Assembly (NCBI RefSeq): GCF_029433335.1
Contig: NZ_JAQTHX010000001.1
Coordinates: 1,612,001 to 1,676,000 of the forward strand
Length of the DNA stretch: 64,000 nt
Reading direction: 5' to 3'
Source of the DNA: Bifidobacterium sp. ESL0745
GTDB taxonomy: Bacteria; Actinomycetota; Actinomycetes; Actinomycetales; Bifidobacteriaceae
Shown: positions 1 to 64,000 of the stretch, one piece after another
Position numbering within the stretch: the first letter of the stretch is position 1
How the letters are laid out: the number at the start of each line of letters is the position of its first letter
Program-made: the position numbers and the translations under genes
The notes under the pieces: model-generated
The model's database searches: none
What the model saw: the letters and a program-made list of their open reading frames with translations, nothing else
What the model was told of the DNA's origin: nothing

Positions 1-9
1 GATTGCAAG

Positions 10-381
10 CTATTTTATGCGGTCGTGAGGATCCTTGAGCCTTAGCTCGACCTCCGTCCCCGCGTCCGAGAGGTCACGGGCGGCGAGGCGGATGGCGAGG
101 TTGTGGATCTTCGCCTTCCATGTGTTGGCGGTGCTGTAGGCCAACGCGACGCGCTCCCTGCCCTCGCATCCGGCTACCAGCCGGTCGGCCCTGTCCTCGG
201 CCTGCCGTTGCAGGTCCTTGATGGCCCGCCACTCCTCGGGGCGCACGTCCTTGATGTCGTGCACGCGCTCTCGGATGCGTTTGACGTCGGAGAGGCCGAG
301 GATGCGCCTCACGTCCTCCTGGCTGAGGCCGAGCGACTCGTACAGGGCGCGGAAGGCCGCGCCGTTCCTGCGTATCGTCAT
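10..381 (-). CDS. Small element-borne protein, possible DNA-binding (unrecognised)
   Basis: A 123-residue protein of unknown function, the most downstream of three minus-strand genes before the window edge. I chose the ATG at 381, where the sequence reads MTIRRNGAAFRALYESLGLS; upstream codons in the same frame are low-complexity and look like the shadow of the neighbouring gene. Residues about 10-40 (alternating hydrophobics with SQEDVRRILGLSDV) look like a helix-turn-helix of the type that reads 'LSQEDVARILG', but I cannot assign a family. The rest is charged and helical. It starts 14 bases after the stop of the preceding gene, so it is probably co-transcribed with it. Function would be a guess. 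Confidence 0.6.
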   Translation of the reverse strand: MTIRRNGAAFRALYESLGLSQEDVRRILGLSDVKRIRERVHDIKDVRPEEWRAIKDLQRQAEDRADRLVAGCEGRERVALAYSTANTWKAKIHNLAIRLAARDLSDAGTEVELRLKDPHDRIK

Positions 382-395
382 GATGCCCTGCTTTT

Positions 396-1277
396 TCAGC
401 GGATGCGGACGGAGACGATGTAGGGGCTGCCGTTGGCGGCCTCGATGCCCATTGCTCTGATGTCGCTTTCGACCTGGACCGGGTTGGTCCTGCCGTCCAC
501 ATGCAGGTGCGTGACGGTAAAACTGGTCTCCGCCCCCTTGAGCCCGGCCCAATAGGTCTGACGGTACTCGCCTTCGAGCATGCCATGGTACTTGTCCGCC
601 AGTTCCTTGAGCTCAACCGGGGTGGCGGCACGTCCGATCTTGGCCGGCTTCCAGCCCCGTTTCGGCTCCAGTCCGTACATGACGAATTCGCCGTTGTGCT
701 GCGCGTAGGGCCAGTTCTCCGGGCTGGCCTCATGCAGCCCGTCGACATCGAGCTTGATGGGCGTTAGCCTGTGGGTGACGACGTGCATCAGGTTCCATTT
801 CCCGTCGATCTTGACGATGACGTGGTCGGGGTATTTGTCGTTGATGACCAGCTCCTCCACGACGATCTTCCTGTTGTCCATTTCCTGCTCCTTGTTCGTG
901 GTTTGGTTCGTTTCTTCGTTTTGCGCGCCGGCGATGAGGTCGACGATCTGGGCGAGCTGCCGGTCGGTGCAACCCTCCAAAAGCTCAGGGGTGAGCCCGG
1001 CCAGTATCCTCGCCGTCGTATGCTCGTCCGTCTTACCCGCGGACTCCGCCTCCACCCTCAGGGGCAGCAGCATCATTCGCCGATCCGCCTCCGTTTTGGC
1101 ATCTGCGGCACCGTTGCCGCGCCTCCGGTGGTCCGGATAGGGCTCGTCGGCGTCAACGACCCAGTTGCGGCCGACCTTGTGCGCGGTGCGCAACCCGCCC
1201 CTGCGCGCGAGCTGGCTGACGGTATCAGGGTTCCGCCCGTGCAACCGGGCGTACTCGACAAGACTGATCTCACTCAT
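396..1277 (-). CDS. Two-part element protein with N-terminal HTH
   Basis: A 293-residue protein. The start MSEISLVEYARLHGRN at 1277 has a good ribosome site (GAAGGAGGG) and overlaps the stop of the upstream gene by 8 bases, typical of translational coupling. Residues 1-50 look like an excisionase/MerR-like helix-turn-helix (LVEYARLHGRNPDTVSQLARRG, then a GRNWVVD wing). Residues about 132-293 form a second domain of unknown function beginning MDNRKIVVEELVINDKYPDH. That internal ATG at 881 is itself preceded by AAGGAG six bases upstream and follows a Gln/Thr/Asn-rich linker, so a separate 161-residue product could be made in frame. No homologous function is recognised. It is part of the integrated element. 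Confidence 0.62.
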   Translation of the reverse strand: MSEISLVEYARLHGRNPDTVSQLARRGGLRTAHKVGRNWVVDADEPYPDHRRRGNGAADAKTEADRRMMLLPLRVEAESAGKTDEHTTARILAGLTPELLEGCTDRQLAQIVDLIAGAQNEETNQTTNKEQEMDNRKIVVEELVINDKYPDHVIVKIDGKWNLMHVVTHRLTPIKLDVDGLHEASPENWPYAQHNGEFVMYGLEPKRGWKPAKIGRAATPVELKELADKYHGMLEGEYRQTYWAGLKGAETSFTVTHLHVDGRTNPVQVESDIRAMGIEAANGSPYIVSVRIR

Positions 1278-1851
1278 CGATTCCCTCCTTCGCCAGGTAC
1301 TCCTTGGCTTTCCGGTACTGGTCGGCGTCGATGATCTCGGGCAGGTAGCCGTCACCGCCCTCGTTGTTGATGTCGTTGTACACGCGCAGCCTGCGGCGCT
1401 TCTCCGTCTTCGACGGGATGTCCCTCTGCGCCTCGGCCTTGGCGATCGTCCTTCTGGCGCTCGCGACCATCTCGGCATGGTCTTTTGCCTCCTTTTCGGC
1501 GCGCTGCTCTTTGATCTCGTCGCTGGTGGCCTCGTCCATGACCTCTTTGACTGCCTGCTTGATGGCCTTGTCGCTCGCGTCGTCGAGCAGCACCCTGTCG
1601 TACACCCAGCCGGCATAGCCCTTGACGGTGCGTTCGTAGGGCTTGATGCCGAAACCGGTGTCTACCAGGTCTACGCTGCCGACGCGCTTGCCGTTGTGCG
1701 TGAGGACGATCTTGCCACCGAGGTAATGCTTGATGCCGAGTTTGTAACCTTCCCACATGTCATCGAAAGTGCTGTCCTCGTAGCTGATCTCTGCGGTGAC
1801 CTCTGTGTTCGCCGGGGTGCTCACCTTGAGGGTCCTTGTTGCTTCGCTCAT
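1270..1851 (-). CDS. Element-borne protein of unknown function
   Basis: A 193-residue protein starting MSEATRTLKVSTPANTEVTA. The ATG at 1851 has GGCAAGGAGCAG a few bases upstream; the longer frame back to 1920 would run through the promoter/operator palindrome, so the shorter start is preferred. The N-terminal half is beta-rich with an apparent strand-rich core (GKIVLTHNGKRVGSVDLVDTGF). The C-terminal half is a charged helix (DEIKEQRAEKEAKDHAEM) that may be coiled. It is the first gene of the three-gene leftward unit, directly below an 18-bp perfect palindrome. I do not recognise a family. Phage or integrative-element origin is inferred from the nearby integrase and attachment site. Confidence 0.6.
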   Translation of the reverse strand: MSEATRTLKVSTPANTEVTAEISYEDSTFDDMWEGYKLGIKHYLGGKIVLTHNGKRVGSVDLVDTGFGIKPYERTVKGYAGWVYDRVLLDDASDKAIKQAVKEVMDEATSDEIKEQRAEKEAKDHAEMVASARRTIAKAEAQRDIPSKTEKRRRLRVYNDINNEGGDGYLPEIIDADQYRKAKEYLAKEGIDE

Positions 1852-1887
1852 CTTGTCTGCTCCTTGCCTTGCCGACAATGTCCATAA

Positions 1888-1905
1888 TACTCGGATATCC
1901 GAGTA
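1888..1905. promoter_or_regulatory. 18-bp perfect palindrome, probable operator
   Basis: TACTCGGATATCCGAGTA is a perfect 18-bp palindrome 37 bases upstream of the first element gene. On the minus strand TATTAT (1884-1889) overlaps its downstream edge and could be a -10 box, with the palindrome filling the -35/-10 spacer. A repressor bound here would block transcription of the three element genes. The repressor itself is not identified in the window. Confidence 0.6.
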
Positions 1906-2000
1906 AAGAAAATCGGACAAGCCCGGGAGTGTCGCGATTTGATTTCTTAAAACAGGCTGTATCGAAAATGTGAGCTCCAGTCAGCGCAGTGCATGGAGCG

Positions 2001-2035
2001 CCGTCGTAATCAGTCTCCCAAACTGATTACGACGG
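2001..2035 (-). terminator. Perfect 14-bp hairpin at the integrase 3' end
   Basis: The arms CCGTCGTAATCAGT (2001-2014) and ACTGATTACGACGG (2022-2035) form a perfect 14-bp stem with a 7-base loop, overlapping the integrase stop codon. No clear U-run follows on the minus strand, so it may be an imperfect terminator or an mRNA-stabilising hairpin. Confidence 0.55.
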
Positions 2036-3331
2036 TTCCTTCCACCCGATTTGCTCAAGTCCCAGCTTGTTGTCCATCTTCTCCATCGCCCGCATGCGCT
2101 CACTGTCATCGGCGTGACGGTAATGTTCCACCATCGCAATACTGCTGTGGCCGACGATCTCCTCGATAAGTTGAAAATCAACGCCTGCGCTCGCGAGAAG
2201 CGTAACCACGCTATGCCTTGTCTCGTGGCCGGTGTGTTTTGTCGGGTCAATGCACGAAGCGAGCATCAAGTCGTCAAAGCGATTGTTGTCGACATGCCCG
2301 CTTATCGGTGACCCATCCGGCTGACGGAAGATAAGGCCATAGGGATTCGGCTGGGTCCTTGTCGCTTTCCGGTATCTTTTCAGCGCCTCAGCGAGCGGAG
2401 GGATGATCGGCACGATTCTTCCGGTCTTGCTTTTGGGCCTTGATAGGACGAAAGCGCCGGTAAGAGGGCGCATTTCGTAGCCGTCTGGCACGCGCCATAC
2501 CGCTTTCGGGCATAGGCCCCCTTTGCCTTTCCCACACGGATACCGGCCATTGGCATCCGGAAGCCCACAACCATGATCTCGCGGTGCTTCCTGTAGTTTC
2601 CAATTGACCTTGTACTCGTTTTTCCGAGCATCATAATCGTCCCATGTCGCCCCAAGAATCTCGCCCTGGCGCATACCAGTCAGCAGGCGGAACCACCATA
2701 TCGTTCCCTCCTCGATGGGCATGTTTGCCGACACACGAAGCATAGCCTGCATCTCCGGCACCGAAAATGCCGTGCGCTCGCCGGTATCGTCCTTTCGTTT
2801 CGGCGTCCTGACGGCGGAGACGGGATTGACAGATATAAGCCGATCCGCGAGCGCCGCTTGCATGATTTGGTTGATGCAGGTGTGGGTTTGGCGTTTGAGG
2901 CTGATGCTTGCGGGGCCTTTGGGGTTGCCGTGTTTGTCGTAGGCTTGGAGGTTGTTGAGTATGGTGTTGATGGTGGTGGGGACGATTTTGCTGAGTGGTG
3001 TTTGTCGGTATGGGTTGAGGTGGTATTTGACGATGGTTTTGTATCCGGTGTAGGTTTTGGGGTCTACTTCGTGGATTTTCTGTTCGAGCCATCTGTCTGC
3101 GTAGTCGCCGAGTGTGATTCTGCTGTCGAGTGGGGCTCCGTTCTGTTTGATTTCGTTGAGGAGCTCTTCTGCTTTTGCCTGGCATTCGCGGTAGGTTGCG
3201 GCGGTGACGGTTTTCTTCTTCCGATTGCCGTTGGGGTAGTGGCCTATGTCGATGCGGACGCGCCATCTTTCGTTGCCGTTCGAGTCTGTGTATTTTCGTG
3301 CCTTGTATTTTCCCGTCGCGCTTCTTGCCAT
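2027..3331 (-). CDS. int: Tyrosine recombinase (site-specific integrase)
   Basis: A 434-residue integrase that would catalyse recombination between an element attachment site and a tRNA-Lys gene. I chose the ATG at 3331 (MARSATGKYKARK), which has GGGGAGG six bases upstream; an earlier ATG at 3346 contains that ribosome site. An N-terminal arm-type DNA-binding domain (about 1-65) precedes a SAM-like core-binding domain (about 70-165) and the catalytic domain. Catalytic residues are visible: Arg221 (TGMRQGEILG), His369-x-x-Arg372 (GHETRH), His395 (VGHSS) and the nucleophile Tyr404 (VEHYRH). A cysteine-bearing insert (C255, C266, C274) lies between the first Arg and the HxxR box and is unusual. 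The gene points away from the att junction at 3482, the usual arrangement for tRNA-targeting integrases. Confidence 0.93.
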   Translation of the reverse strand: MARSATGKYKARKYTDSNGNERWRVRIDIGHYPNGNRKKKTVTAATYRECQAKAEELLNEIKQNGAPLDSRITLGDYADRWLEQKIHEVDPKTYTGYKTIVKYHLNPYRQTPLSKIVPTTINTILNNLQAYDKHGNPKGPASISLKRQTHTCINQIMQAALADRLISVNPVSAVRTPKRKDDTGERTAFSVPEMQAMLRVSANMPIEEGTIWWFRLLTGMRQGEILGATWDDYDARKNEYKVNWKLQEAPRDHGCGLPDANGRYPCGKGKGGLCPKAVWRVPDGYEMRPLTGAFVLSRPKSKTGRIVPIIPPLAEALKRYRKATRTQPNPYGLIFRQPDGSPISGHVDNNRFDDLMLASCIDPTKHTGHETRHSVVTLLASAGVDFQLIEEIVGHSSIAMVEHYRHADDSERMRAMEKMDNKLGLEQIGWKEPS

Positions 3332-3481
3332 TGCTAACCTCCCCATGTATCCCTAATGTATCCCAAACGATTATATAGCGATTAACAAGTGATTGCTTCC
3401 ATAAGTGCCCTAAAACATTGGTATTTCAACGTTCCTGATTTTTCATCGTTGAAATATCACCGTTTTAAAACAGTATACATC

Positions 3482-3529
3482 CTGACTCTTAATCAGCGTG
3501 TCCGGGGTTCGAATCCCCGTGGGGGCACC
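3482..3529 (+). other. Attachment-site junction: 3' half of tRNA-Lys(CTT)
   Basis: The sequence runs from the anticodon stem (CTGACTCTTAATCAG, anticodon CTT) through variable loop, T-arm (CCGGGGTTCGAATCCCCG) and the 3' acceptor strand. The 5' half is absent: upstream sequence has no matching GCCCCC strand, and the base before the repeat (C at 3481) breaks the expected anticodon stem pair. This is the duplicated 3' fragment left when an element integrates into a tRNA gene. Because the fragment is on the plus strand, the intact reconstituted tRNA-Lys should lie to the left, outside the window, and everything from 1 to about 3481 belongs to the element. Confidence 0.85.
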
Positions 3530-3533
3530 GATG

Positions 3534-3567
3534 AAATCCGCAGAATCGCAAGGTTCTGCGGATTTTT
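3534..3567 (+). terminator. Rho-independent terminator of the former tRNA-Lys gene
   Basis: AAATCCGCAGAA (3534-3545) and TTCTGCGGATTT (3554-3565) form a perfect 12-bp stem with an 8-base loop, followed by T residues. It directly follows the tRNA 3' fragment, so it is the chromosomal terminator of the original tRNA transcription unit. Confidence 0.8.
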
Positions 3568-3688
3568 GATTCTTCAGTGGTCTAGCCTCGCGCCGCAGTA
3601 TCGCGGTATCGCGCCGCGGTCCATAGTGACACTTTCGCTCCCTGTCTCTTCAAAAAAGACAGGGAGCGAAAGCCGGGCGTCTCCGCGC

Positions 3689-6466
3689 CTAGCGTCTCCG
3701 TGCGCCGCACCTGTGGAACGCGATGGCGATTCCGACAATGAACGCGGCAGCCAAAGCCAGAATTGTCAATTCTGCGGGGACAGCGACACTTGAGCCGGTT
3801 TGAGCCAGCTCAGACGTCTTAGGTTTGTCCGAGTTTCCGGATGCAGGCGTTTGCGTGGGAGCCTTTGAACCATCACCGTTGGCATTGTTTACCTGGGTGG
3901 GAGTACCCGGTTGAGGGATGGCTGGCGTAGTAGGTTTGACCGGCTGGCCGGGACTAGTTGGCTTTGTCGGTTGCTCCGGTTGGCTGGGCTGTTCGGGCTG
4001 GCTTGGCTGATCCGGTTTGCTAGGCTGCTCAGGCTTTCCGGGTTTCGCCGGTTCGACCTTCCATTTGGCATACAGGGTGATGTCAGCGGTCACCGGCGTC
4101 GCAGTGTCGTAATCGCTGTAGGTCTCGCCCTGCTTGGTCTGCCACCCCTGGAAAACATGGCCTTGATAGGTCGGCGAAGTAACGGTGCCGATAGGGTCGC
4201 CGTCGGGGACGGTGATAGGGCTGACCGGCGTGCCGCCCCGGGTGTCGAAGGTGACGGTGTGAACGGCTTTCCATTTGGCGTACAGAGTGATGTCCGCCGT
4301 AACGGGCGTGGAAGTGTCGTAATCGGTATAAGTCTCACCCTGCTTGGTCTGCCACCCCTTAAAAGCGTGACCTTGGTAGGTGGGCGAAGTGACAGTGCCC
4401 AGCGGCTGGTTATCGTCGACGAAAGCTTGGTCGATGGGTGTTCCGCCTTGGGTGTCGAAGGTGACGGTGTGCATGGCGATGGACCCTCGCGTGATGGTTC
4501 CGTCGAATGATTTGGCTACCGATCCGAAAGCGATGTCTTTGGCGAATTTGAGCTGGACGTTGTTGGGCTGGCCTTTCATAACGTCCCTCGTCCAAGTGAC
4601 GATGCCCGTGGCGGAGTCGTAGGTTCCTCCCGCAGGCGTGATCGTTGTCGGCGCGATAAAATTTCCATTCTGGTCTTTAGCGGTTTTGAGCGTTACTGGC
4701 CACGAAGTCGCAGAACTTTCCGTAACGTTTTGAAGGCCTAATACGACATGGTGGTCATTACTTTCTTCAAGATTGGTGAGATTCTTTAGCGGCGTGATAT
4801 CGGTAATCTGGCAGCCGTATATTTTAAGCCCTTTAAGGTGGGTGAGCCCGGCCAACGGCGTGATATCGCTGATGGGGTTGTACCACATGCCTAGATCGAC
4901 AAGGTTGGTGAGTCCGGTCAGCGAGGTGATGTCGCTGATGTTGTCGCTAAAAATTTCCAAGTAGGTGAGATGGGTAAAACGGCTGAGCGTCGATATGTCG
5001 CTGAGCTGCGGAAGCTGGCCCAGCTCAAGGTGTTCCAGCTTGGTCATGTTCTTCAGCGGCGTGATGTCCTTGATGCTTTGATGTTCGGTCGTTCCACTAA
5101 CCCTAGCGTTGTTGTTGCCCAAAGTGAGGGTGGTGAGATCGGTAAGCCCTACAAGGTCGCTGATATCAAGGATTTTGTTGGTACCGAGCCGCAGTTCGGT
5201 AAGCGTGGTCAGATTTTTAAGTGGTGAAACATTGACGATCCGGTTGGTGTTGATGCAGAGTCGATTGAGATTAGTGAGGTTGCTGAGCGCCGAGATGTTG
5301 CTGATGCGGTTGTTGTTGAGATTGAGGTCGTTTAGGTTGGTGAGGTTCTCGAGATCTGAGATGTTGCTGATGCTGTTGCTATAAAGGCTGAGATAAGTCA
5401 GACCGGTGAGGCTCCTGAGGGGTGAGATGTCGCTGATCGAATAATTCTCGCTGGCATCAAGGCTGGTCAGGCCATTGAGGTCGGAGAGAGATGAGAGGTC
5501 TGAAATCTGGTTTTCCGCAAGGTTGAGGTTGGTTAGGCTGTGGAGATCCCTCAGGTCGGTGATGTCGGTCAAGCTGTTTTTGCTGAGGTTCAGCTTGTTG
5601 AGGTGGGTCAGCTCTTTGAGATTCCCAAGGCTGCTGATCGAGTTTTCGCTGAGATCGAGGTCGGTGAGGTTGCTGAGGTCTTTGAGGTTGTCAAGCGGGC
5701 CAAGATTGCTGATGAGATTATGGCCGAGATCCAGCTTGGTGAGTCCGGTAAGGGGCTTGAGATGACTGAGAGTGCTCAGGTCGCTGATTTGATTGCCGCT
5801 GACATCGAGCTCGGTAAGGTTGGTGAATTTTTCCAGTCCTGTGAGATCTTGGATTTGTCCGCCGCTATCGCTGTGCAGGTTCAAGGATGTAGTGTTATTG
5901 ATTGTGGTTTGGAACAATACGTCTGTGGTCTGTTCGGATAGCCGTGAGGCCACGTATTGTGCAAGGTTCTGGTCGGGGAAACATTCGGCAATGGTGCTTG
6001 TGTCTACCGTGCATCCGCTTCGGACTTCAGGTTCCTCTTGCGCGCTCGGCGTTGCAGGCGCGATTGATTTGTTAACCTGTGTGGTATCGCGACCGGCTTG
6101 GCCGGTTTTGGCCAATTGCTGGTCGCTGGCATCGGCATGCGCGTCGGGCTGTTTTTGTTCCGACTTGCTGGCTTCGCTCTTGCCTGTTTCTGCGCTCGCG
6201 CCGGCTTGTGCAGGCTGCACGTTGCTGCTTTGCTGACCTTGCGTTTGTGTCGGCTGAGTGGCGCTGGATTGCTGGTTTTGCGTTTGTGCAGGCTGAGCGA
6301 TGCTGGATTGCTGGCTTTGCGCCGGTACGTCACTTTGAGATTGTGTATTGGTTTCTGCCATAGCGCTGGCGGGTATCAACATGGCGAATCCTGCGATTGC
6401 AACGATTGACGCTCCCAGCATTCTCCGGATCCCGGCCCTGCTTGGCAATTGTTTCTTTGTTGACAA
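3689..6466 (-). CDS. Internalin-like leucine-rich repeat cell-wall protein
   Basis: A 925-residue surface protein, probably an adhesin. The start codon is TTG at 6466, with an AAGGAAGGG ribosome site about 11 bases upstream; no better in-frame start exists before the signal peptide. Residues 1-37 are a signal peptide ending ASAMA. A Gln/Ser/Thr-rich linker (about 40-130) precedes some sixteen 22-residue leucine-rich repeats of internalin type (pattern LTNLxxLDLSxNxISDISxL) to about residue 560. Two InlB-type B repeats follow (HTVTFDTQGG...GWQTK...LYAKWK, about 650-790), then a Pro/Lys/Gln wall-spanning region. The tail is LAQTG, a hydrophobic segment and CGARRR, a variant LPXTG sorting signal. 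The partner surface is unknown. Confidence 0.88.
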   Translation of the reverse strand: MSTKKQLPSRAGIRRMLGASIVAIAGFAMLIPASAMAETNTQSQSDVPAQSQQSSIAQPAQTQNQQSSATQPTQTQGQQSSNVQPAQAGASAETGKSEASKSEQKQPDAHADASDQQLAKTGQAGRDTTQVNKSIAPATPSAQEEPEVRSGCTVDTSTIAECFPDQNLAQYVASRLSEQTTDVLFQTTINNTTSLNLHSDSGGQIQDLTGLEKFTNLTELDVSGNQISDLSTLSHLKPLTGLTKLDLGHNLISNLGPLDNLKDLSNLTDLDLSENSISSLGNLKELTHLNKLNLSKNSLTDITDLRDLHSLTNLNLAENQISDLSSLSDLNGLTSLDASENYSISDISPLRSLTGLTYLSLYSNSISNISDLENLTNLNDLNLNNNRISNISALSNLTNLNRLCINTNRIVNVSPLKNLTTLTELRLGTNKILDISDLVGLTDLTTLTLGNNNARVSGTTEHQSIKDITPLKNMTKLEHLELGQLPQLSDISTLSRFTHLTYLEIFSDNISDITSLTGLTNLVDLGMWYNPISDITPLAGLTHLKGLKIYGCQITDITPLKNLTNLEESNDHHVVLGLQNVTESSATSWPVTLKTAKDQNGNFIAPTTITPAGGTYDSATGIVTWTRDVMKGQPNNVQLKFAKDIAFGSVAKSFDGTITRGSIAMHTVTFDTQGGTPIDQAFVDDNQPLGTVTSPTYQGHAFKGWQTKQGETYTDYDTSTPVTADITLYAKWKAVHTVTFDTRGGTPVSPITVPDGDPIGTVTSPTYQGHVFQGWQTKQGETYSDYDTATPVTADITLYAKWKVEPAKPGKPEQPSKPDQPSQPEQPSQPEQPTKPTSPGQPVKPTTPAIPQPGTPTQVNNANGDGSKAPTQTPASGNSDKPKTSELAQTGSSVAVPAELTILALAAAFIVGIAIAFHRCGARRR

Positions 6467-6639
6467 AACGGAATTATCCCTTCCTTGAGTAAGACAATTC
6501 GCAGTACTCTGTAAATCATGATGCTGTAATTTTGTATAATAGTTAACACAACTTATTGTATGACTTTAGTTATCTAATTTTTCTTGTTTTTCGTTTGCTG
6601 CGTTCTTATTGCATAATTTTGATTCCCTTATGACAACGA
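6467..6639. other. AT-rich upstream region of the internalin-like gene
   Basis: AT-rich spacer that must carry the promoter of the leftward surface-protein gene. Several TATA-like hexamers occur around 6520-6545 on the minus strand, but none has a convincing -35 partner at 17 bp, so I do not assign a specific promoter. Confidence 0.3.
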
Positions 6640-6882
6640 TTGACGACACCTGCAAACATCTATAAGGCCACTCAACCCACCTCGTTCAGGGACGTCGACC
6701 GCCGCACTGTCTATAGCGGACCCGTTACGAATGGCCCTACCCGCCAATCTGCTTCAAGCTCAGACGCCGTCTCCTGCACCCTCACCAAATCAACCGGGGC
6801 GCTGCTGCCCGGGGCCTGCCTGCTCATGCTCGGCGCAACCGCCGTCCTGCGCGACCGCCAACACAACAGTCGCCCTATATGA
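6640..6882 (+). pseudogene. Decayed C-terminal tail of a BspA-like surface protein
   Basis: An 80-codon open frame whose last 30 residues (STGALLPGACLLMLGATAVL then RDRQHNSRPI) closely resemble the sorting tail of the next gene (FTGGRHWMLAGMLLLGASLL, later LRDHQRNSHSL). The preceding residues have no LRR pattern and no ribosome site or signal peptide is visible. I read it as the remnant of a second copy of the neighbouring LRR surface gene, deleted down to its membrane anchor. A functional small membrane protein cannot be excluded. Confidence 0.55.
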
Positions 6883-7276
6883 ATACTTTCCAGCAACACT
6901 TGAAAATCAAGGATCGCGAATCTGATACCGCTGTGCCAAGTTTGCTGTTATGGCTGAAACGGGCTCATTGCGAAAGGACATCACTCAAGTTGCCAAAGGA
7001 TTTGCCTCATTGACTTCGCCAATGACGTGGCCTATTACTTTGTCTTCCACTCACCGGTATGTGCGTGTCGACGGCTTCGTTGGCAGCCAATATAAACTTA
7101 CCAAGTTGTAGCCGACTTGCCGTCTCTGGCTTTGGCTTGACGTGTCTTTTTTACCTAGTAATAGAGTCAATGCTGCCTTGTATGTCATGGATATTAGATA
7201 ATATTATGGTATTACGTTTGGGCAGTCAGTCCGCGTTGTTGGGGTATTGATCAGGCTTATCGGGGAGTTGAGGGCG
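6883..7276. other. Gene-free spacer upstream of the BspA-like gene
   Basis: About 390 bases with no supported gene. It must contain the promoter of the rightward LRR gene; no strong -35/-10 pair or operator is obvious. Part of it may be further decayed surface-protein DNA. Confidence 0.4.
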
Positions 7277-9730
7277 ATGCTACGCAAAAGGGTCGTGTCC
7301 GCGCTGCTGTGCGCCGCCGCCGCGCTCGCATGCCTCGCCCCCATGCCCACGACCATGGCGGGCCAACCCGACCCGGCCACGGACACGCCAACATCCACGT
7401 CCACACCGGCATCCTCGAAACCGAAGAAAACCCGGAACGCTTCCGACACCGGCAAACAGTCCACACCTGCTCCCTCCTCCCCGTCGACGGCGAAAACCCC
7501 AAGCACCTCTGATACCGGCAAGCAGACTGCGGTCGGCAAAACCGGAACAGGACAATCCGAACTTCCAGGGAAACAATCACAGACGCCGACACAGCAGCCG
7601 ACGGTCGGCCCGCAGGACAACACCTGTACACCTTTGACCCGCACCTGGAATGGCAGCGATCACGGCGGCTCCTCTGGCGACACCATCAACTGGAACATCA
7701 CCACCGACTGCAAGATGACCATCACCAGCGGTACCCTCAGCCAAAACTACAACGCAACCGACCTGCCATGGCAACAGACCACGTATAAAACCCAGATAAC
7801 TGAACTCACTGCTCAGAACCTCACTCTAGGCGTCTACTTTAACAGCATGGCCAGCTGGTTCAGCGGCATGACCTCCCTCGCCACCATTACCATCCCCGAC
7901 CTGGACATCACCCACCTCGACGGATCCACAGGGATGAACGGAATATTTGCAGGCTGCACGGACCTCACCACCATGAAAATGGAAGGTTGGCAGACCAATC
8001 AAGACACCTACAAGCTAATCCCAACAGCCATCAGGACCTCACCAATCAAAACCGAACCAATTGTCACCACCGTCGACCTCGCTCGACTGAACACCGGCAA
8101 TGCCACCAGCATCTCCAAGATGTTTGCCACTGATAACCTCATAGAAGGGCCGTCGGCTACGGACTGGGACCTCACCGGCTGGACACTGCCCAACGTCAGC
8201 AGCTCGGATGGATCGACTTCAGCTACAGCATTGTTTTCTGGTAACTCTAATGTCAAGCGCATCACCGCCACCGATTGGCACTACCGGTGCGACGGAATCA
8301 GTCTCAATAATATGTTCTACAACTGCACGAATCTTGAGACCGTCAACCTCAGTCACCTTGTCACCAGCCACAACAACAGTCTACACAGCTTCTTCGCGGG
8401 CTGTCCCAACCTCGCCAGCCTTGACCTCAGCGGTTGGGACACTAGCAACGTCTACAACATGGAATACATGTTTCAAGGCTGTGCGAAACTGGAGAGTCTG
8501 AACCTGTCCGACTGGGACACCAGCAATGTCATCACTATGCCATCTATGTTTAACGGTGACACCAAACTTTCCGACCTGGACATGAGCAACTGGAACATCA
8601 GCAAGCTGAACAGAAACAGTACGAACAACATGTTCACGGGATGTTCGAGCCTGAAAACCCTGAAAATGAAAAACTGGACAATCAGCGATAGCATCGTCAC
8701 AAACCACACACTGGCGAAGGCCATAGCCAGCGCGCCCGCTGCGACCAAAGCCGACCTCGAAAAGCTGGACGTTGGCACAGCCACCTCTTTACTCGACATG
8801 TTTGCCAACACCAGTACGGGATCTACAATCACGGATTGGGACCTCACTGGCTGGAACCTCCGCAACGTCACTGATGCCAGTAACCTGTTTGAGGGAAACC
8901 AGACCGTCACGCATGTCACCGCTACTGATTGGTCTTATGGCTCTAGTGTTGAAACCAGCATCAGAGGCATGTTCAACGACTGCGTCAATCTCGAATCTGC
9001 CGACCTCACCAACCTTGCCACTAACAACGTCACCGACATGAGCTACATGTTCCAAAACTGCTCCAGCCTCACCAGCCTCGACCTCAGCAGCTTCAACATC
9101 GGTAGCAGCACCTCTATAGACTACATATTGTACGGCTGTAATGGGATCACGCAGCTGCGTTTGGGCCCGGACGAGGACAAATTGACGCCGCAAGTGCAGA
9201 GCGGTGTATTCACCACGGGCCGCGCAGCGATCGTCATGGTCGAGGGACGACAGACCGGTGACGGGAACCAGTACTCCTTCTACTCAGACAAAACCCCCGA
9301 AAACGTCTATCAGGTAAGCGCAGCGACTTGGTTCAAGGTCGCCGACAGGGGCATCCGGTACGGGCGTCCCACCGATACCGGATTCTTCCCGCCGGCATGC
9401 GTCAATTGGGACAACAAACCGACAGGCACCTGCACCGTCGCGGGATCGGACGGGATGACGGTGCCTGCGAACCAGAAGCTCAAGGACTGGAAGTCCATCG
9501 ACGGCAGCACCACCTACATACCCGGCGGCACCGTATCGATGCCCACCACTGCGCGTTTCATCACCGTCGAACCGGAATGGGAAGTACAAGTGACGCCGGT
9601 GTCCTCGCTGCCCTTCACCGGCGGCAGGCACTGGATGCTCGCCGGGATGCTGCTGCTCGGAGCCTCCCTGCTCGCACTGACCGCGACCGCCACTCTCCGC
9701 GACCACCAACGCAACAGCCACTCCTTATAA
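7277..9730 (+). CDS. BspA-family leucine-rich surface protein with LPXTG anchor
   Basis: An 817-residue cell-wall-anchored protein, probably adhesive. I chose the ATG at 7277 (MLRKRVVSALLCAAAALACL) because the signal peptide begins there and GGGGAG lies upstream; a TTG at 7247 in frame is less likely. The signal peptide ends near residue 28, followed by a Ser/Thr/Pro linker to about residue 115. The body is DUF285-type LRRs with the signature 'MSxMFxxCxxLxxLDLSxWDTSNVTxM', seen as MEYMFQGCAKLESLNLSDWD and related repeats. Two segments (about 265-370 and 490-600) are clearly similar to each other, an internal duplication. The tail LPFTGG, a hydrophobic helix and LRDHQRNSHSL form a class A sortase signal. 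It faces away from the internalin-like gene. Confidence 0.88.
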   Translation: MLRKRVVSALLCAAAALACLAPMPTTMAGQPDPATDTPTSTSTPASSKPKKTRNASDTGKQSTPAPSSPSTAKTPSTSDTGKQTAVGKTGTGQSELPGKQSQTPTQQPTVGPQDNTCTPLTRTWNGSDHGGSSGDTINWNITTDCKMTITSGTLSQNYNATDLPWQQTTYKTQITELTAQNLTLGVYFNSMASWFSGMTSLATITIPDLDITHLDGSTGMNGIFAGCTDLTTMKMEGWQTNQDTYKLIPTAIRTSPIKTEPIVTTVDLARLNTGNATSISKMFATDNLIEGPSATDWDLTGWTLPNVSSSDGSTSATALFSGNSNVKRITATDWHYRCDGISLNNMFYNCTNLETVNLSHLVTSHNNSLHSFFAGCPNLASLDLSGWDTSNVYNMEYMFQGCAKLESLNLSDWDTSNVITMPSMFNGDTKLSDLDMSNWNISKLNRNSTNNMFTGCSSLKTLKMKNWTISDSIVTNHTLAKAIASAPAATKADLEKLDVGTATSLLDMFANTSTGSTITDWDLTGWNLRNVTDASNLFEGNQTVTHVTATDWSYGSSVETSIRGMFNDCVNLESADLTNLATNNVTDMSYMFQNCSSLTSLDLSSFNIGSSTSIDYILYGCNGITQLRLGPDEDKLTPQVQSGVFTTGRAAIVMVEGRQTGDGNQYSFYSDKTPENVYQVSAATWFKVADRGIRYGRPTDTGFFPPACVNWDNKPTGTCTVAGSDGMTVPANQKLKDWKSIDGSTTYIPGGTVSMPTTARFITVEPEWEVQVTPVSSLPFTGGRHWMLAGMLLLGASLLALTATATLRDHQRNSHSL

Positions 9731-9808
9731 CGACAGCATAAGATGACAATTCGTTGCTGTGTCGGGATTGTTGACTTTGCACCTTCAATCGTCGCAGCCT
9801 CAATGGTC

Positions 9809-11512
9809 TTATTCCGACCTTGATCGACCGTAAGGCTGACCGGTCAAGTCTTCCAATGTAGCGCGGACCGAAGAATTAACGTCGTGCGGGTCGCCGCCGG
9901 CACGAACACGAGCGGACTCGGCGAGCGCGATGCCGTCCGTATGCTTATCGAGGTTGAAACGGCGAACAACGATGATGCAGATGACGATCGAAAGAGCGTA
10001 CCAGCCAATCATCAACGCCCCCAAACCGTTACACGCCAAAGCGGTCTGCACTTTGCTCGAGGAGTCGAAACCGACGAAGCCCAGAATGGCGCCGACGGCA
10101 ATCGCCGAAAATCCCGAAACCAGCTGACGTAGCCCTGCCTGCATACCGCTGAATGTCGAAGCCCGATATTTGCCCGAAACGACCTGATCGACATCGGCGA
10201 TAAACGGAAAGACAGCCCACGGCAAGTAACCGGAAGGCGCTTTGGCGACGAAGAAAAACAGTGCGCCGGCCACCGCGAATACCGTCCACCATGGCTCTGG
10301 AAGCACCCCGACCAAGCGCCACGCGGCGAAAATCCAGAACAGGCCGATGATACTCACGGCAAAACTCGCCTGATACATGCGTTTCGGGCCGACTTTGATC
10401 ATGGCCGCGCCGAACAGCGGATTCAACGGCACGGTGATGATCCCGGAGCTCAACAGCAGCGAGGCAAAGGCGGCGGATTTGTTCCAGTCGTAGATGACGA
10501 AGAAGACGAAGGTCTGGCTGAACACGTCGCCGGCGGTGAGCATCAGCAGATAAAGCGCCAGATGGCGGCGGAAAATCGCGATGCGCAATGTGCTGACATA
10601 TTCGCGGACCATGACAGCCAAGCGGTGTCTCCAAAGTCTGGCCTCGGCCTGCACCGACGGATGTTCGGGACTGGCGTGCCCGGCAGTCCCCTCGGCCGCA
10701 ACATACTCGCCGAACCCCGCTTCCTCAGGGGTCATCTCCCAAGTGCTTTTCCAGCAGACGAAAACGGCCAGGGCGAAACAAATCGTGATGGCGATGGTGA
10801 AAATCATATATCCCAGCGGCCTGTGCTCGCCGAATACCGAAAGCGTGCCGCCCCCAATCAGCAGGATCAGTGTGCCGGCGGCCCCGGAAATCAGGAGGCG
10901 CACCGTCGAAAGCTTGGTGCGGTCATCGAAACCATAAGCCATCTCGCCGGGCAGCGTGTTGTAGGCCGAGGCGAAAAGCTGGGCAACGCTGACCCAGAGC
11001 ACGTAGACCAAGCAATAAACTGCGAACGGCAGACCAGGGATCCATAGGAGAATGCCGAGCAGAATAAGCGGTGGCACAATCATCAGCGGCAAATGGCGAC
11101 GGCCGAAACGACGGCCAATTGAAAAACGATAAAGGTTATCGCCCAAGATGCCGAATGAAAGTGCCGCCACGCCACTGATAATGGCGCTCAGACCGACCAC
11201 CGATTGCGCCAACGAGATGGACATGCCGCAGAACCGCGTCCAGAAGAGCACCAGATAGGTGCCGATCAGCGTGAGTTGGCCGCCGCCATAAATGTCACCA
11301 ACGCCGTAGCCGATGGCATTGGCCAGCGTGATTGGGTCTTTGCGGGAGTGATGATGCGGGTGAAGGCGAAGGCGGTGCTGACGGGGTTGCGTTTCTTTAG
11401 GTTGCGTTTGCGTAGGCCGTGGTTCCGCTGGGTGTATTTCCATGGGTTGCGATTGCGGAAGTTCCTGCTGACGCTCTTGGTTGTCTCCTCGTCGAGACTG
11501 GATCAAGGTCAC
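9809..11512 (-). CDS. GPH-family sugar:cation symporter (MFS-type)
   Basis: An integral membrane transporter of about 567 residues with about 12 hydrophobic segments. The N-terminal transmembrane motif (ANAIGYGVGDIYGGG) and the loop GDNLYRFSIGRRFGRRHLPL match the glycoside-pentoside-hexuronide symporter family, which imports glycosides or hexuronides with H+ or Na+. The start is uncertain: a GTG at 11512 lies three bases after GGGGAG and a TTG at 11506 lies nine bases after it. Either start gives an odd cytoplasmic tail of about 50 residues rich in Gln, Pro, His and Thr (QTQPKETQPRQ, then HPHHHSRKD) before the first membrane helix. The cytoplasmic loop between helices 6 and 7 is also long. 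The substrate cannot be deduced from sequence. Confidence 0.8.
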   Translation of the reverse strand: MTLIQSRRGDNQERQQELPQSQPMEIHPAEPRPTQTQPKETQPRQHRLRLHPHHHSRKDPITLANAIGYGVGDIYGGGQLTLIGTYLVLFWTRFCGMSISLAQSVVGLSAIISGVAALSFGILGDNLYRFSIGRRFGRRHLPLMIVPPLILLGILLWIPGLPFAVYCLVYVLWVSVAQLFASAYNTLPGEMAYGFDDRTKLSTVRLLISGAAGTLILLIGGGTLSVFGEHRPLGYMIFTIAITICFALAVFVCWKSTWEMTPEEAGFGEYVAAEGTAGHASPEHPSVQAEARLWRHRLAVMVREYVSTLRIAIFRRHLALYLLMLTAGDVFSQTFVFFVIYDWNKSAAFASLLLSSGIITVPLNPLFGAAMIKVGPKRMYQASFAVSIIGLFWIFAAWRLVGVLPEPWWTVFAVAGALFFFVAKAPSGYLPWAVFPFIADVDQVVSGKYRASTFSGMQAGLRQLVSGFSAIAVGAILGFVGFDSSSKVQTALACNGLGALMIGWYALSIVICIIVVRRFNLDKHTDGIALAESARVRAGGDPHDVNSSVRATLEDLTGQPYGRSRSE

Positions 11513-11783
11513 ACGCTCCCCACGTCGGATATCATAAATTCCAACTTTTATAATAGACAAATGGTGTGGCAACGCGCGGTAAAACGCGATATTCCTCAGG
11601 TTTGGTAGGTGGAGACAAAGAAAATAACCGGAAACGCGAAGCGGCCTGCAAACGTTCGTAGGAGACAATCGACATTGGCCGGTGACGTCAATGCCGAAAT
11701 TCCTACGAAAGCCTGCAAGCCGCTTTGTGGATACTACTGCGTTTTATATCCTAGCTTTTCCTATCGGTTCCTATCAGCTCCGA

Positions 11784-13568
11784 TCAGTGACCGAACGGAG
11801 TCAGCGGTTCGATGCGATTGGCCAGGCCGTGCTTCTTCAGCAGCTGGCAAATCGGCACCAGCCCTTCGGAATGATAGGTGCGGGCGAAGGCGTCCACATC
11901 CGCCTGGGTGTGGTTGTCGTCCGGCTCAAGCACCAACTGCTCGACAGGCAGCGGGCGCACGCCGGTGATCTTCACATCGATGACCACCGGGCCGTCCTGC
12001 GGCTTGGCGGCTTCGGCGAACGCCGCGTCGAGCTCGGCGAGCGTGTGGACTTCAAAGCCCTTGGCCCCCAGGCCCGCGGCCGCGTCGGCATAGTTGGCAT
12101 CGATCAGGTCGACGCCGGAATGAGGCTGGCCGTTGTCATCCTGCTCACCGACGATGAAGCCCAGCTGCTCGTTGGTCAGCACGATATTGATAATCGGCTC
12201 ATGATACTTGACCTGCGTCAAAATATCCTGCATGTTCATCGCGAAACCGCCGTCGCCGCTAATAGAGAAGACCTGACGGCCGGGGTAGCTTTCCTGCGCG
12301 CCGATGGCCGCCGGCACAGCGTTGCCCATGGTGGCGTACCATGCCGAGGTCGCGATCTTCTGGGTGGGCTTGACCTTGAGGTAACGATACGACTCGATGG
12401 TCACGTTGCCGACGTCCACCGAGAAGATGGCGTCGTCCTTGGCCATGCGGTTGATGCGGGAGAAAACGGTGTCGATTTCGAGCGGGGTGCGCTCAAGGTC
12501 TTCGCGGGCGGCGAGCCAGTCGACCCAGTTGGCCTGATCCTCGACCAGCACGTCGTAATACGGACGCGAATCGACGGTCGGCGCGACGTCGACCATCGCC
12601 TTCAACGTCTCCTTGGCGTCCGCCACGATGCCCAGGTCGACGTGATGGCGCTTGGCGATGTCGGTCTGCTTGTTGTTGACCTGAATGAACTTCGTATCCG
12701 GATGCACAAAGTACGAGGTGAACGGCATGTTCGTGCCGATAAAGAGGACCGCGTCAGCGCTGGAAGCCGCGTCCACGCCCGGCTTGGAGGCCACGCGACC
12801 GGCGCTGAGGACATACGCCTTCTCGTCTTCCGGCAGCACACCGATGCCCAGCACCGACGACATCATCGGAATCTTCATCTTGTCGGAAAGCGCCTTCAGC
12901 TCGGCGGCGGCGTCCTTGGCTCCGGCGCCGAAGTAAATCAGCGGCTTTTCGGCGTTGTTGAGGATTTCGACGGCCTTGGCCACGTCTTCGGCATCCGGCT
13001 TGAGGCAGGACTTGCCAAGCGTGAAATCGTGCGCGGTGGAATAGACGACGTCATCGATCGGGGTCCAACCCAAGTCCTTGGGGATCACGACCACGGCGAC
13101 GCCGGAGTGCTCGTAGGCCTGGCGAATGGCCTGATCGACCACACTCGGCAGTTGCGCGGCGGTCATCACCGTGCGATCGTACACGGAGACGTCCTCGAAA
13201 ATCGGTGCTTCGTCAATCTCCTGGAAATTATCGGTGTTCATCTTCACCGTCGGCACCTGGGCCACCAGCGCGAGCACTGGAACGTGGTCGTGCTTGGCGT
13301 CGTACAGGCCGTTGAGAAGATGGACGGCACCCGGGCCTGCCGAACCGAAGCACACACCGATCTTACCGGTGAACTTGGCCTCGCCAGCGGCGGCAAGCGC
13401 GCCCGCTTCCTCGTGGCGAACCTGAATGTATTTCATGTTGTCACGCTCGTCATACAGCGCGTTCATGGTCGAATCGAACGATCCTCCCGGAAGACCGAAG
13501 ATATGGGTCACGCCCCAATCCTCAAGTACCTTGATCATCGCGTCTGATGCATTGATTTTGTCAGCCAT
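11784..13568 (-). CDS. pox: Pyruvate oxidase
   Basis: A 594-residue thiamine-diphosphate and FAD enzyme that converts pyruvate, phosphate and O2 to acetyl phosphate, CO2 and H2O2. The start MADKINASDAM at 13568 follows AAAGGGG by six bases. The N-terminal Pyr domain has the cofactor-activating Glu in RHEEAGA (about residue 53) and the family-typical run GKIGVCFGSAGPG. A central FAD domain (about 190-340) precedes the PP domain with the ThDP motif GDGGFAMNMQDI (about residue 440). Length and these motifs match lactobacillar pyruvate oxidase better than acetolactate synthase. It stands alone. In an organism using the fructose-6-phosphate shunt the acetyl phosphate would feed ATP formation when oxygen is present. 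Confidence 0.88.
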   Translation of the reverse strand: MADKINASDAMIKVLEDWGVTHIFGLPGGSFDSTMNALYDERDNMKYIQVRHEEAGALAAAGEAKFTGKIGVCFGSAGPGAVHLLNGLYDAKHDHVPVLALVAQVPTVKMNTDNFQEIDEAPIFEDVSVYDRTVMTAAQLPSVVDQAIRQAYEHSGVAVVVIPKDLGWTPIDDVVYSTAHDFTLGKSCLKPDAEDVAKAVEILNNAEKPLIYFGAGAKDAAAELKALSDKMKIPMMSSVLGIGVLPEDEKAYVLSAGRVASKPGVDAASSADAVLFIGTNMPFTSYFVHPDTKFIQVNNKQTDIAKRHHVDLGIVADAKETLKAMVDVAPTVDSRPYYDVLVEDQANWVDWLAAREDLERTPLEIDTVFSRINRMAKDDAIFSVDVGNVTIESYRYLKVKPTQKIATSAWYATMGNAVPAAIGAQESYPGRQVFSISGDGGFAMNMQDILTQVKYHEPIINIVLTNEQLGFIVGEQDDNGQPHSGVDLIDANYADAAAGLGAKGFEVHTLAELDAAFAEAAKPQDGPVVIDVKITGVRPLPVEQLVLEPDDNHTQADVDAFARTYHSEGLVPICQLLKKHGLANRIEPLTPFGH

Positions 13569-13943
13569 CATCGGCCCCTTTCGCTTCTTTGCCGTTTCTT
13601 GATTCACGATGTCGGGCTGCGTTCGCTGCTGCCTTACGCCATGCCGCCCCGCGCTCGTCATCAAAACGTGAGGCCGTGCAACCGCTTCGTTGGCAAGGAA
13701 TCAACAAACGCTTTCGCATCGGTTGACTCATAGATTAATGCAACTACTTGGTATTTGCACAGACGTCAAAGCATTTTCCAGCCGTAAGCAAATGTGATGT
13801 AACTGACCATGTGATGTTCCTCGCATTAGGTGAGCTTTTGTTAGAAAGGGTTTACAGTGGATTGACTTTACTTTTACCGGCAATGCAACCAAGCGATAAC
13901 AGGGAAGCGAATAAATACGGCGGCTCAATCGACAAGACCGAAC
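13569..13943. other. Gene-free spacer upstream of pyruvate oxidase
   Basis: No gene is supported. The minus strand carries a cre/LacI-like half-palindrome (GCGAAAGCGTTTG around 13707-13720) and a direct repeat ATGTGATGT (around 13791 and 13811), which may be regulatory sites for pox. A partial copy of the downstream terminator arm (AACGTGAGGCCGT) occurs near 13665. Confidence 0.35.
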
Positions 13944-13988
13944 AAAAAACGTGAGGCCGTACCCGTAACGAAACGGGACGGCCTCACG
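13944..13988 (-). terminator. Rho-independent terminator of the PTS cluster
   Basis: GTGAGGCCGT (13951-13960) pairs with ACGGCCTCAC (13978-13987), with an inner CCCGT/ACGGG stem. On the minus strand the hairpin is followed directly by T's (aaaaaa at 13944-13949). It lies about 60 bases after the ptsI stop and ends the leftward PTS transcript. Confidence 0.88.
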
Positions 13989-14049
13989 CCAACATGTCAG
14001 ATGAAAGGTGGTTTGTCTTAAGCGTCAGACTCGCGGAATCAGCCGCAAA

Positions 14050-15668
<1,619 letters not shown>

Positions 15669-15669
<1 letters not shown>

Positions 15670-15929
15670 CACAGATTCTCCTTAAGGAATTGTTCAAACT
15701 CGACGAAAGCGGTGGCTTCATCCTCACCGTCGATGTTTACGGTGATGGTGTCGCCGCACTTGGCGCCGAGTCCCATGACGCCGAAAATGCGCTTGGCATC
15801 AACGGTTTTGTCGCCGTCGGTCAGCGTTATCGAAGACTGATAACTTTGCGCTTTTTCAACGACTTTGCCCGCCGGACGTGCATGCATGCCTTCGGGGTCA
15901 GTTACGGTAAAAGTGAATGAGGTTGCCAT
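15669..15929 (-). CDS. ptsH: PTS phosphocarrier HPr
   Basis: An 86-residue phosphocarrier that relays phosphate from Enzyme I to EIIA. The start MATSFTFTVTDPEG at 15929 has TTAGGAGAATAATT upstream; the longer frame adds ten residues without a ribosome site. The active His16 lies in GMHARPAG. The position aligning with regulatory Ser46 of Bacillus HPr is Arg47 (VDAKRIFGVMGLG, against VNLKSIMGVMSLG), so classical HPr-kinase regulation at that site is not expected. Stop and ptsI start overlap by one base. Confidence 0.94.
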
Positions 15930-16007
15930 AATTATTCTCCTAACGGGAGCCGGTGCCAATATTGGCTTATCAGCGCCAATACCAGAGCCGGCCCGAATGT
16001 GAATCGT

Positions 16008-16742
16008 TCAGTTTTTCGAGACGAAACGGCCCGTGTCGAAACGGAAGCCGGTCGACTGCTCGTACTCGGAAACCATCTGGTTCCAGGAATTCTCGATGTT
16101 GTCGGTGAGCCCGAAGAGGCCGCTACGACCGATGACGTAGATGTCGGGAGCCGCATCGGAAATCATCTTCCAGTGCTTGAGGTTGGTGGAACCATCCATC
16201 TCGATCTCGTAGCTGTAGCCCTTTTCCTCGCGTAGGTGACGAAGTTCGACGATCTTGTCCAGCGTAGATTTGAGGAACGGCTGGCCGGCGAAACCGGGAT
16301 CGATGGTCATGATCATGACGCTGTCGAGCTGGTCGATATAGGACATGATCGCGCTGATCGGCGTCTCCGGGTTAAGTACGACTCCGGCTTTGAGGCCGGC
16401 GTCATGGATCTTCTTGATCAGGCTGAACGCCTTGCCATTGATCACTTCGGAGGGCATGTTGATGCGCTCGCATTTGATTGCGATAAGCTGGTCGACCCAA
16501 AACTCGGCATCGGTCACCATGAGGTGGGCGTCCATCGGCACGTCCGAAATCTTGCGCACCTCTTCAAGGAACCACGGCGACAAAGAAATATTCGGCACGA
16601 AATGACCGTCCATGATGTCGATGTGGTAGGCGTTGACCTTGTCGTTCAGGAACGTGACCTGTTCCTTGAACTGGTCCAAGTCCATCGTCATCAGCGATGG
16701 TGCCAGCTGGATCTTGCGTGTGGTGTTCAATGTCTCTGTCAT
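16008..16742 (-). CDS. alsE: D-allulose-6-phosphate 3-epimerase (Rpe/AlsE family)
   Basis: A 244-residue TIM-barrel epimerase. It matches Escherichia coli AlsE more closely than ribulose-phosphate 3-epimerase: APSLMTMDLDQFKEQ, YHIDIMDGHFVPNISLSPWF, AHLMVTD, INGKAFSLI, VLNPETP and MTIDPGFAGQPFLKS. The metal-binding His and Asp residues of the family (HIDIMDGH, MTIDPGF) are present. It would interconvert allulose 6-phosphate and fructose 6-phosphate in the cytoplasm. It lies between the sugar-specific EIIC and ptsH on the same strand, so the incoming phosphosugar is probably allulose 6-phosphate or a related 2-ketohexose phosphate. That substrate is inference. Confidence 0.85.
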   Translation of the reverse strand: MTETLNTTRKIQLAPSLMTMDLDQFKEQVTFLNDKVNAYHIDIMDGHFVPNISLSPWFLEEVRKISDVPMDAHLMVTDAEFWVDQLIAIKCERINMPSEVINGKAFSLIKKIHDAGLKAGVVLNPETPISAIMSYIDQLDSVMIMTIDPGFAGQPFLKSTLDKIVELRHLREEKGYSYEIEMDGSTNLKHWKMISDAAPDIYVIGRSGLFGLTDNIENSWNQMVSEYEQSTGFRFDTGRFVSKN

Positions 16743-16910
16743 TACTATGTTTATTACCTTCCGATAATGAGACCGGCGCTTTGTTCGACCGCTGGTTGTT
16801 TTGCGACGTGTACCGGCCGGTTACCGGCCACCCGCCATTTGGCTGCGGGCCGGTAACCGACCATGCGACGGCCGACTTACGCCGGCCGACCGCGATTGAC
16901 GATCCGCGGC

Positions 16911-18035
16911 TCAGTTGCTGATCTGGATATCGTCCAGATCGAGCTCTTCCTCTTCCTCGTTGGCACCCGCGGTGATGCCCGCGACTTCCTCCGGGGTGAG
17001 ATTCTTCTTGATGAGCGCGTAGACGACGCCGGTGACCAGGACGTTGGCGGCGATGGCCAAGAGGCCGACCCACCAGTTCTTGCCCATGGTAGGCAGCATC
17101 AGGAAGCCACCGAACGGAACCGTCGCGCCTTCCCCGCCGGTCAGCGACATCAAAATCGCGCCTTCACACACACCACCACAGGCAGCGGCGACGATGCCAC
17201 GGACGATGTCGTTCATGACGATCGGGATGGAGCCCTCGACGATGTTGACCACGCCCATCGGCACGGCGGACTTCAGGGTCTCCACCTCTTCATGCGTGTA
17301 GATGTTCTTGCGGAAGAGCTTGGCGACGAGATAGGCGAAACCGAAACCGATCGGGGTCGCAGTGTTGGTCAGCTGCAGGGCGGTGACCGGACCGTTGATG
17401 CCCTGCGCCTGCAGGGTCAACGCAAAGGCGAATACGGTCTTGTTGATCGGGCCGCCGAAATCGACGATGGACAGGCCGCCGATGACCGCGCCGAGCGCGA
17501 GGTTGGAAGCGCCGTTGAGGCTCTTCAGGAGGTTGGTGAGCCAGTCGGTGAACCACGAAACCGGCGTGCCGATGACGTAGACCATCAACAGGCCGCTCAA
17601 CAGCGATGCAATGAACGGCACGATCAGTGTCGGCATCAGGCCCTTGGCCCAGTTGGGGACCTTGAAATACTTCAAGACCGCGAAGGCGAGCCAGCCGGCG
17701 ATGTAACCGCCGATGATGCCGCCGATGAAGCCGGCGCTGATGGCCACGGCCGCGAGGCCGGTGACGAAACCGGGGGCGATGCCGGGCTTACCGGCAATCG
17801 AGAAGGCGATGCCGACGGCGATGATGACCGGCAGCAGGCCAAGCGCCTTGCCACCCAAGGTCGCGAGCGCCTGGAAGAAATCGAACTTGCCGATGACCAG
17901 CGTGTCCTGCGCCTTGCCGCCGAACGCCATGCCGATGGCGATGATGAAGCCGGCGCCGCACACGATCGGGATCATGTACGAGATGGCGGTCAGCAGGTGA
18001 CCCTTGAAATTAGCTTTTTTCCAAAAATCCTTCAT
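16911..18035 (-). CDS. PTS fructose-type EIIC permease
   Basis: A 374-residue integral membrane permease that moves the sugar across the membrane while EIIB phosphorylates it. The sequence starts MKDFWKKANFKGHLLTAISYMIPIV, the usual opening of fructose-family EIIC, and has about nine to ten hydrophobic segments. The family motif GGPINKTVFAFAL (around 200) and the substrate-site region ATPIGFGFAYLVA and EGSIPIVMND are visible. The ATG at 18035 follows AGGAAAG by seven bases and lies 21 bases after the EIIB stop. The C-terminal tail is very acidic (NEEEEELDLDDIQ). The associated epimerase suggests allulose, but other ketohexoses are possible. Confidence 0.9.
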   Translation of the reverse strand: MKDFWKKANFKGHLLTAISYMIPIVCGAGFIIAIGMAFGGKAQDTLVIGKFDFFQALATLGGKALGLLPVIIAVGIAFSIAGKPGIAPGFVTGLAAVAISAGFIGGIIGGYIAGWLAFAVLKYFKVPNWAKGLMPTLIVPFIASLLSGLLMVYVIGTPVSWFTDWLTNLLKSLNGASNLALGAVIGGLSIVDFGGPINKTVFAFALTLQAQGINGPVTALQLTNTATPIGFGFAYLVAKLFRKNIYTHEEVETLKSAVPMGVVNIVEGSIPIVMNDIVRGIVAAACGGVCEGAILMSLTGGEGATVPFGGFLMLPTMGKNWWVGLLAIAANVLVTGVVYALIKKNLTPEEVAGITAGANEEEEELDLDDIQISN

Positions 18036-18056
18036 AATTGACTTTCCTGATCCCTT

Positions 18057-18368
18057 TTACTTTCCTGCGATCTCATGCATCTTGGCGATGAGCTTCTTCG
18101 GGGACTTGATCGCGGTCTCGGTAGAAACCTTGACGACTTTATGGCCTTTGAAACGCTCTTCGCCGGAAATCTTGACGTCCACCGCGAGGATGGCGATGTC
18201 GGCGTCGTCGATCTCTTCCTGCGTCAAGGCGTTCTCGATGCCGATGGTGCCCTGGGTCTCGATCTTGATCTCGTCCCCGGCGGCCTTGGCGGCGTCCTCG
18301 AGTTTCTGCTGGGCGAGGTAGGTGTGCGCGATACCGATCGTGCACGCGGTCACTCCAACAATCTTCAT
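18057..18368 (-). CDS. PTS fructose-type EIIB
   Basis: A 103-residue cytoplasmic phosphotransfer protein. The phosphorylated Cys9 is in the motif VTACTIGIAHTYLAQ, diagnostic of fructose-family EIIB. The ATG at 18368 has AAGGAGAACAAC upstream. It passes phosphate from EIIA to the sugar bound by EIIC, which is encoded directly downstream. Confidence 0.93.
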   Translation of the reverse strand: MKIVGVTACTIGIAHTYLAQQKLEDAAKAAGDEIKIETQGTIGIENALTQEEIDDADIAILAVDVKISGEERFKGHKVVKVSTETAIKSPKKLIAKMHEIAGK

Positions 18369-18532
18369 GTTGTTCTCCTTGTGATTTCAGCGATCATCGA
18401 TGATGATCATTGATATTGCTTTCTTGATTCGGGCCTTGCTCTGTTGCCCGGCCCTTCAAGTCTTTAAAACCGGTATTCGAACCGCCGGCTAAGGTACATA
18501 ACCCTGCGCTTCGGTTTCCGGTTTCCGGTTTT

Positions 18533-19018
18533 CTAGTCCTGGGTCAGTGCCGTGATGACGTCGTCCACGCTTGCGGCCTTGAGCAGGGCCGAAACGACCT
18601 CTTCCTTGCCGAGCTTGCGGGCGAGCATCGAAAGCAGCTGCAGGTGGCGCTTGCTGCCGGCATCGTCGGCCCCGACGGCGAAAAGCACCACGACTTTGGC
18701 GCCGGTGTCGTCAAGCGATTCCCACTCGATTTCGTCGTGCAGAATGGCGATGGCGATGCCGTTCTTCCTCACGGTTTCGCTGCGGCCATGGGGAATGGCG
18801 ACATGCTCGCCGATGCCGGTGGCCCCTTGCGTCTCACGCTCATAGATCGCCTTGACGAACTCGTCGACGGAGGCGATATAGCCGTTGTCGCACAGGCGCT
18901 GCGAAAGCTCGCGGAACACCGCTTCCTTGCTGTCCGCATGGAAATCGGTGACGATCGTCCCGCGGTCGAGTGCCTCATTCAGTGATAAAGTCTCCACTGC
19001 TGTTTTCCCTTCATTCAT
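18533..19018 (-). CDS. PTS fructose/mannitol-type EIIA
   Basis: A 161-residue cytoplasmic EIIA. The active His77 lies in GATGIGEHVAIPHGRSE, the canonical type-2 EIIA site. I placed the start at the ATG at 19018 (MNEGKTAVETLSLNEAL). A GTG at 18997 with GAAGGG nine bases upstream is a credible alternative because the ATG has a weak ribosome site. The frame stays open upstream through a 10-bp repeat array (NQSKPIQTNP repeats), but those residues are not part of any EIIA domain and I exclude them. The gene precedes EIIB and EIIC on the same strand. Confidence 0.88.
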   Translation of the reverse strand: MNEGKTAVETLSLNEALDRGTIVTDFHADSKEAVFRELSQRLCDNGYIASVDEFVKAIYERETQGATGIGEHVAIPHGRSETVRKNGIAIAILHDEIEWESLDDTGAKVVVLFAVGADDAGSKRHLQLLSMLARKLGKEEVVSALLKAASVDDVITALTQD

Positions 19019-19090
19019 TGGTTGCTGGTTGTTTGAATGCAAGCCGGTTGCCGGTTGCCGGTGGTTGATTGCCAGCCGGTCGGTTGTTGG

Positions 19091-19165
19091 TTTGGATTGG
19101 TTTGGATTGGTTTGGATTGGTTTGGATTGGTTTAGATTGGTTCGGATTGGTTCGGATTGGTTCGC
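19091..19165. repeat. 10-bp tandem repeat array (TTTGGATTGG)
   Basis: Four perfect copies of TTTGGATTGG (19091-19130) are followed by TTTAGATTGG and two copies of TTCGGATTGG, with a trailing partial unit. It lies in the spacer between the EIIA-like gene and the EIIA gene. Flanking sequence back to about 19025 is a looser patchwork of GGTTG/CCGGTTG words. Confidence 0.95.
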
Positions 19166-19249
19166 TGGTTGGCCGCCCGTCAAGTGATGGGCGACGTTTG
19201 GTTGGGTCGATCGCTTGCGAAAACGACGAACGTTTCGTTTTGTGTTTCA

Positions 19250-19699
19250 TCACCATCCGGAATCCCCATCAGGCCTCAGCACGTCTTCGACGTCCGAAAG
19301 CGGACCGGTAGCGATTTTTCGCATGGCCTCGTCACAGGCAAGCCGGTGGTACAGGTCCTTCAACGGCTCGATATCGGAGGCGACAGGATCGCCGGGTATC
19401 AGCGTGAAAAGCACACGGTCGACGGCTGCCGGCCCCTGCCACCCTGTACAGACCCGCTTGAGCTTGAGGAACACCATTGCGGTCTCAACCACCGAATCGC
19501 TCTGGATATGCGGATTCGCAAGGGTCGGAGCAAGCAGGGTCTCCCCTGCGTATTCGCGGCTTACCAGCAACGCGGCCACATTCTTACGTTCCGCAACCAG
19601 TCCTTTTTGCCACGCAAAGTCCGCAAACCAGGCGAACAACAACGGCTTATCACAAATGGATAAAACGTCCGACGGCTCCCATTCGATCAGGCACTTCAT
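19250..19699 (-). CDS. EIIA-2-like protein coupled to the PRD regulator
   Basis: A 149-residue protein related to fructose/mannitol-type EIIA. The region SREYAGETLLAPTLANPHIQ aligns with the EIIA-2 active site (typically ETxxxTGIGxGIAIPH), giving a candidate phospho-His64, and the flanking pattern AVDRVLFTLIPGDP fits the conserved core strand. Its ATG at 19699 overlaps the regulator stop in an ATGA arrangement, so the two are translated together and probably correspond to the EIIA domain often fused to the C-terminus of MtlR/LicR-type regulators. Role: likely sensing phosphorylation state to control the regulator rather than sugar transport. This role is inferred. Confidence 0.7.
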   Translation of the reverse strand: MKCLIEWEPSDVLSICDKPLLFAWFADFAWQKGLVAERKNVAALLVSREYAGETLLAPTLANPHIQSDSVVETAMVFLKLKRVCTGWQGPAAVDRVLFTLIPGDPVASDIEPLKDLYHRLACDEAMRKIATGPLSDVEDVLRPDGDSGW

Positions 19700-21195
19700 C
19701 GCAGCACCGCCTTTCGACGGATCGTGTCGGCCTTGCGCTCCATACGTTCCTGGTCCTCGAGGGTGAGCATGGCACTGACCACAAGTGTCGGCACGCCGAT
19801 TGTGTCCGCGAGGTTGACGGTGGAAATCACCAGGTCGACTTCCGGGTGCTCTTCAAGCGCAGTTTCCAGATCTTTGGTGGCCACCGTCATGACGATGTTA
19901 AATTGCGAGAAGCGACGCTCGATTTTCGATTGCAACAGCTGTGCAGTGCCCAATCCCGTGGTGCAGACCAAAAGGATATTGACCGGCGTCTGCTGGCTTT
20001 CCAACGCCTGTGCGAAATAGACGACGATGAAACCGACTTCCTCGTCATCGATCGCTGCCAGCCCGAAATGCTCGGCCATACGCTTTGTCGCCTGCTTGAC
20101 CACGTCGAAAAGCCGCGGATACTCCAGCCGTATCTGCTCAAGCAGGTTGTTCTTCACCTTGATGCCATTGGTGAGCCTGTTGAGCAACGGTTTCATATGC
20201 TTGGCAAGATTCGAGTAAAGCTCATCGCATTCGATGTTGCTGTAGCCGGGATCCGCTGTCACTTCGTCAATGAGATAGCGTGTGACCTCGCGCACCTTGT
20301 CGGGGATGTCCTGCGAACGCGCCAGTCCATTATCGATTCTCGATGAGGTGAGATATTGATAAAGGTAATACGTTTCGATTTCCGGAAGTTCCGTGTCGAG
20401 ATATGTATCGAGATTGCCGATGATCTTGCGGCACACATCCGCCATTTTCGGATGCTTGGCGAAATCCTCTTGCGCCTGCGCACTGAAACCGTCTTCGGCA
20501 AGCAGACCGACCTTGCGGTGCCGTTCGATCAGGATGTAAAGGTGAGTGAACAGGTTGACACTGTAAGGGTACGGAATTTCGGCGCGGGTCAGGTCCTCGA
20601 TCAGGTCGAGCTGATGGGAGACGAACGCCGCGTCGCGCTGGTGGATGCGCTGGTCGGGCTGCATGAACCTGCCGCTCTCTTCCACGTTGTCGTCGTCAAA
20701 CAGCAGATCGGTGATGGCTTTACGGACGTTTTTTTCCACGCCCGAAACCCAGACGTAGTCGTTGACGTGTTCCAACGAAAGCGCGAATCGTGAAAGGATG
20801 TCCCGCAGGGTTTTCATATCAGAGGCGATGGCGGAATCACTGATATAGAATTTCCCCCACAGCTCGCAGATACGGTAGCGTTGCGGCGAGGTCATCAACA
20901 GGCGCTTGAGCACTTCGTCCCGACGCTCGACCGGCGTGAGCTTGCCGACGCGCTCGAACCGCTTGGCATCAGCCTGCTTGTGCTCGAAATAATGGCGGTA
21001 ATTAAGCCGGTAACCACGCCCGCGCACGGATTCAACCATCACGCCCTCGCCTGAGTAGCGTTCGTTGATCTGTGAGACCAGTCGCGTCACGGTTTTGGTG
21101 GAGACGCCGAGCATGGCCGACAGTTCGGTGCCCGAAACGAATGTTCGCCGGTTCAACAGATATTCGATAAGATGCTTTTTGCTGTCAGTCGTCAT
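19696..21195 (-). CDS. PRD-containing transcriptional regulator (MtlR/BglG type)
   Basis: A 499-residue regulator of the downstream PTS genes. An N-terminal winged helix (ISxLLNRRTFVSGTELSAMLGV followed by STKTVTRLVSQINE) and a second HTH-like segment (about 85-160) are followed by two PTS regulation domains (about 180-285 and 295-395), each with conserved His residues (HLYILIERH; AEHFG). The C-terminal part is an EIIB-Gat-like domain starting VNILLVCTTGLGTAQLL. The ATG at 21195 has AAGGAGG seven bases upstream; a GTG two codons earlier is too close to the ribosome site. Phosphorylation by HPr and EII proteins would tune activity. It is the first gene of the leftward cluster. Confidence 0.9.
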   Translation of the reverse strand: MTTDSKKHLIEYLLNRRTFVSGTELSAMLGVSTKTVTRLVSQINERYSGEGVMVESVRGRGYRLNYRHYFEHKQADAKRFERVGKLTPVERRDEVLKRLLMTSPQRYRICELWGKFYISDSAIASDMKTLRDILSRFALSLEHVNDYVWVSGVEKNVRKAITDLLFDDDNVEESGRFMQPDQRIHQRDAAFVSHQLDLIEDLTRAEIPYPYSVNLFTHLYILIERHRKVGLLAEDGFSAQAQEDFAKHPKMADVCRKIIGNLDTYLDTELPEIETYYLYQYLTSSRIDNGLARSQDIPDKVREVTRYLIDEVTADPGYSNIECDELYSNLAKHMKPLLNRLTNGIKVKNNLLEQIRLEYPRLFDVVKQATKRMAEHFGLAAIDDEEVGFIVVYFAQALESQQTPVNILLVCTTGLGTAQLLQSKIERRFSQFNIVMTVATKDLETALEEHPEVDLVISTVNLADTIGVPTLVVSAMLTLEDQERMERKADTIRRKAVLR

Positions 21196-21581
21196 CGCCA
21201 CGCCTCCTTACTCGTCCGATGCTAATGAAACAGGGCGGGGAAACTCCGGCTTGACGTGCACAAGTGAGTCCGTAGCTAACGGACAATTCCCCCATAACCC
21301 AAAATGGGCATGAGGGTATATAGTAACCAATTATTTTTGGGTGAGGTGGAAGCGTAAAGGCTTTAAATCATGCGGAAAATATGATAATGCATGATTTATA
21401 TTCGACATAAACAGATATGTCTAAATAAATTGTCGAATTGTCGAATTGCGAGTCTGTCCGGCATCTGTAATGACCACTTTTTACTTACTTGCTGCCGACA
21501 GCCAGCGAGAACGGACGGGGCACGGGGTCAATTTGAGGAAAACAAAACGCGACGAGCCTGCAATCCGGGCGAAATCAGCGG
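21196..21581. other. Spacer upstream of the PTS regulator
   Basis: About 385 bases without a gene, between two minus-strand genes. A possible regulator promoter on the minus strand is TTTACG and AATAAT separated by 17 bp (around 21327-21356). The leftmost 180 bases towards the MFS gene end are AT-rich and carry nothing I recognise. Confidence 0.35.
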
Positions 21582-23000
21582 TCAGACTTCGACCTGCTGC
21601 ATTTCCACCTTAGGATCCTTGCGAATCTTGATGGAGATTAATGTAATGCATAGCGCCACCAGTGCAAGCACAATCACCAGGCCGAAGGCGTTGGTCGCGC
21701 CCGCCGCGGACGCCGCCTTGGCATCGTGTGGAATGTGGGCCTCGCTCAACGAAAGCGACGCCGAAAGCACCGTGGTCCCCAGCGACCCGGCGTACTGCTG
21801 CAGCACATTGAACAGCGAGTTGAAATCGGTCTGCTGCTCTCCCGAAACGAATTTGCTGGCATCCGACATCGTGTTGCCGTAACCGAAGTTGAAGCCGGCG
21901 CGCATGAACATATAGAGCAGCGTCAGAATCACGACGGTCGCCTTGCCAGTCAAGGCCCATAGGGCGCTCGCGCCGATAATCAGCGAGATATTGGAGACCA
22001 GCAGCACCAGCGTCGGGCCGCGGCGGTCGTAAAGCCTGCCGACGAACGGGGCGATGAATGCGCCGAGCAACGAGCCGGGCAGCAGCATCAAGCCGGCGGC
22101 CAGCGAATTGATGCCAAGGAAGTTCTCGGCGAAAACCGGCAGCAGGAACGAGCTGCCGATGTTGATGAACTGCAGGATGGAATAGTTGGCGCCACGAAGG
22201 GCCACGATCGGCTTCTTGAACAGGCGCAGGTTGAGCAGCGGGGACTTGAAGCTCAGGCACCGCCAGACGAACAGCGCCAGCAGGACCGCCGCCACGCAGA
22301 TGGCGATGCCGACCTTGTACGACCAACCGCCGTTGGCGCCAAACTGGTCGAAAATTTCGGTGAAGCTCAACATGAAGAAGCTCAGCAGCACCAGCCCGAT
22401 GCCGTCGAAGGATTCGCTCGCCCCTTCGGCCTTAAGCCTCAGATTGCCTTCGCCAAGTGCCCAGGCCACGACAAGCAGCGGCAAGGTGAATACGAAGATG
22501 ATGCGCCAAGAGAAGTAGTAATTGATCAGACCGCCGTAGGTGGGCCCGAGCGCGGGTGCGAACGACGTGACCATATTGGCGACGCCGATGTAGGCGCCGC
22601 GTCGGCTCACCGGAACAAGGGAAAGGATGACGTGGATCATCAACGGCGTGGAGACGCCGGTGGCCGCGGCCTGAAGCAGGCGGCCGAGCAGCAACAGCCA
22701 GTAATTCAGGGGCAGGCAGCACAGCACCGTACCGACAAGGCTGACGATAACGGCGCAACGGAAGAGCAGACGAGCGTCGAAACGCTTGAGCAGGAACGAT
22801 GACGTGCTCATGACGATGGTGACCATCAACAGGTAGCCGGAAGTCAGCAGCTGGATGGTCGAAAGCGGCAGGCCGAATTCGCGGGTCATCGTCGGGAAAG
22901 TGACGTTCAGCGAGGTCTCCGTAAGGATACCGGTGAATGAAAGCAGGGCCGCCGCGGCGATGGATAGTTTTGTCTGTGTGGAAACACGTTCTTCTTGCAA
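21582..23000 (-). CDS. MFS multidrug exporter, DHA2-like
   Basis: A 472-residue transporter with about 14 hydrophobic segments, as in the DHA2 drug:H+ antiporter family. Motifs include LTETSLNVTFPTMTREFGL in helix 1 and the long helix 5 motif APALGPTYGGLINYYFSWR. The start codon is TTG at 23000, with GAGG about ten bases upstream; no ATG or GTG is available before helix 1. It resembles the MFS protein at 56966-58393, and both share the opening 'TxETxxNVTFPTxxxEFG', so they are paralogues. It is transcribed away from the SDR gene. The exported compound is unknown. Confidence 0.85.
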   Translation of the reverse strand: MQEERVSTQTKLSIAAAALLSFTGILTETSLNVTFPTMTREFGLPLSTIQLLTSGYLLMVTIVMSTSSFLLKRFDARLLFRCAVIVSLVGTVLCCLPLNYWLLLLGRLLQAAATGVSTPLMIHVILSLVPVSRRGAYIGVANMVTSFAPALGPTYGGLINYYFSWRIIFVFTLPLLVVAWALGEGNLRLKAEGASESFDGIGLVLLSFFMLSFTEIFDQFGANGGWSYKVGIAICVAAVLLALFVWRCLSFKSPLLNLRLFKKPIVALRGANYSILQFINIGSSFLLPVFAENFLGINSLAAGLMLLPGSLLGAFIAPFVGRLYDRRGPTLVLLVSNISLIIGASALWALTGKATVVILTLLYMFMRAGFNFGYGNTMSDASKFVSGEQQTDFNSLFNVLQQYAGSLGTTVLSASLSLSEAHIPHDAKAASAAGATNAFGLVIVLALVALCITLISIKIRKDPKVEMQQVEV

Positions 23001-23384
23001 ATTCGTTAAACCTCAACATACTTCTGCCGCAATTTGGCATTGAAGGGTGTGACAAATAGTCGGCGCGTCCCGACCCCCCGAACGCGCAACTTATCCATTA
23101 TACGCCAAGTATCGTTATCACTTCAAAACATTTGTGTGTTCAATGAGGCTAATGAAGTCTGAGAGGCGACACACATTCCCGACTTTTACCCGCAGACATT
23201 CCGGTAGGATTCAAAAACGCTTTGGAAATTTTAAAAATATCAAAAATACTGATAGTTCATTTAAAAGAACAATCCATTATCGGAAAGCATCAATCAATTT
23301 GCGCAAAATTATGATAATTGGATATAAAAATTCCTCAAGTGATAGACTAAATGTGCAATAACCATACAATGAGGAGGTTAGATC
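23001..23384. other. Divergent promoter region (MFS and SDR genes)
   Basis: An AT-rich intergenic stretch of about 380 bases between divergently transcribed genes. It should contain both promoters. The plus-strand leader ends in the strong ribosome site AATGAGGAGG before the SDR start. I see no convincing operator. Confidence 0.4.
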
Positions 23385-24128
23385 ATGGTAGATCGTCTTG
23401 ATGGCAAAGTCGCATTGATTACCGGAGGCGCTTCCGGAATCGGACTTGCCATCGCCAAGAAATTCGTCGACGAGGGCGCACAAGTGGCACTTGCCGATAT
23501 CAATGCAGATACCGGCGAAAAAATCGCGGCACAGATCGGCGACAATGCGATGTTCGTCACGCTCGACGTGACCCAGGAAGACCAGTGGGAGGCGGCGTTC
23601 AAGGCCGTTATCGCAAGGTTCGGCAAGGTCAACGTCGTAGTCAACAACGCCGGTATCGCCATCGGCAATAACATCGAGGACATCCCGCTTGAACAGTGGA
23701 ACAAGGTCGTGGCCATCAACGGCACCGGCATGATGCTCGGAACCAAACACGGCATCCGAAACATCAAGAACTACGGCGGCGGTTCGATCATCAACATGGA
23801 CTCGATCGAAGGCTTCATCGGCGAATCATTCAACCTCGCCTACGACTTCACCAAGGGTGGCGTGCGCATCATGAGCAAGTCCGCGGCGCTGTACTGTGCG
23901 GAGAAGAAGTACGACATCCGCGTCAACACCATCCATCCCGGATACATCCACACCCCTATGGTCGACGTCACTCCCGATTTGGTGAAACTTGAGGAAGCGA
24001 AGACCCCGTTGGGTCACCTCGGCGACCCGAATGACATCGCCTACATGGCTGTTTTCCTGGCCAGCGACGAGTCCAAGTTCGCAACCGGTTCCGAATTCGT
24101 GGTCGATGGCGGCTACATCGCTCAATGA
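23385..24128 (+). CDS. Short-chain dehydrogenase/reductase
   Basis: A 247-residue NAD(P)-dependent oxidoreductase of classical SDR type. The cofactor motif TGGASGIG (13-20) and NNAG (87-90) are present, and the catalytic residues are Ser140, Tyr153 and Lys157 (YDFTK). An acidic residue after the second strand (ADINADTG, Asp38) favours NAD over NADP. The C-terminal signature GSEFVVDGGYIAQ is typical of tetrameric SDRs. The ATG at 23385 follows GAGGAGGTTAGATC. It stands alone before a strong hairpin. Substrate is not determinable; alcohols, hydroxysteroids or sugars are all used by this family. Confidence 0.88.
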   Translation: MVDRLDGKVALITGGASGIGLAIAKKFVDEGAQVALADINADTGEKIAAQIGDNAMFVTLDVTQEDQWEAAFKAVIARFGKVNVVVNNAGIAIGNNIEDIPLEQWNKVVAINGTGMMLGTKHGIRNIKNYGGGSIINMDSIEGFIGESFNLAYDFTKGGVRIMSKSAALYCAEKKYDIRVNTIHPGYIHTPMVDVTPDLVKLEEAKTPLGHLGDPNDIAYMAVFLASDESKFATGSEFVVDGGYIAQ

Positions 24129-24160
24129 TTGTGGTTTGAAATCACTGTTTCACTGTTGTC

Positions 24161-24201
24161 GCGGAACCCTACCGCAGCTTTCCGTTACGGTAGGGTTCCG
24201 C
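24161..24201. terminator. 14-bp perfect hairpin after the SDR gene
   Basis: GCGGAACCCTACCG (24161-24174) pairs perfectly with CGGTAGGGTTCCGC (24188-24201). There is little T-run after it. It lies 33 bases after the SDR stop in a convergent spacer and is probably its terminator. Confidence 0.7.
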
Positions 24202-24286
24202 ATATCTCATGGCAGAAAACCGATTTTAAAGCCAAGAATTCCGGTTTATCACTCTTCGAGGCAGAAACGCCCTAGTTCGGATACGA

Positions 24287-24325
24287 AAAATCCCGCCTGC
24301 ACGATTTGACATGCGGCGGGATTTT
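24287..24325. terminator. Bidirectional terminator after rplI
   Basis: AAAATCCCGCC (24287-24297) and GGCGGGATTTT (24315-24325) form an 11-bp stem with A/T-rich ends on both sides, so it can terminate both the leftward ribosomal-protein transcript and any read-through from the SDR gene. Confidence 0.8.
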
Positions 24326-24374
24326 CCTTGCTTAAGCTTGCGGTTTCTAAACCGCTATACATACAAACCGAAAA

Positions 24375-24821
24375 TTACTCGGCGACGACCTTGACGGTGA
24401 AGTTCGCGGAGATTTCGGGGTGCAGGGCCACGGTGGCGGGGAATTCGCCGGTGGTCTTGATGGTCTCGACTTTGATCGCCTTCGGATCGACAGCAGCCTT
24501 GGACTCAAGAGCGGAAGCGATGTCCATGGTGGAAATGCCACCGAACAGCTTGCCGGACTCGGAAACCTTGGCGCTCAATTCGACAACGGTGCCGTCGATG
24601 GCGGTCTTGGCGGCCACGGCGTCCTCACGGGTGGCCACGGACTTGGCGAGCCTTGCGCGCTTCATCGCTTCAATCTGGGAAGCGGCACCCTTGCTCCACG
24701 CGAAGGCGAGGCCTTGCGGAATCAGGTAGTTGCGTGCATAGCCGGACTTGACCTCGACGACGTCACCGGAGTGACCGAGGTTCGGAACGGACTTGGTAAG
24801 AATAACCTTAGTTTCAGCCAT
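24375..24821 (-). CDS. rplI: 50S ribosomal protein bL9
   Basis: A 148-residue ribosomal protein. The N-terminal RNA-binding domain shows the bL9 signature: [34 protein letters not shown], with the long connecting helix and the C-terminal domain ([16 protein letters not shown]). Start MAETKVILT at 24821 has a GGAGG-type site. It is the last gene of the rpsF-ssb-rpsR-rplI operon, 15 bases after rpsR, and ends at a hairpin terminator. Confidence 0.97.
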
Positions 24822-24836
24822 TGTTCTTGCCTCCTA

Positions 24837-25085
24837 TCAGCGGCCGTTGGTGGCGTACGGCAGCAGAGCCATCTCGCGCGCGTTCTTGATGGCGCGAGAA
24901 ATCTCACGCTGCTCCTGAATACTCACGCCGGTGATGCGACGCGAACGGATCTTGCCGCGATCGGAGATGAACTTGCGCAGCAACGCAGTGTCCTTGTAAT
25001 CAATCTCGGTGATCTTCGCAGCCTTCAGCGGGTTCGGCTTTTTCTTAAACGGCTTGACTGGTGGTTTTGGCCTTTTACGTGACAT
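24837..25085 (-). CDS. rpsR: 30S ribosomal protein bS18
   Basis: An 82-residue ribosomal protein with the bS18 core [19 protein letters not shown] followed by [31 protein letters not shown]. The Lys/Pro-rich N-terminus ([19 protein letters not shown]) is typical of actinobacterial S18. It partners bS6 on the 30S platform, and rpsF is encoded in the same operon. Confidence 0.97.
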
Positions 25086-25172
25086 ATCAATGTCTCCTTA
25101 ACACTTGTTTAAAACGTCTATATCTTGCTTTTGAACTTTACTGGCACGCTAACGTGCCTGGAAACGTTACCG

Positions 25173-25835
25173 CTAGAACTCCGGCTCATCGGAACCCGCG
25201 CCGAAATCGGAACTGGCTCCAAAGGTCGAGAATTCGTCGCCGGAATTCGCGGAACTGCTCCACGGATCGGTTCCGGTAGCCTGGGATTGGCCGCCTTGCT
25301 GTTGCGGCGCGGCCGATGCGCCACCGGAGTAGCCTGCGCCACCCTGATAGCCGCCATTGCCACCGGCACTGTAACCGCCACCGCTATAACCGCCGCCATT
25401 GTTGGAGCCGCCGTTATAGCCTCCGTTGTTGCGGGAACCACCCTGGAACCCGCCATTGGAAGAAGCGGAGGACTGGCGCTGCACCTGTGCGGTGGCATAG
25501 CGAAGGGACGGTCCGATCTCGTCGACCGTCATCTCCACGACTGTGCGGTTGCTCCCGTCATTGGCGGTGTACGAACGCTGCTGCAAACGGCCCTGCGCAA
25601 TCACGCGCATGCCCTTGGAAAGCGACGACGCACAATGATCCGCCATATCCCGCCACGCCGAACAACGCATAAAGAGGGCGTTGCCGTCCTCCCACTGGTT
25701 CGTCTGACGATTGAACGTACGCGGCGTCGAAGCAATCGTGAAACTCGCCACCGATGCCCCGCTGCCGATCGTGCGCAGCTCCGGGTCGGCGGTCAGGTTG
25801 CCGACGATCGTGATAACCGTATCTCCTGCTGCCAT
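25173..25835 (-). CDS. ssb: Single-stranded DNA-binding protein
   Basis: A 220-residue SSB. The N-terminal OB fold (about 1-115) shows [33 protein letters not shown] and [16 protein letters not shown] long Gly/Asn/Ser-rich linker with repeated GGxSGGGYSxGG follows. The C-terminal tip is DEPEF, a weaker version of the canonical acidic tip that recruits partner proteins. It sits between rpsF and rpsR in the conserved operon and would protect single strands in replication and repair. Confidence 0.95.
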
Positions 25836-25930
25836 GACGTGCCTTCCTCAACAGTTTTTGGCGTTCTCTCTATGATTCAGAGAGAAGCAAAAAGCAAATA
25901 GACTAAATTTTAATATTTCCCAATACGGGC

Positions 25931-26227
25931 TTACTTGACATCCTTGCGAAGAATCTTCGTGCGAATGACGGACTCGTTCAGGTTCAGGACGCGGTCCAGC
26001 TCATCGTTTGTTGCCGGCTCGCAGCTGTAGTTGACCACGACGTAGTTGCCTTCGGTCTTGCCATCGATCTCATAGGCAAGCTTGCGGCGTCCCCAGATAT
26101 CAGGGTCGGAAACGGAACCGCCCTCTTTGGTGACGATTTCCATGTACTCATCGGTCAGCTTCTTCAGGGCTCGTTCGTCAAGCTCCGGATCGGCGATGAA
26201 CATCAGTTCATATTTGTGTGCAGACAT
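25931..26227 (-). CDS. rpsF: 30S ribosomal protein bS6
   Basis: A 98-residue protein with the bS6 pattern: HKYELMFIADPELDERALKKL, GRRKLAYEIDGKTEGNYVVVNY and a C-terminal RTKILRKDVK. The start MSAHKYELMF at 26227 has CGAAGGAGGTGGGTG upstream; a longer in-frame extension lacks a ribosome site. First gene of the rpsF-ssb-rpsR-rplI operon. The leader contains a small hairpin (CGCGGAAAGACCGCGG), which might be part of an S6:S18 autoregulatory site, though I cannot confirm that structure. Confidence 0.96.
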   Translation of the reverse strand: MSAHKYELMFIADPELDERALKKLTDEYMEIVTKEGGSVSDPDIWGRRKLAYEIDGKTEGNYVVVNYSCEPATNDELDRVLNLNESVIRTKILRKDVK

Positions 26228-26496
26228 CACCCACCTCCTTCGGACTAAAGTCGGCCGCGGTCTTTCCGCGACAGGAGTGTGTATGCGTGCCATCTCAAGG
26301 CGCAAAACCCGCGCCAGACATAGCTTTTCTATATTACGGGCGGGTTGCGACAGAGAATCGGAATTCCTGTTGAAATCAAGAAACGAAATCGGGAGAAAAC
26401 ATTCCCCCCAATTCGGGCATCCACCGACGCTTACTGCAAACCACAGATCTAGTCAACCTAATTGTCACAACTTAACACAATCAAACCATGAGAGTA
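26228..26496. other. Leader of the rpsF operon
   Basis: About 270 bases between the lipoprotein stop and rpsF. It should hold the rpsF promoter and 5' leader, including the hairpin CGCGG-AAAGA-CCGCG around 26256-26271. Nothing else is recognisable. Confidence 0.35.
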
Positions 26497-27555
26497 TCAG
26501 CTATCGATCTTCACTCCCTTGGAGTCAGGGCCATCGAACGACGGCATAGTAAATGATTGTCCTTTACTCAGCATCTGAAGAGCATAAGTACGATCATCCT
26601 CGCTCTTGTCTTTGCTATTGTAGAACCCATAGAATGTCTTATCGTACACGGGATAGGCTCCACTGGCACCAGCAAATCCCATCACCCGATCTCCCTGTTT
26701 CCACTTAGGAGTGTCATAAAAGGCTTGGCCTTTTCTGCATATGCCACTGTCAGGGCACTCGTCTCCCTCCTTATTAGTAAACATTCCGTAACTATGGTGA
26801 TCGGTATCCTTTTTGTCGCCATCATCTTCACGTAGCTTGCCATCATGTGTAAAAAGCAACTGATTAGCAGTAAAATGCAACGTCTCATAGGTTGTCGTAT
26901 TGCCAGTGTCATCGGTAGTAATGGACAGACTAAAAGGTTGTGGCTCCGGATTCTTGAATTTGCTCATCTCAATATTGGTCAGTGAGACTTTCAAATCAGA
27001 CAGTTCTCGTTTACAACCGGGATCGGCAGCACTTGCCTCGTAATGGGCCCCATACAGGTCATAGTCCTGCTGATCTCCAACGGCAACACACGCCTTTTCG
27101 TTTGGATCATTTATCTCCCGCTCAAGACTCTGTATAGTCTTATTGACATCATCCTCACGCTTTTTGTTTTGTTGAGCGAACTCTTCACGTGCCGAACTTT
27201 TCAACTTAGGCAGCAGCTCATTATCACTCATGCCACGAAGACTTGCATATGTGAACTCAGAGGGATTGACATCATAAGTCGTCACCTTCCCTTTTTCGAA
27301 TACCAGTACCACTCGTATAAACGAGTTCTTGGTCGGCTTGTCGCCAATGAACCAGATAGATCGCCCACTGTTAAGATACTTGGACAGGACGGTCGGTTTC
27401 ATCGGCTTCTCTTGCTTCTGTTGAGATGATGTAGTAGGACTCTTTGTTCCATCGCTCTGCGATGTATTTTTTGTCTGTCCACAAGCAGACAATCCCATCA
27501 GCAATGCCACACCGCAAATCGCCACCATGATTTTTCTAACGCGAAAACCTTTCAT
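26497..27555 (-). CDS. Putative lipoprotein of unknown function
   Basis: A 352-residue secreted lipoprotein. The start MKGFRVRKIMVAICGVALLM at 27555 has GAGAGG upstream, and the lipobox LSAC places lipidation at Cys25. A Ser/Thr/Lys/Gln linker (about 28-50) precedes a folded domain with several aromatic strands (SIWFIGDKPTKNSFIRVVLVF, FSLSITTDDTGNTTTYE) and four cysteines outside the lipobox that may form disulfides. I do not recognise a family. Upstream on the same strand lies a decayed zinc-ribbon gene, and zinc-ribbon proteins and lipoproteins of this style are often neighbours in bifidobacteria (from memory, not tested). Confidence 0.75.
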   Translation of the reverse strand: MKGFRVRKIMVAICGVALLMGLSACGQTKNTSQSDGTKSPTTSSQQKQEKPMKPTVLSKYLNSGRSIWFIGDKPTKNSFIRVVLVFEKGKVTTYDVNPSEFTYASLRGMSDNELLPKLKSSAREEFAQQNKKREDDVNKTIQSLEREINDPNEKACVAVGDQQDYDLYGAHYEASAADPGCKRELSDLKVSLTNIEMSKFKNPEPQPFSLSITTDDTGNTTTYETLHFTANQLLFTHDGKLREDDGDKKDTDHHSYGMFTNKEGDECPDSGICRKGQAFYDTPKWKQGDRVMGFAGASGAYPVYDKTFYGFYNSKDKSEDDRTYALQMLSKGQSFTMPSFDGPDSKGVKIDS

Positions 27556-27617
27556 AAATCCTCTCTTCTCAACTATCGGATTCTTTTCGTTAACCAGTCT
27601 ATCCCCGGGATCCAAAG

Positions 27618-27821
27618 TCATACAACACCATTACCGACCGAAATATCATTTTCAGCGTTCCCCGCAAAACCCATGTCTTCCGTCACCGAAACCCCGCAGT
27701 TCGGGCAATGCCGCATGTCGGACGATTTCGTTCACGACACCTGGTTCTGCAGCTCTCCACCCGCTTTGCAGAACGCGTCACCGTCCTGCACCATGCTTCC
27801 GTACTTATTGCAACGATGCAT
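27618..27821 (-). pseudogene. Decayed zinc-ribbon protein gene
   Basis: Starting at the ATG at 27821, preceded by AAGGGAG, the frame reads MHRCNKYGSMVQDGDAFCKA and stops at an in-frame TGA (27732-27734). The same frame resumes with MRHCPNCGVSVTEDMGFAGN and ends at 27618. Both halves look like zinc ribbons (CxxC...CxxC) that have lost cysteines: Tyr and Gly replace Cys in the first, Ala in the second. I read one two-ribbon gene ruined by a nonsense codon and point changes, with its remaining C-terminus deleted. Confidence 0.6.
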
Positions 27822-28376
27822 TCTCTTTTTCTCCCTTTTGTTTATAACCATGATACCGTCTATGAATGCTCACTTACCCCAAGAAGTGACTGTGCCTGCA
27901 AAAACAGGAAATGACAGAGAAATTTGTTGAAATTCCAACGAATACGATTTGCTGTCTTCTCCTTTTGCAACCAGGGTTTCAGGCTCATTCAGTAAGGAAT
28001 CCCTCATCCGTTTTTTCCTCTGAATATCTCATGCTTTCGCGACGCGAAAAATCCCTACTGTTTTCTACCACTCAATCTAAACGTCAATGAACTCGGTAGA
28101 ATGCGACTATTTATTTATCTTAAAAATGATGGTTTACCACGGTATTTGTCTACTGCGAAAAGCGATATGTCAGCGACTGTCAAAGCGCAGATCGACGTGA
28201 TGCCAAACGTGATCGTAAGTTCCAGAATCCGCGTCCAACCCGCCACTACGGATTTGCGCGGGGGCGGCTGTATCATAGGAGAGGTTTCTTATAATTCATC
28301 CTTGCCCTATTGGGTTCGACGTCTGTGTGTCGGGCTAACAATTCGGGCATAAGGTCAATGTATTGGAAGGCGAGAT
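27822..28376. other. Long spacer upstream of prs
   Basis: About 555 bases without a supported gene. The right part must hold the prs promoter, ending in the leader GGAAGGCGAGAT. The left part is AT-rich with no coding bias and may be further debris of the zinc-ribbon gene. Confidence 0.4.
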
Positions 28377-29390
28377 ATGTCGGCAATTCTCGATGGTAAG
28401 CCCAAAAAACGACTGGCATTGGTGACAGGTCGGGCGTATCCCGAGCAGGCCGAGGCCACGGCGGAATGCCTCGGCACGGTGCCGCTTGAAACCACTGCCT
28501 ACGACTTTGCGAACGGCGAGATGTACGTGCGCTATACCGAACCGGTGCGCGGTGCCGACGTTTTCGTGCTGCAATCGCATACCGACCCCATCAACAAGTG
28601 GATTATGGAACAGCTTTTGATGATCGACGCCCTGAAGCGCGCATCGGCCCGTTCCATCACCGTCGTCGCCCCGTTCCTCGGCTATTCGCGCCAGGACAAG
28701 AAGGGCCTGGGCCGCGAGCCCATCACCGCCCGCCTGATGTTCGATCTCTTCCAGGCGGCCGGCGCCAACCGCATCATGACTGTCGACCTGCACGCCTCGC
28801 AGGAGCAGGGTTTCTTCGATGGTCCCGTCGACCATCTGACCGCGATGCCGGTGCTGCTCGATTACGTCAAGAACTCGATGCCGCTCGACAACGCGACCAT
28901 CGTTTCCCCTGACGCGGGACGCATCAAGGTTTCGGAACGCTGGGCGGCCAAGCTCGGCGGGTTGCCGCTGGCCTTCATTCACAAGACCCGCGACGTCACC
29001 CGTCCGAACCACGCCGTGGCCCACGGCATCATCGGCGAGGTGCGCGGACGCGACTGCGTGGTCGTCGACGACATGATCGACACCGCCGGCACCATCTGCG
29101 AAGCCGTGCGCACGCTACGCGAGGCCGGCGCAAAATCCGTGACGCTGGTCGCCACTCACGGGCTCTTGTCTGGTCCCGCCGTCGAACGGCTCAAGGGCTG
29201 TGGCGCTCGCGAAATCGTGTTGATGGACACCGTGCCGGTGCCCGAGGAAAAGCGTCTGCCGAACATGACCGTGCTCTCCATCGCGCCGCTGCTGGCCGCC
29301 GGCATCCGCTCGGTCTTCGAGTCGGAATCGGTTTCGGGCCTCATGGACGGGCTGCCCGAGGACATGCACCCGCGCAACATCTACGCGTGA
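28377..29390 (+). CDS. prs: Ribose-phosphate pyrophosphokinase (PRPP synthetase)
   Basis: A 337-residue cytoplasmic enzyme that makes PRPP from ribose 5-phosphate and ATP for nucleotide, His and Trp synthesis. Motifs: FANGEMYVRYTEPVRGADVF, ATP-binding SRQDKKGLGREPITARL, the Mg-binding TVDLHASQEQGFFD, and the PRPP loop CVVVDDMIDTAGTICEA. The length is slightly longer than the common 315 residues because of a C-terminal extension (VSGLMDGLPEDMHPRNIYA) seen in actinobacteria. The ATG at 28377 follows GGAAGGCGAGAT. Ribokinase lies downstream on the same strand and could supply its substrate. Confidence 0.96.
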   Translation: MSAILDGKPKKRLALVTGRAYPEQAEATAECLGTVPLETTAYDFANGEMYVRYTEPVRGADVFVLQSHTDPINKWIMEQLLMIDALKRASARSITVVAPFLGYSRQDKKGLGREPITARLMFDLFQAAGANRIMTVDLHASQEQGFFDGPVDHLTAMPVLLDYVKNSMPLDNATIVSPDAGRIKVSERWAAKLGGLPLAFIHKTRDVTRPNHAVAHGIIGEVRGRDCVVVDDMIDTAGTICEAVRTLREAGAKSVTLVATHGLLSGPAVERLKGCGAREIVLMDTVPVPEEKRLPNMTVLSIAPLLAAGIRSVFESESVSGLMDGLPEDMHPRNIYA

Positions 29391-29457
29391 AGACGCCGCG
29401 TAAACATCTACGCGCGAAAGCACCACGCCGTCCACGCTCTCACCATCACCGCTGATG

Positions 29458-29630
29458 ACGGCAGGAAATGACCATTCCCAACATATTTTTCGTTCATTTC
29501 CTGTTGTCAAAATCGATTACGGCAGGATTAAGGCAAAAACACACGGATTCTTGTTCATTTTCTCCCGTTGTGAACCCATCAAAGCACGATTGGGACAGTA
29601 AAGTAACAATTTTCGTTCATTTCCTGCCGC
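29458..29630. repeat. Degenerate 61-bp tandem repeat between prs and rbsK
   Basis: Three copies of TTTCGTTCATTTCCTG-like sequence occur at 29487, about 29549 and 29610 (61-62 bp apart), each preceded by ACGGCAGGA-like sequence (29458, 29519, and a weaker one near 29586). CAGGAAATGA (29462-29471) is a perfect inverse of TCATTTCCTG (29494-29503). Dyad centres fall at 29482.5 and 29513, i.e. 30.5 bp apart. Confidence 0.75.
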
Positions 29631-29779
29631 TATAGGTGGGAGAACGACGGTTTCAGCTGGGATCCGGGGCGATTAGCCGGGGCCGGAGAATCAGCCAGGA
29701 CCACAGCGATTCAGCCTGAGCCGGGGTGACGAACTCAGAAACGGAATCCTGGCCGAGGAAAATCTGATTTGACTTCTTT

Positions 29780-29795
29780 GATAAAACGTTTCATC
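29780..29795. promoter_or_regulatory. LacI-type operator-like dyad upstream of rbsK
   Basis: GATAAAACGTTTCATC is an imperfect palindrome with an AAACGTTT core, as in many LacI-family operators. It lies 57 bases before the ribokinase start and overlaps a possible promoter (TTGATA then TATAGT, 15 bp apart). Repression by a pentose-responsive regulator is inferred. Confidence 0.5.
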
Positions 29796-29851
29796 CTCTA
29801 TAGTAGCTTTTAAATCTTCGAGTTACTGCATCGCTGCGAAACGAGGACAAT

Positions 29852-30835
29852 ATGAACGCGAATACCATATCCATGCTTGATCGCATTTCCGGTTCAATCA
29901 GCATTGTGGGATCAATGAACGCGGACTATACCGTCACCGCCAAGCGCCTGCCAAAACCCGGCGAAACCATTGCCGGAGGCCCGCTGCGCATCCTTCCAGG
30001 CGGCAAGTCGGGCAACCAGGCTGCGGCGGCCGCGCGAATCGGCGCGAGCGTCAGTATGTTCGGGGCCGTGGGGAGCGACGCCAACGCCGACTTCCTGCTC
30101 GGCAAGCTCAATGACGCCGGCGTGGACACAACGCACGTCCGCCGCGCCGACGGCGCCAGCGGCACGACCGTGATCACCGTCGACGACAACGGCGAAAACA
30201 CCATCGTCTATTCGGCCGGTTCCAACGCAACCGTCAGCGTCGACTACATCGAAAGCCGGAAAGACGTGCTGCTCAAGTCATCGGTGCTTGGCCTGTGCCT
30301 GGAAAGCCCGATCGAAACCGTCACCGCTACGGCGAAAATGTGCCACGACGCGGGGATCAAGGTGCTTTTGAACGACTCCCCCTTCACCGACAAGCTGCCA
30401 AACGAGCTCATCGCATACTCGGACATCCTTCTGGTCAACGAACACGAGATGGCGCAACTGCTCAACATCGCCGAACCCAAGAACGACGACTGGCTGGGGA
30501 TGGACTGGAATTACATCGCCCATGTCATGCACGATTTCGGCTTCAAACAGGCCGTCGTCACCCTCGGCGCTGACGGTGCGATCATCATTGAAAAGGATCA
30601 CACTTACCACGTCGACGCCGCAAAAATCAACGCCGTCGACACCACCGGTTGCGGCGACGCCTTTATGGGTACCCTGCTTGCGGGCCTGTCCTCGGGCTTT
30701 TCGCTCAGCGACTCCGCGTCACTGGCTTCTTACGTGGCCGCCTACGCCGCCACCGGATATGGTGCGCAGGCTTCGTACGGAAGCGCAAAGCAGATTAAGG
30801 ATTTCTTCACGTGTCCAACCCAGCAGAACGCATAA
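29852..30835 (+). CDS. rbsK: Ribokinase (PfkB family)
   Basis: A 327-residue sugar kinase that converts ribose to ribose 5-phosphate. Signature regions: SIVGSMNADYTVTAKRLPKPGETI, the glycine-rich PGGKSGNQAAAAARIGA, and the anion-hole/catalytic motif VDTTGCGDAFMGT with catalytic Asp269. NEHEMAQLL is the usual conserved core element. The ATG at 29852 follows GAGGACAAT. A LacI-type dyad lies upstream. No ribose transporter is adjacent. Specificity within the PfkB family is moderately certain. Confidence 0.88.
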   Translation: MNANTISMLDRISGSISIVGSMNADYTVTAKRLPKPGETIAGGPLRILPGGKSGNQAAAAARIGASVSMFGAVGSDANADFLLGKLNDAGVDTTHVRRADGASGTTVITVDDNGENTIVYSAGSNATVSVDYIESRKDVLLKSSVLGLCLESPIETVTATAKMCHDAGIKVLLNDSPFTDKLPNELIAYSDILLVNEHEMAQLLNIAEPKNDDWLGMDWNYIAHVMHDFGFKQAVVTLGADGAIIIEKDHTYHVDAAKINAVDTTGCGDAFMGTLLAGLSSGFSLSDSASLASYVAAYAATGYGAQASYGSAKQIKDFFTCPTQQNA

Positions 30836-31045
30836 AACACCCTATACATGAATAAGCCGCATTAAAGGCCCGCAGCCTTGATTTCCGGCGGCTTCTCACC
30901 GATAGGTTCGTCAGCTTTGAATGGTGCGATGGCGTGCCGCCGCCGCTGTTGACTTGCCAGTGCGAAGCCACCATCAAAGGCGATGCCACAATAACGAAAA
31001 GCGGAAGTCATGAAGAAAAAGATTAATCTGGTTAATCCACGGACA
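30836..31045. other. Spacer between rbsK and its terminator
   Basis: About 210 bases after rbsK. A 49-codon minus-strand frame (30862-31010) has no ribosome site or recognisable product, so I do not call it. Nothing else is evident. Confidence 0.35.
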
Positions 31046-31085
31046 GGCAGGGTCGTACATGGTGAGTGCTGACCCTGCCGTTTTG
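31046..31085 (+). terminator. Rho-independent terminator
   Basis: GGCAGGGTC (31046-31054) and GACCCTGCC (31071-31079) form a 9-bp stem followed by GTTTTGTT. It lies some 210 bases after rbsK and would end that transcript. Confidence 0.75.
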
Positions 31086-31214
31086 TTAATCTACCGCGCT
31101 TCAAATCAGACTTTACATCGCAGCTGTGTATGGAATTTCCCTATGACCCTACCGAGACAATTATCGAATCAGTGAAATCGAAAAGAAACAAAAAATCGGC
31201 ATATTCTTATTATT

Positions 31215-32303
31215 ATGATAGGGACAAAATCTGATTCTTTAGTCGCAAAAAAGCATACGATCAGAACGGCTAGGGATGACAACGCGGCTCAGCGTCGAGA
31301 ACATTCCAAACGCCATCACCAAAAACTCTGGCTGCCTGATCAACCGGGGGCCTGGGCAATGGCGCTGTTCCCGGCTATCGGAGGAATCGTGGTCGGCGGG
31401 GTCTCCTGGCGCAATGTCTGGCTGACGGCGGCATGGACGCTGTGTTATTGCTTCCAATTCAGCGCGGCTCGATGGCTGGGCGTTCGTGCGCACGAAGCCA
31501 AGGACGTGCGGAAACGTCATTCAACCATCTATTTCGTGCCGGCGGCCGTCTACCTCATCATCACCGCCATTGTCGGCATTCCGGTTTTCGTTTTCGCCCC
31601 GAAACTGTTGTGGTGGATTCCGGCCTACGCCGTTTTGGCGGTGCTGTCGTTCTGGGCCGCGTGGAAGCGAAGCGAACGCACACTGTGGGGCAATGCCGTC
31701 GCTGTCATCGCAGCCGGAGGCATGGCCCTGCTTTCGGCCTCTCTTGGATCACGATTCTTTGTACCCGCCGCGCCGCACGAACGCTTTACGTCACGCCTGT
31801 CGCCGGTCTTGGCTCCCAACAGCGCTGCTGCCACAGACCCGAACAGTCCAGCTGCCGTGGCGGTATATCAAAGCAATCCCTTGCCCGGTCCGCACTCCGC
31901 AGGCTTGGCACAATACTATTTCAGCTCGCCGCTGTTGCCAAAAGCCGGCGTCATCGCGGCACTCGCGTTTATCCTTACCGAATATGCTTCAGTCTTATTC
32001 GTCAAGACGATGATTCGTGAACATGGACACGTCGGTTATTATGCACTCTCCATCGGCTATCACGTTTTGCTTGTCGCGCTCGGTTTCACAAGTCCGACAC
32101 TGCTACGTGCGGCAAGCGGCCTCGCACTGCCTCGCAGCACTTTTGCCTCTACTTTGCTTTGGGGCGTTCCCACCGTCATTTTGCTGCTGCGGGCCACGAT
32201 TTTCCCGCTGACGCATAAGCGCATGAAACCTGTGCACATCGGCATGATCGAAGCCGCCACGAGCGTGATGAACCTCGTCGTCATTGCACTTGTGCTGATC
32301 TGA
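31215..32303 (+). CDS. YwiC-like integral membrane protein
   Basis: A 362-residue polytopic membrane protein with roughly ten hydrophobic segments. The opening of the membrane part, LWLPDQPGAWAMALFPAIGG, matches the conserved start of the YwiC-like family (normally WxPxQHGAWAML), and the following SARWLGVRAHEAKDVRKRH fits the first cytoplasmic loop. The function of the family is unknown. A central extracytoplasmic loop (APHERFTSRLSPVLAPNSAA...) is longer than usual. The start is uncertain: ATG at 31215 has no ribosome site. A 40-residue basic tail precedes the first helix. Confidence 0.75.
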   Translation: MIGTKSDSLVAKKHTIRTARDDNAAQRREHSKRHHQKLWLPDQPGAWAMALFPAIGGIVVGGVSWRNVWLTAAWTLCYCFQFSAARWLGVRAHEAKDVRKRHSTIYFVPAAVYLIITAIVGIPVFVFAPKLLWWIPAYAVLAVLSFWAAWKRSERTLWGNAVAVIAAGGMALLSASLGSRFFVPAAPHERFTSRLSPVLAPNSAAATDPNSPAAVAVYQSNPLPGPHSAGLAQYYFSSPLLPKAGVIAALAFILTEYASVLFVKTMIREHGHVGYYALSIGYHVLLVALGFTSPTLLRAASGLALPRSTFASTLLWGVPTVILLLRATIFPLTHKRMKPVHIGMIEAATSVMNLVVIALVLI

Positions 32304-32313
32304 ACTTTCGAAT

Positions 32314-32901
32314 TCAGCGTGAAAGATAGGGATTACCGGCGACGACGAAGCGTCGCGGGCGGTCCTTGGCCTTGCTGATACCAATGCGCTGTGTTGTTTC
32401 AATGTGTTCGCAGGAGCGCAGGGAGCCAGTTTCGAGGCTCAGCGGCGGCTTGCGCAGGTCGTGGCCGTAGAGGTCCATGGTGATGCCAAGCGACTTGCAG
32501 ATCTTGCCGGGTCCGTTGAGGCAGTCCTTGATACGCCGGCCACCGCGACGCTTTTCGATGATTTCGACGGTTCTGCTGTCCATCGGTTCGGCGGCGCGAA
32601 TCAGCGCGCCCGCGCCGAAGCCTTCCTCGAACGCGGTGACGTTCATGCAAAGGTTCATGCCGTAAACCAAATAAATGTAGGCATGACCGGACGGGCCGAA
32701 CATTGCGCGGTTGCGCTCGCTTTTGCCATGGAAGGTGTGACTCGCCGGGTCAAGCTGGTCGTAGGCCTCGGTTTCCACGATGCGCACAGTCAGCGTTTCG
32801 CCGTCAATCTCACGGATCAATAGACAGCCGAGAAGCCCTTGCGCCACGGTTTCGGCGTCCTCACTCAAAAAATCAGGGAACATGGTTCCATTGAAGCCCA
32901 T
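32314..32901 (-). CDS. 3-methyladenine DNA glycosylase (AAG/MPG family)
   Basis: A 195-residue DNA repair enzyme that excises alkylated purines. Family signatures: AETVAQGLLGCLLIREIDG, the catalytic-Glu region RIVETEAYDQLDPASH, GKSERNRAMFGPSGHAYIYLVYGM, CMNVTAF and LNGPGKICKSLGI. I placed the start at the ATG at 32901 (MGFNGTMFPDF). A further ATG at 32883 is also possible, and neither has a strong ribosome site. A longer frame to 32997 would run into the palindromic repeat element and is rejected. The gene converges with the YwiC-like gene, only 10 bases away. Confidence 0.9.
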   Translation of the reverse strand: MGFNGTMFPDFLSEDAETVAQGLLGCLLIREIDGETLTVRIVETEAYDQLDPASHTFHGKSERNRAMFGPSGHAYIYLVYGMNLCMNVTAFEEGFGAGALIRAAEPMDSRTVEIIEKRRGGRRIKDCLNGPGKICKSLGITMDLYGHDLRKPPLSLETGSLRSCEHIETTQRIGISKAKDRPRRFVVAGNPYLSR

Positions 32902-32933
32902 CCCCAAGAATTCAAAAGTCGCGGTATCGCCCC

Positions 32934-33085
32934 TTCTTGGCGCGCCAAGAACCCCGAAAAACGGCAAATTGTCCTTCAATCTTCGAAAAATGGCCAACTT
33001 GGCGCGCCAAGAACCCCTATTTTGGGCATATTAAGCATGAATCTCCCGAAAACGGGCCTCTTGGCGCGCCTACATACCCCAAAAA
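32934..33085. repeat. 62-bp phased palindrome element, copy A
   Basis: Three GGCGCGCC cores at 32939, 33001 and 33063 (exactly 62 bp apart). The first is TTCTTGGCGCGCCAAGAA (18-bp perfect palindrome), the second CTTGGCGCGCCAAG, the third has only the left arm intact. Between cores 2 and 3, TTTTGGG and CCCGAAAA form a dyad centred at 33035.5, exactly halfway. Between cores 1 and 2 the midway dyad is weak (ATTG/CAAT near 32974). It lies 3' of the mevalonate-pathway fusion gene and 5' of the glycosylase gene. Confidence 0.95.
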
Positions 33086-33153
33086 TTAAGAATTAATGAA
33101 ATGGATGATTCGGAACTTTTCAAAGCGAATGACACACACCGGATTGTGGCAGG

Positions 33154-35772
33154 TTATTGACGTCGCGCAAGCGCTGACAAGTCGACACCCAGCAGATGTG
33201 CCTCTTCGGCGGTTTTGCCGGTGACCAGCAGATCCGTGCCGCGCAAATCGGCGACGGTTTTCGCACCAAGCAAGGCCATCAGCGAACGCACCTGAGCCTT
33301 CCAACCGTTGATTTCGACGGTCAGCCCGGCTTCTCCGGAGGCGCTCAGCACTTGCAGGAAGTGACCGGAGACACCGACAGCCTGTGCGCCCAACGCGAGC
33401 GACTTGACCACGTCAAGCGGGTTGCGCACACCACCGGACGCGAGTACGGTAACGTCGATTCCGTTGGAACAATTCTGTCTGCGGTCGGTTTCATTCGCGC
33501 TATCCGCACGCAAACCAGCACCGGCAGCGTCAAGTCGCTTGGCGCCATTTGCGCTTCCACTGGAACAAGATGCAAAGTCGCGAGAGCTATTAACGTTTTC
33601 TGCATTACACTTTTCAGGTATCAATGAAAGCAAGCACAACGCCGTGGACTGGCCCCAACCGGCCATGTAACTGTACTCGTGACCTGCGCGCCGCGCGTTC
33701 TCGATACGCGCGAAATCAGTGCCGCCCCTGCCGCTGACGTCGACCGTGCGAACGCCCAACTCGGCCAACTGTCCTACGGTTCGCGCGCTCATGCCGAAGC
33801 CGACTTCCTTGACCATCACCGGCACCGGCGAAGCCTTGACGATGGCGGCGATGCGAGACGGCCACGCCTCAAAATCGCGCGACCCCTCAGGCATCACCAG
33901 CTCCTGGGCGGCATTGATGTGGATCTGCAATGCATCAGCGCCAATCATCTTGACGGCCTGCAGCGCGTCTTCAACGCTCGCCGACAGCCCGACATTGGCA
34001 AAAACGAAGCCAGACGGATTATGCTCACGGATTGTGGTGAACGTTGGTTCAAGTTTGGAATTACGAATGGCGACGGATTGTGATCCTGCGGCCATGGTCA
34101 AACCGGTCGAGGCAGCGACACGTGCGAACGCAGCGTTGATAGCTCCGGTTTTGGTTGATCCGCCCGTCATCGCGTTGATGTAGAACGGCACGTCCCATTT
34201 TGCGTCGCAGACTTCGGTGGACATGTCCACTTCGACTACATCGACGCTGCCCAAGCTGTGATGGACGAAAGCGAGGTCGTCAAAAGCGTTGCGTTGCTCG
34301 TCGCCGTGTTCGGCGAGCGCAAGACGCACGTGGTCGTTCTTGCGGTTCGATCCGGCCCCGGAAACCCGCGAATCTTCGTTGAAAATGTGGCCTGCCACGG
34401 CGTTCGAGAGCGGCAGATTCTGCGTTCCCGAACCGTCGACACCGGCACCGCGAAAACCAGCGATACCAGCACCGTCAACGTCATTGACACCGCGGGTACG
34501 AGGGATATCGGCGATACCATCAATGCCAGTGGCCTCGCCACCGCCAACCCGTTCCGAAAAATTTCCTTCGGTGCGCATGCTTTCGGCAATTCCGCCGAAC
34601 ATGTCCGGAATGGTACCCGTCCAATCGGCCAGCTCGACCTGTGGATCATGGACCGATAAATCCAGCGGAACGATGCTTTTCTCCTGCCAACCGCGCGTAA
34701 CGGCGTCGCAATCGGCGGTCGGTCCGGCAATTGCGATGCCGCAGTCGCCGCCGCCCGCACCGGAACTTTTTGCCGCGGCACCATGGCTTTCGGCCACTTC
34801 GACCAAATCACGTAAGGCTGGCGTTTCGATGACCACGCCCGTAAATGACGACAGGTCCTGCAACAGCTTGCGTGCCTCACGCACGCGGGCGATGACGGCC
34901 TGCTCGTCGTTACCGATCAAGGCTTGCGCCAAGGCATCCACACAGGCATCGCTGCCGTTAAGAAAGTCCTGATACATCCGCTCGTGTTCGGCGGCGCTTT
35001 GCTGCTGGACATGGCCTACCAGCGAGGGCGTGGAGGCGGGGTTGCCGGTCCATCCGACCATCAGGCGCAGACTGGATCCATCCCCGAACGTCTGAAGCCG
35101 CGCGATACTCAATCCCGGCCACGGCATGTCAATCAGGTCGCTCAACGCAGTATCCTGCAGGCGATTGGTGACCCACTGCCGGTCAACCGCCGTGAAGCGG
35201 ATGCAGCCGCCGAACAGGCTTGCCGCCAAATCGCCACCGGAACCGACCTTCTGTGCTCGGCTGGCCGAGACGAACGCCAGTTTGTATTGCTGCATCGGGT
35301 CAAGTTCAAGGCCATAGAAGGCCGTCAGCGCCTTCATCATCGCCACCGTCACCGCGGCCGACGAGCCCAGGCCGTACTTGCGCCCGGAGGCGTCGTCAAG
35401 TTCGCTTTCGATGTTAACGTCGTAGATTTTGAGGTCCTTGCCTTGCTGCTGGGCCAATTCCTCAACCGCGTGGATGACGGAAAGAACGAACGCGGCGCCC
35501 GGCTGCTCCACATCGGGCACCGCACGTCCCGCACGACGCCGCCATGTAACCGATGCCTCAGGATGACCTGCGGAATGGATACGGCCGACCGGATCGACAC
35601 CAAAAGTCTGGGGTTGTTCGTGCTCGGTGATGCGAGCAGTCAACAGACGGTTGACGGCAACGAGAATCGCGGGGTGGCCGTGCTCGACTACGGCATATTC
35701 GCCGGCGATATAAAGCTTTCCAGGAGCCGTTGCCACGCTGCTTTTCGGTTCCTGGGCCTGCTTATCGCTCAT
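33154..35772 (-). CDS. Fusion of phosphomevalonate kinase and type 2 IPP isomerase
   Basis: An 872-residue bifunctional enzyme of the mevalonate route to isoprenoids. Residues 1-385 are a GHMP kinase: APGKLYIAGEYAVVEHGHPAI, the ATP loop KYGLGSSAAVTVA (132-144) and the C-terminal AAKSSGAGGGDCGIA (333-347), as in phosphomevalonate kinase. A Gly/Asp-rich linker (about 385-475) leads to a type 2 (FMN-dependent) isopentenyl-diphosphate isomerase from RKNDHVRLALAEH (477) to the end, with FYINAMTGGS, AAGSQSVAIR, QIHINAAQE, VKEVGFGMS, DVSGRGGTDFARIE and LASGGVRNPLD. An insertion of about 50 residues (718-772) is unusual for this family. No internal stop or frameshift is present, and the stretch between the domains lacks a ribosome site. 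Other mevalonate genes are not in this window. Confidence 0.9.
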   Translation of the reverse strand: MSDKQAQEPKSSVATAPGKLYIAGEYAVVEHGHPAILVAVNRLLTARITEHEQPQTFGVDPVGRIHSAGHPEASVTWRRRAGRAVPDVEQPGAAFVLSVIHAVEELAQQQGKDLKIYDVNIESELDDASGRKYGLGSSAAVTVAMMKALTAFYGLELDPMQQYKLAFVSASRAQKVGSGGDLAASLFGGCIRFTAVDRQWVTNRLQDTALSDLIDMPWPGLSIARLQTFGDGSSLRLMVGWTGNPASTPSLVGHVQQQSAAEHERMYQDFLNGSDACVDALAQALIGNDEQAVIARVREARKLLQDLSSFTGVVIETPALRDLVEVAESHGAAAKSSGAGGGDCGIAIAGPTADCDAVTRGWQEKSIVPLDLSVHDPQVELADWTGTIPDMFGGIAESMRTEGNFSERVGGGEATGIDGIADIPRTRGVNDVDGAGIAGFRGAGVDGSGTQNLPLSNAVAGHIFNEDSRVSGAGSNRKNDHVRLALAEHGDEQRNAFDDLAFVHHSLGSVDVVEVDMSTEVCDAKWDVPFYINAMTGGSTKTGAINAAFARVAASTGLTMAAGSQSVAIRNSKLEPTFTTIREHNPSGFVFANVGLSASVEDALQAVKMIGADALQIHINAAQELVMPEGSRDFEAWPSRIAAIVKASPVPVMVKEVGFGMSARTVGQLAELGVRTVDVSGRGGTDFARIENARRAGHEYSYMAGWGQSTALCLLSLIPEKCNAENVNSSRDFASCSSGSANGAKRLDAAGAGLRADSANETDRRQNCSNGIDVTVLASGGVRNPLDVVKSLALGAQAVGVSGHFLQVLSASGEAGLTVEINGWKAQVRSLMALLGAKTVADLRGTDLLVTGKTAEEAHLLGVDLSALARRQ

Positions 35773-35836
35773 CGTTATGCCGTTCCTTCCCTCTCATATC
35801 GCGGGCACGTTGCAATTTGACCTTCGCGTTACGTTG

Positions 35837-35855
35837 AGTATCACCGTGTGATACT
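35837..35855. promoter_or_regulatory. Inverted repeat upstream of the mevalonate fusion gene
   Basis: AGTATCAC-CGT-GTGATACT is an 8-bp perfect inverted repeat with a 3-base centre, 65 bases upstream of the fusion gene start. It looks like an operator of a GntR/TetR-type repressor. No cognate regulator is adjacent. Confidence 0.5.
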
Positions 35856-36092
35856 TTTCCCCAGGTCGCACGACGCACCTAGCTATCCTTACTCAATGTA
35901 GACGTAACCGGCACGTCGTTGAACCTCATGGGCACACTCTGCACCAAATACCCCGATAATCTGCGCAGCACCGCCACATTGCAGCCATTGCCAACTTCCT
36001 GCGTATACGAAAAATGGGAATGTTCATAGCCCCGCAATCGAAAACGGTTACTATAAAAGCACGTGCAGATTCATAACGACAAAGGAGCTATC
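35856..36092. other. Divergent spacer between the mevalonate fusion gene and the MIF-like gene
   Basis: About 240 bases without a gene. It should hold the promoter of the MIF-like gene and part of that of the leftward fusion gene. No clear hexamers stand out. Confidence 0.35.
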
Positions 36093-36446
36093 ATGCCAGT
36101 CATCCACACCCACGTTTCCGTTTCCACCACACCGTCGCAGCGCGAGGCCCTGAAAGCCGCGTACGGTAAGGCCATCACCGCCGTCCCCGGCAAGACCGAG
36201 AGCTGGCTGATGTGCCCGTTCGAGGACAACATGCCGATTTACTTCGGTGGTACCGATGACAAGCCAGCGGCCTACGTCGAGGTGAACGTGATGGGCGCGC
36301 CCGGCAGCGTCGACCGTTCCGTTTGGGAATCGATGTCGAAGCAGATCATGACCGCGCTCAACAAGGAGCTCGGTGTGCCTGAGGACCGCACTTATATCCG
36401 CTACACGGCCACAGGCGACTGGGGCTGGAACGGCGGCAACTTCTGA
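36093..36446 (+). CDS. MIF-like tautomerase superfamily protein
   Basis: A 117-residue protein of the macrophage migration inhibitory factor type. It starts MPVIHTHVSVSTTPSQREAL, so removal of Met exposes the catalytic proline. Conserved elements are the FGG turn (MPIYFGGTDDKPAAYVEVNVMG) and the C-terminal PEDRTYIRYTATGDWGWNGGNF, which parallels MIF's [23 protein letters not shown]. The ATG at 36093 follows AAAGGAGCTATC. It would catalyse keto-enol tautomerisation in the cytoplasm; the natural substrate is unknown. It is a single-gene unit ending at a hairpin. Confidence 0.82.
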   Translation: MPVIHTHVSVSTTPSQREALKAAYGKAITAVPGKTESWLMCPFEDNMPIYFGGTDDKPAAYVEVNVMGAPGSVDRSVWESMSKQIMTALNKELGVPEDRTYIRYTATGDWGWNGGNF

Positions 36447-36487
36447 TTTTTGCGCCGGCGCTGAATAGTGCCGATAACAATCATTTA

Positions 36488-36535
36488 AAGGCGATAAACC
36501 AACCAAGCATTTTATTGGTTCGGCTCATCGCCTTG
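36488..36535 (+). terminator. Terminator after the MIF-like gene
   Basis: GGCGAT...ATCGCC with an inner AACCAA/TTGGTT stem forms a two-part hairpin (about 36489-36531) followed by TTGTTGTT. Position 40 bases after the stop supports a terminator. Confidence 0.6.
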
Positions 36536-36594
36536 TTGTTATGGAGTTGCTCAAGAATTTTGACAGCTACTTCAACCGGCAAGCATTGCCCAAT

Positions 36595-36690
36595 CGTTTT
36601 ATGGTTTCAATGCAATCACGCCACCGGCTACCGCGTGAACAACAGGCAGGCCACCGAATTCCGCCGATGGGCCACGGCCATGCTGTCGGC
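36595..36690 (+). pseudogene. Remnant of a RhuM-family gene
   Basis: A short plus-strand stretch encodes GYRVNNRQATEFRRWATAML, nearly identical to the core motif of RhuM-type virulence/death-on-curing-associated proteins (GYRVNSxxATxFRxWAT). Just before it, in another frame, YGFNAIT matches the preceding YNLDAII, implying a one-base indel. No start codon or ribosome site and no continuation are found, so this is a relic fragment. Confidence 0.55.
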
Positions 36691-36724
36691 TGCAGGAACT
36701 CCACGGCCGATAGATACAGTCCGC

Positions 36725-37720
36725 CTACTTGAAATCGAGATAGCGTGCGAAAGCGCGGGGATGGTCTTTACCGTTATTGACGTTGGCGAAACCGAAAAGC
36801 GCCGATTCCGGCAGACCTTTGGCCTTCCACGTCTGTGAGCGGGAAAGGTCGAAAGCGACGGCGGTTTTGGCACTCGTGGCAGGGTTGCCTTGCGCGTCGA
36901 CCAGAACCCCCATATCCAAATAGTGCTTGAGCTCTGAAGCGGTGAGCACTTCCGACGGCTTGTTGACCAAGCCACGTTTATACAGCGTCGCTATCGTCTT
37001 CTTGTCGGAAATCATCGCGTTGATCTGGCCGGCGGAAATCTGGGTCATGATTTTCGCGGAATCGTCGGCATAGCTGTTTTTGGCGATGTGCAGATCGCTG
37101 CCGAAATCGATCAGGCGCGAGTCCTTGATGTTGTCGTATTTGACGAATCCGTCTTTCAACGCGCTGATTTGCGACGAATCCTGGTGCATATTCACTGCTT
37201 CGAGTGTGAACACCGGGGTGGGTGGCTTCGTCAGATACGTGACCACCAAGGAAACGACGATGACAACAGCCGCGACGATCGCGACCGTGCCCAGCAGGAA
37301 ATTCTGGACGAAAAACGAGCCTTTCTGACCTGCGGGCAGCTGGCGGAACGTGGTCCACTTGGACTGCCTGACGTAGACATTGTCTTTCGCCAGCCCGGAA
37401 ATGGCCGTAAGCTGGTCGGCATTCAGCTTGTTGGTGCCCGAAGGACCTTGGACGGCGGACTTGCCGTCGGCGGATTTCTGGGCCGAAGCCTTGCCGTCCG
37501 CAGGTTTTTCGCCAGCAGACTTGTTGCTTGTTGACTTAGCTTCCAAGGATTTGCCGCCTGCAGACTCGCCGCTCAACGTCTCGCTCTCTACGGATTTGCC
37601 ATCTACAGTCTTGTCATCCGCAGACTGGACATCCAACGACCCGCTGCCATCTGCAGCCTTGCTGTTTTCAACCTGACCTTGTGGCGACTTGCTTTCGTCA
37701 TCGGCGTCATGCTCAGCCAT
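36725..37720 (-). CDS. Single-pass membrane protein of unknown function
   Basis: A 331-residue protein. Residues 1-100 are a hydrophilic, Ser/Lys/Asp-rich repeat region (ADGKS, VESETLSGESAGGKS and similar). A transmembrane helix (about 137-163, FLLGTVAIVAAVVIVVSLVV) is followed by an extracytoplasmic domain of about 165 residues with motifs such as TLEAVNMHQDSSQ, SADQINAMISDKKTIATLYK-like helix and DLSRSQTWKAKGLPES. The extracellular part resembles a periplasmic substrate-binding fold in general character, but I cannot name a family. It starts nine bases after the fhs stop, so it is probably co-transcribed with fhs. Confidence 0.7.
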   Translation of the reverse strand: MAEHDADDESKSPQGQVENSKAADGSGSLDVQSADDKTVDGKSVESETLSGESAGGKSLEAKSTSNKSAGEKPADGKASAQKSADGKSAVQGPSGTNKLNADQLTAISGLAKDNVYVRQSKWTTFRQLPAGQKGSFFVQNFLLGTVAIVAAVVIVVSLVVTYLTKPPTPVFTLEAVNMHQDSSQISALKDGFVKYDNIKDSRLIDFGSDLHIAKNSYADDSAKIMTQISAGQINAMISDKKTIATLYKRGLVNKPSEVLTASELKHYLDMGVLVDAQGNPATSAKTAVAFDLSRSQTWKAKGLPESALFGFANVNNGKDHPRAFARYLDFK

Positions 37721-37729
37721 GCGACGGCC

Positions 37730-39310
37730 TCAGACGATTTTCGGCATCGGGGTGGTAAGCGAGGTGGTGAGGTTGACCTGCACCACGCCGGCGCCGAGAT
37801 GCGGCTCGACTTTTTTAAGAGTGACGGTGCGTTCGTCGGTTGCGGCGGAATCGTCGTCGGTCATGGTGGCCGGGGACTTGACCGCCACCACCGCGAGGTC
37901 GTCGATACTGGTGCCGACGCCGTTGCAAAGCTCGGTCGCTTCGGCAAGAGACTGCTCGAATCCCAGCTTGAACAGCACACGGTCCGCGGGAACGCCGTAC
38001 GCGTTGTTGGCAATCCATTTCACGTCCTCGACCAGGCCCATGCCCTTGTGGCTGGCGCGATTGTCGGCAGCTTCGGGGTCGGCGGCATCGGCGGGGGCGT
38101 CTAAGACATTGACGGTGCTGGCATTGGCGGAATTATTTGTATTACCAATCGCACCGACAAACGCATCAAGCTGCGGAGCCAAAGCCTCGCCTCCGTCACG
38201 GAACAGGTTGCCGATGATCGGGTCGCGGAAGTTGAGCGACTTCGCCGTGTCGCGCAGGGAATCGATCTGGTCGTCTTCGCCGTCCCAGAGATTGACCAAC
38301 GGGAAGGTAGGAATACCAAGGCTTTCGAGGCGATGGACGTGGAACGGGTAGCGCCAGGCGAGCTTCGGGTCGTCGCGCCAGGTCGAGGCGCGGGTGACGA
38401 CCACAGCAGCCGCCGGCCACTGAGCTCCGAACTCGCGGCAAGCGATGTCAAGCCATTTCTGGGCGCCGGCATCGGCACCGTATCCGGCTTCGACCACCAC
38501 GACGTCGTGCAGCGCGCAGGCCATTTCCACGGAAATCAGGCTCGGAATGCCAAGCGACACGTTGGCGAAGGGGCCGCAGTGCACATAGACCGGGGAGCCG
38601 TTGACGGTTTCGGTCTGCGCCGGCTTCACCGCGTCACCGAGGATACCGGTGATGCGCCAAAGGTCAATGAATTCGCCGAAGGTAACGGGGTTACCGTCCT
38701 TGGTGCCGGCCACCATTGACGAAACGCGCTCGGCAATCTCGTCCATGGAATGCGAGAGCACGACAATCTGCATGAGCTCGCAGGTCGGGGTCAGGACGAC
38801 GCGCTCAGGCACGTTGCCTTTGCCACGGTCGACGGCGATCTGGCGCAGCGAGCGCGAGGGCACTTCCGAGACGCGCGGCACGAGAATCGTGTCGATACGG
38901 CCTTCGTCAATGGCCTTCTCCGCGAAGGAGACCAGCAGGTTCTGCGCGTTTTCGATGGCGGCCATTTCGCCGCACAGACCCCAGTCAATCAGCTCGGGAT
39001 GGGAAAGCGAGGACTTGCCGCCGCCCGATGCCCCGCCCTTGGAACCGGCCGCGGTGATGCCCATGCTCGGCTGACGCAATACGGCGGTCGCGTCGATGCC
39101 ACGGGCGCGCAGCGCGTCGATCAGCGCGATGGTGGTGGTGGTCTTCCCTTCACCGCGCGAAGCCTTCAGCGGCGTATCGGCAGTAACAAGGATGACCTGT
39201 CCGTGCTTGCGCGGTTCGTCGGCGTGGTTCTTCAAGTAATCGAGATAACCAAACGCATCGATTTTTTTGACCAGTCCATATTGGGTAGTGAATTGATCGA
39301 TCAGAGCCAT
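37730..39310 (-). CDS. fhs: Formate-tetrahydrofolate ligase
   Basis: A 526-residue ATP-dependent enzyme that charges THF with formate to give 10-formyl-THF for purine and fMet synthesis. Recognisable parts are TADTPLKASRGEGKTTTTIALIDALR with the P-loop at 53-60, LRQPSMGITAAGSKGGASGGG, VYVHCGPFANVSLGIPSL, and VVEAGYGADAGAQKWLDI. The usual length is about 555, and the Gly/Ala/Asp-rich segment around 400-430 looks like a divergent loop. The ATG at 39310 follows AGCAGG. The membrane protein downstream follows closely. Formate is a normal fermentation product in bifidobacteria. Confidence 0.92.
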   Translation of the reverse strand: MALIDQFTTQYGLVKKIDAFGYLDYLKNHADEPRKHGQVILVTADTPLKASRGEGKTTTTIALIDALRARGIDATAVLRQPSMGITAAGSKGGASGGGKSSLSHPELIDWGLCGEMAAIENAQNLLVSFAEKAIDEGRIDTILVPRVSEVPSRSLRQIAVDRGKGNVPERVVLTPTCELMQIVVLSHSMDEIAERVSSMVAGTKDGNPVTFGEFIDLWRITGILGDAVKPAQTETVNGSPVYVHCGPFANVSLGIPSLISVEMACALHDVVVVEAGYGADAGAQKWLDIACREFGAQWPAAAVVVTRASTWRDDPKLAWRYPFHVHRLESLGIPTFPLVNLWDGEDDQIDSLRDTAKSLNFRDPIIGNLFRDGGEALAPQLDAFVGAIGNTNNSANASTVNVLDAPADAADPEAADNRASHKGMGLVEDVKWIANNAYGVPADRVLFKLGFEQSLAEATELCNGVGTSIDDLAVVAVKSPATMTDDDSAATDERTVTLKKVEPHLGAGVVQVNLTTSLTTPMPKIV

Positions 39311-39580
39311 GCCATACCTGCTTTCAACGCGCGTAAAAACTATCCAAAGTTGCTAGACTCTATCACTGCCAACGCAAAGCTATTTCAGCGAATCAACGCT
39401 GCCGATAAACCCGCAACCAATACCCAAAGCCTATCAGCAGCCGCGCCCGCAGGTGGGACGCATGCCAAAAACAAAACCCTCGATCCCAAATCACAAAACT
39501 ATTCTGACGAAAGATAAAATAGCCACGAATTACTGGGGCGATGCTACGCGTGATGAAAATGCCGAAACTCTCGAATCACT
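39311..39580. other. Spacer upstream of fhs
   Basis: About 270 bases without a gene between the fhs start and a 23-bp repeat array. It should hold the fhs promoter; I see no clear element. Confidence 0.35.
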
Positions 39581-39718
39581 GACATGGAAACTTCCCGGAT
39601 ACCGACTTGGAAGTTTCCATGATTATGACATAGGAACTTTCAAATCATTGATGTAGGACACTCCACAATCATGACGTAAGAATTTTCAAATCAGCGACAT
39701 AGGCACACAGCCAATCAC
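39581..39718. repeat. Six tandem 23-bp repeats
   Basis: Six units of exactly 23 bp start at 39581, 39604, 39627, 39650, 39673 and 39696. The loose consensus is GACATAGGAACTTTCAAATCAT, each beginning GAC or GAT. Units 1 and 2 together contain a 13-bp perfect inverted repeat: CATGGAAACTTCC (39583-39595) with GGAAGTTTCCATG (39609-39621). The array lies in the spacer between pepD and fhs, both leftward. Confidence 0.9.
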
Positions 39719-39744
39719 GCTGTTGCAGTTGGAAAACAGCAAAA

Positions 39745-39813
39745 GGTCGATCGATATAACATCCAGAACCGCGGAATACCGCCGTTCTTTGATTTCTATC
39801 GACCGACCTTGTT
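39745..39813 (-). terminator. Probable terminator downstream of pepD
   Basis: An outer stem AAGGTCGATCGATA (39745-39758 region) pairs with TATCGACCGACCTT (around 39799-39812) with two mismatches, enclosing an inner GCGG-AATA-CCGC hairpin. A short T-run follows on the minus strand. It lies about 95 bases after the pepD stop. Confidence 0.55.
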
Positions 39814-39905
39814 GCAATTTAATGAACAATCGGCTTGCCAGGGCCAACGCAGCCGCAAACATAAACGCCGCAGCCGCACAAACCTCAGCAGCACCTACCT
39901 AAGCC

Positions 39906-41522
39906 TTAGTTGTCGGAACGGTTGAAGCCGTTGGCCATCTTCATCGAGACCGTGTAAAGCACGGAATCAAGCAGCTTGTCCGTCTCCTTCTTGATTTGGT
40001 CGGCCATCGACTGATTGGCGGCGCGCAGGACCTCGCGCACCTCGGCGTTGCGGGTGGCGGCGATGATCTGGTCAGGTTCCATCGGTTCGACGTCGCCTTC
40101 GGGGTTGCCTGCGTTGAGCTCGGTCTGTGCCATCGATTCCGCGCTGGCCTCCTTGTCGCCGCCGAGCCTGGCGATCTGCTCGTCGGTGGCCGCAATCATG
40201 CGATGGCCCATGGCACCGGTGAGCTCCTGATAGCGCTCGATGGCGTTGGAGGTCTCGGCGAACGCGGAATTGCAAAGGGCCGCGATGATGCGGTTCTCCC
40301 AGTAAAGGTTCTCGCTGGTCACGCGCGTGGTGGTCGCTTCGAGATAGGCCGGCGTCGTGTCGACGTTGGGATAGAACGGAACCAGCGCGTTGAACGGGTT
40401 CGAGCCCAAGGAAATCCACTGAACCGTACGGTCGGACTGCGGACGGTACGGGCGAATCTGGATCACGGAAAGCTGGCTCTGGCGGTTGATGCCGATGCAG
40501 CGGTACATATGGCGGGTGTGCTCGTCGCCCTTGTGGCCGTAAGGATCGTAAGGCGTGCCCTGATAGTGCGAGCTCAGCACATACTTGACATCCTCGATGG
40601 TGACCTTGCGCTCGGGCTGGCGGGCCCACGGGATGTCGTCGGATTCGGGGGTATGATCGGCGTCCGGGCCGTCCCACACCTCGTCGTACGGGTTCAGCGT
40701 GCGCTGCATGTACCAGGCGCGCGGGGTGTTGTAGACGTGGTCGGAATCGGAGTGCGAACCGAAGGCGTCGCGCGGGTTGAGCGGGGTGGTTGCCTCGACG
40801 GCGAGATCGAGATGGTTGGCCTCGATGAATTCGTTGAGGTCAGTAGAGCACATATAGTCCTCCTGCTCGCCCAAGGCATCTTCAAGGTCGAACTCGTCGA
40901 TGCCCAGCTGGTTCGGCATGGTGACATAAGCCTCGTCCGGAACGCGCTTGGCGATCCAATGGTGACCGCCGACGGTCTCAAGCCACCAGATCTCGTTGAC
41001 GTCGCTGAAGGCGACACCGTTCATCTCGTTGGTGCCATACTGTTCGAGCAGCGAGCCCAGGCGTTCCACACCTTCGCGGGCGGTCTTGATATACGGTAGG
41101 ACGATGGAAAGGAAATCTTCCTCGCTGATACCGCCAGCGACTTCAGGCACATAGTCCGGCTCGCCCTTCTTGCCCTTGGCCGGTTCGAACTCGACGAACG
41201 GATCGGCACCGAGCACACGCTCATTGGTGGTCAGCGTTTCGGTGGCGCTCATGGCCACGTTCGCCTCGTTGACGCCGGCCTCGCCCCAGATGCCGTTGGT
41301 AAGGTCGGCATTGGGCATCGAAGTGTATTGCAACGGATTGTCCGGCAGCTCAATGTCGAGATGGTTCAGGACGCTGCGATAATGCCGGGGCTGGTCCTCC
41401 GGCTTGACCACGACGAAACGCTTGGGGTTGAACTCCCCGTTCGCCGAATCCTCGTTGCGCGCGATGATGGTCGAGCCGTCATAGCTTGCGTCTTTGCCAA
41501 TCAGAATGGTGGTACATGCCAT
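39906..41522 (-). CDS. pepD: Dipeptidase, peptidase family C69 (PepD/PepDA)
   Basis: A 538-residue Ntn-hydrolase dipeptidase. The N-terminus MACTTILIGKDASYDGSTII with Cys3 as candidate nucleophile and ARNEDS is the family signature. Other conserved parts are WLETVGGHHWIAKRVPDEAYVTMPNQ and a C-terminal helical domain. The ATG at 41522 has GGAGGAATAAG upstream. It is cytoplasmic with no signal peptide and would complete peptide degradation. The palindrome element copy B lies in its upstream spacer. Confidence 0.92.
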   Translation of the reverse strand: MACTTILIGKDASYDGSTIIARNEDSANGEFNPKRFVVVKPEDQPRHYRSVLNHLDIELPDNPLQYTSMPNADLTNGIWGEAGVNEANVAMSATETLTTNERVLGADPFVEFEPAKGKKGEPDYVPEVAGGISEEDFLSIVLPYIKTAREGVERLGSLLEQYGTNEMNGVAFSDVNEIWWLETVGGHHWIAKRVPDEAYVTMPNQLGIDEFDLEDALGEQEDYMCSTDLNEFIEANHLDLAVEATTPLNPRDAFGSHSDSDHVYNTPRAWYMQRTLNPYDEVWDGPDADHTPESDDIPWARQPERKVTIEDVKYVLSSHYQGTPYDPYGHKGDEHTRHMYRCIGINRQSQLSVIQIRPYRPQSDRTVQWISLGSNPFNALVPFYPNVDTTPAYLEATTTRVTSENLYWENRIIAALCNSAFAETSNAIERYQELTGAMGHRMIAATDEQIARLGGDKEASAESMAQTELNAGNPEGDVEPMEPDQIIAATRNAEVREVLRAANQSMADQIKKETDKLLDSVLYTVSMKMANGFNRSDN

Positions 41523-41654
41523 ATTTTCTTATTCCTCCCAATGAATTATTGAATGCTGGTATCAATGATAATGGAGGCGGTGCCATCATGGATGCCGTAT
41601 CACATCCCCGTTGCGCTTCTTTCTTACATTCACCGCCCATTCTCCATTTTTAAG

Positions 41655-41822
41655 ATCTGTTGGCGCGCCAAGAACCCCAAAAAATCCAAAATGATGCCCA
41701 ATTCTTCGGAAAAAGGGGGTACTTGGCGCGCCAAGAAGCCCGAAAACCGAAGATTAGAGGGTAAATCTTCAAAAAATGAACCTCTTGACGCGCCAAGAGG
41801 TTCTAAAAAGCGAGATTTACCG
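41655..41822. repeat. 62-bp phased palindrome element, copy B
   Basis: Cores at 41662 (GGCGCGCC), 41725 (GGCGCGCC) and 41787 (GACGCGCC) are spaced 63 and 62 bp. The second core is CTTGGCGCGCCAAG, perfect. Midway dyads are ACCCC/GGGGT centred at 41697 and GAAGATT/AATCTTC centred at 41759.5, the exact midpoints. It lies 3' of the PEBP gene and 5' of pepD, both leftward. Confidence 0.95.
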
Positions 41823-41863
41823 GAAACTCTGCAATGGGGAAAAATCCGTTCGCCCGGAAACGC

Positions 41864-42421
41864 CTACTTTGCCGGATTGCCGATGAAAGTGATCTCGGCG
41901 TCGTCGATGGGGCCGCCGTAGGCAAGAATCTTATGATACAAATCGTTGAGCCAGAAGCCTTGACGCATGTCCGGCAGCGGGTCGACGGTAGCCCAGACGT
42001 GCAGCACGTAGCCATGTGGCTTGTCGGGCGGAGTCGGACCGTTGTATCGCATCGTCACCGCTGGATTGCTCGAACCCACGAACTTGCTGGCGGCGCTGGT
42101 ACGTCCCTGCGCGGACTCGGGAATCATCGTCGGCAGTGTGCGCGAGAAGTCCGGCGGAATCTGCAGGGCGTGCGAATCGTTGAAATCGAACATCAGCGCG
42201 TCGATCGGCACGTTGGCCGACGACCAGTGAATCCATTCGAAACCGCAGACGGGAATCGAGTCAGGGTCGGTCAGCTGCCAGTGCAGATAATGCATGTTCG
42301 CCTGCACCTCGTCGATGTAGAAGGGGAACGAGACGATCGGCGTGCCGTCGACCTTGTATTCGGGTGCCGCAGCCCCGGTGAAATCGTCGGGAATAGTCGT
42401 AAAATCTGCTGAAATCTTCAT
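41864..42421 (-). CDS. PEBP-family protein (YbhB/YbcL-like)
   Basis: A 185-residue phosphatidylethanolamine-binding-fold protein. The family core is visible: SFPFYIDEVQANMHYLHWQL as the ligand strand region, FEWIHWSSANVP (equivalent to the D-P-D/GxFxHW motif), PDFSRTLPTMIPESAQGRTS, GPTPPDKPHGYVLHVWATV (the GPxPP.. HRY signature). The ligand and role are unknown; bacterial members are cytoplasmic and some inhibit kinases or proteases. The ribosome site is weak. It is likely transcribed with holB upstream, 150 bases away. Confidence 0.88.
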   Translation of the reverse strand: MKISADFTTIPDDFTGAAAPEYKVDGTPIVSFPFYIDEVQANMHYLHWQLTDPDSIPVCGFEWIHWSSANVPIDALMFDFNDSHALQIPPDFSRTLPTMIPESAQGRTSAASKFVGSSNPAVTMRYNGPTPPDKPHGYVLHVWATVDPLPDMRQGFWLNDLYHKILAYGGPIDDAEITFIGNPAK

Positions 42422-42570
42422 GTCTTAAGTATCCCTCAGCCTTGTGACGAAACGCAGCCCTCGCCTAATCAATAGTGAACATATTTTCTACCTACGTTTC
42501 AGTAACGTGAAGCACGCGAGAACACAGGGACAGCTACGTTTCGATACCGGGTCGCAACCGGCCATTCCTA

Positions 42571-43722
42571 TCACGCGAGCAACGCGCAGAACAGGGCCTC
42601 GAAGAGAAGAGTTTGGTTGCCATTGCCGTTGAGTCGGCGGCGGGCGACGGCAATGGAATCGAGGCGGTTGACCACACCCTGTCGGGTCAGGCGCTCGGCA
42701 AGGTTGCCGATTGACGAACGCTTTTCCATATTGATGAGGCCGGCTGTGCCTTCCGCATTGTTCTGCACCACGGACACATCCCGATAGATGCTGGCGATGG
42801 TATTGAGGTCACGATCGAGCACATCACGGATGCGTCTGGTCGCACGGCGCTTGATGTCGGTCTTCTTGCCGATCTGATTGAAGGCTGCACGTAATTGCGG
42901 CGGAATCCGGTCCTTTTCACCCAAGCCGTTGATGCGGCGGAATTCCGCTTCCTGCTTGCCTGCCTGATCCTCGACATCGGTTTGCGCCTGCGCCTTGGCA
43001 TTGTCGATAAGCTGACCGGCAAGGAGCACGGCATCGGAGGCCTTGGCAAGATTCAGTACGCCGGACACCAGTTCGGCCCGGTCACCCCTTACCCGTTCGT
43101 TGGTGGCATAGAGCTTGGCCACTCCGATATGCCCTTCGGCCAAACGTGCGGATTGTGCGGCAAGGGCGGGCTCGATATGCTCTTGCATTTCTAGGAACTT
43201 CGCAACGGATTGTGTTGAGGGCACCGCAAGATTGATGACGCGCGTACGCGAGCGAATGGTTGGCAGCACGTCCTCGGCGCTGGGGGCGCACAGGAGCCAA
43301 ATGGTATGCGGGCTGGGTTCCTCAATCTCCTTCAAAAGCACGTTGGTGGTGCGCTCGAGCATGCGGTCGACATCTTCGATGATGATAATCCGCCAGGGCG
43401 CGATGCTCGGGGTCTGCTCAGAGGTTTCAATCAGGTCGCGCACCTCGTCGATGCCGATGGTGACCTTGTCGGTGGCCAGAATGGTGACATCGGGGTGTGA
43501 ACCGGCCAATACCTGCTCGCTCGAACGTTCCGGTTCGTCATTTAAACCGTGGCTCGGGCTTTCCAGCGCGGCCGCAAACGCACGCGCAACGTTGGACCTG
43601 CCGGATCCGGGAGGACCACAAATCAGCCATGACTGGGCGATGGCCTTGGGGTCGCCGGACGCGACGGCACGCAGCCGCCCGACCACTTGCTCCTGGCCGA
43701 CGATCGAGTCCCATACGCTCAT
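42571..43722 (-). CDS. holB: DNA polymerase III subunit delta' (HolB)
   Basis: A 383-residue clamp-loader subunit. It opens MSVWDSIVGQEQVVGRLR and has the AAA+ loop ICGPPGSGRSNVARAFAAALE, ATDKVTIGIDEVRDLIE, IIEDVDRMLERTTNVLLKEIEEP and the sensor region LLCAPSAEDVLPTIRSRTRV. The last is the SRC-type motif with Thr in place of Cys. An actinobacterial C-terminal helical region (about 240-383) follows. The ATG at 43722 has CTGGAGGAACA upstream. It is part of the topA-tmk-holB replication neighbourhood. Confidence 0.93.
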   Translation of the reverse strand: MSVWDSIVGQEQVVGRLRAVASGDPKAIAQSWLICGPPGSGRSNVARAFAAALESPSHGLNDEPERSSEQVLAGSHPDVTILATDKVTIGIDEVRDLIETSEQTPSIAPWRIIIIEDVDRMLERTTNVLLKEIEEPSPHTIWLLCAPSAEDVLPTIRSRTRVINLAVPSTQSVAKFLEMQEHIEPALAAQSARLAEGHIGVAKLYATNERVRGDRAELVSGVLNLAKASDAVLLAGQLIDNAKAQAQTDVEDQAGKQEAEFRRINGLGEKDRIPPQLRAAFNQIGKKTDIKRRATRRIRDVLDRDLNTIASIYRDVSVVQNNAEGTAGLINMEKRSSIGNLAERLTRQGVVNRLDSIAVARRRLNGNGNQTLLFEALFCALLA

Positions 43723-44011
43723 TGTTCCTCCAGTTGTTCCGTCATCACCACACTATTTCAGACTACCGATAGATACCACAATTGTATTACTTCAAAGTTT
43801 CGTTCGAACCTGCCGGCATCGGCGGATTCGCACATGCCCTACGACAATGCCCCCCCAAAACACCGCAAACCAAACCACTTAACCAGCGAAGCGGCCACCC
43901 GGCACATTAAGTATTACATTATGTAATCCGACATGGCTTAACGACTTACGCCCATACACCGGCCTGTTGAAAGAACGAATCGCCGTCCACAAGTTCCGAC
44001 AGTTCCATCGA
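43723..44011. other. Spacer between tmk and holB
   Basis: About 290 bases without a supported gene. It contains a near-perfect palindrome ATTACAT-T-ATGTAAT (43913-43927). The function is unclear; it may be a regulatory site for holB. Confidence 0.4.
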
Positions 44012-44638
44012 TCACAGCCCGCACGACCAATCGGCCAGCAAATCATCGGCATCGGCACGAATCTGGTTCCATACCTCATCAACGGGCTTTGAGGCATCAA
44101 TAACTTTGAACCGCGATTTTTCTTTCGCCGCCAAATCCAAAAACGCCTGACGCGTACGCTCTTGGAACCCGTCACCGGCCGACTCCATGCGATCCTCACT
44201 GTGTTCGAGCCGCCCGTGCGAAACCGTTGGATCCATATCAAGCAAGTATGTGCGTTCGGGCAGCAGGTTGTTCGTCGCCCACAGGCTCAGCTTTCGCACA
44301 TCATCTTGCGTAAGCTCCCGGCCACCAGCCTGATAGGCCAGCGACGAATCGATATAGCGGTCGGAAATGACCACGGCCCCACGTGCGAGCGCCGGCCGAA
44401 TGACCTCGGCGACGTGCTGGGCCCGGTCGGCGGCAAACAGCAACGCTTCGGTGCGCGGCGCGATATCGCCACCGTGCAGCAGCAATTGCCGCAAAGCCAG
44501 CCCCAGCTTCGTGCCGCCCGGCTCTCGAGTGACCGCGACCTCACGCCCCATCTCTTCGATATAATTCTTCAGGCGCTCGACCTGCGTGGTCTTCCCCACT
44601 CCATCGACGCCCTCAAACGAAATAAACACCCCGCTCAT
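44012..44638 (-). CDS. tmk: Thymidylate kinase
   Basis: A 208-residue nucleotide kinase converting dTMP to dTDP. It begins [20 protein letters not shown] with the P-loop at about 10-18, then [18 protein letters not shown], the DRY motif [19 protein letters not shown] and the LID region. The start at 44638 is preferred; an in-frame extension back to 44725 lacks the fold and a good ribosome site. Confidence 0.93.
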
Positions 44639-44750
44639 AATCCTCAATCCCGCCTGATTCGATATATCCAGAGAACAAAACGCGTTCTCCAATATCACCC
44701 TATCTTGAAAGCAATAAACCAACACAACAGTTTAATGAAATTACCATGCT

Positions 44751-45020
44751 TTATTTATCGAAATGATGTTCGCCGAATGTCTTGTCCCAACTGTTGACAA
44801 TAAGCGGATATCGATGCATTAACGCAACTTGAATGGCCCTCACCATTTTGGGCGATAATTTCCCTTTGTCATGGGACAACACAACATTGCCGTCTTTGGC
44901 GAGTATAAATTTCGCCATATCCCTGCTTCGCCCTTGAGAAACATGCACATGCACACCATGACCACCATCATGGATATTGAATGAGACCTCATAGCCATGA
45001 ATAAAGAATTCCTCAGTCAT
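44751..45020 (-). CDS. DUF4160-family small protein
   Basis: An 89-residue protein. The pattern IHGYEVSFNIHDGGHGVHVHVSQGR and the tail VALMHRYPLIVNSWDKTFGEH match the DUF4160 family, which is frequently found in two-gene toxin-antitoxin-like cassettes. The ATG at 45020 has GGGAG eight bases upstream and overlaps the stop of the preceding gene by 8 bases. Its role is inferred only from that context. Confidence 0.72.
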   Translation of the reverse strand: MTEEFFIHGYEVSFNIHDGGHGVHVHVSQGRSRDMAKFILAKDGNVVLSHDKGKLSPKMVRAIQVALMHRYPLIVNSWDKTFGEHHFDK

Positions 45021-45246
45021 CGCCAAACTCCCTATCTACTTCGCGGGAGCCCTGCACCAAATCATAATTCAGCTTGTAATAGTTCAACAGAAACGGCATG
45101 AAATCTTCCGGAAAATTCGACGAAAGAAGATTGCCTTTATTATCGAACACTGCTTTGCGTCCGTAATCCACTTCGGTAATCGTGACGGTGTCCTCGGTAT
45201 AGCCGAGCCGCACACCGTCCATCTCAAACAAGTCATCGCACTGCAT
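45013..45246 (-). CDS. Small partner of the DUF4160 protein
   Basis: A 77-residue protein starting MQCDDLFEMDGVRLGYTEDT at 45246, where a near-perfect ribosome site AAAGGAGGTG lies four bases upstream. The in-frame extension to 45462 includes Arg/Lys-rich sequence without a good start and is less likely. Compact, acidic, beta-rich; no family recognised. The 8-base overlap with the DUF4160 gene shows co-translation. Confidence 0.68.
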   Translation of the reverse strand: MQCDDLFEMDGVRLGYTEDTVTITEVDYGRKAVFDNKGNLLSSNFPEDFMPFLLNYYKLNYDLVQGSREVDREFGDD

Positions 45247-45828
45247 ATTGCACCTCCTTTCCTCCTGCAATACCGCCAATTGTAGCGGGAAAACAGGAGG
45301 ACGCGAGGTGTTGCCAGCGCGACGAGAACGAGCCGGAACCTTCACGTTTTCAGGCCTTCTACGTTTGCTGTTATCTGACATCGATCGGGTCGTCATACTT
45401 GTTTCTTTCACTCGGTGGAAATTCACTCGGTGGAAATCATCATTGACTCCATCGAAGCACAAAAGGCAAAATCACCGGAACAAAACCAAGCACTGTGGTC
45501 GGATGATAGGGGTTATCCACATTTCAGGCGTGTCGCGACCTACAGCGGCGAGTCGTCCACAAAAATCCGATAATAGCCGTCCATTATTCACAACCATCGG
45601 TTATCGGCATTCGCCATCCACGACCATTTACCGAATAACGCATTTCCCCAATAAGCGGAAAATCTCTCCGGTCAATAACCGCTAAATAGCCGATGGGCAT
45701 GTACAGGCACGAATTCCCAGCCTTTGCCGTAACCCGTAGCCCTACCAAAACGAAACAAAAGCGATACGTAAATGCAAATCGGAAGATATTTTTTTCTTCA
45801 AATCTTTGAAGATTATGTAATACAGAAA
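45247..45828. other. Long spacer with DnaA-box-like sites
   Basis: About 580 bases without a supported gene. It contains two consensus-like DnaA boxes, TTATCCACA (45513-45521) and TTATTCACA (45584-45592), a half-match TCGTCCACA (45553-45561), and a 15-bp direct duplication TTCACTCGGTGGAAA (around 45407-45436). An AT-rich tract follows at 45785-45830. Confidence 0.5.
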
Positions 45829-45863
45829 TTTACCCCGCCCTGAATGAACAGGAACGGGATAAA
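45829..45863 (-). terminator. Probable terminator of topA
   Basis: TTTACCCCG (45829-45837) and CGGGATAAA (45855-45863) form a stem with one wobble/mismatch, 31 bases after the topA stop. The following minus-strand sequence is A/T-rich but without a long U-run. Confidence 0.45.
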
Positions 45864-45893
45864 TTCGTCGACGCAGGCTACAAAGATTAGCCC

Positions 45894-48800
45894 TTACTTC
45901 TTGGCAGCCGTCTTGCGGGTAGCGGTCTTTTTAGCGGTCGTCTTGCGCGCTGTCGACTTCTTGGTACTGGCCTTACGCATGCTGGTCTTTCGCGTGGTCG
46001 CCTTGCGACGGCCGCGGCGCTTCGTCGGCCCGGCGGCGCGCTTTTCGGCGAGCAGCTGGAAGGCGGTGGCCGGGTCGATGGACTCCGGAGTGTACTGCTT
46101 GGGGAGCGTACGATTGGTCTCGCCGTCGGTGATGTAGGCGCCGTAGAAACCATCCTTGATGGTCACGTTCTTGCCGTTCTCCGGATCAGCTCCGAGATCG
46201 CGCAGCGGCGGCTTGGCCGTTCCCCTGCCGCGACCACGACCGTACTTCGGCTGGGCGAACAGCGCCTTGGCTTTGTCCAAATCGACGGTGAAAATCTCAT
46301 CCTCGCTGCCAAGCGAGCGCGTATCGGACTTGCCGTCTGCGCTCTTCTTGGTGAGATAAGGGCCGTAACGCCCGTTGCTTGCGGTGACGACGGCCTCGCT
46401 GGTTTCGCCGGTTTTGGCATCGGTTTCGTCATACTTGCCGACTTCACGTGGCAGGCTCAGCAGCTTCAGCGCCTCGTCAAGCGTCACTGTATCCGGACTC
46501 ATCGTCTTGAACAGCGACGCCATCTTGGGCTTGGGTGCCGTGGACTTGGCAGTTTTCTTGACACGGGTCTTGGTGGACTTGGCGGTTTTGCCGGTTTTTG
46601 CCGTCTTGGAAGCCTTGCCTTCCTTGGCGTGAGCCGTATCCGCCGCGTCTCCGGCTTTCGCCGCGGCGGCCTTGGCCTCGCGTTCGGCCTTCATCTCCGC
46701 TTCGGCTTCAGGTGAGATCAGCGCAATATACGGACCGAACCGTCCGTTGCGGACTTCCACTGTACCGCCGGTGGCTGGATCCTTGCCCAGCACACGCGGC
46801 CCGCCAGCATTGTTCTTGATAAGCTCATGGCCGGCCTCGACACTCAGCTCGTCGGGAGCCATTGTCTCGGGAATCGAGGCACGTTCGGGGTTGCCTTCGG
46901 CGTCCAGGTTCTTCGTGTCCTCGAGATAAGGGCCATAACGGCCGACGCGCACCTGCAGACCATCGCCGATCTCGATGGTGTTGATGGCGCGTGCGTCGAT
47001 GTCGCCGAGCTGCGCGACCTGCTGTTGCAGGCCCTCATGCGCCTCGTCCTGAGATTTCGCCGCGTCGGATCCGTCGCCGAAGTAGAAACGGGTGAGCCAT
47101 TCCTTGCTGGTTTCCTTGCCCTGCGCGATCTTGTCAAGCCCGTTTTCCATATCGGCGGTGAACTGATAGTCCACATACTTCGGAAAGTTGGTTTCCAGCA
47201 ACTTTGTCACCGCGAAAGCCAACCAGGATGGAATCAACGCACGCCCACGCTCGTAGACATAGCCACGGTCAATGATTGTCGAAATGATGCTGGCGTAAGT
47301 GGACGGACGGCCGATTTCCTTGGCTTCGAGCGTCTTGACCAACGACGCCTCGGTATAGCGTGCCGGGGGCTGGGTCTCGTGGCCGTCGGCACTGACCGAT
47401 GTGGCGTTGAGCACCTCACCGGTTTTCATCGGCGGCAACGCCTCGTTTTCTTCGAAATCACGCGATTTGACGGAATCCTTGGTATCCTTCGCCTTTGCGG
47501 CGGACAAACCGGATGCCAGCGAAGCAGACGAAGAACCGGAGGAACGACGCGGCCATCCGGAGGCCTTGAGGAATCCGGGAAACTCGATGACGGTACCGGA
47601 AGCCTGGAAAATGGCCTCTCCCCGATCACCGGCGGGCGCAGAAAGCCGCACGGTAGCGGTGAAGCCGGTGGCATCGGCCATCTGCGAGGCGAGCGTGCGC
47701 TGCCAAATCAAGGTGTAAAGCTTCAGTTGATCCGGCGGCACCTTGGTGGCCAGTTCGGACGGATCGTGGAATTTCGAGCCGGCAGGGCGGATGCATTCGT
47801 GCGCTTCCTGCGCGCCGGCGGTCTTGGTAGCATATTGCTTGGGTTTGTCAGACAGATATTCCTTGCCGAAGTTCTTCGTGACGGACTCGCGGGCGGCGGT
47901 GATGGCCTCCTGCGAAAGCGTCACGGAATCGGTACGCATGTAGGTGATAAAGCCGTTTTCATACAAACCTTGGGCGGCACGCATAGTCTGGCGAGAGCTC
48001 ATCGAAAGCCGGTTGCCGGCGGCCTGCTGCATGGTCGAGGTGGTGAACGGCGGCACCGGACGGCGGTGGTACGGCTTGGATTCCATGGACACCACGGTGA
48101 ACGGTGCATGTTCCAGCTCCGCGGCTATTGCCTTGGTCTGAGCCTCGTCAAGCTGGCAGACGTTGTCTTTCCGCGCGGCGGCGGTCAGCGCACCGGTGGA
48201 TGTGAAATCACGCGAAGTTGCCAGACGAGAGCCTCCCAGCGAAACCATACGAGATTCAAAATCGACATTCTCGCCCTGCTCGTCGGGTGCACAAAGCTCG
48301 GCGATGACGTCCCAATACGGCGAGCGCACGAACGCCATGCGTTCCCGTTCGCGCTCGACAATCAGACGAGTGGCAACGGACTGCACACGTCCGGCGGAAA
48401 GCCCAGGGCCGACCTTGCGCCAAAGTACCGGCGAAAGTTCGTAGCCGTACAGCCTGTCAAGCACACGCCGCGTTTCCTGGGCGTCGACCATGTTGGCATC
48501 CACGTCGCGGGTCTTGCCGACGGCCGCTTTGATGGCGGATGACGTGATCTCGTGGAAGACCATGCGGTGCACCGGCACCTTGGGCTTGAGCGTCTGCACC
48601 AGATGCCACGCGATGGCCTCGCCTTCGCGATCCTCATCAGTCGCGAGATAGAGTTCGCTGGCGTCTTTCAGCGCGCTTTTCAGTTGCGCGACGGTTTTCT
48701 TCTTTTCAGGCCCAACAATGTAATACGGCTCGAAACCGTCGTCGACATCGACGCCGAACCGGCCGAACTTCGCCTTTTTGGAGGCGGGAACCTGGCTGGG

Positions 48801-48923
48801 CTGCGCCAAATCGCGGATATGACCGACTGAGGCCATGACCGTGTAATCCTTGCCGAGGTATCCACCGATCTTCTTCGCCTTGGTCGGAGACTCCACGATG
48901 ACAAGTTTCTTACCAGCCGCCAT
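45894..48923 (-). CDS. topA: DNA topoisomerase I
   Basis: A 1009-residue type IA topoisomerase that relaxes negative supercoils. The TOPRIM domain carries KLVIVESPTKAKKI with Glu11 and the LATDEDREGEA motif (93-102). The catalytic Tyr328 lies in GFITYMRTDSVTLSQ. C-terminal regions show repeated actinobacterial toprim-like C domains (NGRFGPYIAL, NGRYGPYLTKK). The last 45 residues are a Lys/Arg/Thr tail (KKTARKTAAKK), as in actinobacterial TopA, where such tails aid DNA binding. The start MAAGKKLVIVES at 48923 has GAAGGAGCGGTT upstream. Confidence 0.96.
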   Translation of the reverse strand: MAAGKKLVIVESPTKAKKIGGYLGKDYTVMASVGHIRDLAQPSQVPASKKAKFGRFGVDVDDGFEPYYIVGPEKKKTVAQLKSALKDASELYLATDEDREGEAIAWHLVQTLKPKVPVHRMVFHEITSSAIKAAVGKTRDVDANMVDAQETRRVLDRLYGYELSPVLWRKVGPGLSAGRVQSVATRLIVERERERMAFVRSPYWDVIAELCAPDEQGENVDFESRMVSLGGSRLATSRDFTSTGALTAAARKDNVCQLDEAQTKAIAAELEHAPFTVVSMESKPYHRRPVPPFTTSTMQQAAGNRLSMSSRQTMRAAQGLYENGFITYMRTDSVTLSQEAITAARESVTKNFGKEYLSDKPKQYATKTAGAQEAHECIRPAGSKFHDPSELATKVPPDQLKLYTLIWQRTLASQMADATGFTATVRLSAPAGDRGEAIFQASGTVIEFPGFLKASGWPRRSSGSSSASLASGLSAAKAKDTKDSVKSRDFEENEALPPMKTGEVLNATSVSADGHETQPPARYTEASLVKTLEAKEIGRPSTYASIISTIIDRGYVYERGRALIPSWLAFAVTKLLETNFPKYVDYQFTADMENGLDKIAQGKETSKEWLTRFYFGDGSDAAKSQDEAHEGLQQQVAQLGDIDARAINTIEIGDGLQVRVGRYGPYLEDTKNLDAEGNPERASIPETMAPDELSVEAGHELIKNNAGGPRVLGKDPATGGTVEVRNGRFGPYIALISPEAEAEMKAEREAKAAAAKAGDAADTAHAKEGKASKTAKTGKTAKSTKTRVKKTAKSTAPKPKMASLFKTMSPDTVTLDEALKLLSLPREVGKYDETDAKTGETSEAVVTASNGRYGPYLTKKSADGKSDTRSLGSEDEIFTVDLDKAKALFAQPKYGRGRGRGTAKPPLRDLGADPENGKNVTIKDGFYGAYITDGETNRTLPKQYTPESIDPATAFQLLAEKRAAGPTKRRGRRKATTRKTSMRKASTKKSTARKTTAKKTATRKTAAKK

Positions 48924-49339
48924 AACCGCTCCTTCACGTTTCGAGGTTACGTTCGTCATATTACTTACCACTTACCCACAGCATACAGCGAAACATCAGT
49001 GTAGCGCGTGGCGCAACATATTAATAAGGACTACCATACCGCACCGAACATTCGTACCATCATAGCCAACCGTGGTGCACCCGCGGGAGATATCATCAAA
49101 TCTTCAATCTTCGAGGTACCCAATCGCGGTGAAGCGCCCATACCTCTATTTGCCATCTCCTTGGATTTTCAATCATTTCGGCAATGATGAGCGAACGGCA
49201 GAAATTAATGGATAAAACAATGTTTCGTCTATTTATTCGTCCAATATACGCATTACTGTATTTTTTTGGGGGAAGGGAATAAGGCATTTATATATTAAAT
49301 GCCGAATTCTTACTTACTTGAAAATTGAAGGGGAGAAAT
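48924..49339. other. Divergent promoter region of topA and the LRR gene
   Basis: About 415 bases without a gene between divergently transcribed units. The right side is AT-rich and ends with the strong ribosome site GAAGGGGAGAAAT. Promoter positions are not certain. Confidence 0.4.
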
Positions 49340-51826
49340 ATGCGCAAGGATATAAAAACTGCGCTTGGCATCGCCGTTGCTGCGGCGATGCTGGTGACGC
49401 CGGCGTTTGCCAACGCCAACGACATCGGCGGGATGCAGCCGCAACAGGATCAAGCATCCCAGGTAGCGACACCGAGACAAACAAACCAAAACCAAAAACT
49501 GCCTGCACAAGCGGCACAGAAGCCAAGCGAAAAGCTGCAGACGAAGCAAGGGCAACCGACGTCGAACCAGCAGACACAGTCGCAAGACCAAGCCCAATCC
49601 GACAAGACGAAGACATCGACGACCGACACGAATAAGGCACAAGGCCAAGACGCCACAACGAAGTCGACCCCGGCAATTCCAAGCATCTCCGCCGCACCGT
49701 CACTTGCCAAGCCGACACCTTCCGTCGGTGTGCAGGACGAATCCACCTGCAGCGACAATGGCGCGACGCAGGGGAATCTTGCAGGCGGAAGCTGGGAACT
49801 TTTGACGACGAGCGACACCTGCACCCTCACCATCAACGCCGAACCTGGCCAAGAGGCGCAGATACCCGATAATACGTTCTTCAAGAACCTGTATACCGAA
49901 GGCCATGCCGCATATACGGACGTTGACTTTGCCGGCAAGACCCAGCTGCCTGTAGACAGCAGCTTTTTGTTCAACGGCATTTCCGGCCTTAAGCATCTGA
50001 ACCACACCGGCAACGTGGACGCAAGCCATGTCACCGATATGTCTCAGATGTTCGGGACCAGCGATTTCGAAAAGCTCGACCTAAGCGGCTGGAACGTCGG
50101 CAACGTCACGAACATGTCGCATATGTTCGACAGTTGCTCAAGCCTGACCAGCCTTGATCTGAGCAGCTGGGACACCGGCTCGGTGACCGACATGGGCGCG
50201 ATGTTCCGCCAATGCCAGCATGTGACCTTCATCGATTTGCACAATTGGGACACCAGAAACGTGACTACCATGGACAGGCTGTTCAGCGGTGACGACAGGC
50301 TCGCCGCCGTCGACCTCAGCACCTTCATCACCAACAACAGCACCACTATGGACAACCTGTTCGAGAGCGATTTCGCCATCAAGCAGATATCCATCGGCCC
50401 TCACACCCAATTGGGCGGCTGGCAGCCTTCATTGCACGTTTCGTCCAACGAACCCTACACGGGCAAATGGGTGAAGGTCTATCAGCCAGGAAGCACGTTG
50501 AGCGCAGAAGACACTGCACGCACTTACGATTGGAACGATATCCAAAGCGGGAGCCTCACCGACGCCGCCCAAGCCGCCGGGACATACGTCTGGCAGGAAA
50601 ACCGCACGCTGACCCTGAAGCCCGGAACATCGCTGCCTGCCGGCACCCATCTCACCGACACCGCAGCCATGCAATACAATATCAGCGGAGGCCATGCCAC
50701 GGGCGTTCACGTCGACGGTAAGTCCGCCCCGCAGAATGTCAGCACCCTGGGCAAGACGCTGCCGGACAAGAATTCATACAAACTGCTCGATGCCGACAAC
50801 GCCGAAGCCAAAGGCTATACGTTCACGTGGAACACCAAGGAGGATGGCACCGGCAGCTCATACAAGCCCGGTGACGTTGCAAATCTGGCTGACGGCGACA
50901 CCACCCTCTACGCGACCTGGAAGGCCATACCGAAGCCGAAGCCGATCCAGACCATCACCATCACGCCGACACCACAGCACAAGCCCGCTCACAGCACAAC
51001 GGTCAACCTGAAGCCGAAGCCCAGTGACAAGCCCGGCAAGCATGACGGCAAACCTGGCAAAACCGGAAAGACAGGAAAGACCGGAAAGACCGACAAGCCC
51101 GGCAAGCATGACGGCAAACCTGGCAAAACCGACAGCAAACCTACGCACAACGGCCATATTCCCTCTACGGCCAGCGATTCCAAGCCAGCCGGCAACAGCA
51201 ATTCCAAGCCGACGTCCTCGAACGTGACGGCCTCGCCAGACAAGACGGCGTCTTCAAATGAGCAGCATCGTCACAAGTCCACTGCGGCTTCAGACACGTC
51301 GGGCGTTGTCCTCATCACACCTTCCACCTCCAACTCAAACGTTCCTGGATCGCAGGCCTCATCTTCGGCAACCGATTCCCCGCGTCATGCAACCACGAAC
51401 GGTGCCAAAGCGAATGCCGACGGTGCCGACACAAGCGTAAACGGGATTCGCATGAACCCCGCCAACGGACGTGCGAACACGAACCTTCGCAGTGCTTTCG
51501 GCCTCGCAGTAGCCACCCCGCAGCTACCGATACCCAATGATCAGACACTCGGCGAAGGCGGCAATGCTCCAGAGGCCACAAGCCCGAAGAAATCACAACA
51601 AGGCTGCGAACCTATCGCTTATCTCGGTGGTTCCGTCTCTCCCGTCGCCTATCGGTGCGACGCGCAGGACAAAGCCGCTCAGGGCGCCATGGCACAGACC
51701 GACTCGATGAGGACGGTACCGGTCTGGGCATTCATTCTGCTGGTTGTGCTCGCTATTTGCGCGATGGTTTATGCCTATGAACGCAGAAACAGCACCATCA
51801 GTTCACAACACCGTGCCAACCAATAA
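49340..51826 (+). CDS. BspA-family LRR surface protein with Lys/Pro stalk
   Basis: An 828-residue surface protein. The ATG at 49340 (MRKDIKTALGIAVAAAMLVT) follows AAGGGGAGAAAT; signal peptide to about residue 25. A Gln/Thr/Lys linker (about 30-115) precedes DUF285-type repeats (MSQMFGTSDFEKLDLSGWNV, MSHMFDSCSSLTSLDLSSWD, MGAMFRQCQHVTFIDLHNWD). A flanking domain with an InlB-like strand unit (LLDADNAEAKGYTFTWNTKE...LYATWK) leads to a KPGKxxGKTGKTGKT repeat stalk. The end is a transmembrane helix (TVPVWAFILLVVLAICAMVY) and ERRNSTISSQ with no LPXTG motif, so it may be held by the helix. It is followed by a terminator. Confidence 0.85.
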   Translation: MRKDIKTALGIAVAAAMLVTPAFANANDIGGMQPQQDQASQVATPRQTNQNQKLPAQAAQKPSEKLQTKQGQPTSNQQTQSQDQAQSDKTKTSTTDTNKAQGQDATTKSTPAIPSISAAPSLAKPTPSVGVQDESTCSDNGATQGNLAGGSWELLTTSDTCTLTINAEPGQEAQIPDNTFFKNLYTEGHAAYTDVDFAGKTQLPVDSSFLFNGISGLKHLNHTGNVDASHVTDMSQMFGTSDFEKLDLSGWNVGNVTNMSHMFDSCSSLTSLDLSSWDTGSVTDMGAMFRQCQHVTFIDLHNWDTRNVTTMDRLFSGDDRLAAVDLSTFITNNSTTMDNLFESDFAIKQISIGPHTQLGGWQPSLHVSSNEPYTGKWVKVYQPGSTLSAEDTARTYDWNDIQSGSLTDAAQAAGTYVWQENRTLTLKPGTSLPAGTHLTDTAAMQYNISGGHATGVHVDGKSAPQNVSTLGKTLPDKNSYKLLDADNAEAKGYTFTWNTKEDGTGSSYKPGDVANLADGDTTLYATWKAIPKPKPIQTITITPTPQHKPAHSTTVNLKPKPSDKPGKHDGKPGKTGKTGKTGKTDKPGKHDGKPGKTDSKPTHNGHIPSTASDSKPAGNSNSKPTSSNVTASPDKTASSNEQHRHKSTAASDTSGVVLITPSTSNSNVPGSQASSSATDSPRHATTNGAKANADGADTSVNGIRMNPANGRANTNLRSAFGLAVATPQLPIPNDQTLGEGGNAPEATSPKKSQQGCEPIAYLGGSVSPVAYRCDAQDKAAQGAMAQTDSMRTVPVWAFILLVVLAICAMVYAYERRNSTISSQHRANQ

Positions 51827-51862
51827 AGGAGCCGCCAATAGCACCATCACTCAATAATCCGA

Positions 51863-51905
51863 GAAGGAGGGCCGTGCAGCGTTCGCCGTTGCGCGGTCCT
51901 TCTTT
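51863..51905 (+). terminator. Terminator after the LRR surface gene
   Basis: GAAGGA...TCCTTC with an inner GCCG/CGG-TGCA stem (51863-51903) followed by TTT. It lies 37 bases after the stop. Confidence 0.75.
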
Positions 51906-52257
51906 ATGTGCGGTCGGATCGGCTTTTCATGCCAATCTTACGGTACAAAACGCGATAGAACGTTTACTCCAGCAAGGCAAATCGCATTCCTGCACCCCAT
52001 GCTCCAGCCTTTAGGCCATTTATAACTACTGGTCAAATTCCGATTCCAAACACCGCTCTTAGACCCACGATCCAGAGCAACGCACGCAACGAATCCGCCG
52101 TACCTGTTTCAAACTGCTTCAGCGCACCATCGGCGACACACTGCACGATCCTGATCGCGTAACGAAAAGCACACAATCGGCACTGGAAACCTATCTTTTA
52201 CGCCATTACAATGGCAATCGAAACGCCCGGAAACCAAGAATTCAGAGAATCGGCACA
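51906..52257. other. Gene-free spacer before the MATE gene
   Basis: About 350 bases with no supported gene, repeat or obvious operator. The MATE promoter should lie within it. Confidence 0.4.
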
Positions 52258-53658
52258 GTGACCAAAACGCCAATGACAAACGAGAACAACCGAACGGATA
52301 AAACGGCAGACAACGAACAAGCGTATGACAAAAGCGAACGCAGGCGCATCAACCGGCAGATCCTCGCGCTGGCGATCCCCACCTTCGGCCAGCTCATCGC
52401 CGACCCGCTGTTCGTCCTGATCGACACGGCCATCGTCGGCCACATCGGCGACACCGCGTTGGCCGGCCTTTCCATCGGTTCCACCGTGCTGCTCACCGTC
52501 GCCGGACTTTGCAACTTCCTTGCCTACGGCACCACTTCGCGCGTCGGGCAGCTGATGGGCGCCGGGCGCAAGCGCGAAGGGCTTGAAACCGGCGTCGACG
52601 GGCTTTGGCTGGCACTGATTATCGGGGTTATTATTTCGGCGGCGTTCTTCGCGGGGGCGCGACCGTTATGTTCCCTGATGGGCGCGCGCGGCGAGGTGCT
52701 CGACAACGCGACCATTTACTTGCAGGCCGTCATCTTCGGGCTTCCGGGAATGCTACTGGTCTACGCGGCCAACGGCATTTTCCGCGGGCTCAAGAAAGTA
52801 CGGATCACGCTGGTCGCCGCCGTTCTGGGCGCGGCGCTCAATACCGCACTTGACTTTCTCTTCGTTTTCGGGCTCGACATGGGCATTATGGGCTCCGGGC
52901 TGGCCACGCTGATCGCGCAGTGGTTTATGGGGATTTATCTGGTCATTCCTTCTTTGAAATGGTCGCACGATGCCGGTGCATCGCTCGCACCTCGAATTTC
53001 CGGTATCACCGCCACCGCCGCCGACGGACTGCCGCTGTTCATCCGCACGCTCGCCCTGCGCATCTGCCTGGTGGCCACCGTCGTGCTCGCCACGCACATG
53101 GGCACGCAAGTGCTCGCCGCCTATCAGGCCGTCAATTCCAGCTGGAACTTCGTACTGAACATCCTCGACGCCATCGGCATCTCCGGACAGGCGCTGGTTG
53201 CCACGGAAATCGGCGCAAAACGCTACGGACGTGCACGCGAAATGACACGGATTTCGGCACGGGCAGGGCTTTATGGCGGCATTGCGGTCGGCATCGCGCT
53301 TATCGCACTCGGATTCGCCGCCGCTCCCCTCTTCAGCCCGAACACGGCCATCCAACATCTCATCGTCATCGGCATGATTGTCGTCGCGATTTTCCTGCCG
53401 CTTGCGGGCTGGATGTGGGCGCTCGACGGCATCCTCATCGGCGCCGGCGACTACAAATACCTCGCCGTCACCTGCTCGATCGTCACCGTCATTTATCTAC
53501 CGCTTGTCCTTGTCTTGAACTTCATCGACGGCGCCTACAATCCCAACGCCACCGTCCGCATGATCCTGCTCTGGGCCGTCTTCAGCGTCGTCTTCATCGG
53601 CGGCCGATCGATTTTCAACGGCCTTCGCGCCCGCGGCGACAAGTGGCTGAAGAAGTAA
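52258..53658 (+). CDS. MATE-family efflux transporter (DinF-like)
   Basis: A 466-residue transporter with 12 hydrophobic segments that would export drugs or metabolites using a Na+ or H+ gradient. The first helix LALAIPTFGQLIADPLFVLI followed by DTAIVGHIGDTALAGLSIG is the standard MATE opening, and the second-half repeat LRICLVATVVLATHMGTQVL then AAYQAVNSS, with the IGISGQALVATEIGAK motif, is DinF-type. The start is uncertain: GTG at 52258 or ATG at 52273, neither with a clear ribosome site. Substrate unknown. Confidence 0.87.
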   Translation: MTKTPMTNENNRTDKTADNEQAYDKSERRRINRQILALAIPTFGQLIADPLFVLIDTAIVGHIGDTALAGLSIGSTVLLTVAGLCNFLAYGTTSRVGQLMGAGRKREGLETGVDGLWLALIIGVIISAAFFAGARPLCSLMGARGEVLDNATIYLQAVIFGLPGMLLVYAANGIFRGLKKVRITLVAAVLGAALNTALDFLFVFGLDMGIMGSGLATLIAQWFMGIYLVIPSLKWSHDAGASLAPRISGITATAADGLPLFIRTLALRICLVATVVLATHMGTQVLAAYQAVNSSWNFVLNILDAIGISGQALVATEIGAKRYGRAREMTRISARAGLYGGIAVGIALIALGFAAAPLFSPNTAIQHLIVIGMIVVAIFLPLAGWMWALDGILIGAGDYKYLAVTCSIVTVIYLPLVLVLNFIDGAYNPNATVRMILLWAVFSVVFIGGRSIFNGLRARGDKWLKK

Positions 53659-53720
53659 GATTTCAAGGCTTATTCGCCATTACAATAAATCAGTTGTTCA
53701 GTAAAACGAAAAATGCAAAA

Positions 53721-53807
53721 GTGTTTGGAACTCGAAACGCTATTAGAATGTTTCGAATTTAACACAATTTAAAAATGTTTGGAATTCGAAACATTTCATA
53801 GTATAAT
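53721..53807 (+). promoter_or_regulatory. hipBA promoter with three operator-like dyads
   Basis: Three related sites precede hipB: GTGTTTGGAACTCGAAACGC (53721-53740), TGTTTCGAATTTAACAC (53750-53766) and ATGTTTGGAATTCGAAACAT (53775-53794), the last nearly perfectly palindromic. The third overlaps the -35 box TTGGAA (53779-53784), which is 17 bp from a consensus -10 TATAAT (53802-53807). HipB-type autorepression at these operators is inferred. Confidence 0.8.
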
Positions 53808-53846
53808 TCTATTGAAAATTGGAACATTTTGTAAGCAGGGGTCTCA

Positions 53847-54335
53847 ATGGACATGTTCAAAACGCAGATACGTTCCATCCCACAACTCTCTGCTACTTTG
53901 CGTGACGCGCGAAAAGCCAGGGGCCTTACCCAGTCGCAACTCGCCAATCGAACGAATATCCCCCGTTCGTGGCTCAGCCGAATGGAAAACGGAAAAATAA
54001 AAGATCCAAGCACTCAAAAAATCTTTAGCCTTTTCCGAGAACTCGGAATTACTGCCATCCTTCAATATGCGCCCGCAGATTCTTTTTCAAAAAGCGATGC
54101 ATCGAAAGAACCGAAAACTCTCAAGCCTCAAAAAAAACAATCAGACAACGCCATCCAAAAAACTGAATCCCATAACACACAGGCCGAATCTGCAATGGGA
54201 AAAGTGACGCTTTCAGAACTGGCGGCAAGAGGACAACGGAAAACCGAAGCATTCCTCGAGCAAATGGCCGAACGCACCCGAAATGAATCTAGACAAAGTT
54301 CTCGATACTATAGATATATCCGCCACTGTCAATGA
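53847..54335 (+). CDS. hipB: HipB-type antitoxin/transcriptional regulator
   Basis: A 162-residue protein with an N-terminal XRE helix-turn-helix (about 12-70): ATLRDARKARGLTQSQLANR, TNIPRSWLSRMENGKIKD. It would bind the operators just upstream and neutralise HipA. The C-terminal 90 residues are a charged, unstructured extension (KEPKTLKPQKKQSDNAIQ) longer than in E. coli HipB. The ATG at 53847 follows AGGGGTCTCA; a second ATG two codons on is possible. The stop lies 23 bases before the hipA start. Confidence 0.85.
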   Translation: MDMFKTQIRSIPQLSATLRDARKARGLTQSQLANRTNIPRSWLSRMENGKIKDPSTQKIFSLFRELGITAILQYAPADSFSKSDASKEPKTLKPQKKQSDNAIQKTESHNTQAESAMGKVTLSELAARGQRKTEAFLEQMAERTRNESRQSSRYYRYIRHCQ

Positions 54336-54358
54336 GGATAATTGCGAATGGGGAAACA

Positions 54359-55684
54359 ATGAAGACCAACGAATTACGTGTGTATCTCGAAGGAAGACCA
54401 ATCGGTTCACTAAGAGAAGACAAAAACGGCAAACATAGCTTTTTATACGACAGCAATGCAGAAGGTCAATTATCCTTATCCATGCCGCCACAGCTTGAAC
54501 CATGGACCGGAAAGCCTGTCGAAGCCTATATCGACGGCGTATTGCCAGACGATCGAACTATGCGCCAACGCATTGGACGACTTTATGACGTAAGTGCCAA
54601 TAATCCCTTCGCTCTGCTTACCGCAATCGGACTCGATTGCGCAGGAGGCGCCCAATTCGTGTCTCCAGATAACCTTGATTTACTTGAGGAACCCGAAACA
54701 CTCCGGCCAATCACCAAAAGGGGAATCGGCAAACGGCTCACCAATCTCGCAAACGATGTTCCCACAACTTGGCAAGGACCAAACGAACATTGGTCGCTGA
54801 ACGGGGCACAGGGCAAAATAGCATTACGCCAAAATAATGGTGAATGGTTTGAGGCGTTGGGAGCAGCGGCAACCACACATATACTCAAGCCAGGCGTCTC
54901 GCAGCTGCACGAGCAAGCCTTCAACGAATATATTTGTATGAAAACGCTTGGAAATCTTGACATTTCCGTTTCGGAATCGGCATTCCAAAGTTTTTCCGGG
55001 ACGCCAGCCATCGTAAGCACACGCTGGGATCGCAGGCAAAAGCCAGGCTCGAACGGACAAATTCATATCACAAGAATTCACCAAGAAGATCTTTGCCAAG
55101 CCATGAGCTATATGACTCGTCAAAAATATCAATCCGATGGAGGGCCAAGCGCTAACTCCATCATCGCTTTTCTACGTATCAATGCGCTCGCCGAGACTGA
55201 TATCATCCAATTCACCACTGGGCTTATGCTGAACTTCCTCATCGGGGGAACAGACGCGCACGCCAAGAATTACGCCATTTTGGAACCGGTCGGCGAAGCG
55301 TCTCGGCTCGCGCCGTTCTATGACATCGCCTCGATTTTTGCCTACGACCAACGCGGCGACCGCAAAGGCGAACGCAAGATGGCCATGTCGATCGGCGGCG
55401 AATACCACTACGAGCGCATCACGCTGAAACATTGGCTCAAGCTCTGCAAAGATGCCAAACTCGACGCGGAGCTCATCGCCGGATTGCTCCGCCACTATGC
55501 CGAAATCCTGCCTGATACCTTCAACGACACCGCGAAATCCGCCCTCACCGATGTCGCCAAACTCAAGATCTCGCCGGAATCGCTCAGGACCCCCAACGGC
55601 AGCTCGGCAATCGAACGTAAAGAACTTGTCAAACGCATCGGCGCAGGCATCAGGCGCCAATGTGACATGGTGCTGAACTGGTAA
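54359..55684 (+). CDS. hipA: HipA-type serine/threonine kinase toxin
   Basis: A 441-residue kinase. The start MKTNELRVYLEGRPIGSLRE at 54359 follows GGGGAAACA and aligns with the first strand of E. coli HipA; an overlapping ATGA start at 54332 would add nine residues. The ATP-site region SLNGAQGKIAL (146-156) corresponds to the P-loop with the autophosphorylated Ser. The catalytic Asp299 is in GGTDAHAKNYAI (HxDGHxKN type) and the Mg-binding Asp322 in PFYDIASI. All key residues are intact, so it looks active. It would phosphorylate a translation component to slow growth, as HipA does to GltX. Confidence 0.9.
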   Translation: MKTNELRVYLEGRPIGSLREDKNGKHSFLYDSNAEGQLSLSMPPQLEPWTGKPVEAYIDGVLPDDRTMRQRIGRLYDVSANNPFALLTAIGLDCAGGAQFVSPDNLDLLEEPETLRPITKRGIGKRLTNLANDVPTTWQGPNEHWSLNGAQGKIALRQNNGEWFEALGAAATTHILKPGVSQLHEQAFNEYICMKTLGNLDISVSESAFQSFSGTPAIVSTRWDRRQKPGSNGQIHITRIHQEDLCQAMSYMTRQKYQSDGGPSANSIIAFLRINALAETDIIQFTTGLMLNFLIGGTDAHAKNYAILEPVGEASRLAPFYDIASIFAYDQRGDRKGERKMAMSIGGEYHYERITLKHWLKLCKDAKLDAELIAGLLRHYAEILPDTFNDTAKSALTDVAKLKISPESLRTPNGSSAIERKELVKRIGAGIRRQCDMVLNW

Positions 55685-55749
55685 TGGCGCGGCGCTCATC
55701 AAAACAGGCGATTCATCCATGCTGATTCCGGCGACGCCGACCGTACCAG

Positions 55750-55875
55750 CCCGCTTTCACCGACGCCAACCGCATCCAGCCAACATTCTGCGACACCAAC
55801 GGCATCCAGCTAACATCCTGCGACACCAACCGCACCAGCCAACATCCTGCGACACCAACCGCACCAGCCAACAAA
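55750..55875. repeat. 30-bp minisatellite after hipA
   Basis: Four tandem units of 29-30 bp with consensus CGACACCAACCGCATCCAGC then CAACATCCTG lie between about 55750 and 55875. Units differ by single substitutions and one base in length. The minus strand reads through them in frame as a LVSQDVGWMR-like repeat, but no start site supports a gene. Confidence 0.9.
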
Positions 55876-55904
55876 CACGGACCAAGTATCGGCAACCATC
55901 GCAA

Positions 55905-56055
55905 AACATGCTTAAATCGCCATCGAAATCACGACGGAGGAATCTAAGCACATTTTTGAGCGAAAATCGCGCTTGAAATGCTATCGAAACTGTAACGCAG
56001 GATTTTAAGCATATTTGGGGGCGAAATATGTGCTTAAATTCCTATTTGACGCAAT
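55905..56055. repeat. 61-bp alternating-dyad repeat between hipA and marR
   Basis: GCTTAAATCGCCATCGAAAT at 55910 recurs at 55971 (GCTTGAAATGCTATCGAAAC) and partly at 56032, exactly 61 bp apart. TAAGCA occurs at 55945 and 56006, also 61 bp apart. GCTTA and TAAGC pair to form dyads centred at 55929.5, 55960, 55990.5 and 56021, i.e. every 30.5 bp. The unit CATATTT-loop-AAATATG (56010-56030 region) is a strong hairpin. Confidence 0.9.
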
Positions 56056-56115
56056 CCGGCGAACATGCCAAGACCAGCAGTCCATATCAAATGTCCTGAC
56101 CCTCGATATTATTTG

Positions 56116-56131
56116 TTAGTTAGCTAACGAA
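56116..56131. promoter_or_regulatory. MarR-type operator
   Basis: TTAGTTAGCTAACGAA contains the perfect palindrome GTTAGCTAAC (56119-56128) and lies 57 bases before the marR start. MarR regulators often repress their own operon through such sites. Confidence 0.65.
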
Positions 56132-56187
56132 TTAATTTTTGTCGGGCCAGCCATGCGCCGCCCGACTGTCGAGAAGGCAAGAAGAAT

Positions 56188-56661
56188 ATGACCGATACGT
56201 CGGACGGGCGGCCGGAGAACTACGGGCGCCTGCTGCAGCAGTCCTCGAGCGCGATGTCTCAGCAGCTCGGGCGGTTCGCGGCGCGTTACGGGCTCACCGA
56301 AGTGCAGATGTCCGTCATCAACTTCATGAGCTCACAACCGGGCGGTGAAGTAGCCCAACACGCCATCGAAGAGGAATTCCACATCCAACGATCCACCGTT
56401 ACCGTCACCTTGCAACGCATGGAGGCCCGCGGATTGCTCACACGAGAACAGGCACCTGACGACGCCCGTCGCAAAACCGTAAAACTCACTCTGCGCGCCA
56501 AGCAGAGTATCGATGCCATCCACGGCTATATCGACAACGAGCAACGCGAGTTCGAGCGCCGCTTCTCCCCCGCGCAGATCGCCGAGTTCAAGGAAATGCT
56601 GGCATTTTTCGCCCGCACACGCGACGACGATCCCGGAATCGAACTAGCGCCTCCTCGGTAA
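56188..56661 (+). CDS. MarR-family transcriptional regulator
   Basis: A 157-residue winged-helix regulator. The DNA-binding region is EEEFHIQRSTVTVTLQRMEARG followed by the wing LTREQAPDDARRKTVKLTLRA, with flanking dimerisation helices. The ATG at 56188 follows GAGAAGGCAAGAAGA. A palindromic operator lies upstream, and the MFS exporter downstream on the same strand is the likely target, in the usual marR-exporter arrangement. The ligand is unknown. Confidence 0.88.
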   Translation: MTDTSDGRPENYGRLLQQSSSAMSQQLGRFAARYGLTEVQMSVINFMSSQPGGEVAQHAIEEEFHIQRSTVTVTLQRMEARGLLTREQAPDDARRKTVKLTLRAKQSIDAIHGYIDNEQREFERRFSPAQIAEFKEMLAFFARTRDDDPGIELAPPR

Positions 56662-56754
56662 TCGCGATAGCGCTATTTACTCCAGATAATCATTGCCCCA
56701 ACGTAAAGCCAGAATCATGCGACACCATACTTATCCATCATAAATCCGCGTAAT

Positions 56755-56905
56755 TTGTACTTCTTGGCGCGCAAAGAGACCCATTTTTGGAAGAATTGCC
56801 TACATATCTTCCAAAATCAGCGGTCTTGGCGCACCAAGAGGCCCAAAAAATGAAGATTGAGAGCCAAATCATCAAAATTCGACCCTCTTGGCGCGCCAAG
56901 TTGTA
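56755..56905. repeat. 62-bp phased palindrome element, copy C
   Basis: Cores at 56767 (GGCGCGCA), 56829 (GGCGCACC) and 56891 (GGCGCGCC) are exactly 62 bp apart; the third is flanked by CTT and AAG. Midway dyads are TTTTGGAAGA (56786-56795) with TCTTCCAAAA (56808-56817), 10 bp perfect, centred at 56801.5, and GA-GATT/AATC-TC centred at 56863.5. Both centres are exact midpoints. It lies between marR and the MFS gene, both rightward. Confidence 0.95.
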
Positions 56906-56965
56906 TCAAATCAGCACTTTGGGCAACAACATAACATTCAATACAAATCAAGAAAGTCACTATTT

Positions 56966-58393
56966 ATGACATCGAATACGCAAACTACAATGCAATCAAC
57001 GGCTGCCGCGCAACCACAACGGCAATCCGAGAAAATCCCGGGCAAAGTCTTCGGCGCCATCATCGCGGCCGGCCTGCTCTCGCTGAGCGGCGTGACCGTC
57101 GAAACCGCCATGAACGTCACCTTCCCGACGCTGATGAAGGAATTCGGCATCAACACCGAAACCGTGCAGTGGGTGACGACGGCCAATCTGCTCACCATCG
57201 CCATCGTCGTGCCCTTAAGCGCCATGCTCAAGGCTCGCTTCCGCACCAAGTCGCTCTTCATCGTGGCGAACCTTTCGTTCCTCGCCGGCCTCATCATCGA
57301 GATCTTCACGCCTAACTTCGCGCTGCTCGTGACCGGCCGCGTCATCCAGGGCATCGGCGCCGGCATCGCGCTGCCGCTGATGTTCAACATCATTCTCGAA
57401 ACCGTTCCACCTCAGAAAATCGGCCTGATGATGGGCTTCGGCACCTTGCTCACCGCAGTGGCCCCGGCCATCGGCCCAACCTTCGGCGGCATCGTCGTCT
57501 CGAACACGAGCTGGCGCGTCATCTTCGCGTGCCTGCTGCCGGTCGTGCTCATTTCGCTCGTGCTCGGCATCGCCTGCATCCAGCAGAAGAGCAAAATCCG
57601 TGACGTCAAATTTGACATTTTGAGCATCGCCCTTATCGCCATCACCTTCGCCGGCCTCATCTTCGGATTCAGTTCCATGACCACCAAGCCGATCATCAGC
57701 CTGCAGGTGGGCGGCGCCATCGTCGTCGGCATCATCGCCCTTGTGCTCTTCTGCATGCGCCAGCTCAAGATCGACGCCCCGATCATCGACATCCGCACCT
57801 TGAAGAACCTGCGCTTCTCCGGCTTTGTCATTGCGTTCTTCCTGCTGCAGGCCATTTCGTTGAGCCTGTCGTTCGTACTGCCGAACTATCTGCAGCTGGC
57901 CGACCACTCCTCGCCGCTGATCGCCGGCCTCACCCTGCTGCCGGGCGCGGCGCTGGGTGCCGTCCTTGCGCTGCTCGGCGGTCGCGTCTATGACGCCGTC
58001 GGTCCGAAGCCGCCGCTGATCCTCGGCGGCACCTGCGCCATCATCGCGGTGTTGTGCTTCTTCATCTTCGGTCACCATCTAAGCAGCGGCGCAGCAGCCG
58101 GCATCTACCTGCTTTACATGTTCGGCATCGGCCTGAGCTCCGGCAACATCATGACCACCGGGCTCTCGCACCTGAGCACCCATCAGCAAAGCATGGGCAA
58201 CGCCATCTTCAACACCGCCCAGCAGTTCGCAGGCGCGGTCGGCACCTCCATCGCCGCCGCCATCCTCGCCGCCGGTCAGGCCGCCACCTCCGATATTGCC
58301 GTGGGCACAGCGAACGGTGCGACGATGGCCTTCGGCGTGCTGCTTGTCGCCCTCGTCATTGAATTCGTTGACATCCTCCGCTCGCTGTTCTAA
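56966..58393 (+). CDS. MFS multidrug exporter, DHA2-like
   Basis: A 475-residue 14-helix transporter. Helix 1 reads LSGVTVETAMNVTFPTLMKEFG and helix 5 carries APAIGPTFGGIVVSNTSWR, DHA2-family motifs. I chose the ATG at 56966 (MTSNTQTTMQSTAAAQPQRQ). A longer frame to 56888 would be read through palindrome element C and is rejected. The ribosome site is weak. It is paralogous to the exporter at 21582-23000. Its position behind marR suggests induction by the exported compound. Confidence 0.86.
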   Translation: MTSNTQTTMQSTAAAQPQRQSEKIPGKVFGAIIAAGLLSLSGVTVETAMNVTFPTLMKEFGINTETVQWVTTANLLTIAIVVPLSAMLKARFRTKSLFIVANLSFLAGLIIEIFTPNFALLVTGRVIQGIGAGIALPLMFNIILETVPPQKIGLMMGFGTLLTAVAPAIGPTFGGIVVSNTSWRVIFACLLPVVLISLVLGIACIQQKSKIRDVKFDILSIALIAITFAGLIFGFSSMTTKPIISLQVGGAIVVGIIALVLFCMRQLKIDAPIIDIRTLKNLRFSGFVIAFFLLQAISLSLSFVLPNYLQLADHSSPLIAGLTLLPGAALGAVLALLGGRVYDAVGPKPPLILGGTCAIIAVLCFFIFGHHLSSGAAAGIYLLYMFGIGLSSGNIMTTGLSHLSTHQQSMGNAIFNTAQQFAGAVGTSIAAAILAAGQAATSDIAVGTANGATMAFGVLLVALVIEFVDILRSLF

Positions 58394-58442
58394 CGCGGGA
58401 GACAACGGCTACAAGGCCATAAACAAATCGCCACGATTATCA

Positions 58443-58488
58443 ATAATGGTTGTGATGACAATTTCTGAATTGTCATCACAACCATTAT
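58443..58488. terminator. Perfect 21-bp hairpin, probable convergent terminator
   Basis: ATAATGGTTGTGATGACAATT (58443-58463) pairs perfectly with 58468-58488, leaving a four-base loop TCTG. No U-run follows. It lies 50 bases after the MFS stop and about 180 before the end of the opposing gene. Confidence 0.6.
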
Positions 58489-58670
58489 GTATTGCAAATA
58501 CGGATAGCTTGATAGGATATGTTGAGTACCGGCCCCATCCGCACGATCAGAGGCTCCAGCATTCTGCCGTTTCTCAAATCACGAATCGACAAAAATCGGT
58601 AGATCCATTCTCAGAACCTGCAACATTCTGCCACTTTTGGAATCGTACCCAACTACCTTTGCTCAGTCGT

Positions 58671-59228
58671 TTACTGCGCAAGCGTTTCCTTGATTGTACC
58701 GACGAAGGCATCGAGATCGGCGGGCTTGCGGGACGTGATGAGTTTGAAGCCGTTGGCATCGTCGACGTGGACCTCCTCGTCGACGTACTTGCCGCCGGCA
58801 TTCTGAATATCCGCGACGATATAGCGGCAAGATGTCAGCGTCTTGCCCTTCAAAAGCCCGGAGTTGACCAGCAGCCATGGGGCGTGGCAGATCGCCGCAA
58901 TCGGCTTGCCTGCTGCAGCGAAGTCCTTGGCAAGCGTTTGCGCCACCGGATCGATGCGCAACCGATCGACGTTGCAGGTGCCGCCGGGCACAACGAGCAT
59001 ATCGAAGTCATCGGCGGAAACCTCGGAATAGACGGTGTCCGGCTCGACGATCTCACCGACATAGCGGTCGTGCCGCACGGTTTCAACCGGCTTGGGCTCG
59101 TCCGCCGCCAACGTCACCTGCGCGCCCGCAGCCCGCAATTCGCGCAGCGGCCGTGTCATCTCGGTCTCCTCGATGCCCCAGTTGCGTACGATAATCAGCA
59201 CCTTTTTATCACTCAACGATGTAGCCAT
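58671..59228 (-). CDS. DJ-1/PfpI-family protein
   Basis: A 185-residue protein of the PfpI/YfkM type. Motifs: KKVLIIVRNWGIEETEM (with Glu of the triad region), DDFDMLVVPGGTCNVDRLR and the nucleophile elbow AAICHAPWLLVNSGLL, with Cys114 and His115. Members act as glyoxalases, deglycases or cysteine proteases in stress protection; which applies here is not resolvable. The ATG at 59228 follows AAGGAGACAGGATT. Single gene. Confidence 0.88.
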   Translation of the reverse strand: MATSLSDKKVLIIVRNWGIEETEMTRPLRELRAAGAQVTLAADEPKPVETVRHDRYVGEIVEPDTVYSEVSADDFDMLVVPGGTCNVDRLRIDPVAQTLAKDFAAAGKPIAAICHAPWLLVNSGLLKGKTLTSCRYIVADIQNAGGKYVDEEVHVDDANGFKLITSRKPADLDAFVGTIKETLAQ

Positions 59229-59347
59229 AATCCTGTCTCCTTACCATTCGGTTATCAACGTTATCAAACACCTTCATTGTATATAACGGAAGCGGAAACC
59301 GGGGACTTGCAAACCCGTAAAACCATTATCTTGCACACATTGGGCGT

Positions 59348-61600
59348 TTACTTGCCGCATGTGATGCGGTAGAGCGCCCAGTCTTTGGCATAGTCGCCTT
59401 CGGAGCTGAAATCCTTGACCTTGACGAGCGTGCCGTTTTTCACGTAGCCGTCGATCAGATCCTGACGATGGAAGGTGTCGTACTGCTGGCGGAATGTGAA
59501 CATCTGCAGACTCGGCGCCTGCGGGCCCATGGAAAGGAAGTATTTGGGAACATCACCATCGATCGGGCAGGTCGTCGCACTGAGTTTGGCCGGATCGCCG
59601 GAATCGAACGCCGATTCGGTAGCCGGGAAAATAGCACCATTCTTTTCACGCATCGCGTTGTAAATCGGATACAACATATTCGCATCGAACATCGCCGAAC
59701 CGTACATGGAACCGTTGAGCGGGTCGGAAATGATCACCGAAGCGTTACCGGTCATCTTGACGGTCTGTTTCAGGACGTCATATTTGGCACGGTTGAGCTC
59801 TCCGTTTTCGGGCTTGCCGTCCAAGGTCGAGTTGTTCGCCAGCGACGCACTCATCTGGTTGCGCGTCGTATTACCGAACTGGCAGGAAATCGCAAGCGCA
59901 GCCAGTACGAGAACCGCAATCAACTTACCCAGATTGACGCTGACCCTTTGCGAAACGTCTCCGGCCCTCGCACCATCCGCTACCGGCTCCTCCGTCATCA
60001 CCGCAACAGCACAGGCTGCGAATACCAGCAACGGAATACTGGCCAACGGGATCATCGTCAGCGGCCGCGTTTCGGCGCGGTACCACGCGCCGGCCACGAT
60101 GTTCGGGAACCAGCCGGTCAGCGAGGTCGAGCAGACATACACCAGACACACCAGCGCAAACGCAAGAACCAATGACACCGCATCCTTGGCCATCGACGTT
60201 GTCGGCGTGACAAACCGAGAAGCCGGCCTGTCGGCGTCATACCTGTCAATATCGTATACACCCTTGGAATCGTAAGAATCTCCGGAATCTGCAATCACGG
60301 GTGACGCAACCCCGCTTTCTGGCGCAACCCCGCTTTCGGTATCGGAACGGGTGCCAGCGGACGCGTTGCCCTCCGCAGCGATGCCATGCCGAACTTTTGC
60401 CGCCGAACGTTTATCGAACTTTACGACCACCAGCCTGGACCTGAAAAACGCAATGACCACAACAATGGCGGCCACCAATGCGGCAATGACCATGGCAGCC
60501 ATGAACCAGCCCGCAGCACCGCCGATATTGTCGGTGAAGAAGACCCGCAGCGCATCCGGCACACTGCGATTGGGCACGTAGGTATGGAACCAGCTGGACG
60601 GATCGAGGTAACGGGACGAATGGTAATGTCCGATCATGTAGAAGAAGAACGCGACGGCACAGATCACGACAGCCACGAAAGCGCCCAGAATCAGTTTCCA
60701 CGGCAGCCGCAGCAACATGAACGGGGCCATCAGCAGCAGCCAGGTGAAGGCGATGCGCGGGTGCGCGAAAACGCAAAGCACGCCGAGTAACACCGCGGCA
60801 GTGAGCCAGCGCGAAATCTGGAAACGGGCGGCGATGGCGTCGAACAAGCGCAACGTCGCGTAAAGCCAATATGGCAGAAGCGTGGTGGCCAGACCGAACG
60901 CGATCAGTGGGCCTGAAAGCAGCATCTGGAACGGATGGCTGGCCGACGCGACGGCAAGCAGCGGCACAATCAGCATCATCGCACACGAGAACGGACGCCA
61001 CGACGCCGCCAGCAAACCCATTATCGCCGGCCAAAGCCGCTTCTCGTTGATCGGCGGGAAGGAAGCGGCGGCATTGGCACCGGCACCGCCACCTGCGCGC
61101 GACTGCGAATCCTTCAATGAGGACTCGCCCGCATTTTTCAGCGAACCGCGGGAAGCATAGGAACGCGAAAAACGGCTTTCCCACCGATCGGCGAATTCCC
61201 CATCGACCTTGCGCGTCCAATAGCTGGCCCACAGCGATACGCCCGCCGGCCAGACAAGCCCTGACGTCACCAGCCAGACGAGATTGAATGCGGTATAGAT
61301 ATTGACCTTGATGCCCAATGCCTGGCCCGTGGAAATGATGACTGCGGCAATGATATGAAACATCGGCGGGTAATAAGCGTCATTGGGCCATAGCCTGGTC
61401 GCGGCCCCTATCCCCTCACGCAACAGCTTGCGAATGAAATAGTAGTGGGCCGGCGCATCGATCTCCTGCAACGGCAGGTTCCACGCATCCCAGGTCTTGG
61501 GGAACCATGACAGAACGATGCCGAACGCCACGAGCACGCCAAGTACCGAACAAACCGGCAGCGCCGCACTATCTATACGCTGTTTCCATTTCGCATTCAT
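59348..61600 (-). CDS. Large polytopic membrane protein (DUF6541-like)
   Basis: A 750-residue protein with about 14 hydrophobic segments. The first extracytoplasmic loop contains TWDAWNLPLQEIDAPAHYYF and RKLLREGIGAATRLWPNDAYYPPMFH, which resembles the acidic-loop arrangement of GT-C glycosyltransferases and DUF6541 proteins. A 70-residue cytoplasmic linker rich in Gly, Ala and Ser lies near residue 150, and another near residue 410. The C-terminal extracytoplasmic domain (about 600-750) begins after TM segments and ends ALYRITCGK. A role in envelope polysaccharide or protein glycosylation is inference. The ATG at 61600 has AGGATAACGGATA upstream. Confidence 0.75.
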   Translation of the reverse strand: MNAKWKQRIDSAALPVCSVLGVLVAFGIVLSWFPKTWDAWNLPLQEIDAPAHYYFIRKLLREGIGAATRLWPNDAYYPPMFHIIAAVIISTGQALGIKVNIYTAFNLVWLVTSGLVWPAGVSLWASYWTRKVDGEFADRWESRFSRSYASRGSLKNAGESSLKDSQSRAGGGAGANAAASFPPINEKRLWPAIMGLLAASWRPFSCAMMLIVPLLAVASASHPFQMLLSGPLIAFGLATTLLPYWLYATLRLFDAIAARFQISRWLTAAVLLGVLCVFAHPRIAFTWLLLMAPFMLLRLPWKLILGAFVAVVICAVAFFFYMIGHYHSSRYLDPSSWFHTYVPNRSVPDALRVFFTDNIGGAAGWFMAAMVIAALVAAIVVVIAFFRSRLVVVKFDKRSAAKVRHGIAAEGNASAGTRSDTESGVAPESGVASPVIADSGDSYDSKGVYDIDRYDADRPASRFVTPTTSMAKDAVSLVLAFALVCLVYVCSTSLTGWFPNIVAGAWYRAETRPLTMIPLASIPLLVFAACAVAVMTEEPVADGARAGDVSQRVSVNLGKLIAVLVLAALAISCQFGNTTRNQMSASLANNSTLDGKPENGELNRAKYDVLKQTVKMTGNASVIISDPLNGSMYGSAMFDANMLYPIYNAMREKNGAIFPATESAFDSGDPAKLSATTCPIDGDVPKYFLSMGPQAPSLQMFTFRQQYDTFHRQDLIDGYVKNGTLVKVKDFSSEGDYAKDWALYRITCGK

Positions 61601-61842
61601 TATCCGTTATCCTACCTGCTGCCTGTATCAAGCGAAATTCTCAGGAAACTCTCAACATTTCCGGAGGTTTTGTTCGTCTCCTTCAAGTTCAGGCACATAT
61701 ACTTAGGTCTGTTGCCTATGCTGCGGCCTAGCATCGAAAAGGTGCAAGCCTGAAATGGCGGGAACACGTGGTGTCTGTATGTCACGCTTGGCGCGAAAGC
61801 CCCAAGCGTCGTGGCTATAGGCCTTGAACGCAGGAGAAATAG

Positions 61843-63309
61843 ATGTTCGTGCTTACCAATGCTGGGTCTACGGTGATACGTCATAAATGGCGGAGCCTCA
61901 TGATGCTGTTGGTTTCTGCAATCATGATATTCGGCGTCGTCTTCGCCACCGCCGTGTCAAGCGCCAGCGACAAGGCGCACGGCGAAACCTACAAGGCCCA
62001 AGCGCCGGTCGCGGTCATCCGACCCACGGCGGCAATGGAGAAGACCATCAAAGGCGACGACGTCTCCAGCGTGAAAAAGTACATGTCCTTCGACGAATAC
62101 GGCGGCTACGCGATGTCGATGCAGCAGATCGGCGTGCAGGACCCGCAATTCTCGATCAGCGTTTCGATGCCGATGCGTCAGACCGGCTCACTCAAGGCCA
62201 TCGCGGGCAAAAGCGACGAAAACAGCACGAAAACAGGCGGCGAGACCACACTGTTCAGCTTCTACGACAAAAACTCCGTAGTGATCAATCCGTGGGGAAG
62301 CTTCAAGATCACCCAAGGAAAATCCCTGGACTACCAAGGCAAAGACGGCAAGGACGTCGTGGTCTCCCAAGCCTTCGCCCGCAAAAACAACCTGCAGGTG
62401 GGCAGCACCTTCAAGCTCGGTAATCCCACGACCGCAGACACCTATGAATTCAAGGTTCGCGGCATCTACACCTACACCGATCCGGCGCCCGCGGGCCACG
62501 GAAGCGACGCCAGGCTTGCCAAAGACAACCGCGACAACGCCATCTACACCGAACCCGCCGCCCTTACGGTCAACAATCTGTTGAGCGAAAATCCGGAAGG
62601 CTGGCTCAATCCCCGTTTCGATGTCGGGTTCAAGCTCGACAGCGTCGACCAGTACAAGACGTTCGTGCAAACAGTCAAGTCCATGAAGCTTCCGAAGGGC
62701 TACGCGATCAGCTCGCCGACGCTCGACCAATACAACGCCACGCTGAAGCCCTTGGATTCTCTGAACGCCATAATGAGCAAGGTGCGCATCGGGCTCTACG
62801 CCGGCGGCGGGGTCATTCTGCTGCTGTTGGTAGCCCTTGCTCTACGCAAGCGCCGTGACGAAATCGCCATGGATATGGTCATTGGTGTCACACGCGCCCG
62901 CATCGGCTGGCAATTCTCCTTGGAAACACTGATACCTACTGTTCCCGGGCTGTTGATCGGCGGAATCGCCGGGGCCTTGTGCGCCAAGCCTTTGGGAGGC
63001 GCACTGGCCAAAGGATTCGCAACCCCTGCGGTCTCGGCCTGCTGGATGCCGATGTGGTATTCGATCGCCATTGTGGCGGCATTGGCCGTCATCGTGTTCT
63101 TCCGGGCTATTTTTGCAGGGACGTCACACCTCTTCGATACCCGTGACGTAACCGGTAACGCAACGCAATCGACCAACGCGGAAGTGAGTGCGCAAACCGT
63201 TGAAAACACGGAGAACGACACGAACGCCAATACCGACGAGCAAAACAGCAAAGACAGCAATACCAACGACGACAACGCATCCGAAGACGACACGGAGGCT
63301 CAGGCATGA
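61843..63309 (+). CDS. FtsX-like ABC transporter permease
   Basis: A 488-residue permease with an N-terminal helix (SLMMLLVSAIMIFGVVFATA), a large MacB-type extracytoplasmic domain (about 45-295), and three C-terminal helices (GLYAGGGVILLLLVALAL; LETLIPTVPGLLIGGIAGAL; WYSIAIVAALAVIVFFRAIF). The cytoplasmic loop RKRRDEIAMDMVIGVTRARI is the coupling segment typical of FtsX-like permeases. The tail of about 65 residues is Asn/Asp/Glu/Thr-rich. The ATG at 61843 follows AGGAGAAATAG. Its stop overlaps the downstream ATPase start (ATGA). Substrate unknown. Confidence 0.87.
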   Translation: MFVLTNAGSTVIRHKWRSLMMLLVSAIMIFGVVFATAVSSASDKAHGETYKAQAPVAVIRPTAAMEKTIKGDDVSSVKKYMSFDEYGGYAMSMQQIGVQDPQFSISVSMPMRQTGSLKAIAGKSDENSTKTGGETTLFSFYDKNSVVINPWGSFKITQGKSLDYQGKDGKDVVVSQAFARKNNLQVGSTFKLGNPTTADTYEFKVRGIYTYTDPAPAGHGSDARLAKDNRDNAIYTEPAALTVNNLLSENPEGWLNPRFDVGFKLDSVDQYKTFVQTVKSMKLPKGYAISSPTLDQYNATLKPLDSLNAIMSKVRIGLYAGGGVILLLLVALALRKRRDEIAMDMVIGVTRARIGWQFSLETLIPTVPGLLIGGIAGALCAKPLGGALAKGFATPAVSACWMPMWYSIAIVAALAVIVFFRAIFAGTSHLFDTRDVTGNATQSTNAEVSAQTVENTENDTNANTDEQNSKDSNTNDDNASEDDTEAQA

Positions 63310-64000
63310 GCAAGAACACCGATTCGAAAGACGAAGCCATGAACAACGATCCAGACAATATGGATGACAACGCGACGGACACTTCGGCAGATGCCTCGGC
63401 GGTCCAGTATGACGTGGTCTTTGACGATGACGAGAACGCCCTCGATCTTGGCGCCTTGGCAACTGCTGGTCAGATCGACGATGCCGTAAGCAATGATGAC
63501 ACCGATGATGCCGATAGCGACGGCAACGGCGGCGACAACAATGCCGGCAACGAAGACAAATCCGAAAATCCTGCCGAAACGAAAAAAGAACGCAATACAA
63601 AAAAATCGAATTCGGCAGCCAGCAAGGCAAGCGGAAACAAGACCGATCATACGGCCAAGCGGACTTCGTCAGCAAAAAAGAGCAACACTTCCGAAGCCGA
63701 ACCCAAAGAGCCAAACAGCGAAGACACATCAGAGGCTGACAAGGAAACCGACGGCGACAAGGCGACCCCGGACAACGTAGCGACCTCGAACGCGCAACAC
63801 GTCAACGAAACGATCGGGCTTGCCGCGCCGGAAGAGGACGAACTGATCGCCCACGAGGCGAAATCGGCTGCCGTCGAGCCAGCCACCGCGGTTTCAACGC
63901 GCCTCGACAAAGAAACCATCACTGAAGCCGACATCCTGCTCAAGCCAAACCCAACCTTTGCGCTCGACCACGTCACCTTGACCAACCGCAAAACGGGACG
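63306..64000 (+). CDS. ABC transporter ATPase with long acidic N-terminal extension (partial)
   Basis: The gene starts with ATG at 63306, overlapping the permease stop (ATGA), and is open to the window end (231 codons). The first about 215 residues are an unusually long hydrophilic extension, Asp/Asn/Glu/Lys/Ser-rich (MSKNTDSKDEAMNNDPDNMD, KKERNTKKSNSAASKASG), with no fold signal. Only at the very end does an ABC domain begin (PTFALDHVTLTNRKTGR), where the A-loop strand is expected. Walker A and later motifs lie beyond the window, so ATPase identity rests on this start and on the FtsX-like neighbour. Confidence 0.65.
   Translation, partial: MSKNTDSKDEAMNNDPDNMDDNATDTSADASAVQYDVVFDDDENALDLGALATAGQIDDAVSNDDTDDADSDGNGGDNNAGNEDKSENPAETKKERNTKKSNSAASKASGNKTDHTAKRTSSAKKSNTSEAEPKEPNSEDTSEADKETDGDKATPDNVATSNAQHVNETIGLAAPEEDELIAHEAKSAAVEPATAVSTRLDKETITEADILLKPNPTFALDHVTLTNRKTG

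Follow-up and report, generated by a model that had tools for sequence, protein, structure and literature searches.

Helically phased palindromic arrays in bifidobacterial chromosomes as putative docking sites for a DNA-wrapping protein

Repeated or helically periodic DNA sites on which proteins assemble have been described in several bacterial systems. The nearest functional parallel to the arrays considered here appears to lie in the sites of Noc and SlmA. Excerpts of PMC4726725 describe the Noc sites of Bacillus subtilis (NBS) as 14-bp palindromes present in ∼70 copies per genome, and the SlmA sites of Escherichia coli (SBS) as chromosome-wide palindromes numbering 24–52 per genome, both under-represented in the terminus region. 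With respect to the design of the DNA, the nearest parallel is probably the gyrase motif of E. coli. In the portions of PMC6379681 used here, this motif spans ∼130 bp, with a 36-bp centre between periodic flanks and a 10.75-bp GC periodicity read as wrapping on the GyrA C-terminal domains; intergenic BIME-2 elements contain more than their share of gyrase cleavage sites. Among operators, Lrp-type wrapping seems nearest, as exemplified by BarR (Lrp/AsnC family), for which an extract of PMC10201364 reports at least three semipalindromic sites at whole-turn spacing, with DNA wrapped on an octamer.

The arrays occur in a window of 64,000 nucleotides of Bifidobacterium sp. ESL0745 (NZ_JAQTHX010000001.1, positions 1,612,001 to 1,676,000), the term window designating this whole stretch. 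Like the Noc and SlmA sites, they are dispersed, with at least 22–25 per chromosome in the three complete genomes. Few of those counted lie near the terminus, although this bias is modest. Unlike the Noc and SlmA sites, they are bounded ensembles, usually of three or four phased modules, in which the A/T flanks are periodic and the end modules specialised. They share with the gyrase motif a helically periodic GC pattern, a 10.33-bp harmonic dominating the 62-bp unit and being repeated through the array, but differ from this motif and from BIME-2 by a near-invariant 14-bp core every 62 bp, by a periodicity extending over the whole unit and by their presence in few species. Unlike BarR-type arrays, they are found at 29 locus groups, in carriers in which no Lrp/AsnC protein was found.

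The initial annotation of the window knew of no described repeat of this design in bifidobacteria, and none was found in the literature searched. Bifidobacterium never occurs there together with TTGGCGCGCCAA, nor with GGCGCGCC plus ‘palindrom’. The titles and abstract openings of the matches listed on repeats, wrapping, nucleoid occlusion and chromosome organisation mention no such array, and a term search finds no mention of Bifidobacterium in the main text of the REP survey PMC12306157. The ‘62 bp’ of PMC5746004 is, in the part of the text concerned, a promoter window and not an array repeat. The element family is real, conserved and, as far as the literature searched shows, undescribed. Each array is probably, with appreciable room for doubt, a docking platform on which a single dedicated protein recognises the sequence and bends or wraps the DNA, and may serve as a landmark of the chromosome.

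Arrays in the window and among bifidobacterial genomes

The three arrays placed in the window by the initial annotation are all found at their positions, with three cores each (32937/32999/33061 in array A, 41660/41723/41785 in array B and 56764/56826/56888 in array C; Table 1). The 33 bases given between array A and the glycosylase start are correct for the ATG at 32901; the cores of array A are in place, but the conserved element is longer than the 32934–33085 first proposed and spans ∼32915–33094, because it reaches 22 bp past the outer cores (family average).

Table 1. Arrays, cores and flanking genes in the window
Feature	Position	Strand	Remarks
Array A, three modules	32915..33094	.	conserved footprint including both outer 22-bp arms (family average)
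Core A1, CTTGGCGCGCCAAG	32936..32949	.	
Core A2, CTTGGCGCGCCAAG	32998..33011	.	
Core A3, CTTGGCGCGCCTAC	33060..33073	.	one base altered within the 12-base core
Array B, three modules and outer arms	41638..41818	.	
Core B1, GTTGGCGCGCCAAG	41659..41672	.	outermost base G, commoner in end cores than in other cores
Core B2, CTTGGCGCGCCAAG	41722..41735	.	
Core B3, CTTGACGCGCCAAG	41784..41797	.	
Array C, three modules and outer arms	56742..56921	.	
Core C1, CTTGGCGCGCAAAG	56763..56776	.	
Core C2, CTTGGCGCACCAAG	56825..56838	.	
Core C3, CTTGGCGCGCCAAG	56887..56900	.	
A flank, methylpurine-DNA glycosylase (PF02245)	32314..32901	-	domain scan from inner ATG 32883; start 32901 from sequence
A flank, GHMP kinase / FMN-dependent dehydrogenase fusion	33154..35772	-	
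B flank, peptidase family C69	39906..41522	-	
B flank, phosphatidylethanolamine-binding-protein family	41864..42421	-	
C flank, MarR-family regulator	56188..56661	+	locus group with an array in all five carriers
C flank, MFS transporter	56966..58393	+	start taken from sequence

The proposal that these arrays belong to a family of 62-bp phased palindromes is borne out by many further copies, both in the same genome and in relatives. In the window's own genome (G000, 2.36 Mb in 7 contigs), 17 pairs of GGCGCGCC occur at array spacing vs 0 with a reversed-pattern control, and a looser two-core pattern has 43 matches on the forward and 41 on the reverse strand vs 0 and 0, well in excess of chance. 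CTTGGCGCGCCAAG with up to 2 mismatches is matched 85 times per strand vs 10 in the control. Since 75 of these 85 sites sit inside the 24 arrays found in the genome and the 10 outside equal the control level, isolated cores are not above background.

The two-core patterns were run on 199 genomes and on 112 genomes of the genus. Arrays are carried by five genomes, namely G000, G050, G055, G029 and G094, and a sixth, G095, has one two-core array; the remaining 106 of the 112 Bifidobacterium genomes show no array by the patterns used, all of which require TTGG and CCAA half-sites, so that arrays of another core type would escape. Among the 199 genomes, a single two-core match in G018, on one strand only, is taken as chance, and the odd-core pattern applied to the 112 genomes matches G094 alone. 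A three-core scan covering 84,980 species, each represented by one genome, returned 39 stretches, nine of which belong to Bifidobacterium sp. B-bin1 (= G050) while the other 30 are, by eye, unrelated tandem or coding repeats, and five viral stretches from such a scan are, also by eye, not array-type; both the genome-contig and the viral scans may omit records very close to the window's genome.

With even and odd cores admitted, the census comprises at least 113 arrays, at least 112 of them in the five carriers: at least 24 in G000, 25 in G055, 22 in G029, 22 in G094 and 19 in the draft G050, and one in G095, which is a lower bound as the regions of G029, G094 and G050 were taken from the matches listed. 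One G094 entry (position 393743, mismatches 3/1/3) is excluded as false from later counts. Most of the 113 arrays have three cores (77), 26 have four and one has five, up to 3 mismatches being allowed within an array; the nine two-core arrays are found in G050 (eight) and G095 (one). A profile built from 83 intervals gives 134 matches in G000, 134 in G055, 112 in G029, 121 in G094, 103 in G050 and 6 in G095, both strands and partial matches being counted. In the eight array-free members of the same clade it gives 0–2 matches each (one in G002, E 0.007; two in G025, best E 1.5e-4). Simple decay would have been expected to leave more remnants, a point that weighs against the docking-platform reading. 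The lone array of G095 (C1:2193908, L146) has perfect cores and no other array was found in that genome; it could be either a relic or an imported segment.

Anatomy of the modules and of the array ends

Successive cores are separated by 62.0, 62.5 or 63.0 bp, corresponding to six helical turns, in 236 of the 247 intervals (60–64.5 bp admitted; the two intervals of the false G094 entry are included in this count). The unit repeated along an array is a symmetric module of ∼56 bp with the core at its centre. Its symmetrised consensus consists of CTTGGYGCRCCAAG followed by a G/C-rich stretch, 4–5 A/T letters and RAGAWT, mirrored on the other side; around the core GGYGCRCC, steps that are restricted to A or T, on either strand, recur about once per helical turn (10.33 bp). 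In the A/T profile of the 62-bp unit the sixth harmonic is dominant, with 1.398 of a summed power of 3.94, and the interior power at 10.33 bp amounts to 1.44 per unit vs 0.238 ± 0.025 in letter shuffles. Beyond the end cores the A/T profile runs to about base 22 and then drops to ∼0.5 (157 non-redundant of 224 flanks). Helical A/T phasing of this kind is typical of DNA that a protein bends or wraps around itself.

The 10.33-bp periodicity is similar to that of the E. coli gyrase motif as given in the consulted portions of PMC6379681, so that the arrays might be preferred wrapping sites of DNA gyrase and a functional analogue of E. coli BIME-2. There is only a slim chance of this: gyrase is a general enzyme, yet of the 112 Bifidobacterium genomes five are carriers and a sixth has one array, and a nearly invariant 14-bp core per 62 bp is foreign to the degenerate gyrase motif.

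The space between the cores was interpreted otherwise in the initial annotation, which described a second dyad midway between cores in five of the six intervals, with arms of different sequence that still pair, and deduced long hairpins running from one palindrome to the next and excluding each other at the middle core. The arms listed are visible by eye, and the one dyad centre that was worked out, that of GAAGATT/AATCTTC in array B (41759.5), is the exact midpoint of its two cores. The compensation of the arms does not withstand comparison across the family: in 83 non-redundant 62-bp intervals a covariation test, run in two ways other than R-scape, detects none. The two halves of an interval form on average 9.67 of 24 Watson-Crick pairs with each other vs 10.55 (sd 2.85) for halves of different intervals, and the A/T tracts pair below expectation (z −3.4, −2.8 and −2.6) because they tend to share one strand and are then unable to pair. 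The folding energies of real and chimeric intervals are −31.08 vs −30.70 kcal/mol (p 0.17), −33.29 vs −33.03 kcal/mol on the other strand (p 0.31) and −6.56 vs −7.18 kcal/mol for the interiors alone (p 0.84). The mid-dyad corresponds to the abutting arms of neighbouring ∼56-bp modules, since the conserved arm sequence also stands alone, with no partner, outside the terminal cores. An RNA- or cruciform-based element with mutually exclusive hairpins could draw on the long hairpins that are possible in several intervals and on the strong RNA folding predicted for all three arrays of the window (z −4.0 to −6.7, either strand), but near-identical palindromes give such folding anyway. With compensation absent in both tests, unpaired outer arms conserved and no Rfam match in the window at gathering thresholds, an element of this kind is highly improbable.

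The ends of the arrays are specialised. The outermost base is G in 24 of 113 left end cores and C in 24 of 113 right end cores, vs 8 of 245 on either side in the other cores, orthologous arrays being counted separately in these and the following end-core figures. Odd-length end cores are found in G029 and G094, and three in G055. They are mirror-oriented, with a central C in 17, G in 5 and another base in 3 on the left side, and a central G in 19, C in 7 and another base in 2 on the right; in the three-core arrays of G029 and G094 (n = 34) the middle core is even in 33. The odd core TTGGTGSCACCAA itself measures 13 bp, with a centre that is nearly always C or G, and is located mostly at mirror-oriented array ends, as in L130:4014-4152, an example of the G029 and G094 type. 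The KorB operator of plasmid RK2 is a 13-bp palindrome with a central S base and resembles these odd cores; unlike KorB sites, the arrays have another half-site and are built of phased modules, and no carrier-specific ParB-family protein was found.

Even cores also fall into types, CG-type in G050 (45 of 55) and TA-type in G029 (44 of 46) and G094 (43 of 43), G055 being mixed. In the latter genome the two half-changed cores, GGTGCGCC and GGCGCACC, are unevenly shared between the replichores, TG being found 12 times and CA 5 times on one arm, and TG 7 times and CA 21 times on the other, which is consistent with the effect of leading-strand C-to-T mutation.

Conservation, ancestry and gene context

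Grouping by flanking genes assigns the arrays to 29 locus groups, a few of which have two neighbouring arrays per genome; 28 groups are common to at least two genomes and 10 to all five carriers. In 174 orthologous interval comparisons (identity 0.72–0.995), the fixed core positions are 98.5% identical, the A/T positions 89.9%, other interior positions 68.8% and the Y/R positions 61.8%. Changes between A and T account for 207 of 247 changes at A/T positions vs 234 of 1847 elsewhere, a contrast partly built in, as the A/T positions were picked from the same units, and drawn from overlapping comparisons of non-independent pairs. This pattern of conservation points to purifying selection on the arrays.

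A mobile or amplified repeat of REP, MITE or CRISPR-like type, devoid of host function, would also be repetitive, intergenic and patchy among species, and the module number does differ between orthologous arrays. The sharing of 28 of the 29 locus groups between species means, however, that there is no sign of recent movement, and the core and A/T positions are conserved. Array A has no match in plasmid and phage records, and the viral stretches mentioned above are, by eye, not array-type. As for a CRISPR-like nature, the intervals share one consensus with nearly fixed A/T positions, and the repeat is symmetric. A repeat of any of these kinds is thus quite improbable.

A TrmD tree, built from the 30 best-matching of the 112 genomes, places the carriers, G095 and eight array-free species in one clade (100/99). 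The carriers are not one group within this clade, 3–5 changes being required in bootstraps of a called-gene tree in which 1 of 11 inner branches is well supported; a first multi-gene tree contained antisense frames, and its repeat with called genes resolves less. Because the carriers do not form one clade, the array system must have been lost, or moved, several times. The shared loci in turn indicate one origin with repeated wholesale loss, or exchange, a history that fits dependence on a trans-acting factor. The presence of arrays is nearly all-or-nothing by genome among close relatives.

With genes called by script, 87 of the 113 arrays lie between co-directional genes, 18 between divergent and 8 between convergent genes; 6 of the 113 have a footprint that runs into a called gene, start calls being approximate. 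By locus group the figures are 22, 4 and 3 (n = 29). The long spacers at these loci show a similar mix (co-directional 282, divergent 90, convergent 64). Of ∼46 distinct proteins flanking the arrays of G000, 36 were profiled; of the 30 compared with NCBIfam, 6 remained unmatched at 1e-20. Among the matches that exceed the curated cut-off are metK, tig, thyA, radA, gpsA, gltX, leuA, leuB, dapB, dapE, O-acetylhomoserine sulfhydrylase and an Rne/Rng ribonuclease. The profiled flanks span repair, translation, lipid, nucleotide, folding and transport functions, with no single pathway. Five of these genes, leuA, leuB, dapB, dapE and that of O-acetylhomoserine sulfhydrylase, adjoin arrays at L110, L111, L114, L120 and L121; an enrichment in amino acid biosynthesis at the array flanks is possible, and a regulon would explain it.

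The arrays could accordingly be viewed as operators of a global transcription factor binding cooperatively to three or four phased sites upstream of regulated genes. The sites are palindromic and intergenic, with 22 of 29 locus groups co-directional and 4 divergent, several amino acid genes adjoin them, and a MarR gene does so at a locus group occupied in all five carriers. Nevertheless, 3 of the 29 groups are convergent, the orientation mix resembles that of all long spacers of those loci, and the 36 profiled flanking proteins of G000 reveal no single pathway. At the putative pncB locus of G055 the array sits, by eye, between the stop codon and a terminator-like hairpin, a position that also speaks against an operator; in the non-carriers G048 and G015 the hairpin stands there alone, with no array (by eye). 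Operator arrays are on these grounds unlikely, though they deserve to be kept in mind, and a role as chromosome landmark is more likely than one as metabolic operator.

The rimM-trmD spacer is ∼36–234 bp long in seven of eight array-free relatives, the matches being 3.3 kb apart in G054. In G048 and G002 this spacer (L215 and L216) has, by eye, an apparent intrinsic terminator hairpin where carriers have an array.

Chromosome position and putative function

Positions were expressed on the three complete chromosomes (G055, G029 and G094) as the fraction of the way from the origin, set at dnaA, to the antipode. Beyond 0.75 of this distance lie 0 of 25 arrays in G055, 1 of 22 in G029 and 1 of 22 in G094, that is 2 of 69 overall. 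Comparison with a uniform distribution gives KS p values of 0.034, 0.027 and 0.028 for the three genomes, which share loci so that the tests are non-independent. The largest gap between arrays includes the antipode in all three, with maximum-gap p values of 0.004, 0.18 and 0.010. The null of these statistics ignores where long spacers lie, and further arrays could shift them, the census coming partly from the matches listed. The terminus bias of the arrays is modest. A strict exclusion from the terminus, suggested by a first census that missed odd cores, is contradicted by the full census, where an array of G029, at 855 kb, is close to the antipode (0.92).

Taken with the anatomy of the modules, these features suggest how a dedicated protein could use the arrays. 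It would read the core (CTTGGYGCRCCAAG) in the major groove, while the A/T-only steps ∼5, 16 and 26 bp on either side of the module centre would present the minor groove to it once per turn, so that ∼56 bp would be bent or wrapped per module. As modules lie six turns apart, three or four bound protein units would be found on one face of the DNA and would touch each other, possibly binding cooperatively. The result would be a bounded, roughly mirror-symmetric nucleoprotein body of ∼180–240 bp, capped by the specialised end modules. The likeliest use of such a body would be to mark the chromosome, whether for organising the nucleoid, for segregation or for the timing of division. This is suggested by the location of the arrays among housekeeping genes that are for the most part unrelated and in any orientation, by positions kept across species, by a presence that is close to all-or-none from genome to genome and by the scarcity of arrays around the terminus of replication.

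A more specific version, which is possible but on balance doubtful, is a lineage-restricted system of chromosome marking, in which the putative wrapping protein on about two dozen mostly three-module arrays away from the terminus would report position to division or segregation. This would amount to a nucleoid-occlusion-like system in an actinobacterium, relying on phased arrays instead of single sites.

A regular, apparently selected and locus-stable repeat implies a strong and so far undescribed DNA-binding activity in a genus that includes probiotics. Should they serve to organise or time the chromosome, the arrays would open up bifidobacterial cell biology; the titles and abstract openings of the matches listed in the bifidobacterial chromosome-organisation literature mention no such factor. 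They would also provide a natural case of DNA whose sequence is arranged to suit helical wrapping.

The search for a candidate binding protein covered Lrp and an extra ParB, neither of which is supported, and identified none. A binder of the Lrp/AsnC family finds no support in the profile PF01037, which has 0 matches in all five carriers; two of the 14 genomes of the clade do match it, but these, G025 and G034, are array-free. Unlike the Noc system, the carriers have no carrier-specific ParB_N paralogue that could be found: ParB_N has 2–3 matches per carrier, as in most of the 112 genomes, and the best match of each of the five lies within ∼10 kb of dnaA. TetR proteins are many per genome. The near all-or-nothing presence of arrays among close relatives provides a ready comparative screen for the binding protein. 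In the window itself, the MarR-family gene next to array C may be a bystander or a candidate.
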